From: Pseudomonadota bacterium
Lineage (GTDB): Bacteria; Pseudomonadota; Gammaproteobacteria; Acidiferrobacterales; Acidiferrobacteraceae
Reading direction: 5' to 3'
Assembly: GCA_021827145.1 (NCBI GenBank)
Contig: JAKAXK010000008.1
Span: 1 to 45,148, forward strand
DNA length: 45,148 nucleotides
Shown here: one piece after another, positions 1-45,148 of the stretch
Numbering within the stretch: position 1 is the stretch's first letter
Layout of the letters: each line of letters opens with the position of its first letter
Made by a program: the position numbers and the translations under genes
The notes under the pieces: model-generated
What the model saw: the letters and a program-made list of their open reading frames with translations, nothing else
What the model was told of the DNA's origin: nothing
The model's database searches: none

Positions 1-229
1 GAAACGGAGTCTGGGGGCTCAAACCGTTATTGCTGTCGGAGCCGGTGGTGGCGACATAGTAGGTCTGACCCGTGCCGGCCCCCGGGGTGTTCAGGGCCAG
101 CCCCAAAGGGATAGTGCTGCCGGTGATGGACACCGTTGGAATGGACGCCCCTACCAAGGCCGCGACACTGGGCTTGGCCCAGCAGAATATCGCCAAAGCC
201 AAGGCCGGCCACAAACCTGCGTGTGCCAT
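1..229 (-). CDS. Secreted right-handed beta-helix protein, N-terminal part (runs off the window)
   Basis: Only the first 76 codons are present; the gene continues beyond base 1. The start is the ATG at 229-227, preceded by AGGTGG nine bases upstream. Residues 1-24 look like a signal peptide: a short start, then a hydrophobic run (LWPALALAIFCWA) ending near SVAA. After about 35 residues comes YYVATTGSDSNNGLSPQTPF. This matches the YYV-x-x-x-GsDsN-x-G-x-s-x-x-pF motif that opens many parallel beta-helix (pectate-lyase-like, DUF1565 type) extracellular proteins. The family is surface-exposed or secreted and often polysaccharide-related. The catalytic part is out of view, so no activity can be assigned. 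Confidence 0.6.
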   Translation of the reverse strand, partial: MAHAGLWPALALAIFCWAKPSVAALVGASIPTVSITGSTIPLGLALNTPGAGTGQTYYVATTGSDSNNGLSPQTPF

Positions 230-613
230 CGAGTGTGACCACCTAAATAGATAGCGCGCCATAGAGTCGCAGACCTCCCCACGGAAGAGCCCGATCGCGA
301 CCCGCCTCGACAAGAGGAAGGTCGATCCGGAAAACTCGTGATGGCGCGCATACTGACGGAAAGGCCGAAGGGCGAGAACCGTTTTCGGACACCCGCAGAG
401 GGGTTAGGGATGGGCGGATAAGGTATTACGTTTTTGGGCGATAATCGGTCTATGTTTCGGTAATCGCAAATGGATCAGGTCGCTGTGTTGTCGTTACCCG
501 CTGATCCCTGGCGAGAAGCGGAACCGGGCCCCCGGCTGGATTCGCCCAATCTGCCGGGCACCTCTTCCAGTACCTCGGTGAACAGACTCACTACCGCTTC
601 CAAGGTCGTGGGG
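230..613. other. Intergenic stretch without a confident gene
   Basis: These 384 bases lie between the beta-helix gene and the 3' end of sspB. The open frames on either strand lack good ribosome binding sites and family resemblance. A minus-strand frame at about 480-612 reads LEAVVSLFTEVLEEVPGRLG with acceptable codon use. It follows the sspB stop and has only TTG or GTG starts. It could be a very small gene or a remnant, but it is too weak to call. No clear terminator for sspB was found. Confidence 0.4.
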
Positions 614-1009
614 TTACTTCACCCGCCGCAGCACAGGTCCTTTGCGGCCGGTCCCGGCATCGGAAGGAGGAGTCGTCACGGGGGTCGGCGGCTCCGGCTC
701 ATCCTCGCCCTCGAACGATAATCCCCGCCCGTTCTCGCGCGCATAAATCGCGAGCACCGCCGAGGTCGGCAAGGCCACCACGAAGGGTTGGCCGCCGAAT
801 CGCGCCTGAAAACTCAGCAGCTCATCCTGGATCGAGAAGCCACGGACCGCGCGCGGGTCGACATTCAACGTGATACGTCCGTCTTCCACCCGGCCTGGAG
901 GGACTTGCACGCCAGGCCGGGTGGCGTCAACCAGGATGAAGGGACTGAAACCGCCCTCAACGGCCCACTGATAGACCGCTCCGACGAGGTGCGTTCTCAG
1001 AGCCGCCAT
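614..1009 (-). CDS. sspB: Stringent starvation protein B, ClpXP adaptor
   Basis: The product is 131 aa. SspB is a dimeric adaptor that binds ssrA-tagged proteins from stalled ribosomes and tethers them to ClpX for degradation. The N-terminal substrate-binding domain reads ALRTHLVGAVYQWAVEGGFS, then PFILVDA, GVQVP and the strand ITLNVDPRAV, all typical of the family. Residues from about 95 form an acidic, proline-rich linker, and the C-terminal tail ends GPVLRRVK, in the position of the ClpX-binding tail (family pattern LRVVK). The ATG at 1009 overlaps the sspA stop (TGATG), so the two genes are translationally coupled as in other gammaproteobacteria. A longer reading from 1141 would run into sspA and is not supported. 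Confidence 0.93.
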   Translation of the reverse strand: MAALRTHLVGAVYQWAVEGGFSPFILVDATRPGVQVPPGRVEDGRITLNVDPRAVRGFSIQDELLSFQARFGGQPFVVALPTSAVLAIYARENGRGLSFEGEDEPEPPTPVTTPPSDAGTGRKGPVLRRVK

Positions 1010-1635
1010 CAGCGCCGCATGTCCCTTTCGGCGTCTGTGAGGCTCAGTCGGAAAGGTTTGCGAGCGAACAGTCTTTCCGCGTAATCGAGGATGGGCTTCG
1101 CCTGGCGCGGCAGTTCGATGTCGTAGTGCGGCAGCCGCCACATCAGCGGGGCCAGCGCGCAGTCCGCGAGGGTGAACTCCTCGCCCAACAAATAAGACTG
1201 GTCTTTGAAGATCGGTGAGATGACCGTGAGGCCGTCGCGGATGACCGTGCGCGCACGTTGGGCGACGCGTTTGTCTTCGCCCTCAAGCTCAGGGAAGAGG
1301 TCGTACCAATCGCGATTGAAGCGCCACAGCATCAATCGCGCCCGACCCCGCGTGACGGGGTCGACGGGCATGAGCGGCGGGTGCGGCAAGCGCTCATCCA
1401 GATACTCGATGATGATGTGCGACTCATACAAGACGAGATCGCGATCCACCATCGTCGGAACCTGGTTATAGGGGTTCAGCTCCGCCAGCTCACGGGGCTT
1501 TTTCTTCAGGTCCACGTGGACAACTTGACACTCGACATCCTTCTCGAGCAGAACAATGCGCGCTTTGTGGCTGAAGGGGCACGTGGTTCCGGAATAAAGC
1601 GTCATAATGGGTTTGCGGACGGCGGGAATAACCAT
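1009..1635 (-). CDS. sspA: Stringent starvation protein A, RNA polymerase-associated
   Basis: The product is 208 aa, close to the 212 aa of E. coli SspA. It has a glutathione-S-transferase fold but binds RNA polymerase and changes transcription under starvation and acid stress. The N-terminal thioredoxin-like half contains MTLYSGTTCPFSHKARIVL, the proline motif NQVPTM and YESHIIIEYLDERLPHPPL. The PHPPLMP segment matches the surface patch needed for polymerase contact in E. coli. The helical half includes EEFTLADCALAPLMWRL. GGAG six bases upstream selects the ATG at 1635 over an ATG four codons earlier. It forms an operon with sspB and is divergent from the protease gene. Confidence 0.94.
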   Translation of the reverse strand: MVIPAVRKPIMTLYSGTTCPFSHKARIVLLEKDVECQVVHVDLKKKPRELAELNPYNQVPTMVDRDLVLYESHIIIEYLDERLPHPPLMPVDPVTRGRARLMLWRFNRDWYDLFPELEGEDKRVAQRARTVIRDGLTVISPIFKDQSYLLGEEFTLADCALAPLMWRLPHYDIELPRQAKPILDYAERLFARKPFRLSLTDAERDMRR

Positions 1636-1741
1636 GCTTATCTCCATGCCACGACTCGCGTCAGGCCTACAGCCACAACATCGCCGGAAAGTCTCCGGCC
1701 CTCTCGAGCGGCTGTTATTGCGCCCCAGTATCAAGGCGTGC

Positions 1742-1771
1742 TTAACTTTTGGGCCACACGAGCCCTATAAT
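1742..1771 (+). promoter_or_regulatory. Probable sigma-70 promoter of the DegS-like protease gene
   Basis: TTAACT at 1742-1747 and TATAAT at 1766-1771 are 18 bases apart, and the start codon lies 51 bases downstream of the -10 box. The -10 is a perfect consensus; the -35 is weak. It lies in the divergent gap between sspA and the protease gene. Confidence 0.5.
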
Positions 1772-1822
1772 TTTACTCCATAACGACAAGCCCGCCTAGG
1801 GCGCTACCGGCCCGGAGGCCTC

Positions 1823-3007
1823 ATGTCCCTCTCGCACCGCCTCGTGATCCTTGTCCGTATCGTGACCGGGGGGCTCGCACTCGCCTTTGTGATCCTGCTA
1901 TTCCAGCCGCAACTGATCGCGCATGGCCCTACGGTCGTTGTGCACGAGGCACCCCCGGCCCAGCCTTCGTCCCCAGGGCCGGTCTCTTATGCCTATGCGG
2001 TCAAACAGGCCGCCAACGCGGTGGTCAATATTAACACGGCCAAGGTGGTGGTAACGCGCTCAAAGACCGCCCCCGAAGTCCCGTTCTATCAGCCTTTTGG
2101 GGGGCCACGGCCACCGGAGAGCCGTAAGCGCGTGGAAAGCAGCCTCGGCTCCGGCGTGATCATCAGCAAGACCGGCTATATTCTGACCAACTACCATGTG
2201 ATCCATAGCGCGGACGCGATCCGCGTATTCCTGAAAGACGGGCGCAGCGCCAACGCGCGGGTCGTCGGCGTCGACCCGGCGACCGATCTTGCCGTACTCA
2301 AGATCCATCTCCCGCGCCTGTCCGCCATAACCCTGGGCCACGCCTCTGATATCGCCGTGGGCGATGTCGTGCTCGCCATAGGCGACCCCTTCGGCATCGG
2401 CCAGACCGTCACCATGGGTATCGTGAGCGCCACGGGGCGGGACGAGCTCGGCCTGAGCCCGATCGAAAACTTTATCCAAACGGATGCCGCCATCAATCCA
2501 GGTAACTCGGGGGGCGCGCTCATAAACACCAACGGCGACCTGATCGGCATCGCCAGCGCGATCTACACCCATAGTGGGGGGTACCAGGGAATAGGTTTCG
2601 CGATTCCCGTCAATCTGGCCCGACACGTATTCCGGCAAATCATCAAGTACGGCCATGTGATCGAAGGCTGGATCGGGGTCGCGGGACAGACCTTGACGCC
2701 GGCGCTCGCGCGAACCCTGAAACTCCCCAAATCCCTACGCGGCGTACTGGTGGCGGCCATTTACAATGACGGTCCCGCAGCCAAGGCCGGGGTGCAGGCC
2801 GGCGACGTGCTCTACGCCATCAACGGCCAGCCACTGCGCTCGGCGAATCGAGCCCTTCTGAAGATCGCGGATACCAAACCTGGGACGCCCATCACCCTGG
2901 GCGTCATCCGTAACGGCATGCACTTCACCGTGCACATGGTCGTGGCCACGCGGCCGCCCCTGAAGGCCGCGACCTCACTTACGCAAGGGCCGTCCCCCAC
3001 ACCTTGA
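1823..3007 (+). CDS. Membrane-anchored periplasmic serine protease, DegS/AlgW-like
   Basis: The product is 394 aa. An N-terminal membrane anchor at residues 8-27 (VILVRIVTGGLALAFVILLF) is followed by a Pro-rich linker, a trypsin-like domain and a single PDZ domain (about 285-375). The catalytic triad is visible: His125 in TNYHVI, Asp155 in DPATDLAVL and Ser229 in NPGNSGGALI. One anchor plus one PDZ is the DegS/AlgW architecture; DegP and DegQ are secreted with two PDZ domains. DegS senses outer-membrane porin C-termini and cleaves the anti-sigma factor RseA to start the sigma-E response. That role is inferred here; it could be a DegQ-like housekeeping protease. The C-terminal tail is longer than in E. 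coli DegS (355 aa). Confidence 0.88.
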   Translation: MSLSHRLVILVRIVTGGLALAFVILLFQPQLIAHGPTVVVHEAPPAQPSSPGPVSYAYAVKQAANAVVNINTAKVVVTRSKTAPEVPFYQPFGGPRPPESRKRVESSLGSGVIISKTGYILTNYHVIHSADAIRVFLKDGRSANARVVGVDPATDLAVLKIHLPRLSAITLGHASDIAVGDVVLAIGDPFGIGQTVTMGIVSATGRDELGLSPIENFIQTDAAINPGNSGGALINTNGDLIGIASAIYTHSGGYQGIGFAIPVNLARHVFRQIIKYGHVIEGWIGVAGQTLTPALARTLKLPKSLRGVLVAAIYNDGPAAKAGVQAGDVLYAINGQPLRSANRALLKIADTKPGTPITLGVIRNGMHFTVHMVVATRPPLKAATSLTQGPSPTP

Positions 3008-3016
3008 ACAATAAGC

Positions 3017-3048
3017 GGGGCGACTGCCGGGGAAGACGGCGTCGCCCC
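3017..3048 (+). terminator. Stem-loop after the protease gene, possible terminator
   Basis: GGGGCGAC at 3017-3024 pairs with GTCGCCCC at 3041-3048 just after the protease stop codon. No T-run follows, so intrinsic termination is uncertain. The rest of the 3008-3336 gap holds no convincing gene. Confidence 0.35.
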
Positions 3049-3265
3049 CAGCGCCCTGGGTTCGGGACGACCACGCACCGACATGGGCGGCTGGACAATG
3101 GCGAGAGACCCCAGGGTCGCAATCAGCGTCCAGCGCGATAGCGGAGGCGCGACCACAGCCGCCCCCCCTCCAGAATGGTACAGCACGAGACATCCATCCC
3201 TAGCCGTACGGTGGGCCGCCCTGGAGCCGAAGGCGCGACCGCGCTGACGTAAGGATGGCTATATC

Positions 3266-3329
3266 TTGCAGGTTTAGCGTTACAGACTTTATAAGCTACC
3301 GGTAGAGAACAGATTTTCTGTATAATACA
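3266..3329 (+). promoter_or_regulatory. Promoter region of the HipA-like gene with a palindrome at the -10
   Basis: TTGCAG at 3266-3271 and TATAAG at 3290-3295 (18 bases apart) form one promoter. A second, perfect TATAAT lies at 3321-3326, only 11 bases before the ATG. It sits inside the odd palindrome TGTATAATACA (3319-3329). Transcription from the second -10 would start almost at the ATG, and no Shine-Dalgarno is visible, so a near-leaderless message is possible. The palindrome could be an operator for autoregulation, for example by the kinase's own N-terminal helix-turn-helix. That is inference. Confidence 0.4.
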
Positions 3330-3336
3330 TTACATT

Positions 3337-4662
3337 ATGGCTTTCAATCTGATAAGGGTTTTGCGCACCTTGGCGGCCCCAGTGGCCGGATCAGAGCTTG
3401 CCGCCTCGCAGGGAATCAGTCACCCGACACTCTGGCGCGCCATGCGGGCCGCAGGGCCCCAAATCGCTTCATGGAAAGAGGGGCGTCGGCTTTGGCTTGC
3501 AGCCACGCGCCCGCCCGGGCTTATCCCTGTACGCCGCGTCGCCTCCGACGGGGAAATCATTGACCTACCTCCTGCGCGCCCCTTGGCGAATGGCGGGACG
3601 CTCTGGATTGACTGGCGCGGCCACCTCCGAGTATTCGAGGGCCTGCCGCCCGAAATAGCGGCTCTGCGTCCTGAGGGTTTCTTAGGGCGAGCGCTCGCCC
3701 GCCAGATAGCAACGACCTATGACGTGGCGGATAACCCGAGCCACTGGAGCGACGACGAGGTCTTGCGGATTATGAGCGAACGGGGGGAAGACCTTCCCGG
3801 AGACCTTATTTTGGGAGAGGCGTCTTTGGCGCGCTGGTATCAGAACTCGGCGAGACCCATCCCGGAGACAGATGGGTTAGCGGAGGCCTTTGAAGCCCGT
3901 GCGCGCGCGACCTTGGCAGGGGACCTTCCAGGATCGTCGGCGGGGGGAGAGCAGCCGAAATTCACGGCGATCCTTCAAACAACTGACGGCGCGCTCTGTT
4001 CGGTATTGGTGAAGTTTGCTCCCCGAGGAAGCGCGCCCATCGCCTGCCGTTTAAGTGACCTCCTGGCGGCCGAAGCTATCGCCCTCGCCGTCTTGCAGAA
4101 AGCGGGGCTACCAGCCGTCGTCCCACGGATCATCGACGGACCGGACCGACGCTTCCTTGTGTCCCCGCGCTACGATCGCGTAGCCGCCACGGGGCGACGA
4201 GGTGTCTTGCCTTTAGGGGCGTTGGATGACGAATATTTTGGGAAACGGAGAACCTCTTGGACGGCTGCCTCCGCACGTCTCGTCGCGGCGCGGATGCTGC
4301 CGCCACAAGACGCCGCGCACCTACGACAGGCCGACGCCTTCGGGGCCTTAATGGTCAACACGGACCGCCACTATGGCAACGTGAGCCTCTGGCGCCCCAC
4401 CTCTTCGGGCGACACCTTCCGGCTAGCCCCCCTCTACGACATGGCGCCCATGGCTTACGCACCTGTAGGCGGAGAACTGCGGGCTCAGGTGGCCAAGACT
4501 CCCATCACCCTGCCCGGCCTCAGCGGGGCCGAGCGTGCCTTAGTGAAGGAATGGGCCCTCACCTTCTGGGCGGAATGTACCAAATCCCCGCTTATATCCC
4601 CGGCATTCCAGGCGATTGCGACGGCGCATATCGCCCAACTGTCCGAATCGCCAGAGGTTTGA
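3337..4662 (+). CDS. HipA-family serine/threonine kinase with N-terminal HTH (YjjJ/HipH type)
   Basis: The product is 441 aa. Residues 1-40 form a helix-turn-helix or winged-helix segment (LAASQGISHPTLWRAMRAAG). A HipA-like kinase domain follows, with the loop SSAGGEQPKF at about 200-209, the ATP-site lysine in VLVKFAP (226), the catalytic motif NTDRHYGN (Asp343, Asn348) and the metal site PLYDMAP (Asp368). Length and the single-gene layout with a built-in DNA-binding domain match E. coli YjjJ (HipH, 443 aa) rather than classical HipBA, where HipB is separate. No hipB-like gene is adjacent. HipA proteins phosphorylate translation components such as tRNA synthetases; the target here is unknown. 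It sits in an accessory stretch next to transposase debris and an RloAB-like module. Confidence 0.85.
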   Translation: MAFNLIRVLRTLAAPVAGSELAASQGISHPTLWRAMRAAGPQIASWKEGRRLWLAATRPPGLIPVRRVASDGEIIDLPPARPLANGGTLWIDWRGHLRVFEGLPPEIAALRPEGFLGRALARQIATTYDVADNPSHWSDDEVLRIMSERGEDLPGDLILGEASLARWYQNSARPIPETDGLAEAFEARARATLAGDLPGSSAGGEQPKFTAILQTTDGALCSVLVKFAPRGSAPIACRLSDLLAAEAIALAVLQKAGLPAVVPRIIDGPDRRFLVSPRYDRVAATGRRGVLPLGALDDEYFGKRRTSWTAASARLVAARMLPPQDAAHLRQADAFGALMVNTDRHYGNVSLWRPTSSGDTFRLAPLYDMAPMAYAPVGGELRAQVAKTPITLPGLSGAERALVKEWALTFWAECTKSPLISPAFQAIATAHIAQLSESPEV

Positions 4663-4744
4663 GGGCAGCCGCCACGGGACGCACACGAACGCGGGCTTAT
4701 TTTTGACGTCAATATCAAGCGCTCTCGCCCTTCCCCAATAATCC

Positions 4745-5165
4745 GGATCGGCGCTCGTCGGTCCAGGGCCTTATCGCGGCAGTCCCCTGGAAACAACGTT
4801 CCCGAATCACGCGGATATAAAGTCGCCACATGGCCGAGCAGACGGACTCGATGCCGGCACAGATCTCTTATCCCGGCACGGTGAAGGGGTCCTCGAAGGT
4901 CTTCGCGGTGCGTCCCGACCCACCCACGGCAGGCGGACCATGCCGGCCTCGGTCTGATAGGCGAGCGCGAGATATTTGTGCCTCGGCTATAGGCGATCTC
5001 ATCGGCCCCAAAGGCCTTGATGGGCCCAAGACCCGATGTTCCAGTCCCCAGCGCGACCCCACTGGACCGAGCGCTAGTGGTGGTCCCAGGAGGCGTGAAA
5101 CGACCGGGGCCTCCAGCCACGAGAGTTTCCACACCCAGATCGCGAGCAACGGCATCTAAGCGATA
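4745..5165 (-). pseudogene. Decayed ISL3-like transposase fragment
   Basis: No intact frame exists, but three minus-strand frames read in succession give an ISL3-type DDE transposase core. GADEIAYSRG at about 5000 carries the first catalytic Asp. The next frame continues HKYLALAYQTEAGMVRLPWVG, then another gives GRTAKTFEDPF. Further on come VCSAMWRLYIRVIRERC at about 4795-4850 and then debris. The order DEIA-x-x-x-G-HKYL, WVG-x-x-RT-x-KT and vCsdMw-x-x-Y matches ISL3 proteins. At least two frameshifts and loss of both ends make it inactive. It fills the 560-bp gap between the kinase and RloB-like genes. No terminal repeats could be defined. Confidence concerns the family; the limits are approximate. 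Confidence 0.6.
4750..4787 (+). repeat. Imperfect direct repeat, copy 1 (partner at 7081-7120)
   Basis: About 34 of 40 aligned positions, with one 2-base gap, match 7081-7120 in the same orientation; the shared core is CCTTATCGCGGC. The two copies bracket the RloB/RloA-like genes. This copy lies at the end of the decayed ISL3-like transposase, so the repeats may be leftovers of insertion-sequence DNA. Confidence 0.5.
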
Positions 5166-5223
5166 GTGAGATGATGTTGTCGGCCGAACGGCTGCTTGCC
5201 CTCGGGCCAGGTCTCGCGACCCG

Positions 5224-5742
5224 TCAACTCCGCGCGACCGGAGGCAAGAGCATGAGCAGATCATCGATAGCAGGCTCTCGATTCCGGCTTGCCTCGAGGA
5301 TCGAGGCCGCAAATAACGCGGCATAGCTCTTTTTATCCGCCGGGTCGCCTATGATCGCCCGCAATTGTCGTTTGAGGGAATCAGCGTCGCCCGCCGGGGC
5401 GCGTCCGAGAACGCGCAACAAGAGCGCCTCCAAACAGGGCTCGGATTTTAGGACCACTATTCTCTTTTTGCGGGCGATCGCGGCAACGGCGGGCGACCAA
5501 TCCGTGTCCGTATCCAGCAAGGCGGCCACCTTGTCATAGGCCTTGTTGCTCACCTGCCTCGCCGTCCAGTCGATGACGTGCCGAGCACCTTTCCCGCGGG
5601 CGTTCCCTATAGTCACCGTCAAGCCGCATCCGCGGGGAACATAGAGCGCCTTCACATGCTGCAAAAAGCACTCCTCATGGCGCCCCTCGCCGACTATGAG
5701 CAAGGTGCGTTGCGCAAGCCAGCGGGCTCGCGGATTAGCCAT
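5224..5742 (-). CDS. RloB-like protein with Toprim-type acidic motifs
   Basis: The product is 172 aa from the ATG at 5742; an upstream ATG at 5763 is possible. The N-terminus TLLIVGEGRHEECFL, the later LLDTDTDW (Asp77, Asp79, Asp81) and SEPCLEALLL at about 100-109 match the RloB family (usual forms LIVxEGxtEExYf, vfDxD and NPcFElWLL). The Glu of GEG and the DxD are arranged like the metal-binding residues of Toprim nucleases, so a nuclease role is plausible but unproven. RloB was first noted in restriction-modification loci, paired with the ATPase RloA. The gene overlaps the ATPase stop by 8 bases, so the pair is co-translated. It probably acts with the ATPase in DNA- or phage-related defence. 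Confidence 0.72.
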   Translation of the reverse strand: MANPRARWLAQRTLLIVGEGRHEECFLQHVKALYVPRGCGLTVTIGNARGKGARHVIDWTARQVSNKAYDKVAALLDTDTDWSPAVAAIARKKRIVVLKSEPCLEALLLRVLGRAPAGDADSLKRQLRAIIGDPADKKSYAALFAASILEASRNREPAIDDLLMLLPPVARS

Positions 5743-6919
5743 CGAAGCGTGGCACACCGCCATAGGCGCCGGCCATATATTTCGCGTAGAGATTGTCGTC
5801 GCCGCGTATGCCCGCCACCTTATCGAGACGGATCGCGTGACTCTCGCACTCTTCGTCCTTCTCGACCACCATGGCCTGCGCCTTGGTGAGAAGCGTGAGC
5901 ACTTCCGGACTATGGCAGGTGAACAAGATCTGCGCGCCCAGCCGATTGGTTAGCGGATTCGCGAAGAGACTCAGAATCGGCTCCACCATATGCGGGTGGA
6001 GATCGTTTTCCAGCTCATCGATGACAGCCAGTCCGCCCATGGCGAGGGCCTCCAGAACACGCGCCAACAACACGAAGGCGGCTTGCGTGCCACTGGATTC
6101 GAATGCGAACGGCAGATCGAAGAGGGCGTCTCCGCTTCTATGGCGACCGTAGGGGACCCAGATCTTTTGTGCCGGATCCAGAGAGTTTCCGGCCGACATC
6201 TCGCGCAAGTCGACATCGGCGAGGCCCAGGTCCCAGGCCGAGAGCAAAGTGCTCATCGAAGCCCGCTGTTCGGGGCGCAGCAGGAAGTGCTGGGCGGCCT
6301 CGATGACGGCAGCGTCACCCATCGGCACGCGACCCAACACGTTGATATTCGTGACGACATAAGGTGCGGCCATGCGCCGCGCGAGCGGGACATCGAATTG
6401 CGCGGCCCAAGCGATCAGAGAGACGTTTCGGCGTACCTTGCGCGCCTCCTGGGGGGCCAAGCCGAAATCCTGCTGCTTGACCCGATAACGCTCCGCTTGC
6501 GGATCCCAGTCACGCACAAAGACATACCGGAAACGTTCACCCTTTTGGTAGAGCGCCTCATGGAGAACCTTCTCTTCCGTGCAGCGCATGACGTAACGCC
6601 AGCGCGAACCGTCGAAATCCAGCAGACACTCAAATTCCGTGGGGTCTGTCTTGCGCGCAAAATGCGGTATGACGGGAATGCGCGCATCCGCGGCCTGGGC
6701 AAATGACTGGCTGGCGAACCAGCCCAGAAAGGCCATGGGCTTCAGGAGCGCCGTCTTGCCACCACCGTTGGGTCCGATCACGGCCAGGACCTTCGAAACC
6801 CGACCTTCTGGAAGGTCCACCATCCAATCCGTGAGCGCGACCTTACGGGTCAACGTCAGATCGACATCGACGCGATCGCGAAACGATTGAAAATTGGAAA
6901 ACGCGTAGCTATGCAGCAT
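5735..6919 (-). CDS. RloA-like AAA/ABC-type ATPase (OLD-like), partner of the RloB-like protein
   Basis: The product is 394 aa from the ATG at 6919. The start LHSYAFSNFQSFRDRVDVDL is the typical first strand of AAA15/OLD-like ATPases. Walker A is GPNGGGKT (about 49-56). The distal half has a signature region ESSGTQAAFVLLARVL, Walker B GGLAVIDELENDLHP and a His-loop ILFTCHSPEVL. The distance between the two halves fits a compact SMC/ABC-type head rather than a full OLD nuclease, and no Toprim is fused; that function would come from the RloB-like partner. This layout parallels other two-gene ATPase-plus-Toprim defence systems such as PARIS. The start has no strong ribosome binding site. An upstream extension of 46 codons from 7057 would cross the 13-bp repeats and looks non-coding. 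Confidence 0.75.
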   Translation of the reverse strand: MLHSYAFSNFQSFRDRVDVDLTLTRKVALTDWMVDLPEGRVSKVLAVIGPNGGGKTALLKPMAFLGWFASQSFAQAADARIPVIPHFARKTDPTEFECLLDFDGSRWRYVMRCTEEKVLHEALYQKGERFRYVFVRDWDPQAERYRVKQQDFGLAPQEARKVRRNVSLIAWAAQFDVPLARRMAAPYVVTNINVLGRVPMGDAAVIEAAQHFLLRPEQRASMSTLLSAWDLGLADVDLREMSAGNSLDPAQKIWVPYGRHRSGDALFDLPFAFESSGTQAAFVLLARVLEALAMGGLAVIDELENDLHPHMVEPILSLFANPLTNRLGAQILFTCHSPEVLTLLTKAQAMVVEKDEECESHAIRLDKVAGIRGDDNLYAKYMAGAYGGVPRFDG

Positions 6920-6937
6920 AGAGGGGAAATAAGTCCC

Positions 6938-6992
6938 ATAATCCACGATATTCTGTTTATTATGAGCGATATCTTGAGAATAGTCCACGATA
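6938..6992 (-). promoter_or_regulatory. Two 13-bp direct repeats in front of the RloAB-like genes
   Basis: ATAATCCACGATA (6938-6950) and ATAGTCCACGATA (6980-6992), in plus-strand letters, differ at one base. They start exactly 42 bases apart, close to four helical turns, so bound proteins would face the same side. They lie 19-73 bases upstream of the ATPase start. An AT-rich segment with CATAAT on the minus strand (6959-6964), a possible -10, falls between them. This looks like an operator and promoter; the regulator is unknown. Confidence 0.5.
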
Positions 6993-7080
6993 CATGGTCC
7001 GCCGGCCGCCTTGCACGGACGTGCGCCGCATCGCAGCCCCCCAAGAACACCAGCCACCCTCCCCCAAAAAAATCCCGAAC

Positions 7081-7120
7081 GGTGCTCGTCGGGGTCCAGG
7101 ACCTTATCGCGGCGGCCCCC
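7081..7120 (+). repeat. Imperfect direct repeat, copy 2 (partner at 4750-4787)
   Basis: This is the second copy of the roughly 40-bp repeat that brackets the RloAB-like genes. Weaker similarity seems to extend about 20 bases upstream in both copies. The span 6993-7157 holds no gene that I can support. Confidence 0.5.
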
Positions 7121-7157
7121 AAGAGAGTGTCGAGAGGCGGGCGGCGGCCCAAAGGAC

Positions 7158-7184
7158 CCGGGATCCGCGCGACGGGGATCCCGG
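7158..7184 (-). terminator. Stem-loop at the end of the his-tat operon, possible terminator
   Basis: CCGGGATCC (7158-7166) pairs perfectly with GGATCCCGG (7176-7184) around a 9-base loop, 17 bases beyond the tatC stop codon. On the minus strand it is followed by GGTCCTTTGGG, not a real T-run, so any termination may be weak or factor-dependent. Confidence 0.4.
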
Positions 7185-7200
7185 TTAGCTGAAAGATCGC

Positions 7201-8067
7201 TTAGTCGCCGGCCGCAGGTGGCTTGGGCGGACGCCGGCGCCGGCCGCGACGACGCGGGCGAGGCTTCGGTGTGGCATCCGCGGGCGGCGCCACGGTAGCG
7301 GCAGGAGGCACCTCCACGAGATCAACCGACGAAGAGCGCGGTCTCACGCGATAGGCCACGAGCAGCCCTGCCTCGAACAGACCCCACATGGCGAGCGCCA
7401 GGGTGGTCTGGGAAAAGGCATCGGGCGGGGTAATGATGGCGGCGATAACGAAGGCCCCGAGGATCACATAGCGGCGCTTGGCCGACAGCGTCTCAGGCCG
7501 CAACACCCCCATGAGGACCAGAAGCACGAGGGCGACCGGCACCTCGAAGGCGAGCCCGAAAGCAAAAAAAAGTGTGAGCACGAAACTCAGGTAGTGATTG
7601 ATGTCGGTCATGACACGCACGCCGGCGGGCGCGGCATGGGCGAAAAAACCAAAGGTCAGGGGAAAGATCACGAAATACGCGAAGGCCATGCCCAGATAAA
7701 AGAGCAAGGTGCTCGATACGAGCAACGGTGTGACGAGACGGCGTTCGCGCTGATAAAGACCCGGTGCGACGAATGCCCACATTTGATACAGGATAAACGG
7801 GATGGCGAGGGCGAGCGCGGTCGCGAACGTAAGCTTGAGCGGCGCTATGAAGGTCGACGGCAGGTTGGTCGCGATCATCGCCCCGCTCTTGGGAAGCACC
7901 GAAGTCAAGGGGCGCGCCAGCAAACGGTAGAGCGCGTTGTCGAACGGGAAGAGGGCGACGAACAACACCAAGACCGCGACTAGGGACCGTAAAAGCCGGG
8001 ACCGAAGCTCGAGGAGATGTTCGATGAAGCTCGCTTCGGCGCTCTCAGACGCCCTGGCCGCCATCAC
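7201..8067 (-). CDS. tatC: Sec-independent protein translocase TatC
   Basis: The product is 288 aa. TatC is the six-span inner-membrane receptor that binds twin-arginine signal peptides and recruits TatB and TatA to export folded proteins. The N-terminus ASFIEHLLELRSRLLRSL is the family hallmark, with the Glu and Arg of the signal-peptide site. FYLGMAFAYFVIFPLTFGFF and the stretch around AIITPPDAFSQTTLALAMWGLFE are also diagnostic. After the last span a tail of about 45 residues is unusually rich in Arg and Pro ([16 protein letters not shown]). The start (ATG at 8067 or 8064) lies inside the tatB reading frame, an overlap of about 20 bases, so translation is coupled. It is the last gene of the his-tat block. 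Confidence 0.95.
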   Translation of the reverse strand: MMAARASESAEASFIEHLLELRSRLLRSLVAVLVLFVALFPFDNALYRLLARPLTSVLPKSGAMIATNLPSTFIAPLKLTFATALALAIPFILYQMWAFVAPGLYQRERRLVTPLLVSSTLLFYLGMAFAYFVIFPLTFGFFAHAAPAGVRVMTDINHYLSFVLTLFFAFGLAFEVPVALVLLVLMGVLRPETLSAKRRYVILGAFVIAAIITPPDAFSQTTLALAMWGLFEAGLLVAYRVRPRSSSVDLVEVPPAATVAPPADATPKPRPRRRGRRRRPPKPPAAGD

Positions 8068-8491
8068 CCTTCCCTATTTTGGATGGATCCCCACCTGTGC
8101 GTGCCGCTGTCCGACGGCGACCGCGGCGGCGGCGCCGCTTGGCGGGACTCGCCGCCTGTGGCGGGCGGCGCGGGATATCGGGAGAGGCGGTAAGCTCCGG
8201 CGGCTCGCGGTCAGGACTCTCGTCGCCCAAGGCCTCCTGCCAGTCGTGCGGCACCGAATCGTGAAGCAGGGCCTTGGTGCGTTGCCATTCTTCATTCAGC
8301 TCGCGCAGCGGCGCCAAATGCTCGGTCCCGACCTGACCATCGAGGTCTTGTTTCATCTTCGCCGCGAATTTTCGTGCGCGCGCCACCCAGCGTCCCGCAC
8401 CGCGCGCGACATCGGGTAGGTGACGAGGGTCCAACACGATAACGGCAACGACAGCGATGATCAGGAGTTCTGAGAAGCTGAAATCGAACAT
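8045..8491 (-). CDS. tatB: Sec-independent protein translocase TatB
   Basis: The product is 148 aa. TatB has one N-terminal membrane helix followed by an amphipathic helix and partners TatC in the signal-peptide receptor complex. MFDFSFSELLIIAVVAVIVLDPRHLPDVARGAGRW shows the TatB pattern: the F-[DG]-x-x-[FM]-x-E-L start, a transmembrane helix, then a P-x-x-LP hinge. The amphipathic helix RKFAAKMKQDLDGQVGTEHLAPL follows. The C-terminal third is disordered with an Arg cluster (KRRRRRGRRRTAART) resembling the TatC tail encoded next to it. The gene sits 12 bases after tatA and overlaps tatC. Confidence 0.93.
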   Translation of the reverse strand: MFDFSFSELLIIAVVAVIVLDPRHLPDVARGAGRWVARARKFAAKMKQDLDGQVGTEHLAPLRELNEEWQRTKALLHDSVPHDWQEALGDESPDREPPELTASPDIPRRPPQAASPAKRRRRRGRRRTAARTGGDPSKIGKGDGGQGV

Positions 8492-8503
8492 CGGCCCCCA
8501 GGC

Positions 8504-8776
8504 CTAACCCTTGCGAACCCGCGTGGCGTCCGCAGCCTTGGATCCGCCCACTGGACTGGCCTGACCTTCTATGATGCGCCCATGGTCGTCGCCCGCCGAA
8601 GGCCCTGGTGCGGCCTCCTCGGTCTTGTCGCTCGCCGACTCTTCCTTCATCGCGCTCCGAAAGCTCTTGATCGCACCCCCGAGATCGCTGCCGATATTGC
8701 GGACCTTGCTCGTGCCAAACAGCACGAGGACGACCGCCAGAATGATCAAAAGGTGCCAGATACTGAAAAAATCCAT
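8504..8776 (-). CDS. tatA: Sec-independent protein translocase TatA
   Basis: The product is 90 aa. TatA oligomerises to form the protein-conducting assembly of the Tat pathway. The sequence has a short hydrophobic helix ([18 protein letters not shown]), the [27 protein letters not shown] hinge and amphipathic helix, and an acidic flexible tail. The FG hinge is the key TatA feature. AGGAGG lies six bases before the ATG. The gene follows the HIT gene by 9 bases, and tatABC are in canonical order. Confidence 0.94.
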
Positions 8777-8785
8777 AGCCGCCTC

Positions 8786-9121
8786 CTAGAAACCGGGCAA
8801 TCGACCGCCGCCCAGCACATGGATGTGCAGATGGGGAATTTCCTGGCCGCCGCCAGGCCCCGTATTGATGATCGTCCGAAAGCCATCGGTGAGGCCGCCT
8901 CGGCGCGCGATCTCCGGTAGAACGGACACCGCATGCGCCATGAGTTCGGCGTGCTCGGGCCCCACCTCGTTCAGGCTCGGGATGTGTTCCCGCACTATGA
9001 CGAGCAGATGGACCGGGGCCTTGGGGTACTTGTCGGCGATCACGATGAGGTGCTCGTCCTCATAGAGTCGCGGGGCCGGAATTTGGTTTCCGACAATCTG
9101 ACAGAAAATGCATTGCGACAT
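8786..9121 (-). CDS. HIT-family nucleotide-binding hydrolase (HinT-like)
   Basis: The product is 111 aa, the normal size for HinT. HIT proteins hydrolyse nucleoside phosphoramidates such as AMP-lysine. The N-terminal zinc or structural motif CIFCQI, the core YPKAPVHLLVIVREHIPSL and the catalytic histidine triad HLHIHVLGGG near the C-terminus are intact. Being between hisE and tatA is a common gammaproteobacterial and betaproteobacterial arrangement. The start is 3 bases after the hisE stop, so it belongs to the same transcript. Confidence 0.93.
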   Translation of the reverse strand: MSQCIFCQIVGNQIPAPRLYEDEHLIVIADKYPKAPVHLLVIVREHIPSLNEVGPEHAELMAHAVSVLPEIARRGGLTDGFRTIINTGPGGGQEIPHLHIHVLGGGRLPGF

Positions 9122-9124
9122 AAG

Positions 9125-9448
9125 CTAACCCTCGTGGCGGCGCGCCTTTTCCTCGATACCGGACCGCCCCATGCGCCCCTTCAGTTCCGCCAGGATCTGC
9201 TCGGGACTGATATCCAGGAAGGCCAGCATGACCAAGCAATGGAACCAGAGGTCCGCGGTCTCATGGATCAGTGCCTTGGGATCACCCCCCTTGGCGGCGA
9301 TCACGGTCTCAACGGCCTCTTCCCCGACCTTCTTCAGAATGCCATCCAGCCCCTTATGGTAAAGCGAGGCCACATAAGAGGTCTTGGGGTCGGCACTGGT
9401 GCGCGCCTTCAGCGTGGCATAGAGCTCGGCCAATAGCTCGTCGCTCAT
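9125..9448 (-). CDS. hisE: Phosphoribosyl-ATP pyrophosphatase
   Basis: The product is 107 aa. HisE removes pyrophosphate from phosphoribosyl-ATP, the second step of histidine synthesis. The all-alpha MazG-like fold shows [32 protein letters not shown], with the Glu cluster that binds magnesium, then [15 protein letters not shown]. It is separate from hisI, unlike the fused enterobacterial HisIE. The ATG at 9448 overlaps the hisI stop by 4 bases (ATGA). Confidence 0.95.
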
Positions 9449-9870
9449 TCTACCCCCGATCCCGGCCCTGCGCTGGCCGCCTGTCCATAAATCTCCTGAG
9501 CGGTCTTCAATATCGGGTCCACCGGGACGAAAACCGCGCCGCGTAGAGGTGAAAAAAAACAACTTTCGCGCCCGGTATGGCAGGCGATGCCCCCGATCTG
9601 CTCGACCTGCAAGAGCAGGGTGTCGCCATCGCAATCGAGTCGCACCTCCTGGAGACGCTGGATATGGCCCGATTCTTCCCCTTTACGCCACAATCGTCCG
9701 CGTGACCTCGACCAATAAATGGCCCGGCCCTCGGCCAAGCTCAAGGCCAGGGACTCGGCATTCATCCAGGCGAGCATAAGTACGCGCCCGCTCTTCGCGT
9801 CCTGGGCGATGGCCGGCACGAGCCCGTCGTCCGACCATTTCACCTGAGAAAGCCAGGCGGGCTCGGTCAT
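9445..9870 (-). CDS. hisI: Phosphoribosyl-AMP cyclohydrolase
   Basis: The product is 141 aa. HisI is the zinc enzyme opening the adenine ring of phosphoribosyl-AMP, the third step of the pathway. Family motifs are [40 protein letters not shown], with DCDGDTLLL carrying the magnesium Asp residues and [11 protein letters not shown] the zinc cysteines. It overlaps hisF by 4 bases upstream and hisE by 4 downstream, so the trio is tightly coupled. Confidence 0.95.
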
Positions 9871-10622
9871 AAACGCACCTCGATGCCGCGATCGGCCATG
9901 TAACGCTTGGCCGCGCCCACGGTGAACTCCCCGAAATGGAAGATGCTCGCCGCAAGCACGGCATCCGCATGGCCTTCAAGGATACCATCGGCCAAATGCG
10001 CAAGCGTACCCACCCCGCCGGAGGCTATGACCGGCACCGTTACGGCCGCGGACACCGCGCGCGTGAGGGCTAAATCGAAACCATCGCGCGTACCGTCGCG
10101 ATCCATACTCGTCAGCAGGATCTCGCCCGCGCCGAAGGCGCTCATGCGCGCTGCCCATTCCACGGCATCAAGACCGGTCGGGCGGCGCCCGCCGTGCGTA
10201 AATACCTCCCAGTGGCCGTCGACGGTCTTGGCGTCGACCGCCACCACCAGGCACTGCGCGCCGAAGTGGTCGGCGGCCTCTTTGATGAAGTCCGGGCGCT
10301 GTACGGCTGCGGAGTTGATACCGACCTTGTCGGCCCCGGCGTTCAATAGCCGCCGTATGTCGGCGATCGCGCGGACGCCGCCGCCCACGGTCAGGGGGAT
10401 GAAGACCTGCGAGGCGATCGCCTCGACCACGGACACCATGGTCTCGCGCCCCTCGTGACTGGCGCTGATGTCGAGGAAGGTGATCTCGTCGGCGCCATCG
10501 GCGTCATAATGGCGGGCCACCGAGACGGGATCGCCGGCGTCGCGGATCTCCTGAAAACGCACCCCCTTGACCACGCGCCCACAATCGACGTCGAGGCAGG
10601 GGATGACTCGCTTGGCGAGCAT
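9867..10622 (-). CDS. hisF: Imidazole glycerol phosphate synthase, cyclase subunit
   Basis: The product is 251 aa. HisF is the (beta-alpha)8 barrel that uses ammonia from HisH to close the imidazole ring, giving IGP and [28 protein letters not shown] carries the catalytic Asp, [12 protein letters not shown] the first phosphate loop, and the second-half loops include [24 protein letters not shown] and VIASGGVG. The ATG at 10622 overlaps the hisA stop (TGATG), and the end overlaps hisI. Confidence 0.96.
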
Positions 10623-11380
10623 CAGACCAAGGCGCCGCTGCCCGACCGGTCCAGCTCGTCGGCCAGGCGCTGGGCCTCGCGCAGAATCAGCTTCCCTTCA
10701 TACAGCGCACGGCCCGTGATCGCCCCTTGCACCCCGGCATCGGCGATGGAGCAAAGCTTGCGGATATCCTCGAGATTGGCGATACCGCCGGAGGCGATGA
10801 CCGGAATCGAAATCGCATTGGCGAGCTTGCGCGTGTCCTCGATATTGACACCGTGCATCATGCCGTCGCGCCCGATATCGGTGTAGATGACGGCCTCGAC
10901 GCCGTCGTCCTGATAGCGATGCACGAGATCGATGACATCGTGCCCAGAAAGCTTCGACCAGCCGTCGGTCGCCACCTTGCCTTCGCGCGCGTCAAGACCG
11001 ACCAGGATGTGTCCGGGAAACTCCGCGCACATATCGCCCACGAAATGCGGCATATTCACCGCCTTGGTGCCCAGAATCACATAGCGCACGCCCGCGTCCA
11101 GATAGGTCTGGATGGTCTCCTCGGTGCGGATCCCGCCACCCACCTGGATCGTGATATCGGGGTAGCTCTGCGCGATCTCGTGGATCACCCGGGCATTCAC
11201 GGGCTCGCCGGCAAACGCCCCGTTCAGATCCACGACATGGATGCGCTTGGCCCCTTCATCGACCCAGCGGCCGGCGAGCTCCACCGGATCATCGGAAAAT
11301 ACCGTCTCGTCGTCCATCCGACCCTGCCGCAACCGGACGCAACGACCATCTTTGAGGTCAATCGCTGGAATGATTAGCAT
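10622..11380 (-). CDS. hisA: ProFAR isomerase
   Basis: The product is 252 aa. HisA is the barrel isomerase converting ProFAR to PRFAR, homologous to His[21 protein letters not shown] includes the catalytic Asp of [19 protein letters not shown] and [13 protein letters not shown] are the two phosphate-binding loops, and [12 protein letters not shown] holds the second catalytic Asp. The ATG at 11380 lies inside the last codons of hisH, a 7-base overlap. Confidence 0.96.
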
Positions 11381-12024
11381 TTCTCGGTCCGCCCGTCCCA
11401 AGCCATAAAATTCTGAAGCAGGCGCAATCCCGCGCGCTGGCTCTTCTCCGGATGGAATTGCACAGCGAAGATGTTTCCATAGGCCGCGGCCGATGTAAAG
11501 CGAACCCCGTAATCCGTAACCCCGATCGTCTCGGCGGCATCGGCGGCATCCGCGTAATAGCTGTGCACAAAGTAGAATCGCGTCTCGTCGGCGATACCCT
11601 CCCATAGCGGATGGGGGCACCTCTGGCGAACCTGGTTCCAGCCCATATGGGGCACCTTCAGGCGCGCGCCCGTAGCATCGACGGGCGCCATGAAAAGCCG
11701 CACACTCCCAGCCAGGAGCCCAAGGCCCGCAACACCCCCCCCTTCCTCGCTGTGCTCATAGAGGGCCTGCAGACCCAAGCAGATACCGAGAAAGGGGCGC
11801 TCGCGCGCGGCCTGCATCACCGCCTCGCGCAGCTCGTCGCGCAAGAGGGCCTGCATGCATCCTCGGATCGCTCCCTGACCCGGGAAGACCACACGATCGG
11901 CCGCAGCGATGGTGCGCGCATCCGCAGCTAGCACCACGCGGGCCTTGGGGGCCACATGCTCCAAGGCCTTCGCGACCGAGCGCAAGTTCCCCATACCGTA
12001 ATCCAAGACGGCAACAGTAGACAT
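11374..12024 (-). CDS. hisH: Imidazole glycerol phosphate synthase, glutaminase subunit
   Basis: The product is 216 aa. HisH is a class I glutamine amidotransferase that feeds ammonia through the HisF barrel. [14 protein letters not shown] is the N-terminal signature, FPGQGAI forms the oxyanion strand region, and [18 protein letters not shown] carries the nucleophilic Cys. The catalytic His-Glu pair is in [11 protein letters not shown]. It follows hisB by 6 bases and overlaps hisA. Confidence 0.96.
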
Positions 12025-12030
12025 AGCCGA

Positions 12031-12618
12031 CTAGAGGCTACCCTTGGTGGATGGAATCTGTGCGGGCGCACGCGTATCGGGCGCCAGAGCCATGCGCAGC
12101 GCGCGCCCGAGAGCCTTGAAGAGAGTCTCTGCGACATGATGCGCGTTGTGACCGGCCAAGACATCGACGTGGATGGTCACCTGCGCATGATTCACGAAAC
12201 CGCGCAAAAACTCCTCAATCAAATCGACATCGAAATCGTTGATATGCGCGCGCGGGAAGGTCGCGCGATAAAAAAGCCCCGGGCGGCCGGACAGATCCAC
12301 GACCACGCGCGTCAGCGCCTCATCCAAGGGAACATAGGCGTGACCGTAGCGGGTCAGCCCCGCCTTGTTGCCCATCGCCTTATGCAGGGCCTGACCCAAG
12401 GTGATACCCACGTCTTCCACGGTGTGGTGGGCGTCCACCGCCAAATCGCCGTTGGCCTCGATTGCGAGGTCCATGAGCCCGTGGCGAGCCACTTGGTCGA
12501 GCATATGTTCGAAGAAAGGAAGGCCCGTCTTCAACCGCGCGACACCGCTCCCGTCGATCGCCAGGGTCACCGCGATATCGGTCTCCAAAGTTTTCCTAAC
12601 GACGCTCGCCGTCCGCAC
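12031..12618 (-). CDS. hisB: Imidazoleglycerol-phosphate dehydratase
   Basis: The product is 195 aa, a monofunctional dehydratase without the phosphatase domain of enteric HisB. Manganese-binding His motifs are [38 protein letters not shown] and [20 protein letters not shown]. The start is taken as GTG at 12618: AGAGAGGAA lies just upstream and [15 protein letters not shown] aligns with the family N-terminus (usually R-x-a-x-v-x-R-x-T-x-E-T). A longer reading from 12858 would add 80 low-complexity residues and is rejected. A separate histidinol phosphatase is not in the window. Confidence 0.94.
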
Positions 12619-12653
12619 AACCGTTCCTCTCTCTGGGCTGGAGTGCAGACAGC

Positions 12654-13721
12654 CTACAAGGCCTGAGCCAAGGCCGCAAGGAAGGCGGTATTTTCCGCCG
12701 GGGTCCCGACTGTGACGCGCAGACACCCACGCAGGGCACCCCCGGCGCCAGCCAGGTTCTTGACCAGGATGCCGGCCTCCTTGAGGCGGCCATGGATGCG
12801 CTCGGCGTCCTCGGCCACGGGGGGGCGAAAGAGCAGGAAATTCGCCTCGCTCGGCCACACCGTGACCTGCCCCCGCAAGGCCTCGTAGAGACGTCCGCGC
12901 TCGCCGCGCAGGCGAGCCGCCTGGTCGGCAAATACGTCGGCGTAATCGAGGGCAAATTCTATGCTCGCGGCCGTCACCGAGCTCACATTATAGGGCAGGC
13001 GCACCTTGTCGAGCTCGGTGATCCAACGGCGATCGGCGGCGAGCCATCCGAAGCGCAAACCCGCCAGACCCTGTTTCGACAAGGTCCGCACAACCATGAG
13101 CCGGGGCGCCTCGGCCAATGCGCCCAGGAAGCTCGCCTGAGCAAAGGGGTGGTAGGCCTCGTCCACCACCACGACAGTATCGTCGACCTCCATCAGGGCG
13201 CGGATATCACCCTCCGGGTAGAGGGTGCCTGTGGGGTTGTTCGGGTAGGCCAGAAACAAGACCGCGGGGGCGTGCCGAACCAGCGCCGCCTTCAAGGCTC
13301 CAACATCGAGACCGAAGTCCTCCTTGAGCGGCACACTGACAAAGCGACGCCCGAGGATGGAAGCGATCTGCTCATACATGACGAAGGTCGGCGTGGGTGC
13401 CACCACCGTGACCTCGGGGGCCATAGCCAGCAGGATGTTCTGCAGGATCTCGTCCGAGCCGTTACCGAGGATGACGCCGGTGTCGGCGGCAAGCCCCGCG
13501 CTGCGGGCCAAACGCGCCTTCACGCGCTCGTAGTGATCGGGTGACGGATAGCGGTTCAGGGCGATGTCGCGCAAGGCATGCAGCCAGCGGTCACGCAATT
13601 CGATCGGCAGCCGATAAGGGCTCTCCATGGCGTCAAGCTTGATCGGAAACGCGCCCGACGGGACATGGTAGGCGTCGCGTCTGCGTACGCCTTGCGCTAT
13701 GAAACGCTCGATATCAGTCAT
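12654..13721 (-). CDS. hisC: Histidinol-phosphate aminotransferase
   Basis: The product is 355 aa. HisC is a class II PLP-dependent aminotransferase giving histidinol phosphate. KLDAMESPY and LNRYPSP are the family opening, GNGSDEILQ the PLP-phosphate loop, YPNNPTG and VVDEAYHPF the core, [15 protein letters not shown] holds the PLP lysine, and GCLRVTVGT the C-terminal arginine motif. The ATG at 13721 lies 8 bases inside the hisD end; a longer start at 13796 is not needed. Confidence 0.95.
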
Positions 13722-15012
13722 GCATGCGGCACTCGGCAGACAGGGCGTGCGCGGTGAGACCTTCCCCGCGCGCCAATACCGATGCGGTCTTGCCAAGTGC
13801 GGCGGCGCCCTCGGGCGTACACATCACAATGCTCGTCCTTTTCTGGAAGTCATAAACACCCAGAGGGGAACTGAAGCGCGCGGTCCCCGAGGTGGGGAGC
13901 ACGTGGTTGGGACCGGCACAATAATCCCCCAGGGACTCCGCCGTATAGCGCCCGACGAAGATCGCGCCCGCGTGCCGCACACGGTCGAGCATCGCCTCGG
14001 CACCGTCGAACGAAAGCTCGAGATGCTCGGGAGCCACTTCGTTCACGAGCCCCAGGGCCTCGTCGATATCTTGGACCTCGATCAGCGCCCCATGTCCGGC
14101 GAGCGCCGCCTCGATGATGGCGCGCCGCTCCATGCCTGGCAGCAGCCGTTCGATCTCCGCCGCCACCGCGTCCAGGAATGCCGCATCCGGCGCGAACAGA
14201 AGTGCCTGCGCGCCCTCGTCATGCTCAGCCTGCGCGAACAGGTCATAGGCGATCCATGTGGGATCGGTACGACCATCGCATACGATCGCGACCTCGGAAG
14301 GTCCGGCGATCATGTCGATCGCGACCTGCCCGTAGACCAGCCGCTTAGCGGCCGCCACATAGGCGTTTCCAGGGCCCACGATCTTGTCGACACGCGGCAC
14401 GGTCGCGGTCCCATAGGCCAGAGCGGCAACCGCCTGCGCGCCACCTGCCAGAAACACGCGATCGACCCCCGCGACATAGGCGGCGGCCAGCACGAGCGGG
14501 GGCGGCTCAGCCGGGGCGGGCGCCATCATGATGAGCTCGGCGACGCCCGCGATACGCGCGGGGATAGCGTTCATCAAGACCGACGAAGGATAGGCGGCCT
14601 TTCCGCCCGGCACATAGAGACCCACCCGATCGAGCGGCGTCACCTTCTGACCGAGCCGCGAACCCAGGGCGTCCTGCTCCATATGCGGGGCAAGGACCTG
14701 ATGCTCATGGAAGGCGCGGATGCGCGCGGCGGCCTCGTTCAGGGCGTCTTGCTGCGCGCGAGGCAACCCCTCGAAGGCCGCGCGCAGGAGCGGCGTAGGG
14801 ACCTCCAAATCGGCGACCGAGCCGGCTACGCGCTTATCGAGGCGCTCGGTCCACATGAGCAGCGCGGCGTCCCCGCGCAAGCGAACATCCTCAACGATAT
14901 CGCGGGCCACCGCCTCGGCCTTGCGCGAATCATCCTCGCTACGCTGAAGCAGCGCCTGAAACGCCGCACTAAAACCCTTATCTCCGCTCCGCAGTCGCGC
15001 GATCCGGTTCAT
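13714..15012 (-). CDS. hisD: Histidinol dehydrogenase
   Basis: The product is 432 aa. HisD performs the last two oxidations, histidinol to histidine, with NAD and zinc. [27 protein letters not shown] is the long conserved signature. [40 protein letters not shown] and VAPEHLEL carry the active-site His and Glu residues and zinc ligands. The ATG at 15012 overlaps the hisG stop by 4 bases. Family length is 430-440 aa, so it is complete. Confidence 0.96.
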
Positions 15013-15647
15013 ATCTTCCGCTCCCCCGCCAGGGCCGCGATCACAGGCCTCAAGGCCTCGTATTTCGTCTTCATCGCCGCCCGGTTTGCCACCAGCCAAG
15101 CGCTCACATCGAGGACGTGCTCCACCGCCTTCAGGCCGTTGGCGGCCAGCGTACGCCCGCTACTCACCAGATCCACGATGCGATCCGCGAGACCCACGAG
15201 GGGCGCGAGCTCCATGGAGCCATACAGATGGATGATGTCGGCCTGGATGCCCTGAGCCGCAAAGTGGCGCTCGGTGATCTTCACGTATTTGGTCGCGACC
15301 CGTAGGCGCGTCCAGGTGCGCCCGGCAGCGCCGGCACCGCCATGGTCGGGTTCCGCCACCATGAGCCGGCAGCGCGCGATGTCGAGATCAGCAAGTTCAT
15401 AGAGGCCGTCGCCGCCGTCCTCCAAAAGGACATCCTTACCGGCGATACCGAGATCGGCGGCCCCATAGCGGACATAGGTCGGCACGTCCGCGGCGCGGAT
15501 CACGACTAACTGGACATCCGGAATGTTGGTGCCGACGATAAGCCGCCGGGTCTTGGCCAGATCTTCCTCGGGGACGATCCCGGCGCGCTCGAGCAAAGGA
15601 ATGCTCTCCTCGAGAATGCGTCCCTTCGATAAGGCAAGCGTGACCAT
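15009..15647 (-). CDS. hisG: ATP phosphoribosyltransferase, short form
   Basis: The product is 212 aa. HisG is the first and feedback-regulated step of histidine synthesis. This is the short form, without the C-terminal regulatory ACT-like domain of enteric HisG (about 299 aa). Short HisG works only with HisZ, a histidyl-tRNA synthetase-like regulatory subunit; hisZ is not in this window and should be elsewhere. [24 protein letters not shown] opens the protein, and [13 protein letters not shown], the PRPP loop [14 protein letters not shown] and YVKITERHF are typical. The gene starts one base after the murA stop. Confidence 0.96.
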
Positions 15648-15648
15648 G

Positions 15649-17000
<1,352 letters not shown>

Positions 17001-17020
17001 ACGCTCTTCCGCAGGATCGC

Positions 17021-17335
17021 TCAACTCCCGACGCCGGCCAGGAGCTTTTGCAACTCGCCCTTCTCGTAGAGTTCGGACATGATGTCGGAGCCGCCGACGA
17101 ACTCGCCGCGGACATAAAGCTGCGGGACGGTCGGCCAATTGGAGTAGCGCTTGATACCATCGCGAATCTCCGGATCGGCCAGCACGTCAATGCCCTTGAA
17201 CTGCGCCCCGCAGGCCTTGAGGATCTGCACCGATTTGCCGGAAAAGCCGCATTGGGGAAACTGGGGCGTGCCCTTCATGTAGAGGACGACATCGTTCTCC
17301 GTCACCTGCTGACGTATGCGCTCTTCAATACTCAT
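17021..17335 (-). CDS. grxD: Monothiol glutaredoxin, Grx4 type
   Basis: The product is 104 aa. Monothiol glutaredoxins bind a bridging 2Fe-2S cluster with glutathione and act in Fe-S trafficking together with BolA proteins. The site CGFS is in TPQFPQCGFSGKSVQILKACG. VVLYMKGTP, WPTVPQLYVRGEFVGGSDIM and the C-terminal helix complete the fold. The neighbouring gene encodes a BolA-family protein, the known partner, so the two probably form a heterodimeric Fe-S complex. The ATG is preceded by GGGAG. Confidence 0.95.
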   Translation of the reverse strand: MSIEERIRQQVTENDVVLYMKGTPQFPQCGFSGKSVQILKACGAQFKGIDVLADPEIRDGIKRYSNWPTVPQLYVRGEFVGGSDIMSELYEKGELQKLLAGVGS

Positions 17336-17367
17336 CTATTCGATCTCCCAATAAGCGGCGCCCGCCA

Positions 17368-17604
17368 TTACGGCAGCTCCGTCTTGATCGACAAGGCGTG
17401 GATCTGCTCACGCATCCGGTCGCCCAAAGTCCCATACACGAGCTGATGCTGCTGAATCCGGCTCTTGCCCTGAAAGGCGTCCGAAACGACGACCGCTTCA
17501 AAATGATGGCCGTCGCCGCTCACGCGCGCCTGCGCGCCTGGCAGCCCGGCCTCTATAAGATCCTTGATCTGTTGTGGCGTAATCATCTTTGTCACCGGTC
17601 CCAT
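17368..17604 (-). CDS. ibaG: BolA-family protein (IbaG-like)
   Basis: The product is 78 aa. The BolA fold binds Fe-S clusters with monothiol glutaredoxins; IbaG in E. coli is acid-induced and sits between mlaB and murA. Here the gene is in the same neighbourhood, with an ABC exporter and grxD added. Residues VSGDGHHFEAVVVSDAFQGKSRIQQHQLVYGTLGDRM follow the family pattern, with the conserved His and the RVxxHq-like helix (here RIQQHQ). AAGGG lies well placed before the ATG at 17604; a start at 17586 is also possible. Confidence 0.9.
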   Translation of the reverse strand: MGPVTKMITPQQIKDLIEAGLPGAQARVSGDGHHFEAVVVSDAFQGKSRIQQHQLVYGTLGDRMREQIHALSIKTELP

Positions 17605-17646
17605 CTAACCCTTAAGGATACCCGTCTCCGCGACCGCGGGGAAGGG

Positions 17647-18402
17647 TTAGTTCCGCAAGCGGTAGCCCCGGCCGACCAACGCCATGGCCAGGACGGAGAC
17701 GGCGACACAGAACGTCGCCACGAACGCGAGACTCAAGACCGGGGAGACATCCGAAGTCCCGAAGAAGCCGTAACGAAAACCATCGATCATGTAGAGCAGT
17801 GGATTCAGCCGCGAAACCGTCTGCCAAAAGGGGGGCAGATCGCGCAGAGAATAGAAGACCCCGCTCAAAAACGAGAGTGGCACGACCACGAAATTCTGAA
17901 AACCGGCCAGCTGGTCGAAGCGTTCCGCCCAGACCCCAGCGATCACACCCAAGGCACCGAGACCGGCGCTTCCCAAAAGACCAAAGAGCAGGAGGAAAAC
18001 CGGATGCAGGATCGGCAGCGGCACGAAAATGATCGCCGCTCCATACACGCCGACCGCGACACAGAGCGCGCGCACGACCGAGGCCCCCACGAACGCCAGA
18101 AAAAACTCGAGGGCCGACAAGGGCGACAACAGGATAAAAATCAGATTGCCCGTGATCTTGGACTGGATCAGGCTCGACGAGCTATTGGCAAAGGCATTCT
18201 GGATCATGGACATCATCATCAAGCCCGGGATCAGGAAGGCCACATAGGAGACGCCCGGCACGATGTCAGGGCGCCCCTTGAAGGTGCTCGCAAACACCAA
18301 GAGATAGAGGAGTGCAGTGACAACCGGCGCGAATATGGTCTGGAAGGCGACCTTGTAAAAGCGCAGCAACTCCTTGTAGAACAAGGTATTGAAGCCCTTC
18401 AT
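17647..18402 (-). CDS. ABC-2 type exporter permease, YadH-like
   Basis: The product is 251 aa from the ATG at 18402, chosen because GGAAGG stands before it. Six hydrophobic segments and the ABC-2 signature are visible: KELLRFYKVAFQTIFAPVVTALLYLLVF, FLIPGLMMMSMIQNAFANSSSS, NLIFILLSPLSALEFF and a final LNPLLYMIDGFRYGFFG. This pattern is that of YadH in E. coli, paired with the ATPase YadG. Substrate unknown. It follows the ATPase gene at 18548 after a 145-bp gap with no other gene. Confidence 0.85.
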   Translation of the reverse strand: MKGFNTLFYKELLRFYKVAFQTIFAPVVTALLYLLVFASTFKGRPDIVPGVSYVAFLIPGLMMMSMIQNAFANSSSSLIQSKITGNLIFILLSPLSALEFFLAFVGASVVRALCVAVGVYGAAIIFVPLPILHPVFLLLFGLLGSAGLGALGVIAGVWAERFDQLAGFQNFVVVPLSFLSGVFYSLRDLPPFWQTVSRLNPLLYMIDGFRYGFFGTSDVSPVLSLAFVATFCVAVSVLAMALVGRGYRLRN

Positions 18403-18547
18403 GGGCGCCTTCCCCGGCGGTGCCGGCAAGGCCCTGCGTAGCGAATACGGCCCGCGTGCGGTCCCATGGCGCCCCTCGAAACCGTCCCGGCCGGGCGCAT
18501 CCGAACCCGCGGAACATCGAATGTCGTGCTGTCTATACGGCTCATGA

Positions 18548-19495
18548 TCATTGGGGCTCGACGGATATCCGTCCCCGCGTCAACTCCAAAAAGACCTCTT
18601 CGAGGCTTGCCTGCTCGGTGGCGATATCGGTCACGACATGGCCCGCCATGCGCAGGGACTCCAGCACTTCGGGGATGGAGTCGGTGCCCTGCTGCAGGGC
18701 AAATTCCAGGATATTGCCGGTCCGCTTACGTAATTTCGACTCGAGGCGCGACGGGACCGCGGTTGCGGGCTCCGCGGTCGTCACGCGCAGCGTCTTCGAG
18801 ATCGCGCGGCTGAGCAGGGCCTCCTTGCTGTCAAGGGCGGCGATCCGGCCATCACGCATGATGGCGATGCGCTCGCACAGGGCCTCGGCCTCCTCGAGGT
18901 AATGCGTGGTCAGGATGATAGTGTGGCCCTCCTCATGGAGCCGCCGCACGAAAACCCATAGAGACGCCCGCAGTTCCACATCGACCCCCGCGGTCGGCTC
19001 GTCCAGGATGACGACCTGCGGCCTATGCACCAGCGCCTGAGCGATCAAGACGCGCCGCTTCATGCCCCCCGACAGCGCGCGCATATTGGCGTCGCCCTTA
19101 TCGGTCAGCATAAGCGCGCGCAAGAGCTCTTCGCGCCAGGCCTTGTTGTCGCGCCCCCCAAGCCCAAAATAGCCGGCCTGGATCGCAAGCACCTCGCGCA
19201 CCGAGAAAAACGGATCGAAAACGACCTCCTGGGGCACGACCCCAAGCGCGCGGCGCGCCTTGCGGTAATCCGCGATCACGTCGTGACCACAGATCGCGGC
19301 GCGCCCCTCGTCCGGGCGCGTGAGCCCGGCCAGGATATTGATGAGAGTGGATTTTCCGGCGCCATTGGGCCCAAGCAGCCCGAAAAACTCCCCCGGCCGG
19401 ACCTCAAGATCAATGCCGCGCAAGGCGTGCACCTCCCCAAAACGCTTGTGGAGGCCCGCAACCTCAATGGCCGATGCGCTCCGTACCACCGTCAT
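18548..19495 (-). CDS. ABC exporter ATP-binding protein, YadG-like
   Basis: The product is 315 aa from the ATG at 19495. Walker A is GPNGAGKSTL, the signature LSGGMKRRVLIAQAL, Walker B VVILDEPTAGVDVELR, and the His-loop TTHYLEEAEAL. The C-terminal 90 residues form an extra domain typical of ABC-2 drug or polysaccharide exporter ATPases. It works with the permease downstream. Its start overlaps mlaB by 4 bases, so the exporter is co-transcribed with the mla genes. That may link it to envelope lipid or antibiotic export, but this is inference. Confidence 0.88.
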   Translation of the reverse strand: MTVVRSASAIEVAGLHKRFGEVHALRGIDLEVRPGEFFGLLGPNGAGKSTLINILAGLTRPDEGRAAICGHDVIADYRKARRALGVVPQEVVFDPFFSVREVLAIQAGYFGLGGRDNKAWREELLRALMLTDKGDANMRALSGGMKRRVLIAQALVHRPQVVILDEPTAGVDVELRASLWVFVRRLHEEGHTIILTTHYLEEAEALCERIAIMRDGRIAALDSKEALLSRAISKTLRVTTAEPATAVPSRLESKLRKRTGNILEFALQQGTDSIPEVLESLRMAGHVVTDIATEQASLEEVFLELTRGRISVEPQ

Positions 19496-19791
19496 GCCCC
19501 CTCGGCGAAGAGCGCCTCGAGTCCGGTGACCCGGATCAGGGCCTGCAGCCGCTGCGGGGTCTCGGCTACGACAAGCCGAAAGCCTGCCTCGCGGGCACGG
19601 CGCTCCCATTCGATGAACAAAGCCAGGGCCACCGAGTCGGCATGCTCGAGGCCACCCAAGTCGATGGTCACGCGCCCGTTGGTCGGGGCGATATCCGGCG
19701 ACCAGAGCGCGGGGGGTATCGGCGTCGCAAAATCGACCGCGCCCTCCAGGCGATAACGCCCCGGTTCGCGCGCAACTAGACGCGGCGTCAA
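19492..19791 (-). CDS. mlaB: Phospholipid transport STAS protein MlaB
   Basis: The product is 99 aa. MlaB is a cytoplasmic STAS-domain subunit that binds the ATPase MlaF and stabilises the MlaFEDB complex. The sequence has the STAS pattern RYRLEGAVDFATP, VTIDLGGLEHADSVALALFIEWERRAREAGFRLVVAETP. The residue at the key loop is Ser (ADS) in place of the Thr common in enteric MlaB. It lies in the expected order after mlaC with a 4-base overlap on each side. Confidence 0.85.
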   Translation of the reverse strand: MTPRLVAREPGRYRLEGAVDFATPIPPALWSPDIAPTNGRVTIDLGGLEHADSVALALFIEWERRAREAGFRLVVAETPQRLQALIRVTGLEALFAEGA

Positions 19792-20417
19792 GGGGGCGTG
19801 CCGTTCGCGCGCTTCATGTCGGCGATCAGGGCGTTGAGGCCATGCGCGCGGATCTTGCGCCCATAGACCGAGCGATAGTTTGTGACGAGACTCACTCCGT
19901 CTATGGTGACGTCGTAGACCTTCCAGCCCACCTTCTTCCGCACGAACATGTAATCGAGCGGGATATTGGCGCTGCCGTTATTCTGCACGATCACGCTCTT
20001 GACGACGGCGTGGCGGCTATGAGGATCGTGCCGATAGGGCAGATACGATATCCGCTGCCCGGAGTAGCTCAGGAGGGCCGTCGCGTAAGTCCGCACCAGG
20101 AGGTCGCGGAACTGCGTCGTGAAGGCCGCGCGCTGCGCAGGCGTTGCCGTGCGCCAAGCGCGCGCGAGCACCCAGCGCGACATGCGATGGAAATCGAAAT
20201 ACGGTACGATGCGCCGATCGACCATGGCGTACAAGGCCGCCTTATGGTGCTCGTAGGTCGCGTGCTTGGTCTCGATGAGGTGCAGAATCTGATCCGTCTT
20301 CTGCTTGACGATGACGTTCGGCGGCGTCGATGGCCCGATGGCCGCCGCGACCCACGCAGGCATCAACAGAAATCCCAGCAGCGCGAGGACGCCTCTATAA
20401 CGTTTCATCGATATCAT
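19788..20417 (-). CDS. mlaC: Periplasmic phospholipid-binding protein MlaC
   Basis: The product is 209 aa from the ATG at 20417. GAGG stands six bases upstream; a second ATG three codons later is possible. A signal peptide (RYRGVLALLGFLLMPAWVAAA) directs it to the periplasm, where MlaC shuttles phospholipids between the outer-membrane MlaA complex and MlaFEDB. Family features are the helical N-terminal half with IVPYFDFHRMSRWVLARAWRTATPAQRAAF and the C-terminal SANIPLDYMFVRKKVGWKVYDVTIDGVSLVTNYRS. Position between mlaD and mlaB is canonical; mlaA is not in the window. Confidence 0.93.
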   Translation of the reverse strand: MISMKRYRGVLALLGFLLMPAWVAAAIGPSTPPNVIVKQKTDQILHLIETKHATYEHHKAALYAMVDRRIVPYFDFHRMSRWVLARAWRTATPAQRAAFTTQFRDLLVRTYATALLSYSGQRISYLPYRHDPHSRHAVVKSVIVQNNGSANIPLDYMFVRKKVGWKVYDVTIDGVSLVTNYRSVYGRKIRAHGLNALIADMKRANGTPP

Positions 20418-20442
20418 CCCTTTCCTCTCTTCAGAGTGCGCT

Positions 20443-20919
20443 CTAGTTATGGCCCGAGGCATGCCCGGCCTTGCTGTAGAGCAATTGGCTTATGATCTTT
20501 TCGAGGATAATCGCCGACTGCGTGATCCGAATCTTACCACCATTCTTCAGATCACGGCGGCTGCCACCCGGGCTCAAGCTCACGAACTGTTCGCCCAGAA
20601 GTCCGGCTGTCTGTATCGACGCACTCGAGTCGCGCGGGAAGCGGTACTTCTTCAGAATGTCGAGGGTCACGATGGCGCGGTATGTGACCGGATCGACCGT
20701 GATGCGGGCCACACGCCCTATGCGCACACCGGCAACCGTAACGGGGGCCTTGGGCTTCAAACTCCCTATGTCGTTGAAGTCGGCGGTGACCGCATAGGTC
20801 TCGCCAGCATTCAGGACTTGAATATTGCCAACCTTGAGCGCCAGCATGGCCAGGGCCAAGAGGCCCGCCACCACAAACAGGCCGACCGTGAACTCCATAC
20901 CTTTCGCCTGCATAGTCAA
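20443..20919 (-). CDS. mlaD: MCE-domain lipid transport protein MlaD
   Basis: The product is 158 aa. MlaD has one N-terminal membrane helix (FTVGLFVVAGLLALAMLALK) and one MCE domain that forms a hexameric ring in the periplasm. Motifs GSLKPKAPVTVAGVRIGRV and the central loop TAGLLGEQFVSLSPGG are characteristic. It overlaps mlaE by 4 bases and precedes mlaC by 25. The length fits the family (about 150-185 aa). Confidence 0.94.
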   Translation of the reverse strand: MTMQAKGMEFTVGLFVVAGLLALAMLALKVGNIQVLNAGETYAVTADFNDIGSLKPKAPVTVAGVRIGRVARITVDPVTYRAIVTLDILKKYRFPRDSSASIQTAGLLGEQFVSLSPGGSRRDLKNGGKIRITQSAIILEKIISQLLYSKAGHASGHN

Positions 20920-21704
20920 AGTCCTCGCAACATGAATGCGGTCATGATGAAGTCGAGCGCCAGGATGGCGAGTGACGAACTCACCACCGTGCGCGTCGTG
21001 GCGCGGCTCACACCCTCCGACGTCGGTTTGGCGTCGTAACCCTCGAAGACCGCGATCCAGCTTACGACAAAGCCGAATACGACGCTTTTCACAAGGCCGC
21101 CCATGATGTCGTTCGTCACGCTGACGCCGCTTTGCATCTGCGACCAGAATACCCCGCCGTCCAGACCGAGATCGCCCACCGCGACCACATAGGCGCCAAG
21201 GATACCGACCGCACTGAAGATCATGGCCAACAGGGGGACCGCGATCCAGCCCGCCCAGAACCGCGGGGCCACGACCCGTGGCAGGGGGTCGACCGCCATC
21301 ATTTCCATACCATCGAGCTGTTCGGTGGCCTTCATGAGGCCAATCTCGGCGGTGAGCGCCGAACCCGCGCGCCCAGCGAAGAGCAAGGCGGTCAGAACCG
21401 GTCCGAGCTCGCGGGTCAGCGACAAAGCGACGAGCAGGCCGAGCGACGATTGGGCGTCATAGCGCACCAGCGTGTTATAGCCCTGCAAGGCCAGGATCAT
21501 GCCCACGAAGGCCCCCGACACGAGCACAATGACGAGCGTCAGCACACCCGTCATATAGAGCTGCTGGACGATGAGCCGCGCGCGCGCCAGGGCCACGCCC
21601 AGGGCCGGTGCCAAGCGCGCCAGAAAGAGTGTGGCCCGCCCGAGGCGCCCGACACCACCGATCACGCGTCGCCCGAGCCCGCTGATCCCAAGATCCCAGC
21701 TCAC
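20916..21704 (-). CDS. mlaE: Phospholipid ABC transporter permease MlaE
   Basis: The product is 262 aa with several membrane spans. MlaE is the dimeric permease at the centre of the MlaFEDB complex. RELGPVLTALLFAGRAGSALTAEIGLMKATEQLDGMEMMAVDPLPRVVAPRF is the family signature that includes the cytoplasmic coupling helix. A second conserved region is SVVFGFVVSWIAVFEGYDAKPTSEGVSRATTRTVV. It overlaps mlaF and mlaD by 4 bases each. Confidence 0.95.
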   Translation of the reverse strand: MSWDLGISGLGRRVIGGVGRLGRATLFLARLAPALGVALARARLIVQQLYMTGVLTLVIVLVSGAFVGMILALQGYNTLVRYDAQSSLGLLVALSLTRELGPVLTALLFAGRAGSALTAEIGLMKATEQLDGMEMMAVDPLPRVVAPRFWAGWIAVPLLAMIFSAVGILGAYVVAVGDLGLDGGVFWSQMQSGVSVTNDIMGGLVKSVVFGFVVSWIAVFEGYDAKPTSEGVSRATTRTVVSSSLAILALDFIMTAFMLRGL

Positions 21705-22522
21705 GGCCGCTCCCGCGCCATAAGGTCGTCGAGATATTCGGGGGCGGGATAGTGGAAAGCCACGGGGCCGTCCGGAAGACCGGCCATGAACTGCCGGACC
21801 TCGGGGGCATCGGTCTTCTGCATATCGACCGCGGTCCCCTGGGCGATGACACGACCGTCACCCAGAAGATAGATGTAGTCCGCGATGCCACAGGCCTCGA
21901 CAACATCGTGGGTGACGACGATCGATGTCATGCCCAGCGCGTCGTTCAGCTCACGTATGAGCTTGACGATGACGCCCATGGAGATCGGGTCCAAGCCTGC
22001 AAATGGCTCGTCGTACATGACCATCATGGGATCGAGGGCGATGGCGCGCGCGAGCGCCACGCGCCTCGCCATACCGCCCGAGAGTTCAGCGGGAAACAGA
22101 TGGCGCGCGCCGCGCAAGCCGACCAGCTCGAGCTTCATCAATACCAGGTGATGAATCAGCGACTCCGGCAGGCGTGTGTGCTCGCGCATCGGAAACGCGA
22201 CATTCTCGAAGACATCGAGGTCCGTGAGCAGGGCGCCCGACTGAAACAGCATGCCCATGCGGCGGCGCAAGCCAAAGAGCGCCTTGCGCGGCAAAGACCC
22301 GACAGTCTCGCCCGCAACCTCGACCGACCCGCGATCGGGGGTAAGTCGGCCGCCCATAAGGTTCAGGAGCGTCGTCTTGCCGGTCCCGCTGCCGCCCATG
22401 ATAGCGGTCACACTTCCCCGCGCGACGGTGAGATTCAGATCTCGAAAGATCGGGCGGCCGTCGCGCGCAAACACAAGATCGCGCACCGTCACCAGGGGGT
22501 CGGTACTCTTCGGTCGCTCCAC
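21701..22522 (-). CDS. mlaF: Phospholipid ABC transporter ATPase MlaF
   Basis: The product is 273 aa from the GTG at 22522, which has AAGGA five bases before it and gives the family length (about 269). Longer starts up to 22714 add residues with no family likeness. Walker A is GGSGTGKTTLLN, signature LSGGMARRVALARAIA, Walker B VMYDEPFAGLDP, His-loop VVTHDVVEA. The C-terminal tail (FHYPAPEYLDDLM) resembles the segment of MlaF that reaches the other monomer in the E. coli complex. It is the first gene of the mla operon and the edge of the conserved block. Confidence 0.95.
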   Translation of the reverse strand: MERPKSTDPLVTVRDLVFARDGRPIFRDLNLTVARGSVTAIMGGSGTGKTTLLNLMGGRLTPDRGSVEVAGETVGSLPRKALFGLRRRMGMLFQSGALLTDLDVFENVAFPMREHTRLPESLIHHLVLMKLELVGLRGARHLFPAELSGGMARRVALARAIALDPMMVMYDEPFAGLDPISMGVIVKLIRELNDALGMTSIVVTHDVVEACGIADYIYLLGDGRVIAQGTAVDMQKTDAPEVRQFMAGLPDGPVAFHYPAPEYLDDLMARERP

Positions 22523-22550
22523 GGCTATCCTTGACGTCGTTATTGTCTCT

Positions 22551-22578
22551 TTATTAGGTCCCTGCGCGCCATGTCCAA
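22551..22578 (-). promoter_or_regulatory. Probable promoter of the mla operon
   Basis: On the minus strand TTGGAC (22578-22573) and TAATAA (22556-22551) are 16 bases apart, 29 bases upstream of the GTG start of mlaF. Confidence 0.4.
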
Positions 22579-22740
22579 GGGCGTGGCACCGGGTGCCCGC
22601 GCCGTCGGTGCGCCAGCACGGCCGCACGCGCATCGTCTTCCGGGTCGACGCAAGGATGCCATACCAGCGCCGCCCCGCAAAATCCGGCGAGCACCGCATG
22701 GGCACGCTCACCAATGGTCGGCGATGGTCGGCCCACCTCC

Positions 22741-22770
22741 TTGGGCAAGACCCGCTCTCTCCCCTATAAT
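22741..22770 (+). promoter_or_regulatory. Probable promoter of the outer-membrane protein gene at 22803
   Basis: TTGGGC at 22741-22746 and a perfect TATAAT at 22765-22770 are 18 bases apart, 32 bases before the start codon. The interval 22579-22740 holds no gene I can support. Confidence 0.5.
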
Positions 22771-22802
22771 CCGGGCGACCTCACCAGGCCCCAGGGGGCG
22801 CC

Positions 22803-23378
22803 GTGAACCATTCATACCGTTTGACCGCACTTGCCACACTTGCCGCTCTTGCGCTTGGCACCCAAGCCGCCTTCGCCGAAGACGCCCTGATCCTGACCCT
22901 GGGCGCGACCCGTCTCGCCCATACGCATCAGATGGTGGCGGGCCAGGACAGCGGCCTGAGCCAGAGCGCCAATAGCGTCTACGACGTCGCCTGGGAGCAG
23001 CGCCACTACAACGGCATCGCCTACGGCGGCGAGCTCTTGCTCTCCAATAATACGATCGCCAACGCCTCTGGGGGCGGCAACGTCGCCGCGCGAACCTTTA
23101 TGCTGACCCTGAAAAAGTACCATCGGCCAACAGCCCACGTGTACCCCTACATCGGCGCCGGCGTCGGTCTCATGGACACCGAGGTGACCGGCGTAAACGG
23201 CGGAACCGGCATAGGCCCCGCAGTCGAGGTCGACGGCGGGGTCGAGTTCGCGTGGGCGCACAGCATCGGCTTCTACACCGAGCTGCGCGGCATCTACGCC
23301 CCGGGCGGGGTTATCTATGGCACGCGCGTCAATATGTCGGGCGTGGGCATCTATGGCGGCGTGAGCCTGCTCTTCTAA
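22803..23378 (+). CDS. Small outer-membrane beta-barrel protein
   Basis: The product is 191 aa. A signal peptide (RLTALATLAALALGTQAAFA, cleavage before ED) is followed by alternating amphipathic strands, ending in an aromatic residue (GIYGGVSLLF), as required for barrel assembly. Glycine-rich strands such as VYPYIGAGVGLMDTEV and GFYTELRGIYAPGG resemble OmpW/OmpA-like eight-stranded barrels. The exact family is not recognised. The start is GTG at 22803 with AGGGGG seven bases before. Its last bases overlap the convergent DUF72-like gene by 4. Confidence 0.7.
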   Translation: MNHSYRLTALATLAALALGTQAAFAEDALILTLGATRLAHTHQMVAGQDSGLSQSANSVYDVAWEQRHYNGIAYGGELLLSNNTIANASGGGNVAARTFMLTLKKYHRPTAHVYPYIGAGVGLMDTEVTGVNGGTGIGPAVEVDGGVEFAWAHSIGFYTELRGIYAPGGVIYGTRVNMSGVGIYGGVSLLF

Positions 23379-24013
23379 GATCCGGCCAGCAACCCCCTAA
23401 GCAACAGGGCCTCGTCGACCCCCGTGAGCGCGCTGGCCGCCTCCTGAAAAAAGAGCGCCGCCCCCGCGGGGGCCGAGACGCCACCCAGCTCCCGCAGGGC
23501 CCCGGCCAGGCTCCGGCGGTCGATCCGATCGACAAGGCTCAGCGCAAAGGGTCCCGCGGGAGGTCGTCCCGCAGCCGGGCGACCGCAGAGACCCACCCCC
23601 AGACCCGCAAGCTCCGCCTTGCACGCCTTCGAGCACGTCCGCAGATCCACGGTCACGGGCAATCGCCGCGCGAGCGCCCCAAGCAGCGCCGCATGGGCCG
23701 AGGTCAAGCGCGCCAGACGCACGAGGCAGGCGGCTACGAGCGGCTGCGGCCAATCCTCCCTCTGCGCAAGGGACGCAAGGGCCGGCTCCGGCACCTCCAG
23801 AACCAACCGGAAATCGGGCGGCGCCTCGTCGGCCAAGGCTGGGAGCCTGGCGAGATCCGCGCCCCACGAGCGGGCCGGTAGAAGAAGCGCCGGATAGCGG
23901 TGGCTGTAAAACAGAAAGCGCCACTCGGGCGGCAAGTCCGGTGGATAGAAGCGTCCCTGCCAACACGTATGCGCATAGCCGCGCGCGCCGACAAGTATCG
24001 AGGAGATGGTCAT
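23375..24013 (-). CDS. Diverged DUF72-like protein
   Basis: The product is 212 aa from the ATG at 24013. ILVGARGYAHTCWQGRFYPPDLPPEWRFLFYSHRYPALLLPA follows the DUF72 opening pattern (GtsGw-x-y-x-x-W-x-G-x-FYP-x-x-x-P). However, the Glu-x-N-x-x-FY step that normally follows is replaced by LLLPARSW. DUF72 proteins are TIM-barrel-like with unknown function. At 212 aa it is shorter than the usual 240-290, and the middle is rich in Ala and Leu, so it may be degrading or a divergent subfamily. It is convergent with the barrel gene with overlapping stop codons. Confidence 0.6.
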   Translation of the reverse strand: MTISSILVGARGYAHTCWQGRFYPPDLPPEWRFLFYSHRYPALLLPARSWGADLARLPALADEAPPDFRLVLEVPEPALASLAQREDWPQPLVAACLVRLARLTSAHAALLGALARRLPVTVDLRTCSKACKAELAGLGVGLCGRPAAGRPPAGPFALSLVDRIDRRSLAGALRELGGVSAPAGAALFFQEAASALTGVDEALLLRGLLAGS

Positions 24014-24066
24014 GGTCGCATAGTAGCGGCCTGCGCCACGTGCCGCCATCACCCCAGCTAGGAGGC

Positions 24067-24126
24067 GGGCCTCGACCGGTTATCGGCCACATCCATCCAT
24101 TCGGAAAACCGGCCTCTGCCTTTGCG
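24067..24126 (+). repeat. 60-bp direct repeat, copy 1, upstream of the MazEF-type pair
   Basis: 58 of 60 bases match 24900-24959 in the same orientation; differences are at the fourth and eleventh positions. The core includes CCACATCCATCCATTCGG. The two copies are 833 bases apart and bracket exactly the promoter and both genes of the toxin-antitoxin pair. The remainder of 24014-24260 shows no gene. Confidence 0.85.
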
Positions 24127-24260
24127 CAAGGACAAGGCTTGACGTAATAGCCGCAGGCCTTCATCCGCAACGCTTTCCGATAGCGACCGCCCCAACGGTG
24201 GCGACTGCATGCGCCACAGACCCTGATCGACCTTGCCGAGGTCGGACACCCGGGGCCGGC

Positions 24261-24289
24261 TTGCCGGATCGGAATACGGGATGTATATT
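24261..24289 (+). promoter_or_regulatory. Promoter of the toxin-antitoxin pair
   Basis: TTGCCG at 24261-24266 and TATATT at 24284-24289 are separated by 17 bases, 30 bases upstream of the antitoxin start. The promoter lies inside the 60-bp-repeat bracket, so the cassette carries its own transcription signal. Confidence 0.65.
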
Positions 24290-24318
24290 CAATGGAGACT
24301 ACACAATGGGTGACGAAT

Positions 24319-24555
24319 ATGACTACAGTTTCCCTTCGCCTTCCGGATAGCCTCATCAAGGAGGCCGACGAGCGGGCCCGGGAGCTGCATATCCCGCGCG
24401 CCGAGTACATTCGCCGCGCCATCTTGGCGCTCAATACCCAGATCGGCGCCGAACAGAGCCGCCGGCGCATGATAGAGGTTTCCCGGCGGGTGCGTGGCGA
24501 GAGCATGCGCGTCAACGCCGAATTCGACGCCATCGAAGACGCGCCGGATGCGTAA
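24319..24555 (+). CDS. Ribbon-helix-helix antitoxin (MazE-like)
   Basis: The product is 78 aa from the ATG at 24319, chosen because GGTG stands six bases before it; an in-frame ATG at 24292 would add nine residues. TTVSLRLPDSLIKEADERARELHIPRAEYIRRAILALNTQ is a ribbon-helix-helix DNA-binding domain. The tail (EVSRRVRGESMRVNAEFDAIEDAPDA), acidic at its end, would wrap the toxin. Such antitoxins neutralise the partner and repress their own promoter. It overlaps the toxin gene by 8 bases. Confidence 0.88.
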   Translation: MTTVSLRLPDSLIKEADERARELHIPRAEYIRRAILALNTQIGAEQSRRRMIEVSRRVRGESMRVNAEFDAIEDAPDA

Positions 24556-24895
24556 GCGTGGCAGTGTTTGGCTCGCCAACCTCAATCCGCAGCGCGGCAC
24601 CGAGCCGGGCAAGATTCGTCCAGTGCTGATCATCCAAAGCCAAGCATTGCTCGATGCCGAGCATCCTTCCACCCTCGTCATTCCCTTCACCACCCGCCTT
24701 ACCGACAACGCGGAACCGTTACGCCTACGCCTGCCGGCGCAGGGGCAGTTGAAAATGGACTCCGACCTGCTCCTGGACCAGCTGCGTGCTATCGACAATC
24801 GCCGTCTGACCGAGGGTCCGCTGTTACAGTGCGCACCTGAATTCATTGCGCGAGTGGATACCGCGCTGATCGAAGTGCTGAACCTCATGAACTAG
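24548..24895 (+). CDS. MazF/PemK-like endoribonuclease toxin
   Basis: The product is 115 aa. The plasmid maintenance toxin fold is evident: MRKRGSVWLANLNPQRGTEPGKIRPVLIIQSQALL, with the catalytic Arg in the GTEPGKIRPVLI loop, then TLVIPFTTRL and KMDSDLLLDQLRAIDNRRL. MazF toxins cleave mRNA at short sequences and stop translation until the antitoxin is replenished. The start at 24548 lies within the antitoxin gene. All key motifs are present, so the pair appears functional. A 60-bp repeat begins 5 bases after its stop codon. Confidence 0.9.
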   Translation: MRKRGSVWLANLNPQRGTEPGKIRPVLIIQSQALLDAEHPSTLVIPFTTRLTDNAEPLRLRLPAQGQLKMDSDLLLDQLRAIDNRRLTEGPLLQCAPEFIARVDTALIEVLNLMN

Positions 24896-24899
24896 GGGT

Positions 24900-24959
24900 G
24901 GGTCTCGACTGGTTATCGGCCACATCCATCCATTCGGAAAACCGGCCTCTGCCTTTGCG
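24900..24959 (+). repeat. 60-bp direct repeat, copy 2, downstream of the MazEF-type pair
   Basis: Second copy, 58/60 identical to 24067-24126. It begins just beyond the toxin stop codon; similarity ends abruptly after TTTGCG in both copies, which marks a defined end. Confidence 0.85.
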
Positions 24960-25050
24960 AAATATCAAGCGGCGCCGACCGAAACCTCCTTTATGATCGC
25001 CGCGCAGTTTGCAACTGCACAATAAAACGAGACTCAGAGGAGACTGCAGT

Positions 25051-25620
25051 ATGTCCATGCCAAAAAATATCAAGAGAATGATGGCCACCACCGCCCTTTT
25101 GGCCCTGCCGCTGACCGCCATGGCAGCAACACCCTGGTACGTAGGGATCACCGCCGGATCTGGCAATCTCTCCGGCTTCAGCCACCCGCTCGACGTCACG
25201 GTCTTCGGCGGCTACAACATTCCCGCACACCTGGGGCGCGGGACACTGGCCGTTGAAGCGGGCTACGACCACCTCGGCACCTTCAACGAAAACGGTCTGC
25301 CGGCCGGGGAGAGCGCTTCATTAACGATGCACGCCCTTGAGGCCTCGGCCGTTTATTCATGGCCGATCACGCACGCCTTCCGTGTCTACGGACGCGCCGG
25401 CTTGGCCGCATGGCATGCATCTGCGACCGCCAACGTGACATCGGGCGGCGTAACCTACTCCGCTTCCGACTCCGGCAGCGGCGTCGACCCCTTGCTCGGG
25501 GTAGGTGTGTCTTATGCTGTCATGCCGAACCTTGCGATCCGCGGCGAGTTCCGCACCATCACCAGCACCTCAGGTGGCAGTATCGACCTATTCGATGCCG
25601 GCGCGGTATTCAGCTTCTAA
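25051..25620 (+). CDS. Small outer-membrane beta-barrel protein (OmpA/OmpW-like)
   Basis: The product is 189 aa. GAGGAG stands eight bases before the ATG at 25051. The signal peptide is KRMMATTALLALPLTAMA, followed by TPWYVGITAGSGNLSG and alternating strands such as VTVFGGYNIPAHLGRGTLAVEAGYDHLG, GRAGLAAWHASATA and LLGVGVSYAVMPNLAIRGEFRTI. The C-terminal IDLFDAGAVFSF ends in Phe, the barrel-insertion signal. The length matches an eight-stranded barrel of the porin-like OMP_b-brl families. It may be a distant relative of the barrel at 22803. It ends with a clear terminator. Confidence 0.75.
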   Translation: MSMPKNIKRMMATTALLALPLTAMAATPWYVGITAGSGNLSGFSHPLDVTVFGGYNIPAHLGRGTLAVEAGYDHLGTFNENGLPAGESASLTMHALEASAVYSWPITHAFRVYGRAGLAAWHASATANVTSGGVTYSASDSGSGVDPLLGVGVSYAVMPNLAIRGEFRTITSTSGGSIDLFDAGAVFSF

Positions 25621-25649
25621 AAACCAACAACGGAACTCTCCATCTTGAG

Positions 25650-25672
25650 GCCGCCTTAAGGGCGGCTTTTTT
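25650..25672 (+). terminator. Intrinsic terminator of the barrel gene
   Basis: GCCGCC (25650-25655) pairs with GGCGGC (25661-25666) around TTAAG, followed directly by six T residues. A second hairpin-like segment with a T-run lies at about 25700-25737. The rest of 25673-25904 holds no gene. Confidence 0.85.
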
Positions 25673-25848
25673 GGGCCACAACCAGAGAGCACAACAAGAG
25701 CGGAAGCGTCCTAAAAAGGTGGATGCCGCTTTTTTTGATAATGGTTCGACAAATGTGGTGCGCGTAGCCTTCCATCCAATAGCAGCGGCCTACGCCGGTA
25801 GTGTACGGATTTATGTGCACATTCTTGGCGGGCTTTAGGCCTAGGTGG

Positions 25849-25876
25849 TTGACAGGACGCCGTGCCACGTTAATGT
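25849..25876 (+). promoter_or_regulatory. Promoter-like sequence facing the IS256-family element
   Basis: A perfect TTGACA (25849-25854) and TAATGT (25871-25876) are 16 bases apart, 28 bases outside the left inverted repeat, pointing into the transposase. It may be chance or a leftover of an earlier gene's promoter. Confidence 0.4.
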
Positions 25877-25904
25877 GATCTGGTGTAGCGGGGAGGTATA
25901 ACTG

Positions 25905-27281
25905 AATCTGGTGTACGGGCAGGAAGTTGAAGAAGGCGGCGTACCCTGCTGAAATCGGTTTGTCGAGAACTGATGTACAGCAGAAAGGAGATACGCCACC
26001 CATGGCAAAACATAGCGTAGTTCGTTTTCAGAAACCAGACGCAGTCGAAGATCCGTTGACGGCACTGCTGCGGGAAGGCGCCCAGCAGTTGATCCAGGAT
26101 GCGGTGGAGGCCGAGTTGGCGCAATGACTGACCGGGTATGCGGGCGAGACCGATGGGCGGGGCCGCACGGCGGTCGTGCGCAACGGCTATCATCCCACAC
26201 GCACGATCCTGACGGGGATCGGACCGGTGCCGGTCCAGATACCGAAGGTGCGCGCACGGACCGGGGCGGCCGTCGTGTTTCGCTCGTCCCTGGTGCCGCC
26301 GTATGTGCGCCGCGCCAAAACCTTGGATGCGGCGCTGCCATGGCTGTATCTGAAGGGCATCTCCACGGGGCAGATGGCCGAGGCCCTGGCCGTGCTGGTC
26401 GGGCCCGGAGCCAAAGGCCCGCCCCCACCCGTGATCAGCCGGCTGAAGGGCCAGTGGTCCAGCGAGTATGCCGCCTGGCGCACCCGCCGGCTCGATCAGG
26501 ACCGTTGGGTGTATCTCTGGGCGGACGGCATTTACAGTGGCCTGCGGGCCGAAGGACAACGGCTCTGCACCCTGGTGGTGGTCGGTGTCAATGACCGCGG
26601 CGAGAAACACTTCCTCGCCATCGAGGACGGGGTGCGGGAGTCTACCCAAAGCTGGCGCGAAGTCCTCCTGGACCTCAAGGCGCGGGGGCTGAAGCATCCA
26701 CCGGAGTTGGCCGTAGGTGACGGGGCGCTCGGCTTCTGGGCGGCTTTAGACGAAGTGTTCCCGAAGACCCGGCGCCAGCGGTGCTGGGTCCACAAGACCG
26801 CCAATATTCTGAACAGCCTGCCGAAATCCGTCCAGCCCAAAGCAAAAGGGGCGCTGCACGAGATCTGGCAGGCACCGACCCACCAGGACGCCGAGCGCGC
26901 CTTCGACCGCTTTATCGAGACCTTCGAGGCCAAGTATCCGAAGGCGGTGGCGATCCTCGTCAAGGACCGCGAGGCCCTGCTCGCGTTCTACGACTTCCCG
27001 GCGGAACACTGGGTGCATCTGCGCGCACGAGCAATCCGATCGAATCGGTCTTCGGGACCATCCGGCACCGTACCGACCAGACTCGTGGCTACGTCACCCG
27101 GGATACCATGCTGGCCTTCATCTACAAGCTCGGCATGTGTGCTGAAAGCCGCTGGTGCCGCATCCGGGGTTTCCAGCACCTCACCAAGGTCATCACCGAC
27201 GTGCCGTTTAAAGATGGTGTCGAAGTCACGAAGAGTGCCGATCGCAGGAGCGCCGCCTGATCATGCTCCGTACACCAGATT
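25905..27281 (+). mobile_element. IS256-family insertion sequence, inactive
   Basis: The length is about 1.38 kb, as expected for the family. The ends carry 14-bp inverted repeats AATCTGGTGTACGG (25905-25918) and its complement (27268-27281). It encodes one transposase, which is broken. No matching 8-bp target duplication is visible (TATAACTG on the left, TGACGATA on the right), which suggests that one flank was deleted or rearranged after insertion. A similar end-like sequence (GATCTGGTGTAGCGG) stands 28 bases outside the left end. The right end touches the CRISPR mini-array. Confidence 0.8.
26002..27260 (+). pseudogene. IS256-family transposase with stop and frameshift
   Basis: The start at 26002 has AAGGAG upstream. 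The frame is interrupted by an in-frame TGA at 26125-26127, then resumes with GRGRTAVVRNGYHPTRTI, VYLWADGIYSGL (first catalytic Asp), LAVGDGALGFWAALDEVFP (second Asp) and RQRCWVHKTANILNSLP. Near 27019-27024 a two-base GC expansion in CTGCGCGCACG shifts the frame. The remaining C-terminus SNPIESVFGTIRHRTDQTRGYVTRDT, with the catalytic Glu, reads on in another frame to 27260. All three catalytic residues are still encoded, so the damage is recent and slight, but no full protein is made. Confidence 0.9.
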
Positions 27282-27312
27282 TGACGATATCTCTACATGT
27301 TTTCCGGACTGA

Positions 27313-27400
27313 GCTCATCGCCGCACAGGCGATTGAGAAGCAAAAGCTCACCAGCTTGGTGAAGTGCGAATCGTTCATCGCCGCGCAGGCGATTGAGAAG
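27313..27400 (+). CRISPR. Two-repeat CRISPR mini-array of type I-F geometry
   Basis: Two 28-bp repeats (27313-27340 and 27373-27400), identical at 26 of 28 positions, enclose one 32-bp spacer (27341-27372). The repeat begins GTTCA in copy 2, has the stem ATCGCC/GGCGAT with a 5-base loop, and ends GATTGAGAAG. That is the layout of type I-F (Cas6f/Csy4) repeats, whose consensus is GTTCAcyGCCGya-x-AGGC-x-gcTtAGAAA; 28 plus 32 is exactly the I-F unit. The spacer contains TCACCA-GCT-TGGTGA, an inverted repeat. No cas gene is in the window, so it is an orphan or stranded array end. The span 27401-27511 shows no further repeat. Confidence 0.75.
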
Positions 27401-27511
27401 AAGTGACGATCACCGCAAAAATCGAGAGGGCCGGCAGGTGGGCCCGGGTTGGGCCGAAAGCCTTCCCACCAATCGGCGCCCGATCGCCTCTTCACGCCAA
27501 TCCACGCCCAG

Positions 27512-27787
27512 TCACTTCCGTGCAACACGACACTGGGCGGCTGCTCGAAGGGCGGCGGTCGACTCAGGGGGGCACTCCAGGAGCGCCAGCACGCGCAGAC
27601 TGTCACGCTCGCTAAGCGCAATACGCTCAGCGCGGTCAACAGCGTCGCGGGCAGCTGGCAAGGCGGCGTGCATGATAAAGCTCGTCAGGTCCAGCCGTTC
27701 ATAGGCGGCGGCTGTCGCTAAAAGCCGCTTGTCTTCCTTGGTGATCCGCAATTCAATCCGGCCTTCCCGAACCACAGTCTTCGCCAT
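27512..27787 (-). CDS. DUF1778 (TacA-like) antitoxin without its toxin
   Basis: The product is 91 aa. RIELRITKEDKRLLATAAAYERLDLTSFIMHAALPAARDAVDRAERIALSERDSLRVLALLECPPESTAAL follows the DUF1778 pattern: an N-terminal ribbon-helix-helix and a C-terminal toxin-neutralising segment with LSERD and PP motifs. These antitoxins normally precede a GNAT acetyltransferase toxin (TacT-like) that blocks aminoacyl-tRNAs. Downstream on the minus strand there is no such gene; 27510-27260 holds the CRISPR mini-array and the IS end. GGAGGG lies just before the ATG. The toxin was probably lost in a rearrangement. Confidence 0.85.
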   Translation of the reverse strand: MAKTVVREGRIELRITKEDKRLLATAAAYERLDLTSFIMHAALPAARDAVDRAERIALSERDSLRVLALLECPPESTAALRAAAQCRVARK

Positions 27788-27865
27788 AAGAACCCTCCAG
27801 GGCTTTTACGCCTGTACGTATAGTATAGGAGACAGAGATAACGTCAGCTCTCTCCCGAGCCGACA

Positions 27866-28057
27866 TCAAGGCGCTCCTGGCGACATGATCGAAGGGGAGC
27901 CCGAGGAAGCCGCTACCTGATACAAGCCCAAGAGTCCCCGGAACGGCCCATTACCGTGTGCGCAGAAAAGCGCTCCGTTCACCATCATCATCACCGGTCG
28001 ATCAGTCTCGATGCACACGCCCGCAAAACGCGACTTTCCCGCGCCCCCGGTCGTCAT
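27866..28057 (-). CDS. Small hypothetical protein with a P-loop-like start
   Basis: If translated from the ATG at 28057 this gives 63 aa, beginning TTGGAGKSRFAGVCIETDRPVMMMVNG. GAGKS resembles a Walker A, but the rest is too short for a complete ATPase. Codon use is compatible with coding, yet no good ribosome binding site or family match was recognised. It may be a fragment of a larger plasmid or phage gene. The surrounding interval 27788-28283 holds nothing else that I can support. Confidence 0.25.
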   Translation of the reverse strand: MTTGGAGKSRFAGVCIETDRPVMMMVNGALFCAHGNGPFRGLLGLYQVAASSGSPSIMSPGAP

Positions 28058-28283
28058 GGGCCCGGCATACTGCCTCCTGCGGGTATCGCCCACTCTTCGG
28101 AGCGGACTGGGTCTTATGGCTCTGCCCTCACCTTCCGGGCAAGTTCTTCGAACCGCCGGGCACCGTGTGCTGGTGCGTCAGGAACCCCGAGGTGCTTGAA
28201 GGGCGCAGGGGGCACGCGTCGACCTGCCACTGCGGCACGATTACAATGGCGTCCCGGGAAGCCTCCGGGGCTTCGGGGGATGG

Positions 28284-29366
28284 ATGGAGTTTGATCTTTT
28301 CTATGAGTTAGCGGTCCCGGACTTCGCGGGACGCAGCGAGCGGCAGGTGTATGAGGAGACCCTCGATGAGATCGCGCTCGCCGATACCCTGGGTTTTGGG
28401 ACCGTATGGCTCACCGAGCACCACTTCATGCCCCAGTACGGGCATAGCTCGGCGCCTGACTTGTTTCTGGCCGCCGCCTCACAGAGGACGCAGCGCATCC
28501 GTTTGGGCCAGGGCATCGTGCCACTCCCCTACCACCACCCGCTGCATGTGGCCGAACGGGCCGCAACCCTCGACATCTTATGCGGGGGGCGGCTCGAGCT
28601 CGGGATCGGCCGCGGATTCTCACCCAAGGAATACGAGGCCTTCGGCATACGCACCGAAGATAGCCGCGGGCTTGTGGACGAAGGCCTGGAGATCCTGATC
28701 AAGGCCTTCACCGATCCCGGGCCCATCGATTTCGCGGGGCAACATTTTCGGTTCACGGATATCGCCGTGCGTCCGCGCCCGATCCAGACACCCCATCCGC
28801 CGCTGTGGATGGCGGCGGTGAGCCCGGAGAGTTTCGAACTCGCGGCGCGTCTCGGACTCGGCGTACTCGCGGGCCCCTTCAAACCCTGGTTCATGGTCAA
28901 GGAAGACATCCGCCGTTACCGTGCCGCCTACGCCAAGCACCACGGCCCGCATCCCGCGCGATTGCCGCGCGTCGGCATGACGCTCGGGATCTTTTGTCTC
29001 GCCGACGGCCGGGAAGCCCGCGCCATTGCGCGCACCAATATCACCTGGTTCTATCGCGAGCTCTTGCGGCTGACCGCACCGCTCTTGTCGCGACTGCAGG
29101 ATGGTTATGAGTATTACCGACGGTTCGGGGCGCTCGCGCCCTTATTGAAGGGTGGCGTGAACCTCCCCATCCTGGAGCGACTCGGCATGGTGGTGGCGGG
29201 CGACCCGGACCACTGTCGCAAGCGCCTACGCGCCTACGCAGACGCCGGGGTCGATCACCTGCTCTGCGCCGTGGGCGCGGGCGCAAGCCCGACCGAGCAG
29301 AACCGCCGGGCGCTCACCCTCTTGAACGAAGAGATCCTGCCGGCCTTCCCATCGTGCGCGTCCTGA
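28284..29366 (+). CDS. Luciferase-like flavin-dependent monooxygenase
   Basis: The product is 360 aa of the bacterial luciferase-like (LLM) family, TIM barrels that use reduced FMN or F420. Family hallmarks are LADTLGFGTVWLTEHHFMPQYGHSSAPDLFLAAASQRTQRIRLGQGIVPLPYHHPLHVAERAATLDILCGGRLELGIGRGFSPKEY, then PHPPLWMAAVSPESFELAARLGLGVLAGPF. The EHHF motif is typical of the alkanal monooxygenase-like branch. The substrate cannot be told. It overlaps an NAD-dependent epimerase gene by 13 bases, so the two are probably one pathway unit. Confidence 0.88.
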   Translation: MEFDLFYELAVPDFAGRSERQVYEETLDEIALADTLGFGTVWLTEHHFMPQYGHSSAPDLFLAAASQRTQRIRLGQGIVPLPYHHPLHVAERAATLDILCGGRLELGIGRGFSPKEYEAFGIRTEDSRGLVDEGLEILIKAFTDPGPIDFAGQHFRFTDIAVRPRPIQTPHPPLWMAAVSPESFELAARLGLGVLAGPFKPWFMVKEDIRRYRAAYAKHHGPHPARLPRVGMTLGIFCLADGREARAIARTNITWFYRELLRLTAPLLSRLQDGYEYYRRFGALAPLLKGGVNLPILERLGMVVAGDPDHCRKRLRAYADAGVDHLLCAVGAGASPTEQNRRALTLLNEEILPAFPSCAS

Positions 29367-30304
29367 TCACGGGCGCGGCCGGCTGTCTCGGGCAGGTCCT
29401 CATCCCGCGACTGCTCGCTGACGCACGCGTGAGCGCGGTGATCGCACACGATCAAAGGCCTTTACGCCTCGATCACCAGAAGCTTCGGACCCTCGTCGGT
29501 GATATCCGTGATCCGGCAGTGGGACGGGCCGCGCGTGGTGTCGATGCCGTCGTCCACATGGCCTTCGTCGTCATCGAAAGCGGGCTTGGCCGCGAGCGGC
29601 GCAACCGCACCCTGGCCCGGGAGATCAATGTGGGCGGTACCCAGGCCTTAGTCGACGCCTTGGATCCCAAGACGCGTCTGGTCCATCTCTCGAGCGCCTC
29701 GGTCTACGGGACGAGCCGCGAGCCCCTCACCGAAGCGGCCGAGATGAAGCCCCTACCAGGCTTTCGGTATGCCGAAGACAAGGTACGCGCCGAAGAACTC
29801 GTGATGGCGGCCGCCAAGGACGGGCTCTCCGCCCTGCGACTGCGCCCCCACATCATCCTCGGGTCCTACGCCCAGCCCTTCCTGCGGGGGGCCTTGCGCC
29901 TACCCGTCTATGCGCGCCTGCCACCCCCGGCCCCGCCGCTCCAGGTCGTGCATGAACAGGATGTCGCCGCGGCGATCCTGGCCGCGCTCTTCAGTGAGGC
30001 CACCGGGGCCATCCATCTGGCCTGCGAGGATCAGATGTCCTTCGAGGCCATGCAACGGCATCTGCACCGCCATGCCTTCGCGGTCAGTCCCCGCGCCGCG
30101 CAGAGGGCTGCACGGTTCGCGTTCCGTTACCTGGGTATCGGTCCGGACCCCTCGTGGAGTGCCGGGCTCGACTGCCCGCTGGTGCTCGACAGTGCGCGCG
30201 CCCGCGCGGTGCTCGGCTGGCGCCCGCGCTTCCCGAGGATCGCGGATGTGCTGAACGACACGTTCGGGCGCACGGAGATGAGGCCCGGCCCTTCGGAGAG
30301 ATAG
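29354..30304 (+). CDS. NAD-dependent epimerase/dehydratase (extended SDR)
   Basis: The product is 316 aa from GTG at 29354. MRVLITGAAGCLGQVLIPRLL is the Rossmann glycine motif, VVHMAF and the Ser of LSSASVYG belong to the active site, and YAEDKVRAEELV gives the YxxxK catalytic pair. The C-terminal half has GAIHLACED, a sugar-nucleotide epimerase-like substrate domain. The reaction is unknown. It is translationally coupled to the luciferase-like gene and convergent with the ABC permease gene that follows 20 bases later. Confidence 0.88.
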   Translation: MRVLITGAAGCLGQVLIPRLLADARVSAVIAHDQRPLRLDHQKLRTLVGDIRDPAVGRAARGVDAVVHMAFVVIESGLGRERRNRTLAREINVGGTQALVDALDPKTRLVHLSSASVYGTSREPLTEAAEMKPLPGFRYAEDKVRAEELVMAAAKDGLSALRLRPHIILGSYAQPFLRGALRLPVYARLPPPAPPLQVVHEQDVAAAILAALFSEATGAIHLACEDQMSFEAMQRHLHRHAFAVSPRAAQRAARFAFRYLGIGPDPSWSAGLDCPLVLDSARARAVLGWRPRFPRIADVLNDTFGRTEMRPGPSER

Positions 30305-30324
30305 ACCGGGAAGGCCGGACCCCG

Positions 30325-31101
30325 CTATTCGCCGAGATTCAGCAGGCGCCCATGGACGCGGGCGTCGCGGAAGGTGCGCAGGAAAATACCGAGACCCAAG
30401 GCCAGATACACGACGTTGAGTCCCGCCGCTTCCCAGAGCGACCGCGCCAAGACCACGTGATGAAAGAGGAATCCGCGCATCGCCGCGAAGACATAGCTTG
30501 CAGGCAGGGCGTGGGCCACGATCTGCAGGGGGTGCGGAAGGACCGAGATCGGGTAATAGATACCGCTCAAAGGGGCGATCGCGAAGATCGCGGCCCACGC
30601 CAGATTCTCGGCCCCGAGGCCGTAGCGCAGCACGAGACCGGCCACCACAAGCCCGATCGCCCAACCCATGACGATCAGATTCATGAAGAGCGCGACCAGC
30701 ACCAAGCCCATCTGCCAGATCGGAAAGTGGTAGAACCAATAGGCGAAGAGCGCCGCCATGCCGCTGCCGATAAGGGTACGCAAGAGGCTTATGATGAACA
30801 GCGCGCCCGCGAGTTCGTGGGCACGCAAGGGGCTTGCGAACAGGTGGCCCAGGTTGCGCGAATAGAGCTCCTCGAAGAATACGACCGAGACCCCAAGCTG
30901 ACCGCGGAACATGACATCCCACAATAGCGCCGCGGCCAGAAGCACGCCCGAGGCCTGCGCCAGATAGCTGCTATGGTGCACGAGATACTCGCTCAGAAAA
31001 CCCCAGAGGATGATCTGCATGGTCGGCCAATACGCGAGCTCGATGATCCGCGGCCACGACCCCTTCAGGAGATAGACATAGCGCTCGATCATGGCGCCCA
31101 T
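30325..31101 (-). CDS. ABC-2 type exporter permease, separated from its ATPase by an IscB element
   Basis: The product is 258 aa from the ATG at 31101, which has GAGG five bases upstream; an ATG at 31134 would add 11 residues. Six membrane segments are seen, with the ABC-2 features ELAYWPTMQIILWGFLSEYL, FFEELYSRNLGHLFASPLRAHELAGALF and APLSGIYYPISVLPHPLQIVAHALPASYVFAAMRG. The matching ATPase gene lies at 32992, on the same strand but about 1.9 kb away because the IscB element sits between. The iscB stop overlaps the upstream ATG (31134), so expression may now depend on transcription through the element. Confidence 0.87.
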   Translation of the reverse strand: MGAMIERYVYLLKGSWPRIIELAYWPTMQIILWGFLSEYLVHHSSYLAQASGVLLAAALLWDVMFRGQLGVSVVFFEELYSRNLGHLFASPLRAHELAGALFIISLLRTLIGSGMAALFAYWFYHFPIWQMGLVLVALFMNLIVMGWAIGLVVAGLVLRYGLGAENLAWAAIFAIAPLSGIYYPISVLPHPLQIVAHALPASYVFAAMRGFLFHHVVLARSLWEAAGLNVVYLALGLGIFLRTFRDARVHGRLLNLGE

Positions 31102-31130
31102 GCGCCTCAGACTTCCACTGCGCGTCTCCG

Positions 31131-32588
31131 TCATCCAGTGGTGCGGGAAACCCCGGCGTCATTGTGGGCCGTACATTGTAGGCCGGATGGCCTACGGCCC
31201 ATCAGGCCGGGGAGGGAGAGCGCGGCGGCGTAAGCCGCCCCTGTTCCCGCATCTCCTTTGTCAAAGGCTCTCTTCGTGAGGGAATATCCATAGCCGTCCG
31301 CCCTCTGGATCAAGGTGCAGAATCGGTGATGGATGCCTTGTACCAGTCCTGGTGCGGTCTGGATGTTGAAACGCCCACTGGCGCGGATGGCGACGCGGCC
31401 CAGATAGGTGCCCACTTTTTTGCCTGTAGTCACCACGACCCGGACCAGATCCCCGGTCTGAAACCCAAAGGCGCTTTTGCTACGAGTGAGATACCCGCGG
31501 GGGAAGCCGTGTTTGGTGAGACGCGTGCGCTGGTAGCTGCCACGACCCGTGGCCTTGATGGCGAGGACGGGTTGTTGCCAGCGTTCTACGGCATCGACGT
31601 GGCCTGTGCAGAGGGCATCCAGGCAGTGTTCTTTCGGGACGTTCAGCCGGTGCCGATTCCACTTCGTCCGGCCGCCGCTGGCGACCTCGACCTCGAGGCC
31701 CATCGCCTTTAACTGCTGGTGCAACGCCCACCGGGTGCTGTTCACCGCCGCCGCGTCGCGCAACGGGGCCTTGCGCTGCGATTCGATGTGCGCCAGACGC
31801 TGGGGGTCGTGGGCCAGAAACACGGCCACATCCTGATGGGCCTTGGCCTGGTTGCAGTTGTGACAGGCGATGGTGAGGTTGCTCACCCGACCGGAGCCGC
31901 CTCGGGACTTGGGTTGAATGTGGTCTATTTCCAGGGGCGTGTTTTCCGCCCCGCAGTAAACGCACGTCCGCCCCCACTTCTCCAGCAGGTACTCGCGGAC
32001 CTCGTACCCGGCCAATGTGCCTTGTTGATACGCAACGCCGGATATTTCCGGGTTTTGCATCTGCTGGGTATCGAACCGGACCAGCTCCTGCGACAGGGAT
32101 GTCACCGGCGCCAATCGGCGGAGCCGTGCCACCCACGCTATCGTCGTATCGACCCGATGGCGCAGGCTGGGCGCCAGCCAACCCTCCGGTTTCGTCCGGT
32201 TGTCGAAGCGGGCCGGACGATACCGCAAGTTCCCGCGGCGGCGCTGGCGGAACGCGCGCCGGGCCGTGAGCCGGTCGCGGATCACGGAACCACGGTGTTG
32301 CAATGCCAGCAGCATCCGCACCGTGAGGGTGCGGACGACTTCTCCCGTCGTCGTATCCGCGGTATCTGACTCCCGCACCAAGGCGAGCCCCGTGGTCTGG
32401 CTGCCCGGATCGAGCTTTAACCGGACCGGTTGCAGCACGGAATTCTCTCGCAACCTATCCACCAACCGGATGGCGAACGGCATCATCCGGTGCACGCGCG
32501 CCCGGCCCCGCGCGAGCAGGAGCCGTGCCCGCCTCTCCGAGCACGGCATCAAGGGTCTCTTTCTTTTGTCCAACACAAAAACGGCCAT
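31131..32588 (-). CDS. iscB: IscB RNA-guided nuclease (OMEGA system)
   Basis: The product is 485 aa. IscB is the ancestor of Cas9 carried by IS200/IS605-type elements. It uses an omega RNA to cut DNA. Domains in order: PLMP domain at 11-40 (RPLMPCSERRARLLLARGRA); RuvC-I with Asp60 in KLDPGSQTTGL; Arg-rich bridge helix at about 106-130; RuvC-II with Glu168 in SQELVRFD; HNH with CVYCG, LEIDHIQPKSRGG (Asp222, His223) and CHNCNQAK; RuvC-III with Asp324 in HCLDALCTGH; then the C-terminal target-motif-interacting region. All catalytic residues are intact. AAGAGAG stands before the ATG. No TnpA transposase is nearby, so the element needs help in trans. The last 25 residues look like read-through of the element end. 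Confidence 0.93.
   Translation of the reverse strand: MAVFVLDKRKRPLMPCSERRARLLLARGRARVHRMMPFAIRLVDRLRENSVLQPVRLKLDPGSQTTGLALVRESDTADTTTGEVVRTLTVRMLLALQHRGSVIRDRLTARRAFRQRRRGNLRYRPARFDNRTKPEGWLAPSLRHRVDTTIAWVARLRRLAPVTSLSQELVRFDTQQMQNPEISGVAYQQGTLAGYEVREYLLEKWGRTCVYCGAENTPLEIDHIQPKSRGGSGRVSNLTIACHNCNQAKAHQDVAVFLAHDPQRLAHIESQRKAPLRDAAAVNSTRWALHQQLKAMGLEVEVASGGRTKWNRHRLNVPKEHCLDALCTGHVDAVERWQQPVLAIKATGRGSYQRTRLTKHGFPRGYLTRSKSAFGFQTGDLVRVVVTTGKKVGTYLGRVAIRASGRFNIQTAPGLVQGIHHRFCTLIQRADGYGYSLTKRAFDKGDAGTGAAYAAALSLPGLMGRRPSGLQCTAHNDAGVSRTTG
31166..31200. repeat. Sub-terminal palindrome of the IscB element
   Basis: GGGCCGTA (31166-31173) pairs with TACGGCCC (31193-31200). An alternative hairpin pairs GTAGGCC (31178-31184) with GGCCTAC (31189-31195) around GGAT. 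Such end hairpins are what single-strand (Y1) transposases recognise. It lies within the last codons of iscB. Confidence 0.6.
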
Positions 32589-32988
32589 AAACGCTCTCTT
32601 AGCAAACAGCCCTTACGGGCCTTGTGACGCGCTCCTTTCGGAGCATCTCCCCTCGGGGTTGTGGGCAACCGGCTCCCTCCTTGCGGAGGCGGCGGGGGCC
32701 TTCGGCGCTTTACCTTTCGCCTTTACCCCCTTTACAGGGGGAGCATAGGCCATGCCCCCACGAAACGGGGGTCGTCCACGGCCTACAATATGATCCCAAC
32801 CTTCCAGTGTCCGGGACTGAGGAAGCATCCCGGAGTGGGTCTGAACGACCCGTTACCCACGTCTGCCGGTTTCCCGGCCCCCTGGTCAACCGAGCCTTTT
32901 GGTGTTCACCTCCAAGCTCCGCCCTCATGGCAGGCCGTACATTGTGGGCCGTGGACAACCCCCGTTTCGTGGGGGCATGGCCCATGGC
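32589..32988 (-). ncRNA. Omega RNA (HEARO-like) region upstream of iscB
   Basis: The roughly 400 bases between the iscB start and the element end contain no supportable gene but many short GC-rich hairpins. Examples are GCCCTTACGGGC, GCTCCTTTCGGAGC, CCCCTCGGGG, CCTCCTTGCGGAGG and CCCCCTTTACAGGGGG. In known IscB systems the omega RNA is encoded just here, read toward iscB, with its guide taken from DNA at or beyond the element end. That end adjoins the last codons of the ABC ATPase gene. The position is a strong argument; the exact fold and limits need covariance analysis. Confidence 0.65.
32748..32982. repeat. 42-bp inverted repeats inside the omega RNA region
   Basis: 32748-32789 and 32941-32982 are inverted copies with 40 of 42 positions identical, 151 bases apart. 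Each arm itself contains a hairpin (CCCCCACGAAACGGGGG in the first arm). They could fold into a long stem in the RNA or mark a nested element end. A related sequence lies at 44331-44372. Confidence 0.8.
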
Positions 32989-32991
32989 CTG

Positions 32992-33747
32992 TTAGGGTGG
33001 GGTAGTTGACAGCTGCGACCGCCCGCGTGCCATATCCAAGAACACCTCCTCGAGCGTCTCACGGCCGTACTTGCCGATCAGGTCGGCAGGCGCCCCCCGA
33101 TCGAAGATCCGACCGTGGCGCAACATGATCACCTCGTCACAGAGCCGCTCGACCTCCAGCATATTATGCGAGGCCAGCACCACCCCGGCGCCACTCGCCT
33201 GCTGGTAATCACGCAGATACGTGCGCAGCCGGTCCGCGGTATCCGGGTCGAGCGAGGCCGTGGGCTCGTCCAGAAGCAGGAGTTGCGGGCGATTGATCAG
33301 GGCCTTGGCGAACGACGCGCGCGTCTTTTGTCCCGCCGAAAGCCGGCCGTAAGGGCGGTCCAGCAGACCCTCCAGGTCCAGGTCGCGGGCAAGCTCGCGG
33401 ATGCGGGACGCCGCCTTGCGTACGCCATAGAGGCCGGCGTAGACCCGCAGATTCTGGTGGACGGTCAGGCGATGCGGCAGATCCACATAAGGTGAGGAAA
33501 AGTTGATGCGCGGCAAGACCCGGTAGCGGTGACGCAGGAGATCCTCGCCCAAGACCTGGATCGACCCCGTGGTCGGCAAGAGCAAGCCCATCAACATCGC
33601 AAGCGTGGTCGTCTTGCCGGCGCCGTTGCCCCCCAAAAGCCCGAGCACGCGACCGCTGGCGAGATCGAAGCTCAGGGATGCGACGGCGGTGACTGTCCCG
33701 TAGCGCTTGCTCAAGTCCGTCACCGAGATGGCGGTGGACTCGCTCAA
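32992..33747 (-). CDS. ABC exporter ATP-binding protein
   Basis: The product is 251 aa from TTG at 33747. Walker A is GGNGAGKTTTLAML, the signature LSAGQKTRASFAKAL, Walker B LLLLDEPTASLDPDT, and the His-loop LASHNMLEVERL. It resembles ABC-2 exporter ATPases of the drug or lipid type and is the natural partner of the permease at 30325. The start overlaps the stop of the upstream hypothetical gene by 4 bases. The IscB element begins immediately after its stop codon, so the original downstream link to the permease was cut without destroying either gene. Confidence 0.9.
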   Translation of the reverse strand: MSESTAISVTDLSKRYGTVTAVASLSFDLASGRVLGLLGGNGAGKTTTLAMLMGLLLPTTGSIQVLGEDLLRHRYRVLPRINFSSPYVDLPHRLTVHQNLRVYAGLYGVRKAASRIRELARDLDLEGLLDRPYGRLSAGQKTRASFAKALINRPQLLLLDEPTASLDPDTADRLRTYLRDYQQASGAGVVLASHNMLEVERLCDEVIMLRHGRIFDRGAPADLIGKYGRETLEEVFLDMARGRSQLSTTPP

Positions 33748-34181
33748 TGGTCCCCACCCAAGGCCTGAGCCAAGGCGAGCAGACGCCGGCCCGCGCCCGT
33801 ATCCGCCTTGTGCGCGGCGGTCACCGCGGCATGGTAACCGGTCAGGAACGCGGGCAGGGCGCGCGCGAGGATGGGCTTCCGGAGCCGCGAGACACGCGCA
33901 AGCTCCCAGTGGGCGGCCAGACCGCGATGCGGGTCGGCGCTACAGACCCGCGCCGCCCATACCCGCGTCCCCGCCTCCTCCTCGTGGGCACGCACGGCGA
34001 GACAAAAGGCCTTACGTCCGGCACCGATCCCGACGAATGGGCCCTGGTACTCGACCTCGAGGGCCGGCGCGATCTGGCCGAGGATACGGCCAAGCCGCGC
34101 CAAGGCGTCATCCAGGGCCTGGTCCGGCCGTCGCTCGGGACCCTGGGCATGATCGCGCAACACCACAAGAAACGATTCCAT
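33744..34181 (-). CDS. Hypothetical protein upstream of the ABC ATPase
   Basis: The product is 145 aa from the ATG at 34181, preceded by GGGGGTG. I do not recognise a family. The sequence starts MESFLVVLRDHAQGPERRPDQALDDALARLG and has a middle strand region EVEYQGPFVGIGAGRKAFCLAVRAHEEE, then an Ala- and Arg-rich helical end. No signal peptide or membrane span is present, so it should be cytoplasmic. The 4-base overlap with the ABC ATPase gene indicates one operon. It is divergent from kdsD. Its role may be accessory to the exporter. Confidence 0.6.
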   Translation of the reverse strand: MESFLVVLRDHAQGPERRPDQALDDALARLGRILGQIAPALEVEYQGPFVGIGAGRKAFCLAVRAHEEEAGTRVWAARVCSADPHRGLAAHWELARVSRLRKPILARALPAFLTGYHAAVTAAHKADTGAGRRLLALAQALGGDH

Positions 34182-34253
34182 GACACCCCCGACAATAAGT
34201 GGGCCATTATAGTCTTTTTGTGGGATCGTGGGCGTGGGCGGGTCATTTTTCGC

Positions 34254-34259
34254 TATAAT
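34254..34259 (+). promoter_or_regulatory. -10 element of the kds-lpt operon with start codon at the transcript start
   Basis: A perfect TATAAT lies only seven bases before the ATG at 34267, so a transcript from it would be leaderless. No Shine-Dalgarno is visible and the -35 region is poor. A second transcript from further upstream is possible. Confidence 0.45.
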
Positions 34260-34266
34260 GCGCGCC

Positions 34267-35268
34267 ATGACACCTCATGGTCCCTTACGCCCCGACCCGG
34301 CCCCCGACGCCCTGATCGCGCTCGGCCGGCGGGTCCTCGCCCTGGAGGCCGAAACCCTGTCGGTGCTCGCTCAGGGGCTCGACGAATCCTTTGCGGATGC
34401 CTGCCGGCTGCTGTTTTCCTGCCGCGGCCGCGTGGTCGTGGTCGGGATGGGCAAATCAGGACATATCGGCGGCAAGATCGCCGCCACCCTCGCCAGCACC
34501 GGCACGCCGGCCTTCTTCGTACACCCGGGCGAGGCGAGCCACGGCGACCTCGGCATGATCACCCCCGAGGATGTAGTGCTGGCCATCTCCCACTCCGGGG
34601 AGACCGCCGAGATCCTCACGATATTACCGATCATAAAGCGCATGGGCGTCCGGCTTCTGGCGATGACCGGCGCCCCTGATTCGAGTCTCGCGCAGCAGGC
34701 CGATGTCCACCTCCCGGTGGCGGTGGCCAAGGAGGCCTGCCCGCTCGACCTCGCACCAACCGCAAGCACGACCGCGGCCCTCGCCATGGGCGACGCACTC
34801 GCCATCGCCCTCTATGAGACACACGGCTTCACCCCGGAAGACTTCGCACGATCCCATCCGGGCGGGCGTCTGGGGCGGCGCCTGCTCGTGTACATAGCCG
34901 ACATCATGCATACTGGCGAACGGATACCGCAGGTCCCGGCAAGCGCCTCCCTGCAGGAGGCCCTCCTGGAGATGAGCGGCAAGGGGCTGGGCATGACCGC
35001 CGTGGTCGATACCGACCAGCGGCTGTGCGGCATCTTCACAGACGGTGATCTGCGCCGCGCCTTGAATCGCGGCGTCGACGTCTATAAGGCGCGGATTGAC
35101 GAGGTCATGACGCGCCACCCGAAAACCGCCCAGGCCGATCACTTGGCAGCGGAGCTCGTTCCGACGATGCGCGCGCACAACATCAGCGGCCTTTTCGTCG
35201 TGGATAGCGACCATAGGATCGTGGGGGCACTCAATATGCACGACCTTTTGCGGGCGGGCGTCGTATGA
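34267..35268 (+). CDS. kdsD: D-arabinose 5-phosphate isomerase
   Basis: The product is 333 aa from the ATG at 34267. KdsD converts ribulose 5-phosphate to arabinose 5-phosphate for KDO of lipopolysaccharide. The SIS domain has VVVVGMGKSGHIGGKIAATLASTGTPAFFVHPGEASHGDLGMI and AISHSGETAEI; a linker with HPGGRLGRRLL precedes two CBS domains (DIMHTGERIP, DEVMTRHPKTAQ). All are diagnostic. It begins a plus-strand operon, and its stop overlaps kdsC (ATGA). In E. coli the same gene follows the calcium antiporter yrbG and mla; neither yrbG nor mla is adjacent here. Confidence 0.96.
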   Translation: MTPHGPLRPDPAPDALIALGRRVLALEAETLSVLAQGLDESFADACRLLFSCRGRVVVVGMGKSGHIGGKIAATLASTGTPAFFVHPGEASHGDLGMITPEDVVLAISHSGETAEILTILPIIKRMGVRLLAMTGAPDSSLAQQADVHLPVAVAKEACPLDLAPTASTTAALAMGDALAIALYETHGFTPEDFARSHPGGRLGRRLLVYIADIMHTGERIPQVPASASLQEALLEMSGKGLGMTAVVDTDQRLCGIFTDGDLRRALNRGVDVYKARIDEVMTRHPKTAQADHLAAELVPTMRAHNISGLFVVDSDHRIVGALNMHDLLRAGVV

Positions 35269-35846
35269 AGGATGCGACCACGGACGGGGATGGTCGCGCC
35301 GCGGAGGCCATTGCGCGGGCGAAGACCGTCCGTCTGCTGCTGCTCGATGTCGACGGCGTACTCACCGACGGGCGACTGTTCCTGAGCGACTCCGGCGAGG
35401 AGATCAAGGCCTTCCACAGCCGCGACGGACACGGCATCAAGATGCTGATCGCAAGCGGGGTCCGTGTGGGCCTGGTGACGGGCCGCAGCTCGCGCGTCGT
35501 TCAGCGGCGCGCGGACGATCTCGGTATCACCCTCCTGGTCCAGGGATGTCACGACAAACGCGCGGCGGTGGGCCGCCTGCTGACCGATGAGGCCGTGGCG
35601 GCGTCCGAGGCGGCATTCATGGGGGATGACGTCATCGATCTGCCGGCCATGGAGGCCGTGGGCCTTGCGGTCGCCGTGGCCGACGCGCATCCGCTGGTGC
35701 GCGCCCGCGCGCATTGGGTCACGGAACAAAAAGGAGGACTTGGGGCGGTGCGCGAGCTTTGCGAACTCATCATGCGCGCCCAGGGGACGCTGGATGCACA
35801 ACTGGGGCGTGCCTATGAGGGCGAGTGTTCATGGGCCGGTGGCTAA
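35265..35846 (+). CDS. kdsC: KDO 8-phosphate phosphatase
   Basis: The product is 193 aa. KdsC is a HAD-superfamily phosphatase that releases free KDO. The motif LLLLDVDGVLTDGRLFLSDSGEEIKAFHSRDGHGIKML holds the catalytic Asp pair. LVTGRSSRVVQRRADDLGI, the QGCHDKR segment and the MGDDVIDLPAME metal motif are intact. It is tetrameric in relatives. The gene overlaps kdsD by 4 bases and lptC by 16. Confidence 0.96.
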   Translation: MKDATTDGDGRAAEAIARAKTVRLLLLDVDGVLTDGRLFLSDSGEEIKAFHSRDGHGIKMLIASGVRVGLVTGRSSRVVQRRADDLGITLLVQGCHDKRAAVGRLLTDEAVAASEAAFMGDDVIDLPAMEAVGLAVAVADAHPLVRARAHWVTEQKGGLGAVRELCELIMRAQGTLDAQLGRAYEGECSWAGG

Positions 35847-36265
35847 GCCGCTTCCTGATGCTGACTGGCTTATTGCTCTTCTCCGGCCTCTTCTGGTGGC
35901 TTCCGGAGGCACTGGTGCGCCCCGCCTTGAACCTGACCAACGTCGCCCCCGCGCGTCCCGACTACTACATCAACCATGCCGAACTCACCGCCATGAACCG
36001 CCATGGTCGGCCACGCTTCATCCTCACGGCCGAACGCCTGGTGCACTTCTCGCGCGGCAAGCGCACCTTGCTCATCAAGCCGCGCCTGACGCAATTCGGC
36101 AAACATACGGTGACCACGACCATCGCCCGCAAGGGTTATGTGTCCCCCCATGGCCACATCCTGACCATGCGCGGCGGCGTACGCGTCTTCCGCGGAGCCA
36201 CGCAGGGGATGGGACCGGCCGACGTGCGCACGCATACCCTCACAGTCCATCTCACGCGCTCATGA
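35831..36265 (+). CDS. lptC: LPS export protein LptC
   Basis: The product is 144 aa from the ATG at 35831; GTG at 35825 is an alternative. LptC has a single N-terminal membrane helix (WLSRFLMLTGLLLFSGLFWWL) and a periplasmic beta-jellyroll that passes lipopolysaccharide from LptBFG to LptA. RPDYYINHAELTAMNRHGRPRFILTAERLVHF and the repeating strands to RGGVRVFRG fit the family. LptC sequences are poorly conserved; its place between kdsC and lptA is the strongest support. It overlaps both neighbours. Confidence 0.88.
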   Translation: MGRWLSRFLMLTGLLLFSGLFWWLPEALVRPALNLTNVAPARPDYYINHAELTAMNRHGRPRFILTAERLVHFSRGKRTLLIKPRLTQFGKHTVTTTIARKGYVSPHGHILTMRGGVRVFRGATQGMGPADVRTHTLTVHLTRS

Positions 36266-36765
36266 AGACCTTCCTTGCGGCCCTGTTGGCGATGAGCACC
36301 CTCGGCGCCACGGCCTACGCCCATGTCCGCCAACTCGCGCAGCCCGTAAGTGTGCGCGCCGACAGTATCCAGGTCGATGAGCACACCGGACTGAGCACCT
36401 ATCGCGGCCATGTACGCATCGTGCAAAATGGCATCACGGTCCGCGCCGATGTGGTCCGTGTGCGCTCGCTGCGCGGCAAGCTCCTCTGGATACACGCGCA
36501 CGGGGCGCCCTTGCATATGGAGGACCAGAACACACGCGGGCTTCCGCTCTTTGGCACCGCACGCGCCATGGACTTCGAGGCCGTCCCGAACGAGGTCACC
36601 TTGACCGGCGCGGTGGTCTTTCGGCAAGGCGTCAACGTCCTGCATGGACATATCGTGCATTACTACGCGCGGTCGCAGCGTATAACAGCGGTGCGCGGCC
36701 ACCGAAGGGTACGGGCCCGCATCGTTCCCCACACACGCAAGCCCACATCGGGATCGAAGCCATGA
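36262..36765 (+). CDS. lptA: LPS transport periplasmic protein LptA
   Basis: The product is 167 aa from the ATG at 36262, which overlaps the lptC stop by 4 bases. A signal peptide ([19 protein letters not shown]) leads to a periplasmic OstA-like jellyroll: [75 protein letters not shown]. LptA oligomers form the bridge for lipopolysaccharide across the periplasm to LptD. It overlaps lptB by 4 bases. Confidence 0.93.
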
Positions 36766-37487
36766 GCACGCTCGCGGCGACCCATCTGTCCAAGGCCTAC
36801 AAGGGCCGACAGGTCGTCAAGGACGTGAGTCTCGCCGTGAACGCGGGCGAGGTCGTGGGCCTACTCGGACCCAACGGTGCCGGAAAGACCACCTGCTTCT
36901 ACATGATGATCGGGCTGGTCCGCAAAGATCAGGGGCGCATACTCCTGGACGACACCGATATCGGAGACGCGCCCATGCACAAGCGTGCCAAGCTGGGCGT
37001 GGGCTATCTGCCGCAGGAAGCCTCAGTGTTCCGCAAGCTCACGGTCGAGGACAATATCCTCGCCATACTCGAGACCGTGGAGGGCCTGGACGACGCCTCC
37101 CGCAAGGCGCGCCTGGAGCAGCTGTTGCAGGACCTGCACATCGCGGATCGACGCAAGACCCTCGGTATGAGCCTGTCGGGGGGCGAACGACGACGCGTCG
37201 AGATCGCCCGGGCGCTCGCCACCAAACCGCGCTTCATGCTGCTCGACGAACCCTTCGCCGGTGTCGACCCGATCTCGGTCATCGACATCCAGGCCCATAT
37301 ATCCCACCTGCGGACCCTCGGTATCGGGGTCCTCATCACCGACCATAATGTGCGCGAGACGCTCAAAATCTGCGATCGCGCCTATATCATCAATGACGGC
37401 CACGTCCTGGCCTCCGGGGACCCGGCTTCGGTCCTCGCCAACTCGGACGTCAGACGCGTCTATCTCGGCGAGAGCTTCGTCCTCTAG
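36762..37487 (+). CDS. lptB: LPS export ATPase LptB
   Basis: The product is 241 aa, the cytoplasmic ATPase of LptB2FG. Walker A is [17 protein letters not shown], the Q-loop is in [21 protein letters not shown], the signature [16 protein letters not shown], Walker [14 protein letters not shown] and the His-loop [10 protein letters not shown]. The C-terminal [13 protein letters not shown] is typical of LptB. Its position between lptA and rpoN is conserved in many proteobacteria. lptF and lptG are not in the window. Confidence 0.97.
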
Positions 37488-37539
37488 GCCGCTGTTCTGG
37501 AAAGGGCGGGAATGGACTAAACTAGATTCCAGGCACCGT

Positions 37540-38985
37540 ATGAAGCAGACACTCGACCTCAGAATTGGGCAACACCTCACGATCACGCCCCAGCTGCAGC
37601 AGGCGATCCGTCTGTTGCAGCTGTCGTCGATAGAGTTGGAGCAGGAAATACGCGAGATCCTCGAGAAAAATCCCCTTCTCGAGGAAAACGAGCAGGCCGA
37701 TGGCGAGGGGATGACCTCAGCCGAAGAACTTGCCGAGGCCGCCCCGGAGGCGCCCGCGGACGCAGCCGACGGGGATGGAGACGGCGAAGGGGATCCGGCC
37801 GAACTCGACTGGGAGGGCGGTCTCGAGACAAGCGCCTCGAACTCGGGAACCGGCGACGAAGACGGCGACACGAACTTCGAGGCACGCAACAGCCACCCGA
37901 CCAGCCTCAGAGACCACCTCCTCTGGCAGCTCCAAATGACACCCTTTACGGATCGCGACCAGCTGATCGCGGTCGCCATCATCGACGCGGTGGACGAAGA
38001 CGGCTATTTCGTGGGCGGCGTGGACGATATCCTCGCGACCCTGCCCAACCTCGAAATGACCCCGGACGAGGTGGAAGCCGTCTTACACCATGTCCAAAAC
38101 TTCGACCCGGTCGGGGTCGCCGCACGCGATCTGGGGGAGTGCCTGGATCTCCAGCTACGCCGCCTGGACCCAGACACACCCTACCGGGACGCGGCGCGAA
38201 TACTCGCCTGCCCGACCCATCTGAAACTCCTCGGGCAACGCGATTTCAAGGAGCTCAAGCGCCTCACGCGATTCGACTCGGAAACCTTGGCGGAGGCCAT
38301 GACCCTGCTGAAGAGCATGAATCCGCGGCCCGGATCGCTGATATCGACCTCACCCAGCGCTTATGTCGTGCCCGAGATCCTGGTAAAAAAACGGCGCGGC
38401 AGCTGGCGCGCGGATCTGAATGTCGCGGCCATGCCGAGATTACGCATCAACAGTCAGTATGAGTGCCTGATCCAACGCGGCCGAGGATCGGCGCAGGATC
38501 GTTTTCTGCACGACCACCTCCAGGAAGCGCGCTGGTTCCTGAAAAGCCTGCAAAGCCGCAACGAGACTCTCCTCAAAGTGGCGCGCGTCATCGTCGATCG
38601 GCAGCGCGGATTCTTCGACCACGGACCCGAGGCCATGCGGCCTTTGGTCTTGCACGATGTGGCGGGCGAGGTCGGGATGCATGAATCCACAGTCTCACGG
38701 GTCACCACCAATAAATACATGATGACGCCGCGCGGTATTTTCGAGCTCAAGTACTTTTTCTCGAGCCATGTGGGCACTGCGGATGGCGGGACCTGCTCGG
38801 CGACCGCGATCCGATCCCTCATTCGCAAGATTGTGGAGACCGAGCCGCCGGATCGACCGATTAGTGATAGCAAGATCGCCGATATGCTTTTGGAGCAAGG
38901 CATTAATATCGCAAGGAGAACCATAGCCAAGTACCGGGAGTCACTCAACATCCCCCCGTCCAGTCAACGCAAATCGCTCGTCTAA
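37540..38985 (+). CDS. rpoN: RNA polymerase sigma-54 factor
   Basis: The product is 481 aa (E. coli 477). Region I is MKQTLDLRIGQHLTITPQLQQAIRLLQLSSIELEQEIREILEKNPLLEE, which contacts activator ATPases. An acidic region II runs to about residue 125, followed by the core-binding domain (DPVGVAARDLGECL, LKSMNPRPGSLIS). The DNA-binding part is DVAGEVGMHESTVSRVTTNKYMMTPRGIFELKYFF, and the C-terminal RpoN box ARRTIAKYRESLNIPPSSQRK recognises the -24 element. No sigma-54 activator gene is nearby. Confidence 0.97.
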   Translation: MKQTLDLRIGQHLTITPQLQQAIRLLQLSSIELEQEIREILEKNPLLEENEQADGEGMTSAEELAEAAPEAPADAADGDGDGEGDPAELDWEGGLETSASNSGTGDEDGDTNFEARNSHPTSLRDHLLWQLQMTPFTDRDQLIAVAIIDAVDEDGYFVGGVDDILATLPNLEMTPDEVEAVLHHVQNFDPVGVAARDLGECLDLQLRRLDPDTPYRDAARILACPTHLKLLGQRDFKELKRLTRFDSETLAEAMTLLKSMNPRPGSLISTSPSAYVVPEILVKKRRGSWRADLNVAAMPRLRINSQYECLIQRGRGSAQDRFLHDHLQEARWFLKSLQSRNETLLKVARVIVDRQRGFFDHGPEAMRPLVLHDVAGEVGMHESTVSRVTTNKYMMTPRGIFELKYFFSSHVGTADGGTCSATAIRSLIRKIVETEPPDRPISDSKIADMLLEQGINIARRTIAKYRESLNIPPSSQRKSLV

Positions 38986-39007
38986 GCCATATATAAAGGG
39001 GAATCTT

Positions 39008-39307
39008 ATGGATATCACGGTCAGCGGACAGCAAATCGAGATCACCGCCCCGTTACGCGATTATGCCCTCGAGAAGGTGGGGCGCATTCAACGGCATTTC
39101 GACCACGCGATCGCCGCGGATGTCGTCTTGCATGTGGAGAAGAAGCGCTACAGCGCGGAGGCCAACATTCGCACCAAAGGGGCTGTCATCCATGCCGATG
39201 CCGTCGGCGGCGACATGTACGCTGCCATCGACCTGCTCACGGACAAGCTCGACCGACAAGTGCTCCGTCACAAAGAGAAGGTGATGGATCAGCACAGGCC
39301 CGGATAG
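39008..39307 (+). CDS. hpf: Ribosome hibernation promoting factor, short form
   Basis: The product is 99 aa. HPF binds the 30S decoding centre in stationary phase and stabilises dormant 100S ribosomes. MDITVSGQQIEITAPLRDYALEKVGRIQRHFDHAIAADVVLHVEKKRYSAEANI and GGDMYAAIDLLTDKLDRQVLRHKEKV fit the short S30AE/HPF family. AAGGGG stands seven bases before the ATG. It follows rpoN by 22 bases, the usual order. ptsN, which normally comes next, is absent. Confidence 0.95.
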   Translation: MDITVSGQQIEITAPLRDYALEKVGRIQRHFDHAIAADVVLHVEKKRYSAEANIRTKGAVIHADAVGGDMYAAIDLLTDKLDRQVLRHKEKVMDQHRPG

Positions 39308-39400
39308 ATCCGCCGGACGCCCGGATCCAGCCACTGACCGTGGACGTCTCGCCCGCAATAGCGCGGGGCTATATACTGACCGGATAAGGGGCCGACGCAT

Positions 39401-39427
39401 GCCTAGGCGGCCAAGGGCCGCCTAGGC
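39401..39427 (+). other. Perfect 12-bp stem-loop between hpf and hprK
   Basis: GCCTAGGCGGCC (39401-39412) pairs with GGCCGCCTAGGC (39416-39427) around a 3-base AAG loop. No T-run follows (CTTGCACCG), so it may be an attenuator, mRNA stability element or protein site rather than a simple terminator. It sits in the 158-bp gap where ptsN would be expected; the gap holds no gene. Confidence 0.7.
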
Positions 39428-39465
39428 CTTGCACCGGGCGTGGAGCGGACGGACGAGCGGGTGCC

Positions 39466-40413
39466 ATGAGTACCATACTGACTGCCCAAGACGTATACGA
39501 CGCACAGCGCGAGACGCTCAAGCTCGCGTGGGAATCCGGTAAAGCGGGGGCAAGTCGTCTGCTGGAGCTCGCCACGGCCCGATTTCCGGGCATGGCCCTC
39601 GTCGGGCACCTCAATTTCGTCCACCCTAACCGTGTGCAGGTCATCGGCGTCAACGAAACCGCCTACCTCGACGAACACATCACGCCTGAGGCACGCAAAG
39701 TCGCCCTGACCGAACTCTTCGGCTCGCCGTCGTCGGCCATCGTCATCGTAGCGAACGGCCAGGCGATCCCCAAGGGGATGCGCGAGGCCGCGGACGCCCT
39801 GGCCATGCCGCTCTTGAGTTCGGCCCTGCCGAGCCCTCGCGTCATTCATGACCTCCAGTTCTATCTGGCGCGCGCGCTCGCGGAACGCGAAATTCTCCAC
39901 GGCGTGTTCATGGAAGTCATGGGGCTCGGGGTGTTCCTGACTGGCGAAAGCGGTATCGGAAAAAGCGAACTCGCGCTCGAGCTTCTCAGTCGCGGCCACC
40001 GACTGATCGCCGATGACGCCTGTGAATTCTTTCGGATCGGCCCCGACGCCCTCCAGGGGCGCTGCCCGGACATGCTGTGCGATTTTCTGGAGGTCCGTGG
40101 GCTTGGCATCTTGAATATCCGCGCCATGTTCGGCGAGACCGCCGTGCGTCACGAAAAGACCCTGCACCTCATCGTGCGGCTCAAAGACTACGCCACCCAC
40201 CCCAAATCGGAGATCGATAGGCTGCAAGCGGAGCAAAAGACGCGATCCATATTAGGCATAGAGGTTGCCGAGGTAGCGCTCTTCGTGGCCCCCGGGCGCA
40301 ATCTCGCGGTGCTCGTGGAGGTCGCGACCCGCGGCCATATCTTGCGACGCCGAGGCATCAATGCCCTCGAGGACTTCATGCGCCGACAAAGCCTGGCCAT
40401 GAAATCGCCATGA
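39466..40413 (+). CDS. hprK: HPr kinase/phosphorylase
   Basis: The product is 315 aa. HprK/P phosphorylates HPr on a serine and reverses this, adjusting the phosphorelay to energy state. The N-terminal regulatory half is followed by the P-loop LTGESGIGKSELALELLSRGHRLIADDACEF and the HprK signature LEVRGLGILNIRAMFGE. The C-terminal region is intact. HPr downstream keeps the target serine (NAKSIMG), so this regulation is likely to work. The stop overlaps rapZ by 4 bases. Confidence 0.95.
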   Translation: MSTILTAQDVYDAQRETLKLAWESGKAGASRLLELATARFPGMALVGHLNFVHPNRVQVIGVNETAYLDEHITPEARKVALTELFGSPSSAIVIVANGQAIPKGMREAADALAMPLLSSALPSPRVIHDLQFYLARALAEREILHGVFMEVMGLGVFLTGESGIGKSELALELLSRGHRLIADDACEFFRIGPDALQGRCPDMLCDFLEVRGLGILNIRAMFGETAVRHEKTLHLIVRLKDYATHPKSEIDRLQAEQKTRSILGIEVAEVALFVAPGRNLAVLVEVATRGHILRRRGINALEDFMRRQSLAMKSP

Positions 40414-41282
40414 GCTTCATCATCATAAGCGGCCTATCAGGCTCCGGAAAGAGTATCGCCCTCCAGGCCCTGGAAGACGTCGGCTTCTACTGCATCGACA
40501 ACCTTCCGGCGGCGCTCCTGCCGCATTTCGCGCAACAAATGAATACCATGCGGGCAGAATTTTCCGACATCGCTATCGGCATCGACGCCCGCAACCGCCT
40601 GTTTCTTGATGACGCCCCCATGAATCTAGAGAGGCTTCGGGCGCTCGGCGTCGATTACCGGATCATCTTTCTCGAGGCCGAAGAGGCGGTGCTCATGAAG
40701 CGCTTCAAGGAGACGCGCCGCAGGCACCCCTTGACCGACAACAAGACCCCGCTCCTCGAGAGCATACGGCTCGAAAAGGCCCGCCTCGAACCGCTGTCGT
40801 CGTCCTGCACCCGGCGCATCGACACCACACACACAAGCGCGCAGCAGTTGCGTCAACTCGTCTACGAGTTCGCGCGTGGCGCCAGCACCCGAGGCATCAC
40901 GCTGCTCTTCGAGTCCTTCGGCTTCAAGCACGGCACGCCGCTCGATGCCGACTACGTCTTCGATGTACGCTGTCTCCCCAACCCCTATTGGGAACAGGGG
41001 CTACGCGGACTCACCGGCCGCGACCCGGCGGTGGCGGCCTTCCTCGAGCGCCACCCGGAGGTCGCGGCGATGCAGGAGCATATCGGCGACTTTCTGGCGC
41101 GGTGGCTACCAGGCTTCGAACAGGAAAACCGCAGTTATCTGACCGTAGCGATCGGCTGCACAGGGGGCCAGCATCGCTCGGTGTATCTGACCGAAAAACT
41201 TGCGGCCCATTTTCGCAAACAAGGCATCAATACCCAGATTCGACACCGGGAACTCACCGAGGGCCTGTCGGCGGCATCGTAA
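40410..41282 (+). CDS. rapZ: RNase adaptor RapZ (YvcJ-like GTPase/ATPase)
   Basis: The product is 290 aa. RapZ has an N-terminal P-loop, SGLSGSGKSIALQALEDVGFYCIDNLPAALLPHF, and a C-terminal domain with TLLFESFGFKHGTPLDADYVFDVRCLPNPYW and AIGCTGGQHRSVYLTEKL. In E. coli it binds the small RNA GlmZ and directs RNase E, tuning amino-sugar synthesis. In many proteobacteria it is kept next to the PTS-like genes, as here. It overlaps hprK by 4 bases. Confidence 0.96.
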   Translation: MSFIIISGLSGSGKSIALQALEDVGFYCIDNLPAALLPHFAQQMNTMRAEFSDIAIGIDARNRLFLDDAPMNLERLRALGVDYRIIFLEAEEAVLMKRFKETRRRHPLTDNKTPLLESIRLEKARLEPLSSSCTRRIDTTHTSAQQLRQLVYEFARGASTRGITLLFESFGFKHGTPLDADYVFDVRCLPNPYWEQGLRGLTGRDPAVAAFLERHPEVAAMQEHIGDFLARWLPGFEQENRSYLTVAIGCTGGQHRSVYLTEKLAAHFRKQGINTQIRHRELTEGLSAAS

Positions 41283-41368
41283 GCGCAACGGGCCCTAAGG
41301 CCTATGGTCTGCCCTCCGGCACACATGGGGTGGGGTCAGACAAAGAACAATGGAGGGTATTTGGTTTC

Positions 41369-41791
41369 ATGATAGGATTGCTAGTATTGGCACAAAAGGA
41401 TGTCGCCTTCGGCCTCCTTGAGGCGGTGGATCACGTCCTGGGCCAGCGACCGCCCGCGTTGGCGACCTTTCCGGTACATTACGAAACGCCGCCGGATGAA
41501 CTCGGGGTCGCGCTCTCCAAGGCGATCCGCACCATCGACGAAGGCGACGGCGTCCTCATTCTCGCGGACATCTACGGAGCCACCCACATCAATGTCGCGT
41601 GCCGACTGCTCGCGCGCCATAGGGTGGAGCTCGTTACTGGGCTCAATCTCCCGATGTTGATCCGAGTATTGAACTATCGCGAGCTCCCGCTCGACGACCT
41701 CATAGGCAAGGCCTTGAGTGGCGGCATGGAAGGGATCGTCTGTGCAACGGAATTTTGCCTCTTGGATAACGCCAGACATGAAGTGCGTTGA
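41369..41791 (+). CDS. Mannose-family PTS EIIA-like protein lacking the active-site histidine
   Basis: The product is 140 aa from the ATG at 41369. The fold fits EIIA-Man: MIGLLVLAQKDVAFGLLEAVDHVLG, GVLILADIYGATHINVACRLL, VELVTGLNLPMLIRVLNYR. In the family the first strand ends in T-H-G, where the His (His10 in E. coli ManX) takes the phosphate; here the same place reads A-Q-K (Gln9, codon CAA). The supporting Asp (ADIYG) is present, but GGTPxN has become GATHIN. So it should not accept phosphate in the usual way. It lies in the canonical place between rapZ and HPr and overlaps ptsH by 14 bases, so it is probably expressed and may act as a binding or regulatory protein. Confidence 0.88.
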   Translation: MIGLLVLAQKDVAFGLLEAVDHVLGQRPPALATFPVHYETPPDELGVALSKAIRTIDEGDGVLILADIYGATHINVACRLLARHRVELVTGLNLPMLIRVLNYRELPLDDLIGKALSGGMEGIVCATEFCLLDNARHEVR

Positions 41792-42047
41792 AGTCATCGT
41801 CATCAACAAACTCGGCATGCACGCCCGGGCCTCGGCAAAGCTCGTCAGTCTCGCGTCGTCGTTCACGTCGACCATCACCGTGACCCGCGATGGGCGTAGC
41901 GTAAACGCCAAGAGCATCATGGGCATTATGATGCTGGCGGCAGGACAAGGCTCCACTCTCAAAATCTGCGCCGAAGGTGCCGATGAGGCCGAGGCCGGTG
42001 TGGCCCTTAGCCGCTTGATCGAACATAGGTTTGGGGAAGAGTCCTGA
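41778..42047 (+). CDS. ptsH: Phosphocarrier protein HPr
   Basis: The product is 89 aa. The histidine phosphorylation site is intact in NKLGMHARASAKLV (His near residue 15), and the HprK target serine is in VNAKSIMGIMMLAAGQGS (Ser46 equivalent). HPr takes phosphate from EI and passes it to EIIA proteins; with hprK present it is probably a regulatory device rather than for sugar import. No sugar permease (EIIB or EIIC) is in the window. The start lies in the EIIA 3' end, and its stop overlaps ptsI (TGATG). Confidence 0.95.
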   Translation: MKCVEVIVINKLGMHARASAKLVSLASSFTSTITVTRDGRSVNAKSIMGIMMLAAGQGSTLKICAEGADEAEAGVALSRLIEHRFGEES

Positions 42048-43798
42048 TGCTCGCGCTTCACGGAAAAGGGGTCAGCAACGGAATCGCAATTGGCCACGCC
42101 TACGTTTTGAAGCGCGAGCGCCTGAAGATCCCGGAATATGTAGTGCCTACCCCGTTCGTGGAAGAAGAAGTGAGCCGCTTCCTGGCAGCGGTGGAAAGCA
42201 CACGCCAGGAATTGGCCGATATCCGTAGCCATATCCCGCCCGACGCGCCCGTCGAGGCCGCAAGCTTCCTGGACACCCACCTGCTCATCCTGAACGACAC
42301 CATGGTGTCGGAGGCGCCGATCAAGGATATCCGCGCCAACCAGTGGAACGCCGAGTTCGCGCTGAAGACCCAGAGCGATCGCCTGGTCGCGGTCTTCGAG
42401 GCGATGGAAGACCCCTATCTACGCAACAAGAAGATCGATGTCGCCCAAGTGGTGGAGCGGGTGCTGCGCAATCTTCTGAATCCCGACGAGCGCGAGGACG
42501 AGTCGATTCCCGACGATCTAAAAGGACGCGTCGTGGTCGCCAACGACCTCGCCCCAGCGGATGCCGTGGCCTTGAAAAACAAAGGCATCGCAGCCTTCAT
42601 AACGAACCTCGGTGGACCGATCTCGCATACGGCGATCCTGTCGCGCAGCCTTGGAATACCGGCCATAGTCGCCGTCCACGGCGCCACGCGATTTATCGAT
42701 AACGACGAGGAACTCATAGTCGACGGCAAACGGGGCATCCTTTTTGTCGCCCCCGACCGAGCCGTCATCGCCGAATACGAGAAACGCGCGCACAAGATCG
42801 AGCGCCTGCAGCGTGAACTCGAGGCCTTGCGCACGAGTGAGGCCGTCAGCCGCGACGGCGTCGCGGTGCAGCTCTTGGCGAACATCGAGCTACCCGAGGA
42901 CATGGCTGGCGTCCACCAAGCCCTCGCGAGCGGTATTGGCCTCTATCGCACCGAGTTCTTGTTCATGAACCGCAAGCTGCCGCCCGACGAGGAGGAGCAG
43001 TTCGCGGCCTACGTCAAGGTGATACGCGAGCTGCCGGGACGGCCCGTCACCATACGCACACTCGACCTGGGGGCGGATAAGCGCGCGGATATCGATTTGC
43101 CGATGGCGAGCGTCAATCCCGCGCTCGGGCTTCGAGCGGTGCGTCTCTGCCTTCAGGAGGTGGCGCTTTTCAAGGTGCAGCTGCGTGCCATCCTGCGCGC
43201 GTCGGCGTTCGGATCGGTGCGCCTCATGATCCCCATGCTCTCGAACCTCGACGAGATTGCGCGCGTCGTCGAGCTCGTGCGCGAGGTCCAGGAAGAGCTG
43301 CGCCGCAACGGCATCGACTTCGACCCCGATATGCCCATAGGTGGCATGATCGAGGTGCCGGCGGCGGCCGTATCCGCCGACCTGTTCGCCGCCCACCTCG
43401 ACTTTCTCTCCATCGGGACCAACGATCTGATCCAGTATACGCTCGCGATCGACCGCGTCGACGACACCGTAAACTACCTGTATGACCCGCTGCACCCCTC
43501 GGTGTTGAGGCTCATCACCATGACGATCGATGCGGCCGACGCGCAAGGGATACCAGTGGCGATGTGCGGGGAAATGGCGGGTGATGCGCGCTACACGCGC
43601 CTGCTGCTCGGTCTGGGGCTACGGGAGTTCAGCATGCATCCATCGGCGCTCCTCGAGATCAAGAAGATTGTGCGCGAAAGCTCGGTGGCGGACCTCAAGC
43701 GCGGGGCAACGGAAGTCATGGCCGCGCGCGACTTCCGGTCCCTCCAGACCCTCGTCGATCGCATGAACGGCGACGGCGACTCCACCACCGCGGATTGA
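42047..43798 (+). CDS. ptsI: Phosphoenolpyruvate-protein phosphotransferase, enzyme I
   Basis: The product is 583 aa, the standard length without the GAF domain of EI-Ntr. The swivelling phospho-His domain holds NLGGPISHTAILSRSLGIPAIV with the active His. The PEP-binding barrel has GIGLYRTEFLFMNR, RTLDLGADK, NPALGLRAVRLCL, GGMIEVPAAAVSADLF, FLSIGTNDLIQYTLAIDR and VAMCGEMAGD with the catalytic Cys. All are complete. It starts the phosphorelay EI to HPr to EIIA. It is the last gene of the operon; no clear terminator was found after it. Confidence 0.97.
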   Translation: MLALHGKGVSNGIAIGHAYVLKRERLKIPEYVVPTPFVEEEVSRFLAAVESTRQELADIRSHIPPDAPVEAASFLDTHLLILNDTMVSEAPIKDIRANQWNAEFALKTQSDRLVAVFEAMEDPYLRNKKIDVAQVVERVLRNLLNPDEREDESIPDDLKGRVVVANDLAPADAVALKNKGIAAFITNLGGPISHTAILSRSLGIPAIVAVHGATRFIDNDEELIVDGKRGILFVAPDRAVIAEYEKRAHKIERLQRELEALRTSEAVSRDGVAVQLLANIELPEDMAGVHQALASGIGLYRTEFLFMNRKLPPDEEEQFAAYVKVIRELPGRPVTIRTLDLGADKRADIDLPMASVNPALGLRAVRLCLQEVALFKVQLRAILRASAFGSVRLMIPMLSNLDEIARVVELVREVQEELRRNGIDFDPDMPIGGMIEVPAAAVSADLFAAHLDFLSIGTNDLIQYTLAIDRVDDTVNYLYDPLHPSVLRLITMTIDAADAQGIPVAMCGEMAGDARYTRLLLGLGLREFSMHPSALLEIKKIVRESSVADLKRGATEVMAARDFRSLQTLVDRMNGDGDSTTAD

Positions 43799-43943
43799 TC
43801 CGAGGAAACGACGGGTGGCTGGGGCGAAACACGCCATCGACGCATCTGTTTGCCGGACCCTACGATCGACCCGCAGAACCCCGCACCTGTATCCTGAGAA
43901 GTGAGGAATTTCGGCAATTCGCGACATGGGCCACTTATCCGAC

Positions 43944-44204
43944 ATGGGCGCGGAAACGCTAGCCGCGACTCACGCCTTCATGAAGGCTGTGGCGGATCGC
44001 TACGACATAACAAGGGCCACTCTCTAGAGCAGTCGAGCGCGCAAGTCCCATCGTCCCGACAGCGATGCGGACGTTGCGGTATTGCGACACGGCCCGCCGA
44101 GCCGGTTCATTGCCACGAAGCTGGCGATGGATGACCTTGCCTACGATGTGCTGCTGCACACTGGCATCCGCAACCAACCTCCTCCAATTCGGGAAGAGGA
44201 ATGA
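43944..44204 (+). pseudogene. MNT-type nucleotidyltransferase (MntA-like antitoxin), broken
   Basis: The frame from the ATG at 43944 reads METLAATHAFMKAVADRYD-like sequence (GAETLAATHAFMKAVADRYDI) to a TAG at 44027. After a frameshift it continues SSRARKSHRPDSDADVAVL, FIATKLAMDDLAYDVLLHTGI and PIREEE, ending at 44204. The GSRAR and DSDADVAV pattern with two metal Asp residues is that of MNT-domain proteins that AMPylate HepT toxins. The Gly of GSRAR and the preceding Phe/Tyr are disrupted by the frameshift. Only a short MKPSRNIFQSS fragment follows, so the HepT partner is missing. Confidence 0.7.
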
Positions 44205-44330
44205 AACCATCCAGAAACATATTCCAATCCTCGATTTCTGATCAACATTGAGCGTGGAGGGATTCGATCGTGAGGGTGGAAGACTTAGTGGTAAAAGCAC
44301 GGGACGGTGCAGGGCCTAACGGCCCGCTTG

Positions 44331-44372
44331 ATAGGCCCCGCCCCCAACAGGGGGTTGTTCACGGCCCATAAC
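44331..44372. repeat. Palindromic sequence related to the IscB element repeat
   Basis: This stretch is a diverged copy of the 42-bp arm found in the omega RNA region: ATAGGCC, then a CCCCC/GGGGG hairpin around AACA, then TTCACGGCC. The shared order and spacing suggest a solo or remnant element end. The interval 44205-44447 otherwise has no gene. Confidence 0.5.
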
Positions 44373-44447
44373 GCCCTTCCCGGCCCATGGCCCAGGAAGG
44401 GGAAGCGCGGGCCAATGGTCAACCGCAAGTTCCGAGCACCCGATGTC

Positions 44448-44855
44448 TTAGCGCCGCATAGCCCTCGAAGGCCGGAATGGTCCCACCGGCGTCGCGGGAG
44501 GTGTTGGCGGCGGTAAGATCGCGACATCACCTTCGGCTACGGCGCATATGAGACCCTTGCGGTAGCGCGAACGTGTGACACTGAAGCCCTCGGAACGGCG
44601 CGGCACAAAAGTCTTTTTCAGAAGCGCGGCCGCGCTGATCTTGCGCAGCCGAAACGGTCGCCAGAAAGGGGGGATGCGACCCGATCCCGAAAATCCCCGC
44701 ACCTGGTAGCAATCCACGATAATCTCGCCGCTCGCATCCTCGTACACGGCGTGCGGCTCGACCACGCGCACTTGCGTCTGATCGCGGTAGCGCAATGCAC
44801 AACAACGCCGGGATCGAACGGCCTCCTTGAGAATGCCCAACACGTCTTCCGTCAT
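44448..44855 (-). CDS. Single WYL-domain protein
   Basis: The product is 135 aa from the ATG at 44855, with GGAGGAGG upstream. ILKEAVRSRRCCALRYRDQTQVRVVEPHAVYEDASGEIIVDCYQVRGFSGSGRIPPFWRPFRLRKISAAALLKKTF is a WYL domain, a ligand-sensing fold found in regulators of defence and DNA damage. The usual N-terminal winged helix is missing, so it is a stand-alone sensor or a fragment. The tail is rich in Pro and Arg. Solo WYL proteins often lie near mobile or defence genes, as here. Confidence 0.75.
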   Translation of the reverse strand: MTEDVLGILKEAVRSRRCCALRYRDQTQVRVVEPHAVYEDASGEIIVDCYQVRGFSGSGRIPPFWRPFRLRKISAAALLKKTFVPRRSEGFSVTRSRYRKGLICAVAEGDVAILPPPTPPATPVGPFRPSRAMRR

Positions 44856-45002
44856 GCCTCCTCCTGTCGCCTTATGTTGTCCTCGCTCCCATCCTTCTTC
44901 CGCGTAATGCAGCCCCACTATGGTCTAAAATCGGCTAAGCCGCAACAACGGCCAGGAAAGGTGCCGTACAGCGAGGCGTGGCTTTGGGGGCGCGATGCGC
45001 CC

Positions 45003-45148
45003 TCACTCAGCACCGAATACAAGACCCTGCAAACCCCACTTCGCCGCCAGGGTCTCCACCGCGTTCTGGAACTCCTCGGCACGCGAGGGATGATTGAAAC
45101 GTGCTGAACCGAGGCGCGCAAGCGCACCGTCCGAAGAGCCGGCAGATC
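45003..45148 (-). CDS. 3' end of an unrecognised gene (runs off the window)
   Basis: The open frame enters from the window edge and stops at 45003. It encodes ARLGSARFNHPSRAEEFQNA, then VETLAAKWGLQGLVFGAE. Codon use is like that of the neighbouring genes and no other frame is as open. The family is not recognised from this short tail. It lies upstream of the WYL gene on the same strand, with about 150 bases between. Confidence 0.4.
   Translation of the reverse strand, partial: SAGSSDGALARLGSARFNHPSRAEEFQNAVETLAAKWGLQGLVFGAE

Follow-up and report, generated by a model that had tools for sequence, protein, structure and literature searches.

The window, a stretch of 45,148 nucleotides from a Pseudomonadota genome (contig JAKAXK010000008.1 of assembly GCA_021827145.1), contains a complete IscB/HEARO mobile element located between the two genes of an ABC exporter (Table 1). 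On the minus strand, the order is ABC ATPase gene, 1.9-kb element and ABC-2 permease gene, and the two flanking genes are intact Pfam members. An earlier reading made from the DNA letters alone (hereafter the sequence-only reading) had placed an IscB (OMEGA nuclease) element exactly between these genes and had described both as intact. The Pfam matches, the HEARO match and the scarless empty site described below confirm this, although the bounds then given (31160–32988) fell slightly short of the true extent.

Table 1. The IscB/HEARO element and its flanking genes, in window coordinates.
Feature	Coordinates	Strand	Remarks
Complete IscB/HEARO mobile element, 1876 bp	31135..33010	-	Left end (LE) GTCAAC... 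to right end (RE) ...CCACTGG; ends kept across copies with unrelated flanks; empty site in relatives
iscB ORF, 485 aa	31131..32588	-	TGA stop supplied by target ATGA
HEARO/omegaRNA (RF02033) with two long loop insertions	32642..33010	-	cmscan 44.2 bits, E 2.6e-7; homologous copies in relatives score better
Predicted 16-nt guide GCGGGCGGTCGCAGCT, from the 3' end of the ATPase gene	33011..33026	-	Position 5' of the omegaRNA (inferred from IscB biology)
Target ATGA: TGA is the iscB stop, ATG the permease start; candidate TAM (NTGA)	31131..31134	-	
RE terminal hairpin (GCCGGGG...CCCCGGC)	31151..31212	-	Also encodes part of the IscB C-terminal tail
Palindromic repeat in first (LE) HEARO hairpin loop	32941..32986	-	Inverted repeat; absent from most copies
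Inverted copy of the LE-loop palindromic repeat, in second HEARO loop	32744..32789	-	Single copies also in L114, L115, L117
ABC ATPase gene	32992..33747	-	Now ends on TAA inside element LE (adds STTPP)
ABC-2 permease gene	30325..31134	-	Start codon inside target ATGA

The predicted protein matches the Pfam families RRXRR (2.8e-67) and HNH (1.7e-11), and its PDB matches, which cover the RuvC/HNH core as far as residue 329, are IscB structures (e.g., TbaIscB and OgeuIscB). Alignment to these structures bears out the claim that all IscB catalytic residues are present (D60, E168, D222-H223 and D324). We identified RuvC I–III with the D/E/D residues, HNH and the RRXRR/bridge region, as well as an omegaRNA (HEARO) directly 5' of iscB (RF02033, with a score below the gathering cut-off). 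Comparison between copies shows that the iscB core is under purifying selection. On these sequence features, it is possible that the window IscB is an active nuclease with RNA-guided, TAM-dependent cleavage.

Both ends of the element are sharp. The left end (GTCAACTACCCCGCCCTAA) and the right end (a hairpin, then GTTTCCCGCGC....GG) recur, with unrelated flanks, in copies from this genome and from congeners. Among 369 genomes of the class, the right-end pattern had five matches and was exact only in the window copy. The scarless insertion beside a fixed short target, the end hairpins and the lack of target duplication are of the IS200/IS605 type. The window element shares with known HEARO/IscB (OMEGA) elements of the IS200/IS605 superfamily the RRXRR-RuvC-HNH architecture, the 5' HEARO RNA, the lack of a TnpA and the ATGA at the right end. 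Besides the intact iscB, the same genome has several copies that are truncated or decayed (G000:C137, C7, C39, C208, C149).

Of 60 relatives, 47 yielded the permease gene, and 13 of the relatives are congeners. All 13 congeners lack the element at this site: nothing separates the ATPase gene from the permease gene, and the stop of the one overlaps the start of the other in an ATGA or a GTGA. The window left flank ends with CGGTCGCAGCT and the right flank begins with ATGACGGAG; relatives read, e.g., CGGTCACAGCTATGACGGAG. No base was duplicated or lost when the element inserted, and the ATGA directly 3' of the insertion point is the original ATPase-permease stop/start overlap. The ATPase stop is now a TAA within the left end of the element, five residues past the predicted original end. 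A second empty site, upstream of serS, is exact in a comparison of G005 with G008 and similar in G002. We conclude that the window element is a recent mobile insertion.

Thus, the search of related genomes that the sequence-only reading had proposed recovered the uninterrupted site, and we found neither the same arrangement in all relatives nor a loss of catalytic residues. That reading also had the iscB stop touching an ATG upstream of the permease. The overlap with an ATG stands, but the empty sites show that this ATG is the native start of the permease. Its suggestion that the exporter is now read through the element is supported: the permease is probably transcribed in this way, as a scan of the element revealed no promoter-like site and terminator-like sites no more often than expected by chance.

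By its position, the 16-nt segment 5' of the omegaRNA, derived from the 3' end of the ATPase gene, should be the guide. Compared with the empty sites of the congeners, this predicted guide has 1–3 mismatches in 11 of 13 cases and 6–7 in the other two, and the ATGA/GTGA is kept. An NTGA TAM has been measured for DtIsrB, a member of the related IsrB group (PMC9581776). The target ATGA fits this motif and is a candidate TAM of the window IscB.

With 44.2 bits, the RF02033 match of the window omegaRNA does not reach the gathering cut-off (83), owing to two long inserts that break it up; most other complete copies score 71–149 bits, compared with 44 for the window copy. The inserts are the same palindromic repeat, which entered two omegaRNA loops in opposite orientations. 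In the predicted minimum-energy fold, the two complementary 46-nt inserts pair with each other and the core is broken, so that they may misfold or disturb the RNA. The window copy could be an inactive relic that has lacked a working omegaRNA since the repeats entered its loops, and both the low Rfam score and the modelled pairing over 46 nt point in this direction. Yet each repeat can alternatively fold locally as a hairpin, the core sequence elements of the RNA stay alignable in the Rfam match, and other elements that are intact (L114, L115 and L117) carry single inserts. We therefore take loss of function at this copy seriously, while giving it somewhat less than an even chance. A repeat similar to the inserts is present on another contig of the same genome (C110), where a Y1 tnpA fragment precedes it by ~90 nt (L129). 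We considered the repeat arms as a dispersed repeat, and rejected this because only two other loci in the genome closely match them, one beside a Y1 tnpA fragment.

No TnpA was identified in the sequence read around the element, in agreement with the sequence-only reading, and Y1 transposases are encoded elsewhere in the genome. HEARO/IscB elements usually have no TnpA next to them (PMC9755519). Among the Y1 TnpA genes screened in this genome and in congeners, none has ends and target identical to those of the iscB element. No partner was assigned; an IS200-like tnpA element resembles the iscB element in its end hairpin but not in its target. Multicopy TnpB elements of the same genus (L203–L208, in G005 and G013) have an end hairpin and the terminal 14 nt (CCCGCGCAAACTGG) in common with the iscB elements, but they abut TTGA rather than ATGA, their tnpB is in the opposite orientation, and no relation to start codons was seen. 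The common terminal 14 nt suggests mobilisation in trans, with a shared TnpA partner.

The position of the window element relative to the permease is not an isolated case. Of 19 element right ends in the genus, 15 are followed directly by an HMM-supported gene whose start codon is the ATG within the target, and the target is ATGA in all copies of the subfamily. The genes docked in this way include the window permease, serS, radA, efp, accA, glnK, pabB, glcD, tolC-like and lipB-like genes, and others; the exceptions are L116, L128, L200 and L197 (in which the start is uncertain). As background, 11 of the 340 ATGAs in the window (3.2%) occur in frame among the first 30 codons of predicted genes. 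The excess has a binomial p of ~1e-19 with a null of ~3% and ~1e-12 with a null of 10%, where the null counts all window ATGAs and does not allow for the purging of within-gene insertions. The serS behind an element in G008 is the only copy of this gene in that genome, and therefore the arrangement must permit serS expression.

More distant IscB/HEARO elements dock likewise. These include elements in MAGs labelled Nitrospirae (at ThiF, trpD-like and RelB genes), in Prochloron (at C5 methylase, antitoxin and PIN genes) and at a gene start in a Vreelandella/Halomonas relative. In annotated plasmid records, the starts at the element end belong to OmpW, prepilin, NERD and ParB (the last in both Deinococcus and Trichormus); docking is clear in about half of the plasmid records examined, and in the rest no start is annotated where the element ends. 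An IscB element lies between parA and parB, at the parB start codon, in each of two phyla (L241 on Trichormus plasmid C and L237 on a Deinococcus plasmid). In Trichormus, too, parA and parB overlap by an ATGA at the empty site, and the left end of the element provides parA with its stop. A scan of IMG/VR returned only weak HNH similarities. The family to which the window element belongs habitually docks just ahead of the start codon of a host gene, with matching orientation. HEARO elements were reportedly described as abutting ATGA or GTGA from the outset, and scarless insertion and guide-directed retention of IscB/HEARO are already known. Our literature searches found no account of start-codon docking combined with a stop taken from the target; as the corpus was limited and lacks most key papers, this is weak evidence that none exists.

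In this subfamily, iscB has no stop codon of its own. In 7/7 intact copies, the reading frame stays open across the right-end hairpin and is closed by the TGA in the target ATGA, and the target TGA likewise serves as the iscB stop in 3/3 copies from Nitrospirota MAGs. In the Cupriavidus and Polaromonas copies, iscB overlaps the next gene by 1 nt. Many other IscB elements have an iscB that stops 47–147 nt before the target, and therefore any coupling is lineage-specific. The subfamily overlap between iscB and the host gene is -4 (4 nt, ATGA) in sense orientation, the geometry of coupled gene pairs. ATGA is the commonest gene overlap, and termination-reinitiation at such overlaps requires no more than the final 15 nt of the gene upstream (PMC10666635). 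The iscB-permease junction is a canonical case, with the difference from ordinary -4 overlaps that it was made by a mobile element replacing the original upstream gene. The overlap appears suited to translational coupling, in which ribosomes would be handed over from iscB to the host gene.

Several observations bear on whether the reading frame is maintained. The ORFs of the intact subfamily copies have 466, 471, 478 and 485 codons; their tails differ in length by whole codons only, which suggests selection on the iscB reading frame. Protein-level selection on the C-terminal tail was considered and set aside: codon-position values are 0.197/0.160/0.227 for the tail vs 0.177/0.129/0.431 for the core, a weak bias, and the main constraint on the tail is therefore its role as transposon-end DNA. 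No SD-like motif was found in the last 16 nt before the host start in any intact subfamily copy, and several pre-insertion flanks carry an SD that is now cut off ~0.5–1.8 kb upstream by the element. In two elements on Nostoc and Anabaena plasmids (L240 and L243), a strong SD-like GGAGG is located just before the docked start, an alternative route to translation of the host gene. We also identified three internal deletion derivatives (L119, L121 and L122) that have lost most of iscB and in which the right end is still at a host start codon. All three keep the iscB start region; a short ORF in frame with the target TGA remains in L119 and L122, not in L121; this count (2/3) is too small to serve as proof of coupling.

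The explanation that we favour overall, and hold to be likely, is that a TnpA-less IS200/IS605-type IscB/HEARO element docked at a start codon, is nearly harmless there, and hands ribosomes to the host gene. The element inserted scarlessly, immediately 5' of the ATGA in the ATPase-permease overlap, presumably moved in trans by a Y1 TnpA encoded elsewhere in the genome. Its left end gives the upstream gene a new stop, as seen here and for Trichormus parA. With iscB open through the right-end hairpin to the host ATGA, as the anatomy has it, ribosomes that terminate on iscB should reinitiate on the host gene across the 4-nt overlap. Together, these two features would make the insertion almost harmless. 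With the upstream flank as guide and ATGA as TAM, IscB should re-cut the empty site and thereby favour retention of the element, as expected from what is known of the family.

The bias towards start codons may reflect survivorship rather than targeting. In its plainest form, TnpA would insert at any ATGA and within-gene insertions would be purged, and the frame of iscB into the ATGA would be an inherited accident without a translational role. ATGA is indeed the target in all subfamily copies, the IscB tail shows no clear protein-level selection, other lineages fare well with an earlier iscB stop, and one deletion derivative is out of frame. We nevertheless regard this account as rather unlikely. 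Sites at essential genes need translation to be restored, because the native SD is cut off in several cases and no SD is found near the start; moreover, the frame has been kept through several indels, the arrangement is shared by copies from Pseudomonadota and from Nitrospirota MAGs, and no clear within-gene insertion was seen among the copies that we met in an unsystematic look.

A domesticated, host-serving nuclease kept in the exporter operon, as the sequence-only reading had entertained, is very improbable and already largely refuted by the empty sites: despite the intact catalytic residues and the purifying selection on the iscB core between copies, the site is occupied in a single genome and empty in 13/13 congeners, so that there is no orthologous retention at one locus across species, and the copies belong to a patchy, multicopy mobile family with decayed and deleted members that sit behind different, unrelated genes.

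Docking and the borrowed stop go beyond the sequence-only reading, and the resulting architecture is unusual and compatible with translation. What sets the window element apart from known HEARO/IscB elements is the docking at a host start codon, the borrowed stop by which iscB overlaps the host gene, and the two palindromic omegaRNA inserts. More tentatively, and with confidence well below that in the favoured explanation, we suggest that IscB/HEARO elements are start-codon-docking transposons, in which TAM and target coincide with the start codon, the left end is a replacement stop and, in some lineages, translation of iscB drives the host gene, which is often essential. Loss of iscB translation would then starve the host, a means of retention beyond guide-directed re-cutting.

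IscB is the ancestor of Cas9, and it is debated why IscB elements persist when they lack a transposase. If the elements dock at starts systematically and couple iscB to essential host genes, this would explain why insertion is harmless, and host promoters would transcribe iscB and the omegaRNA. It would also add a mechanism of retention, as loss of iscB translation would harm the host, and it would explain the start-codon-like TAM of this group.
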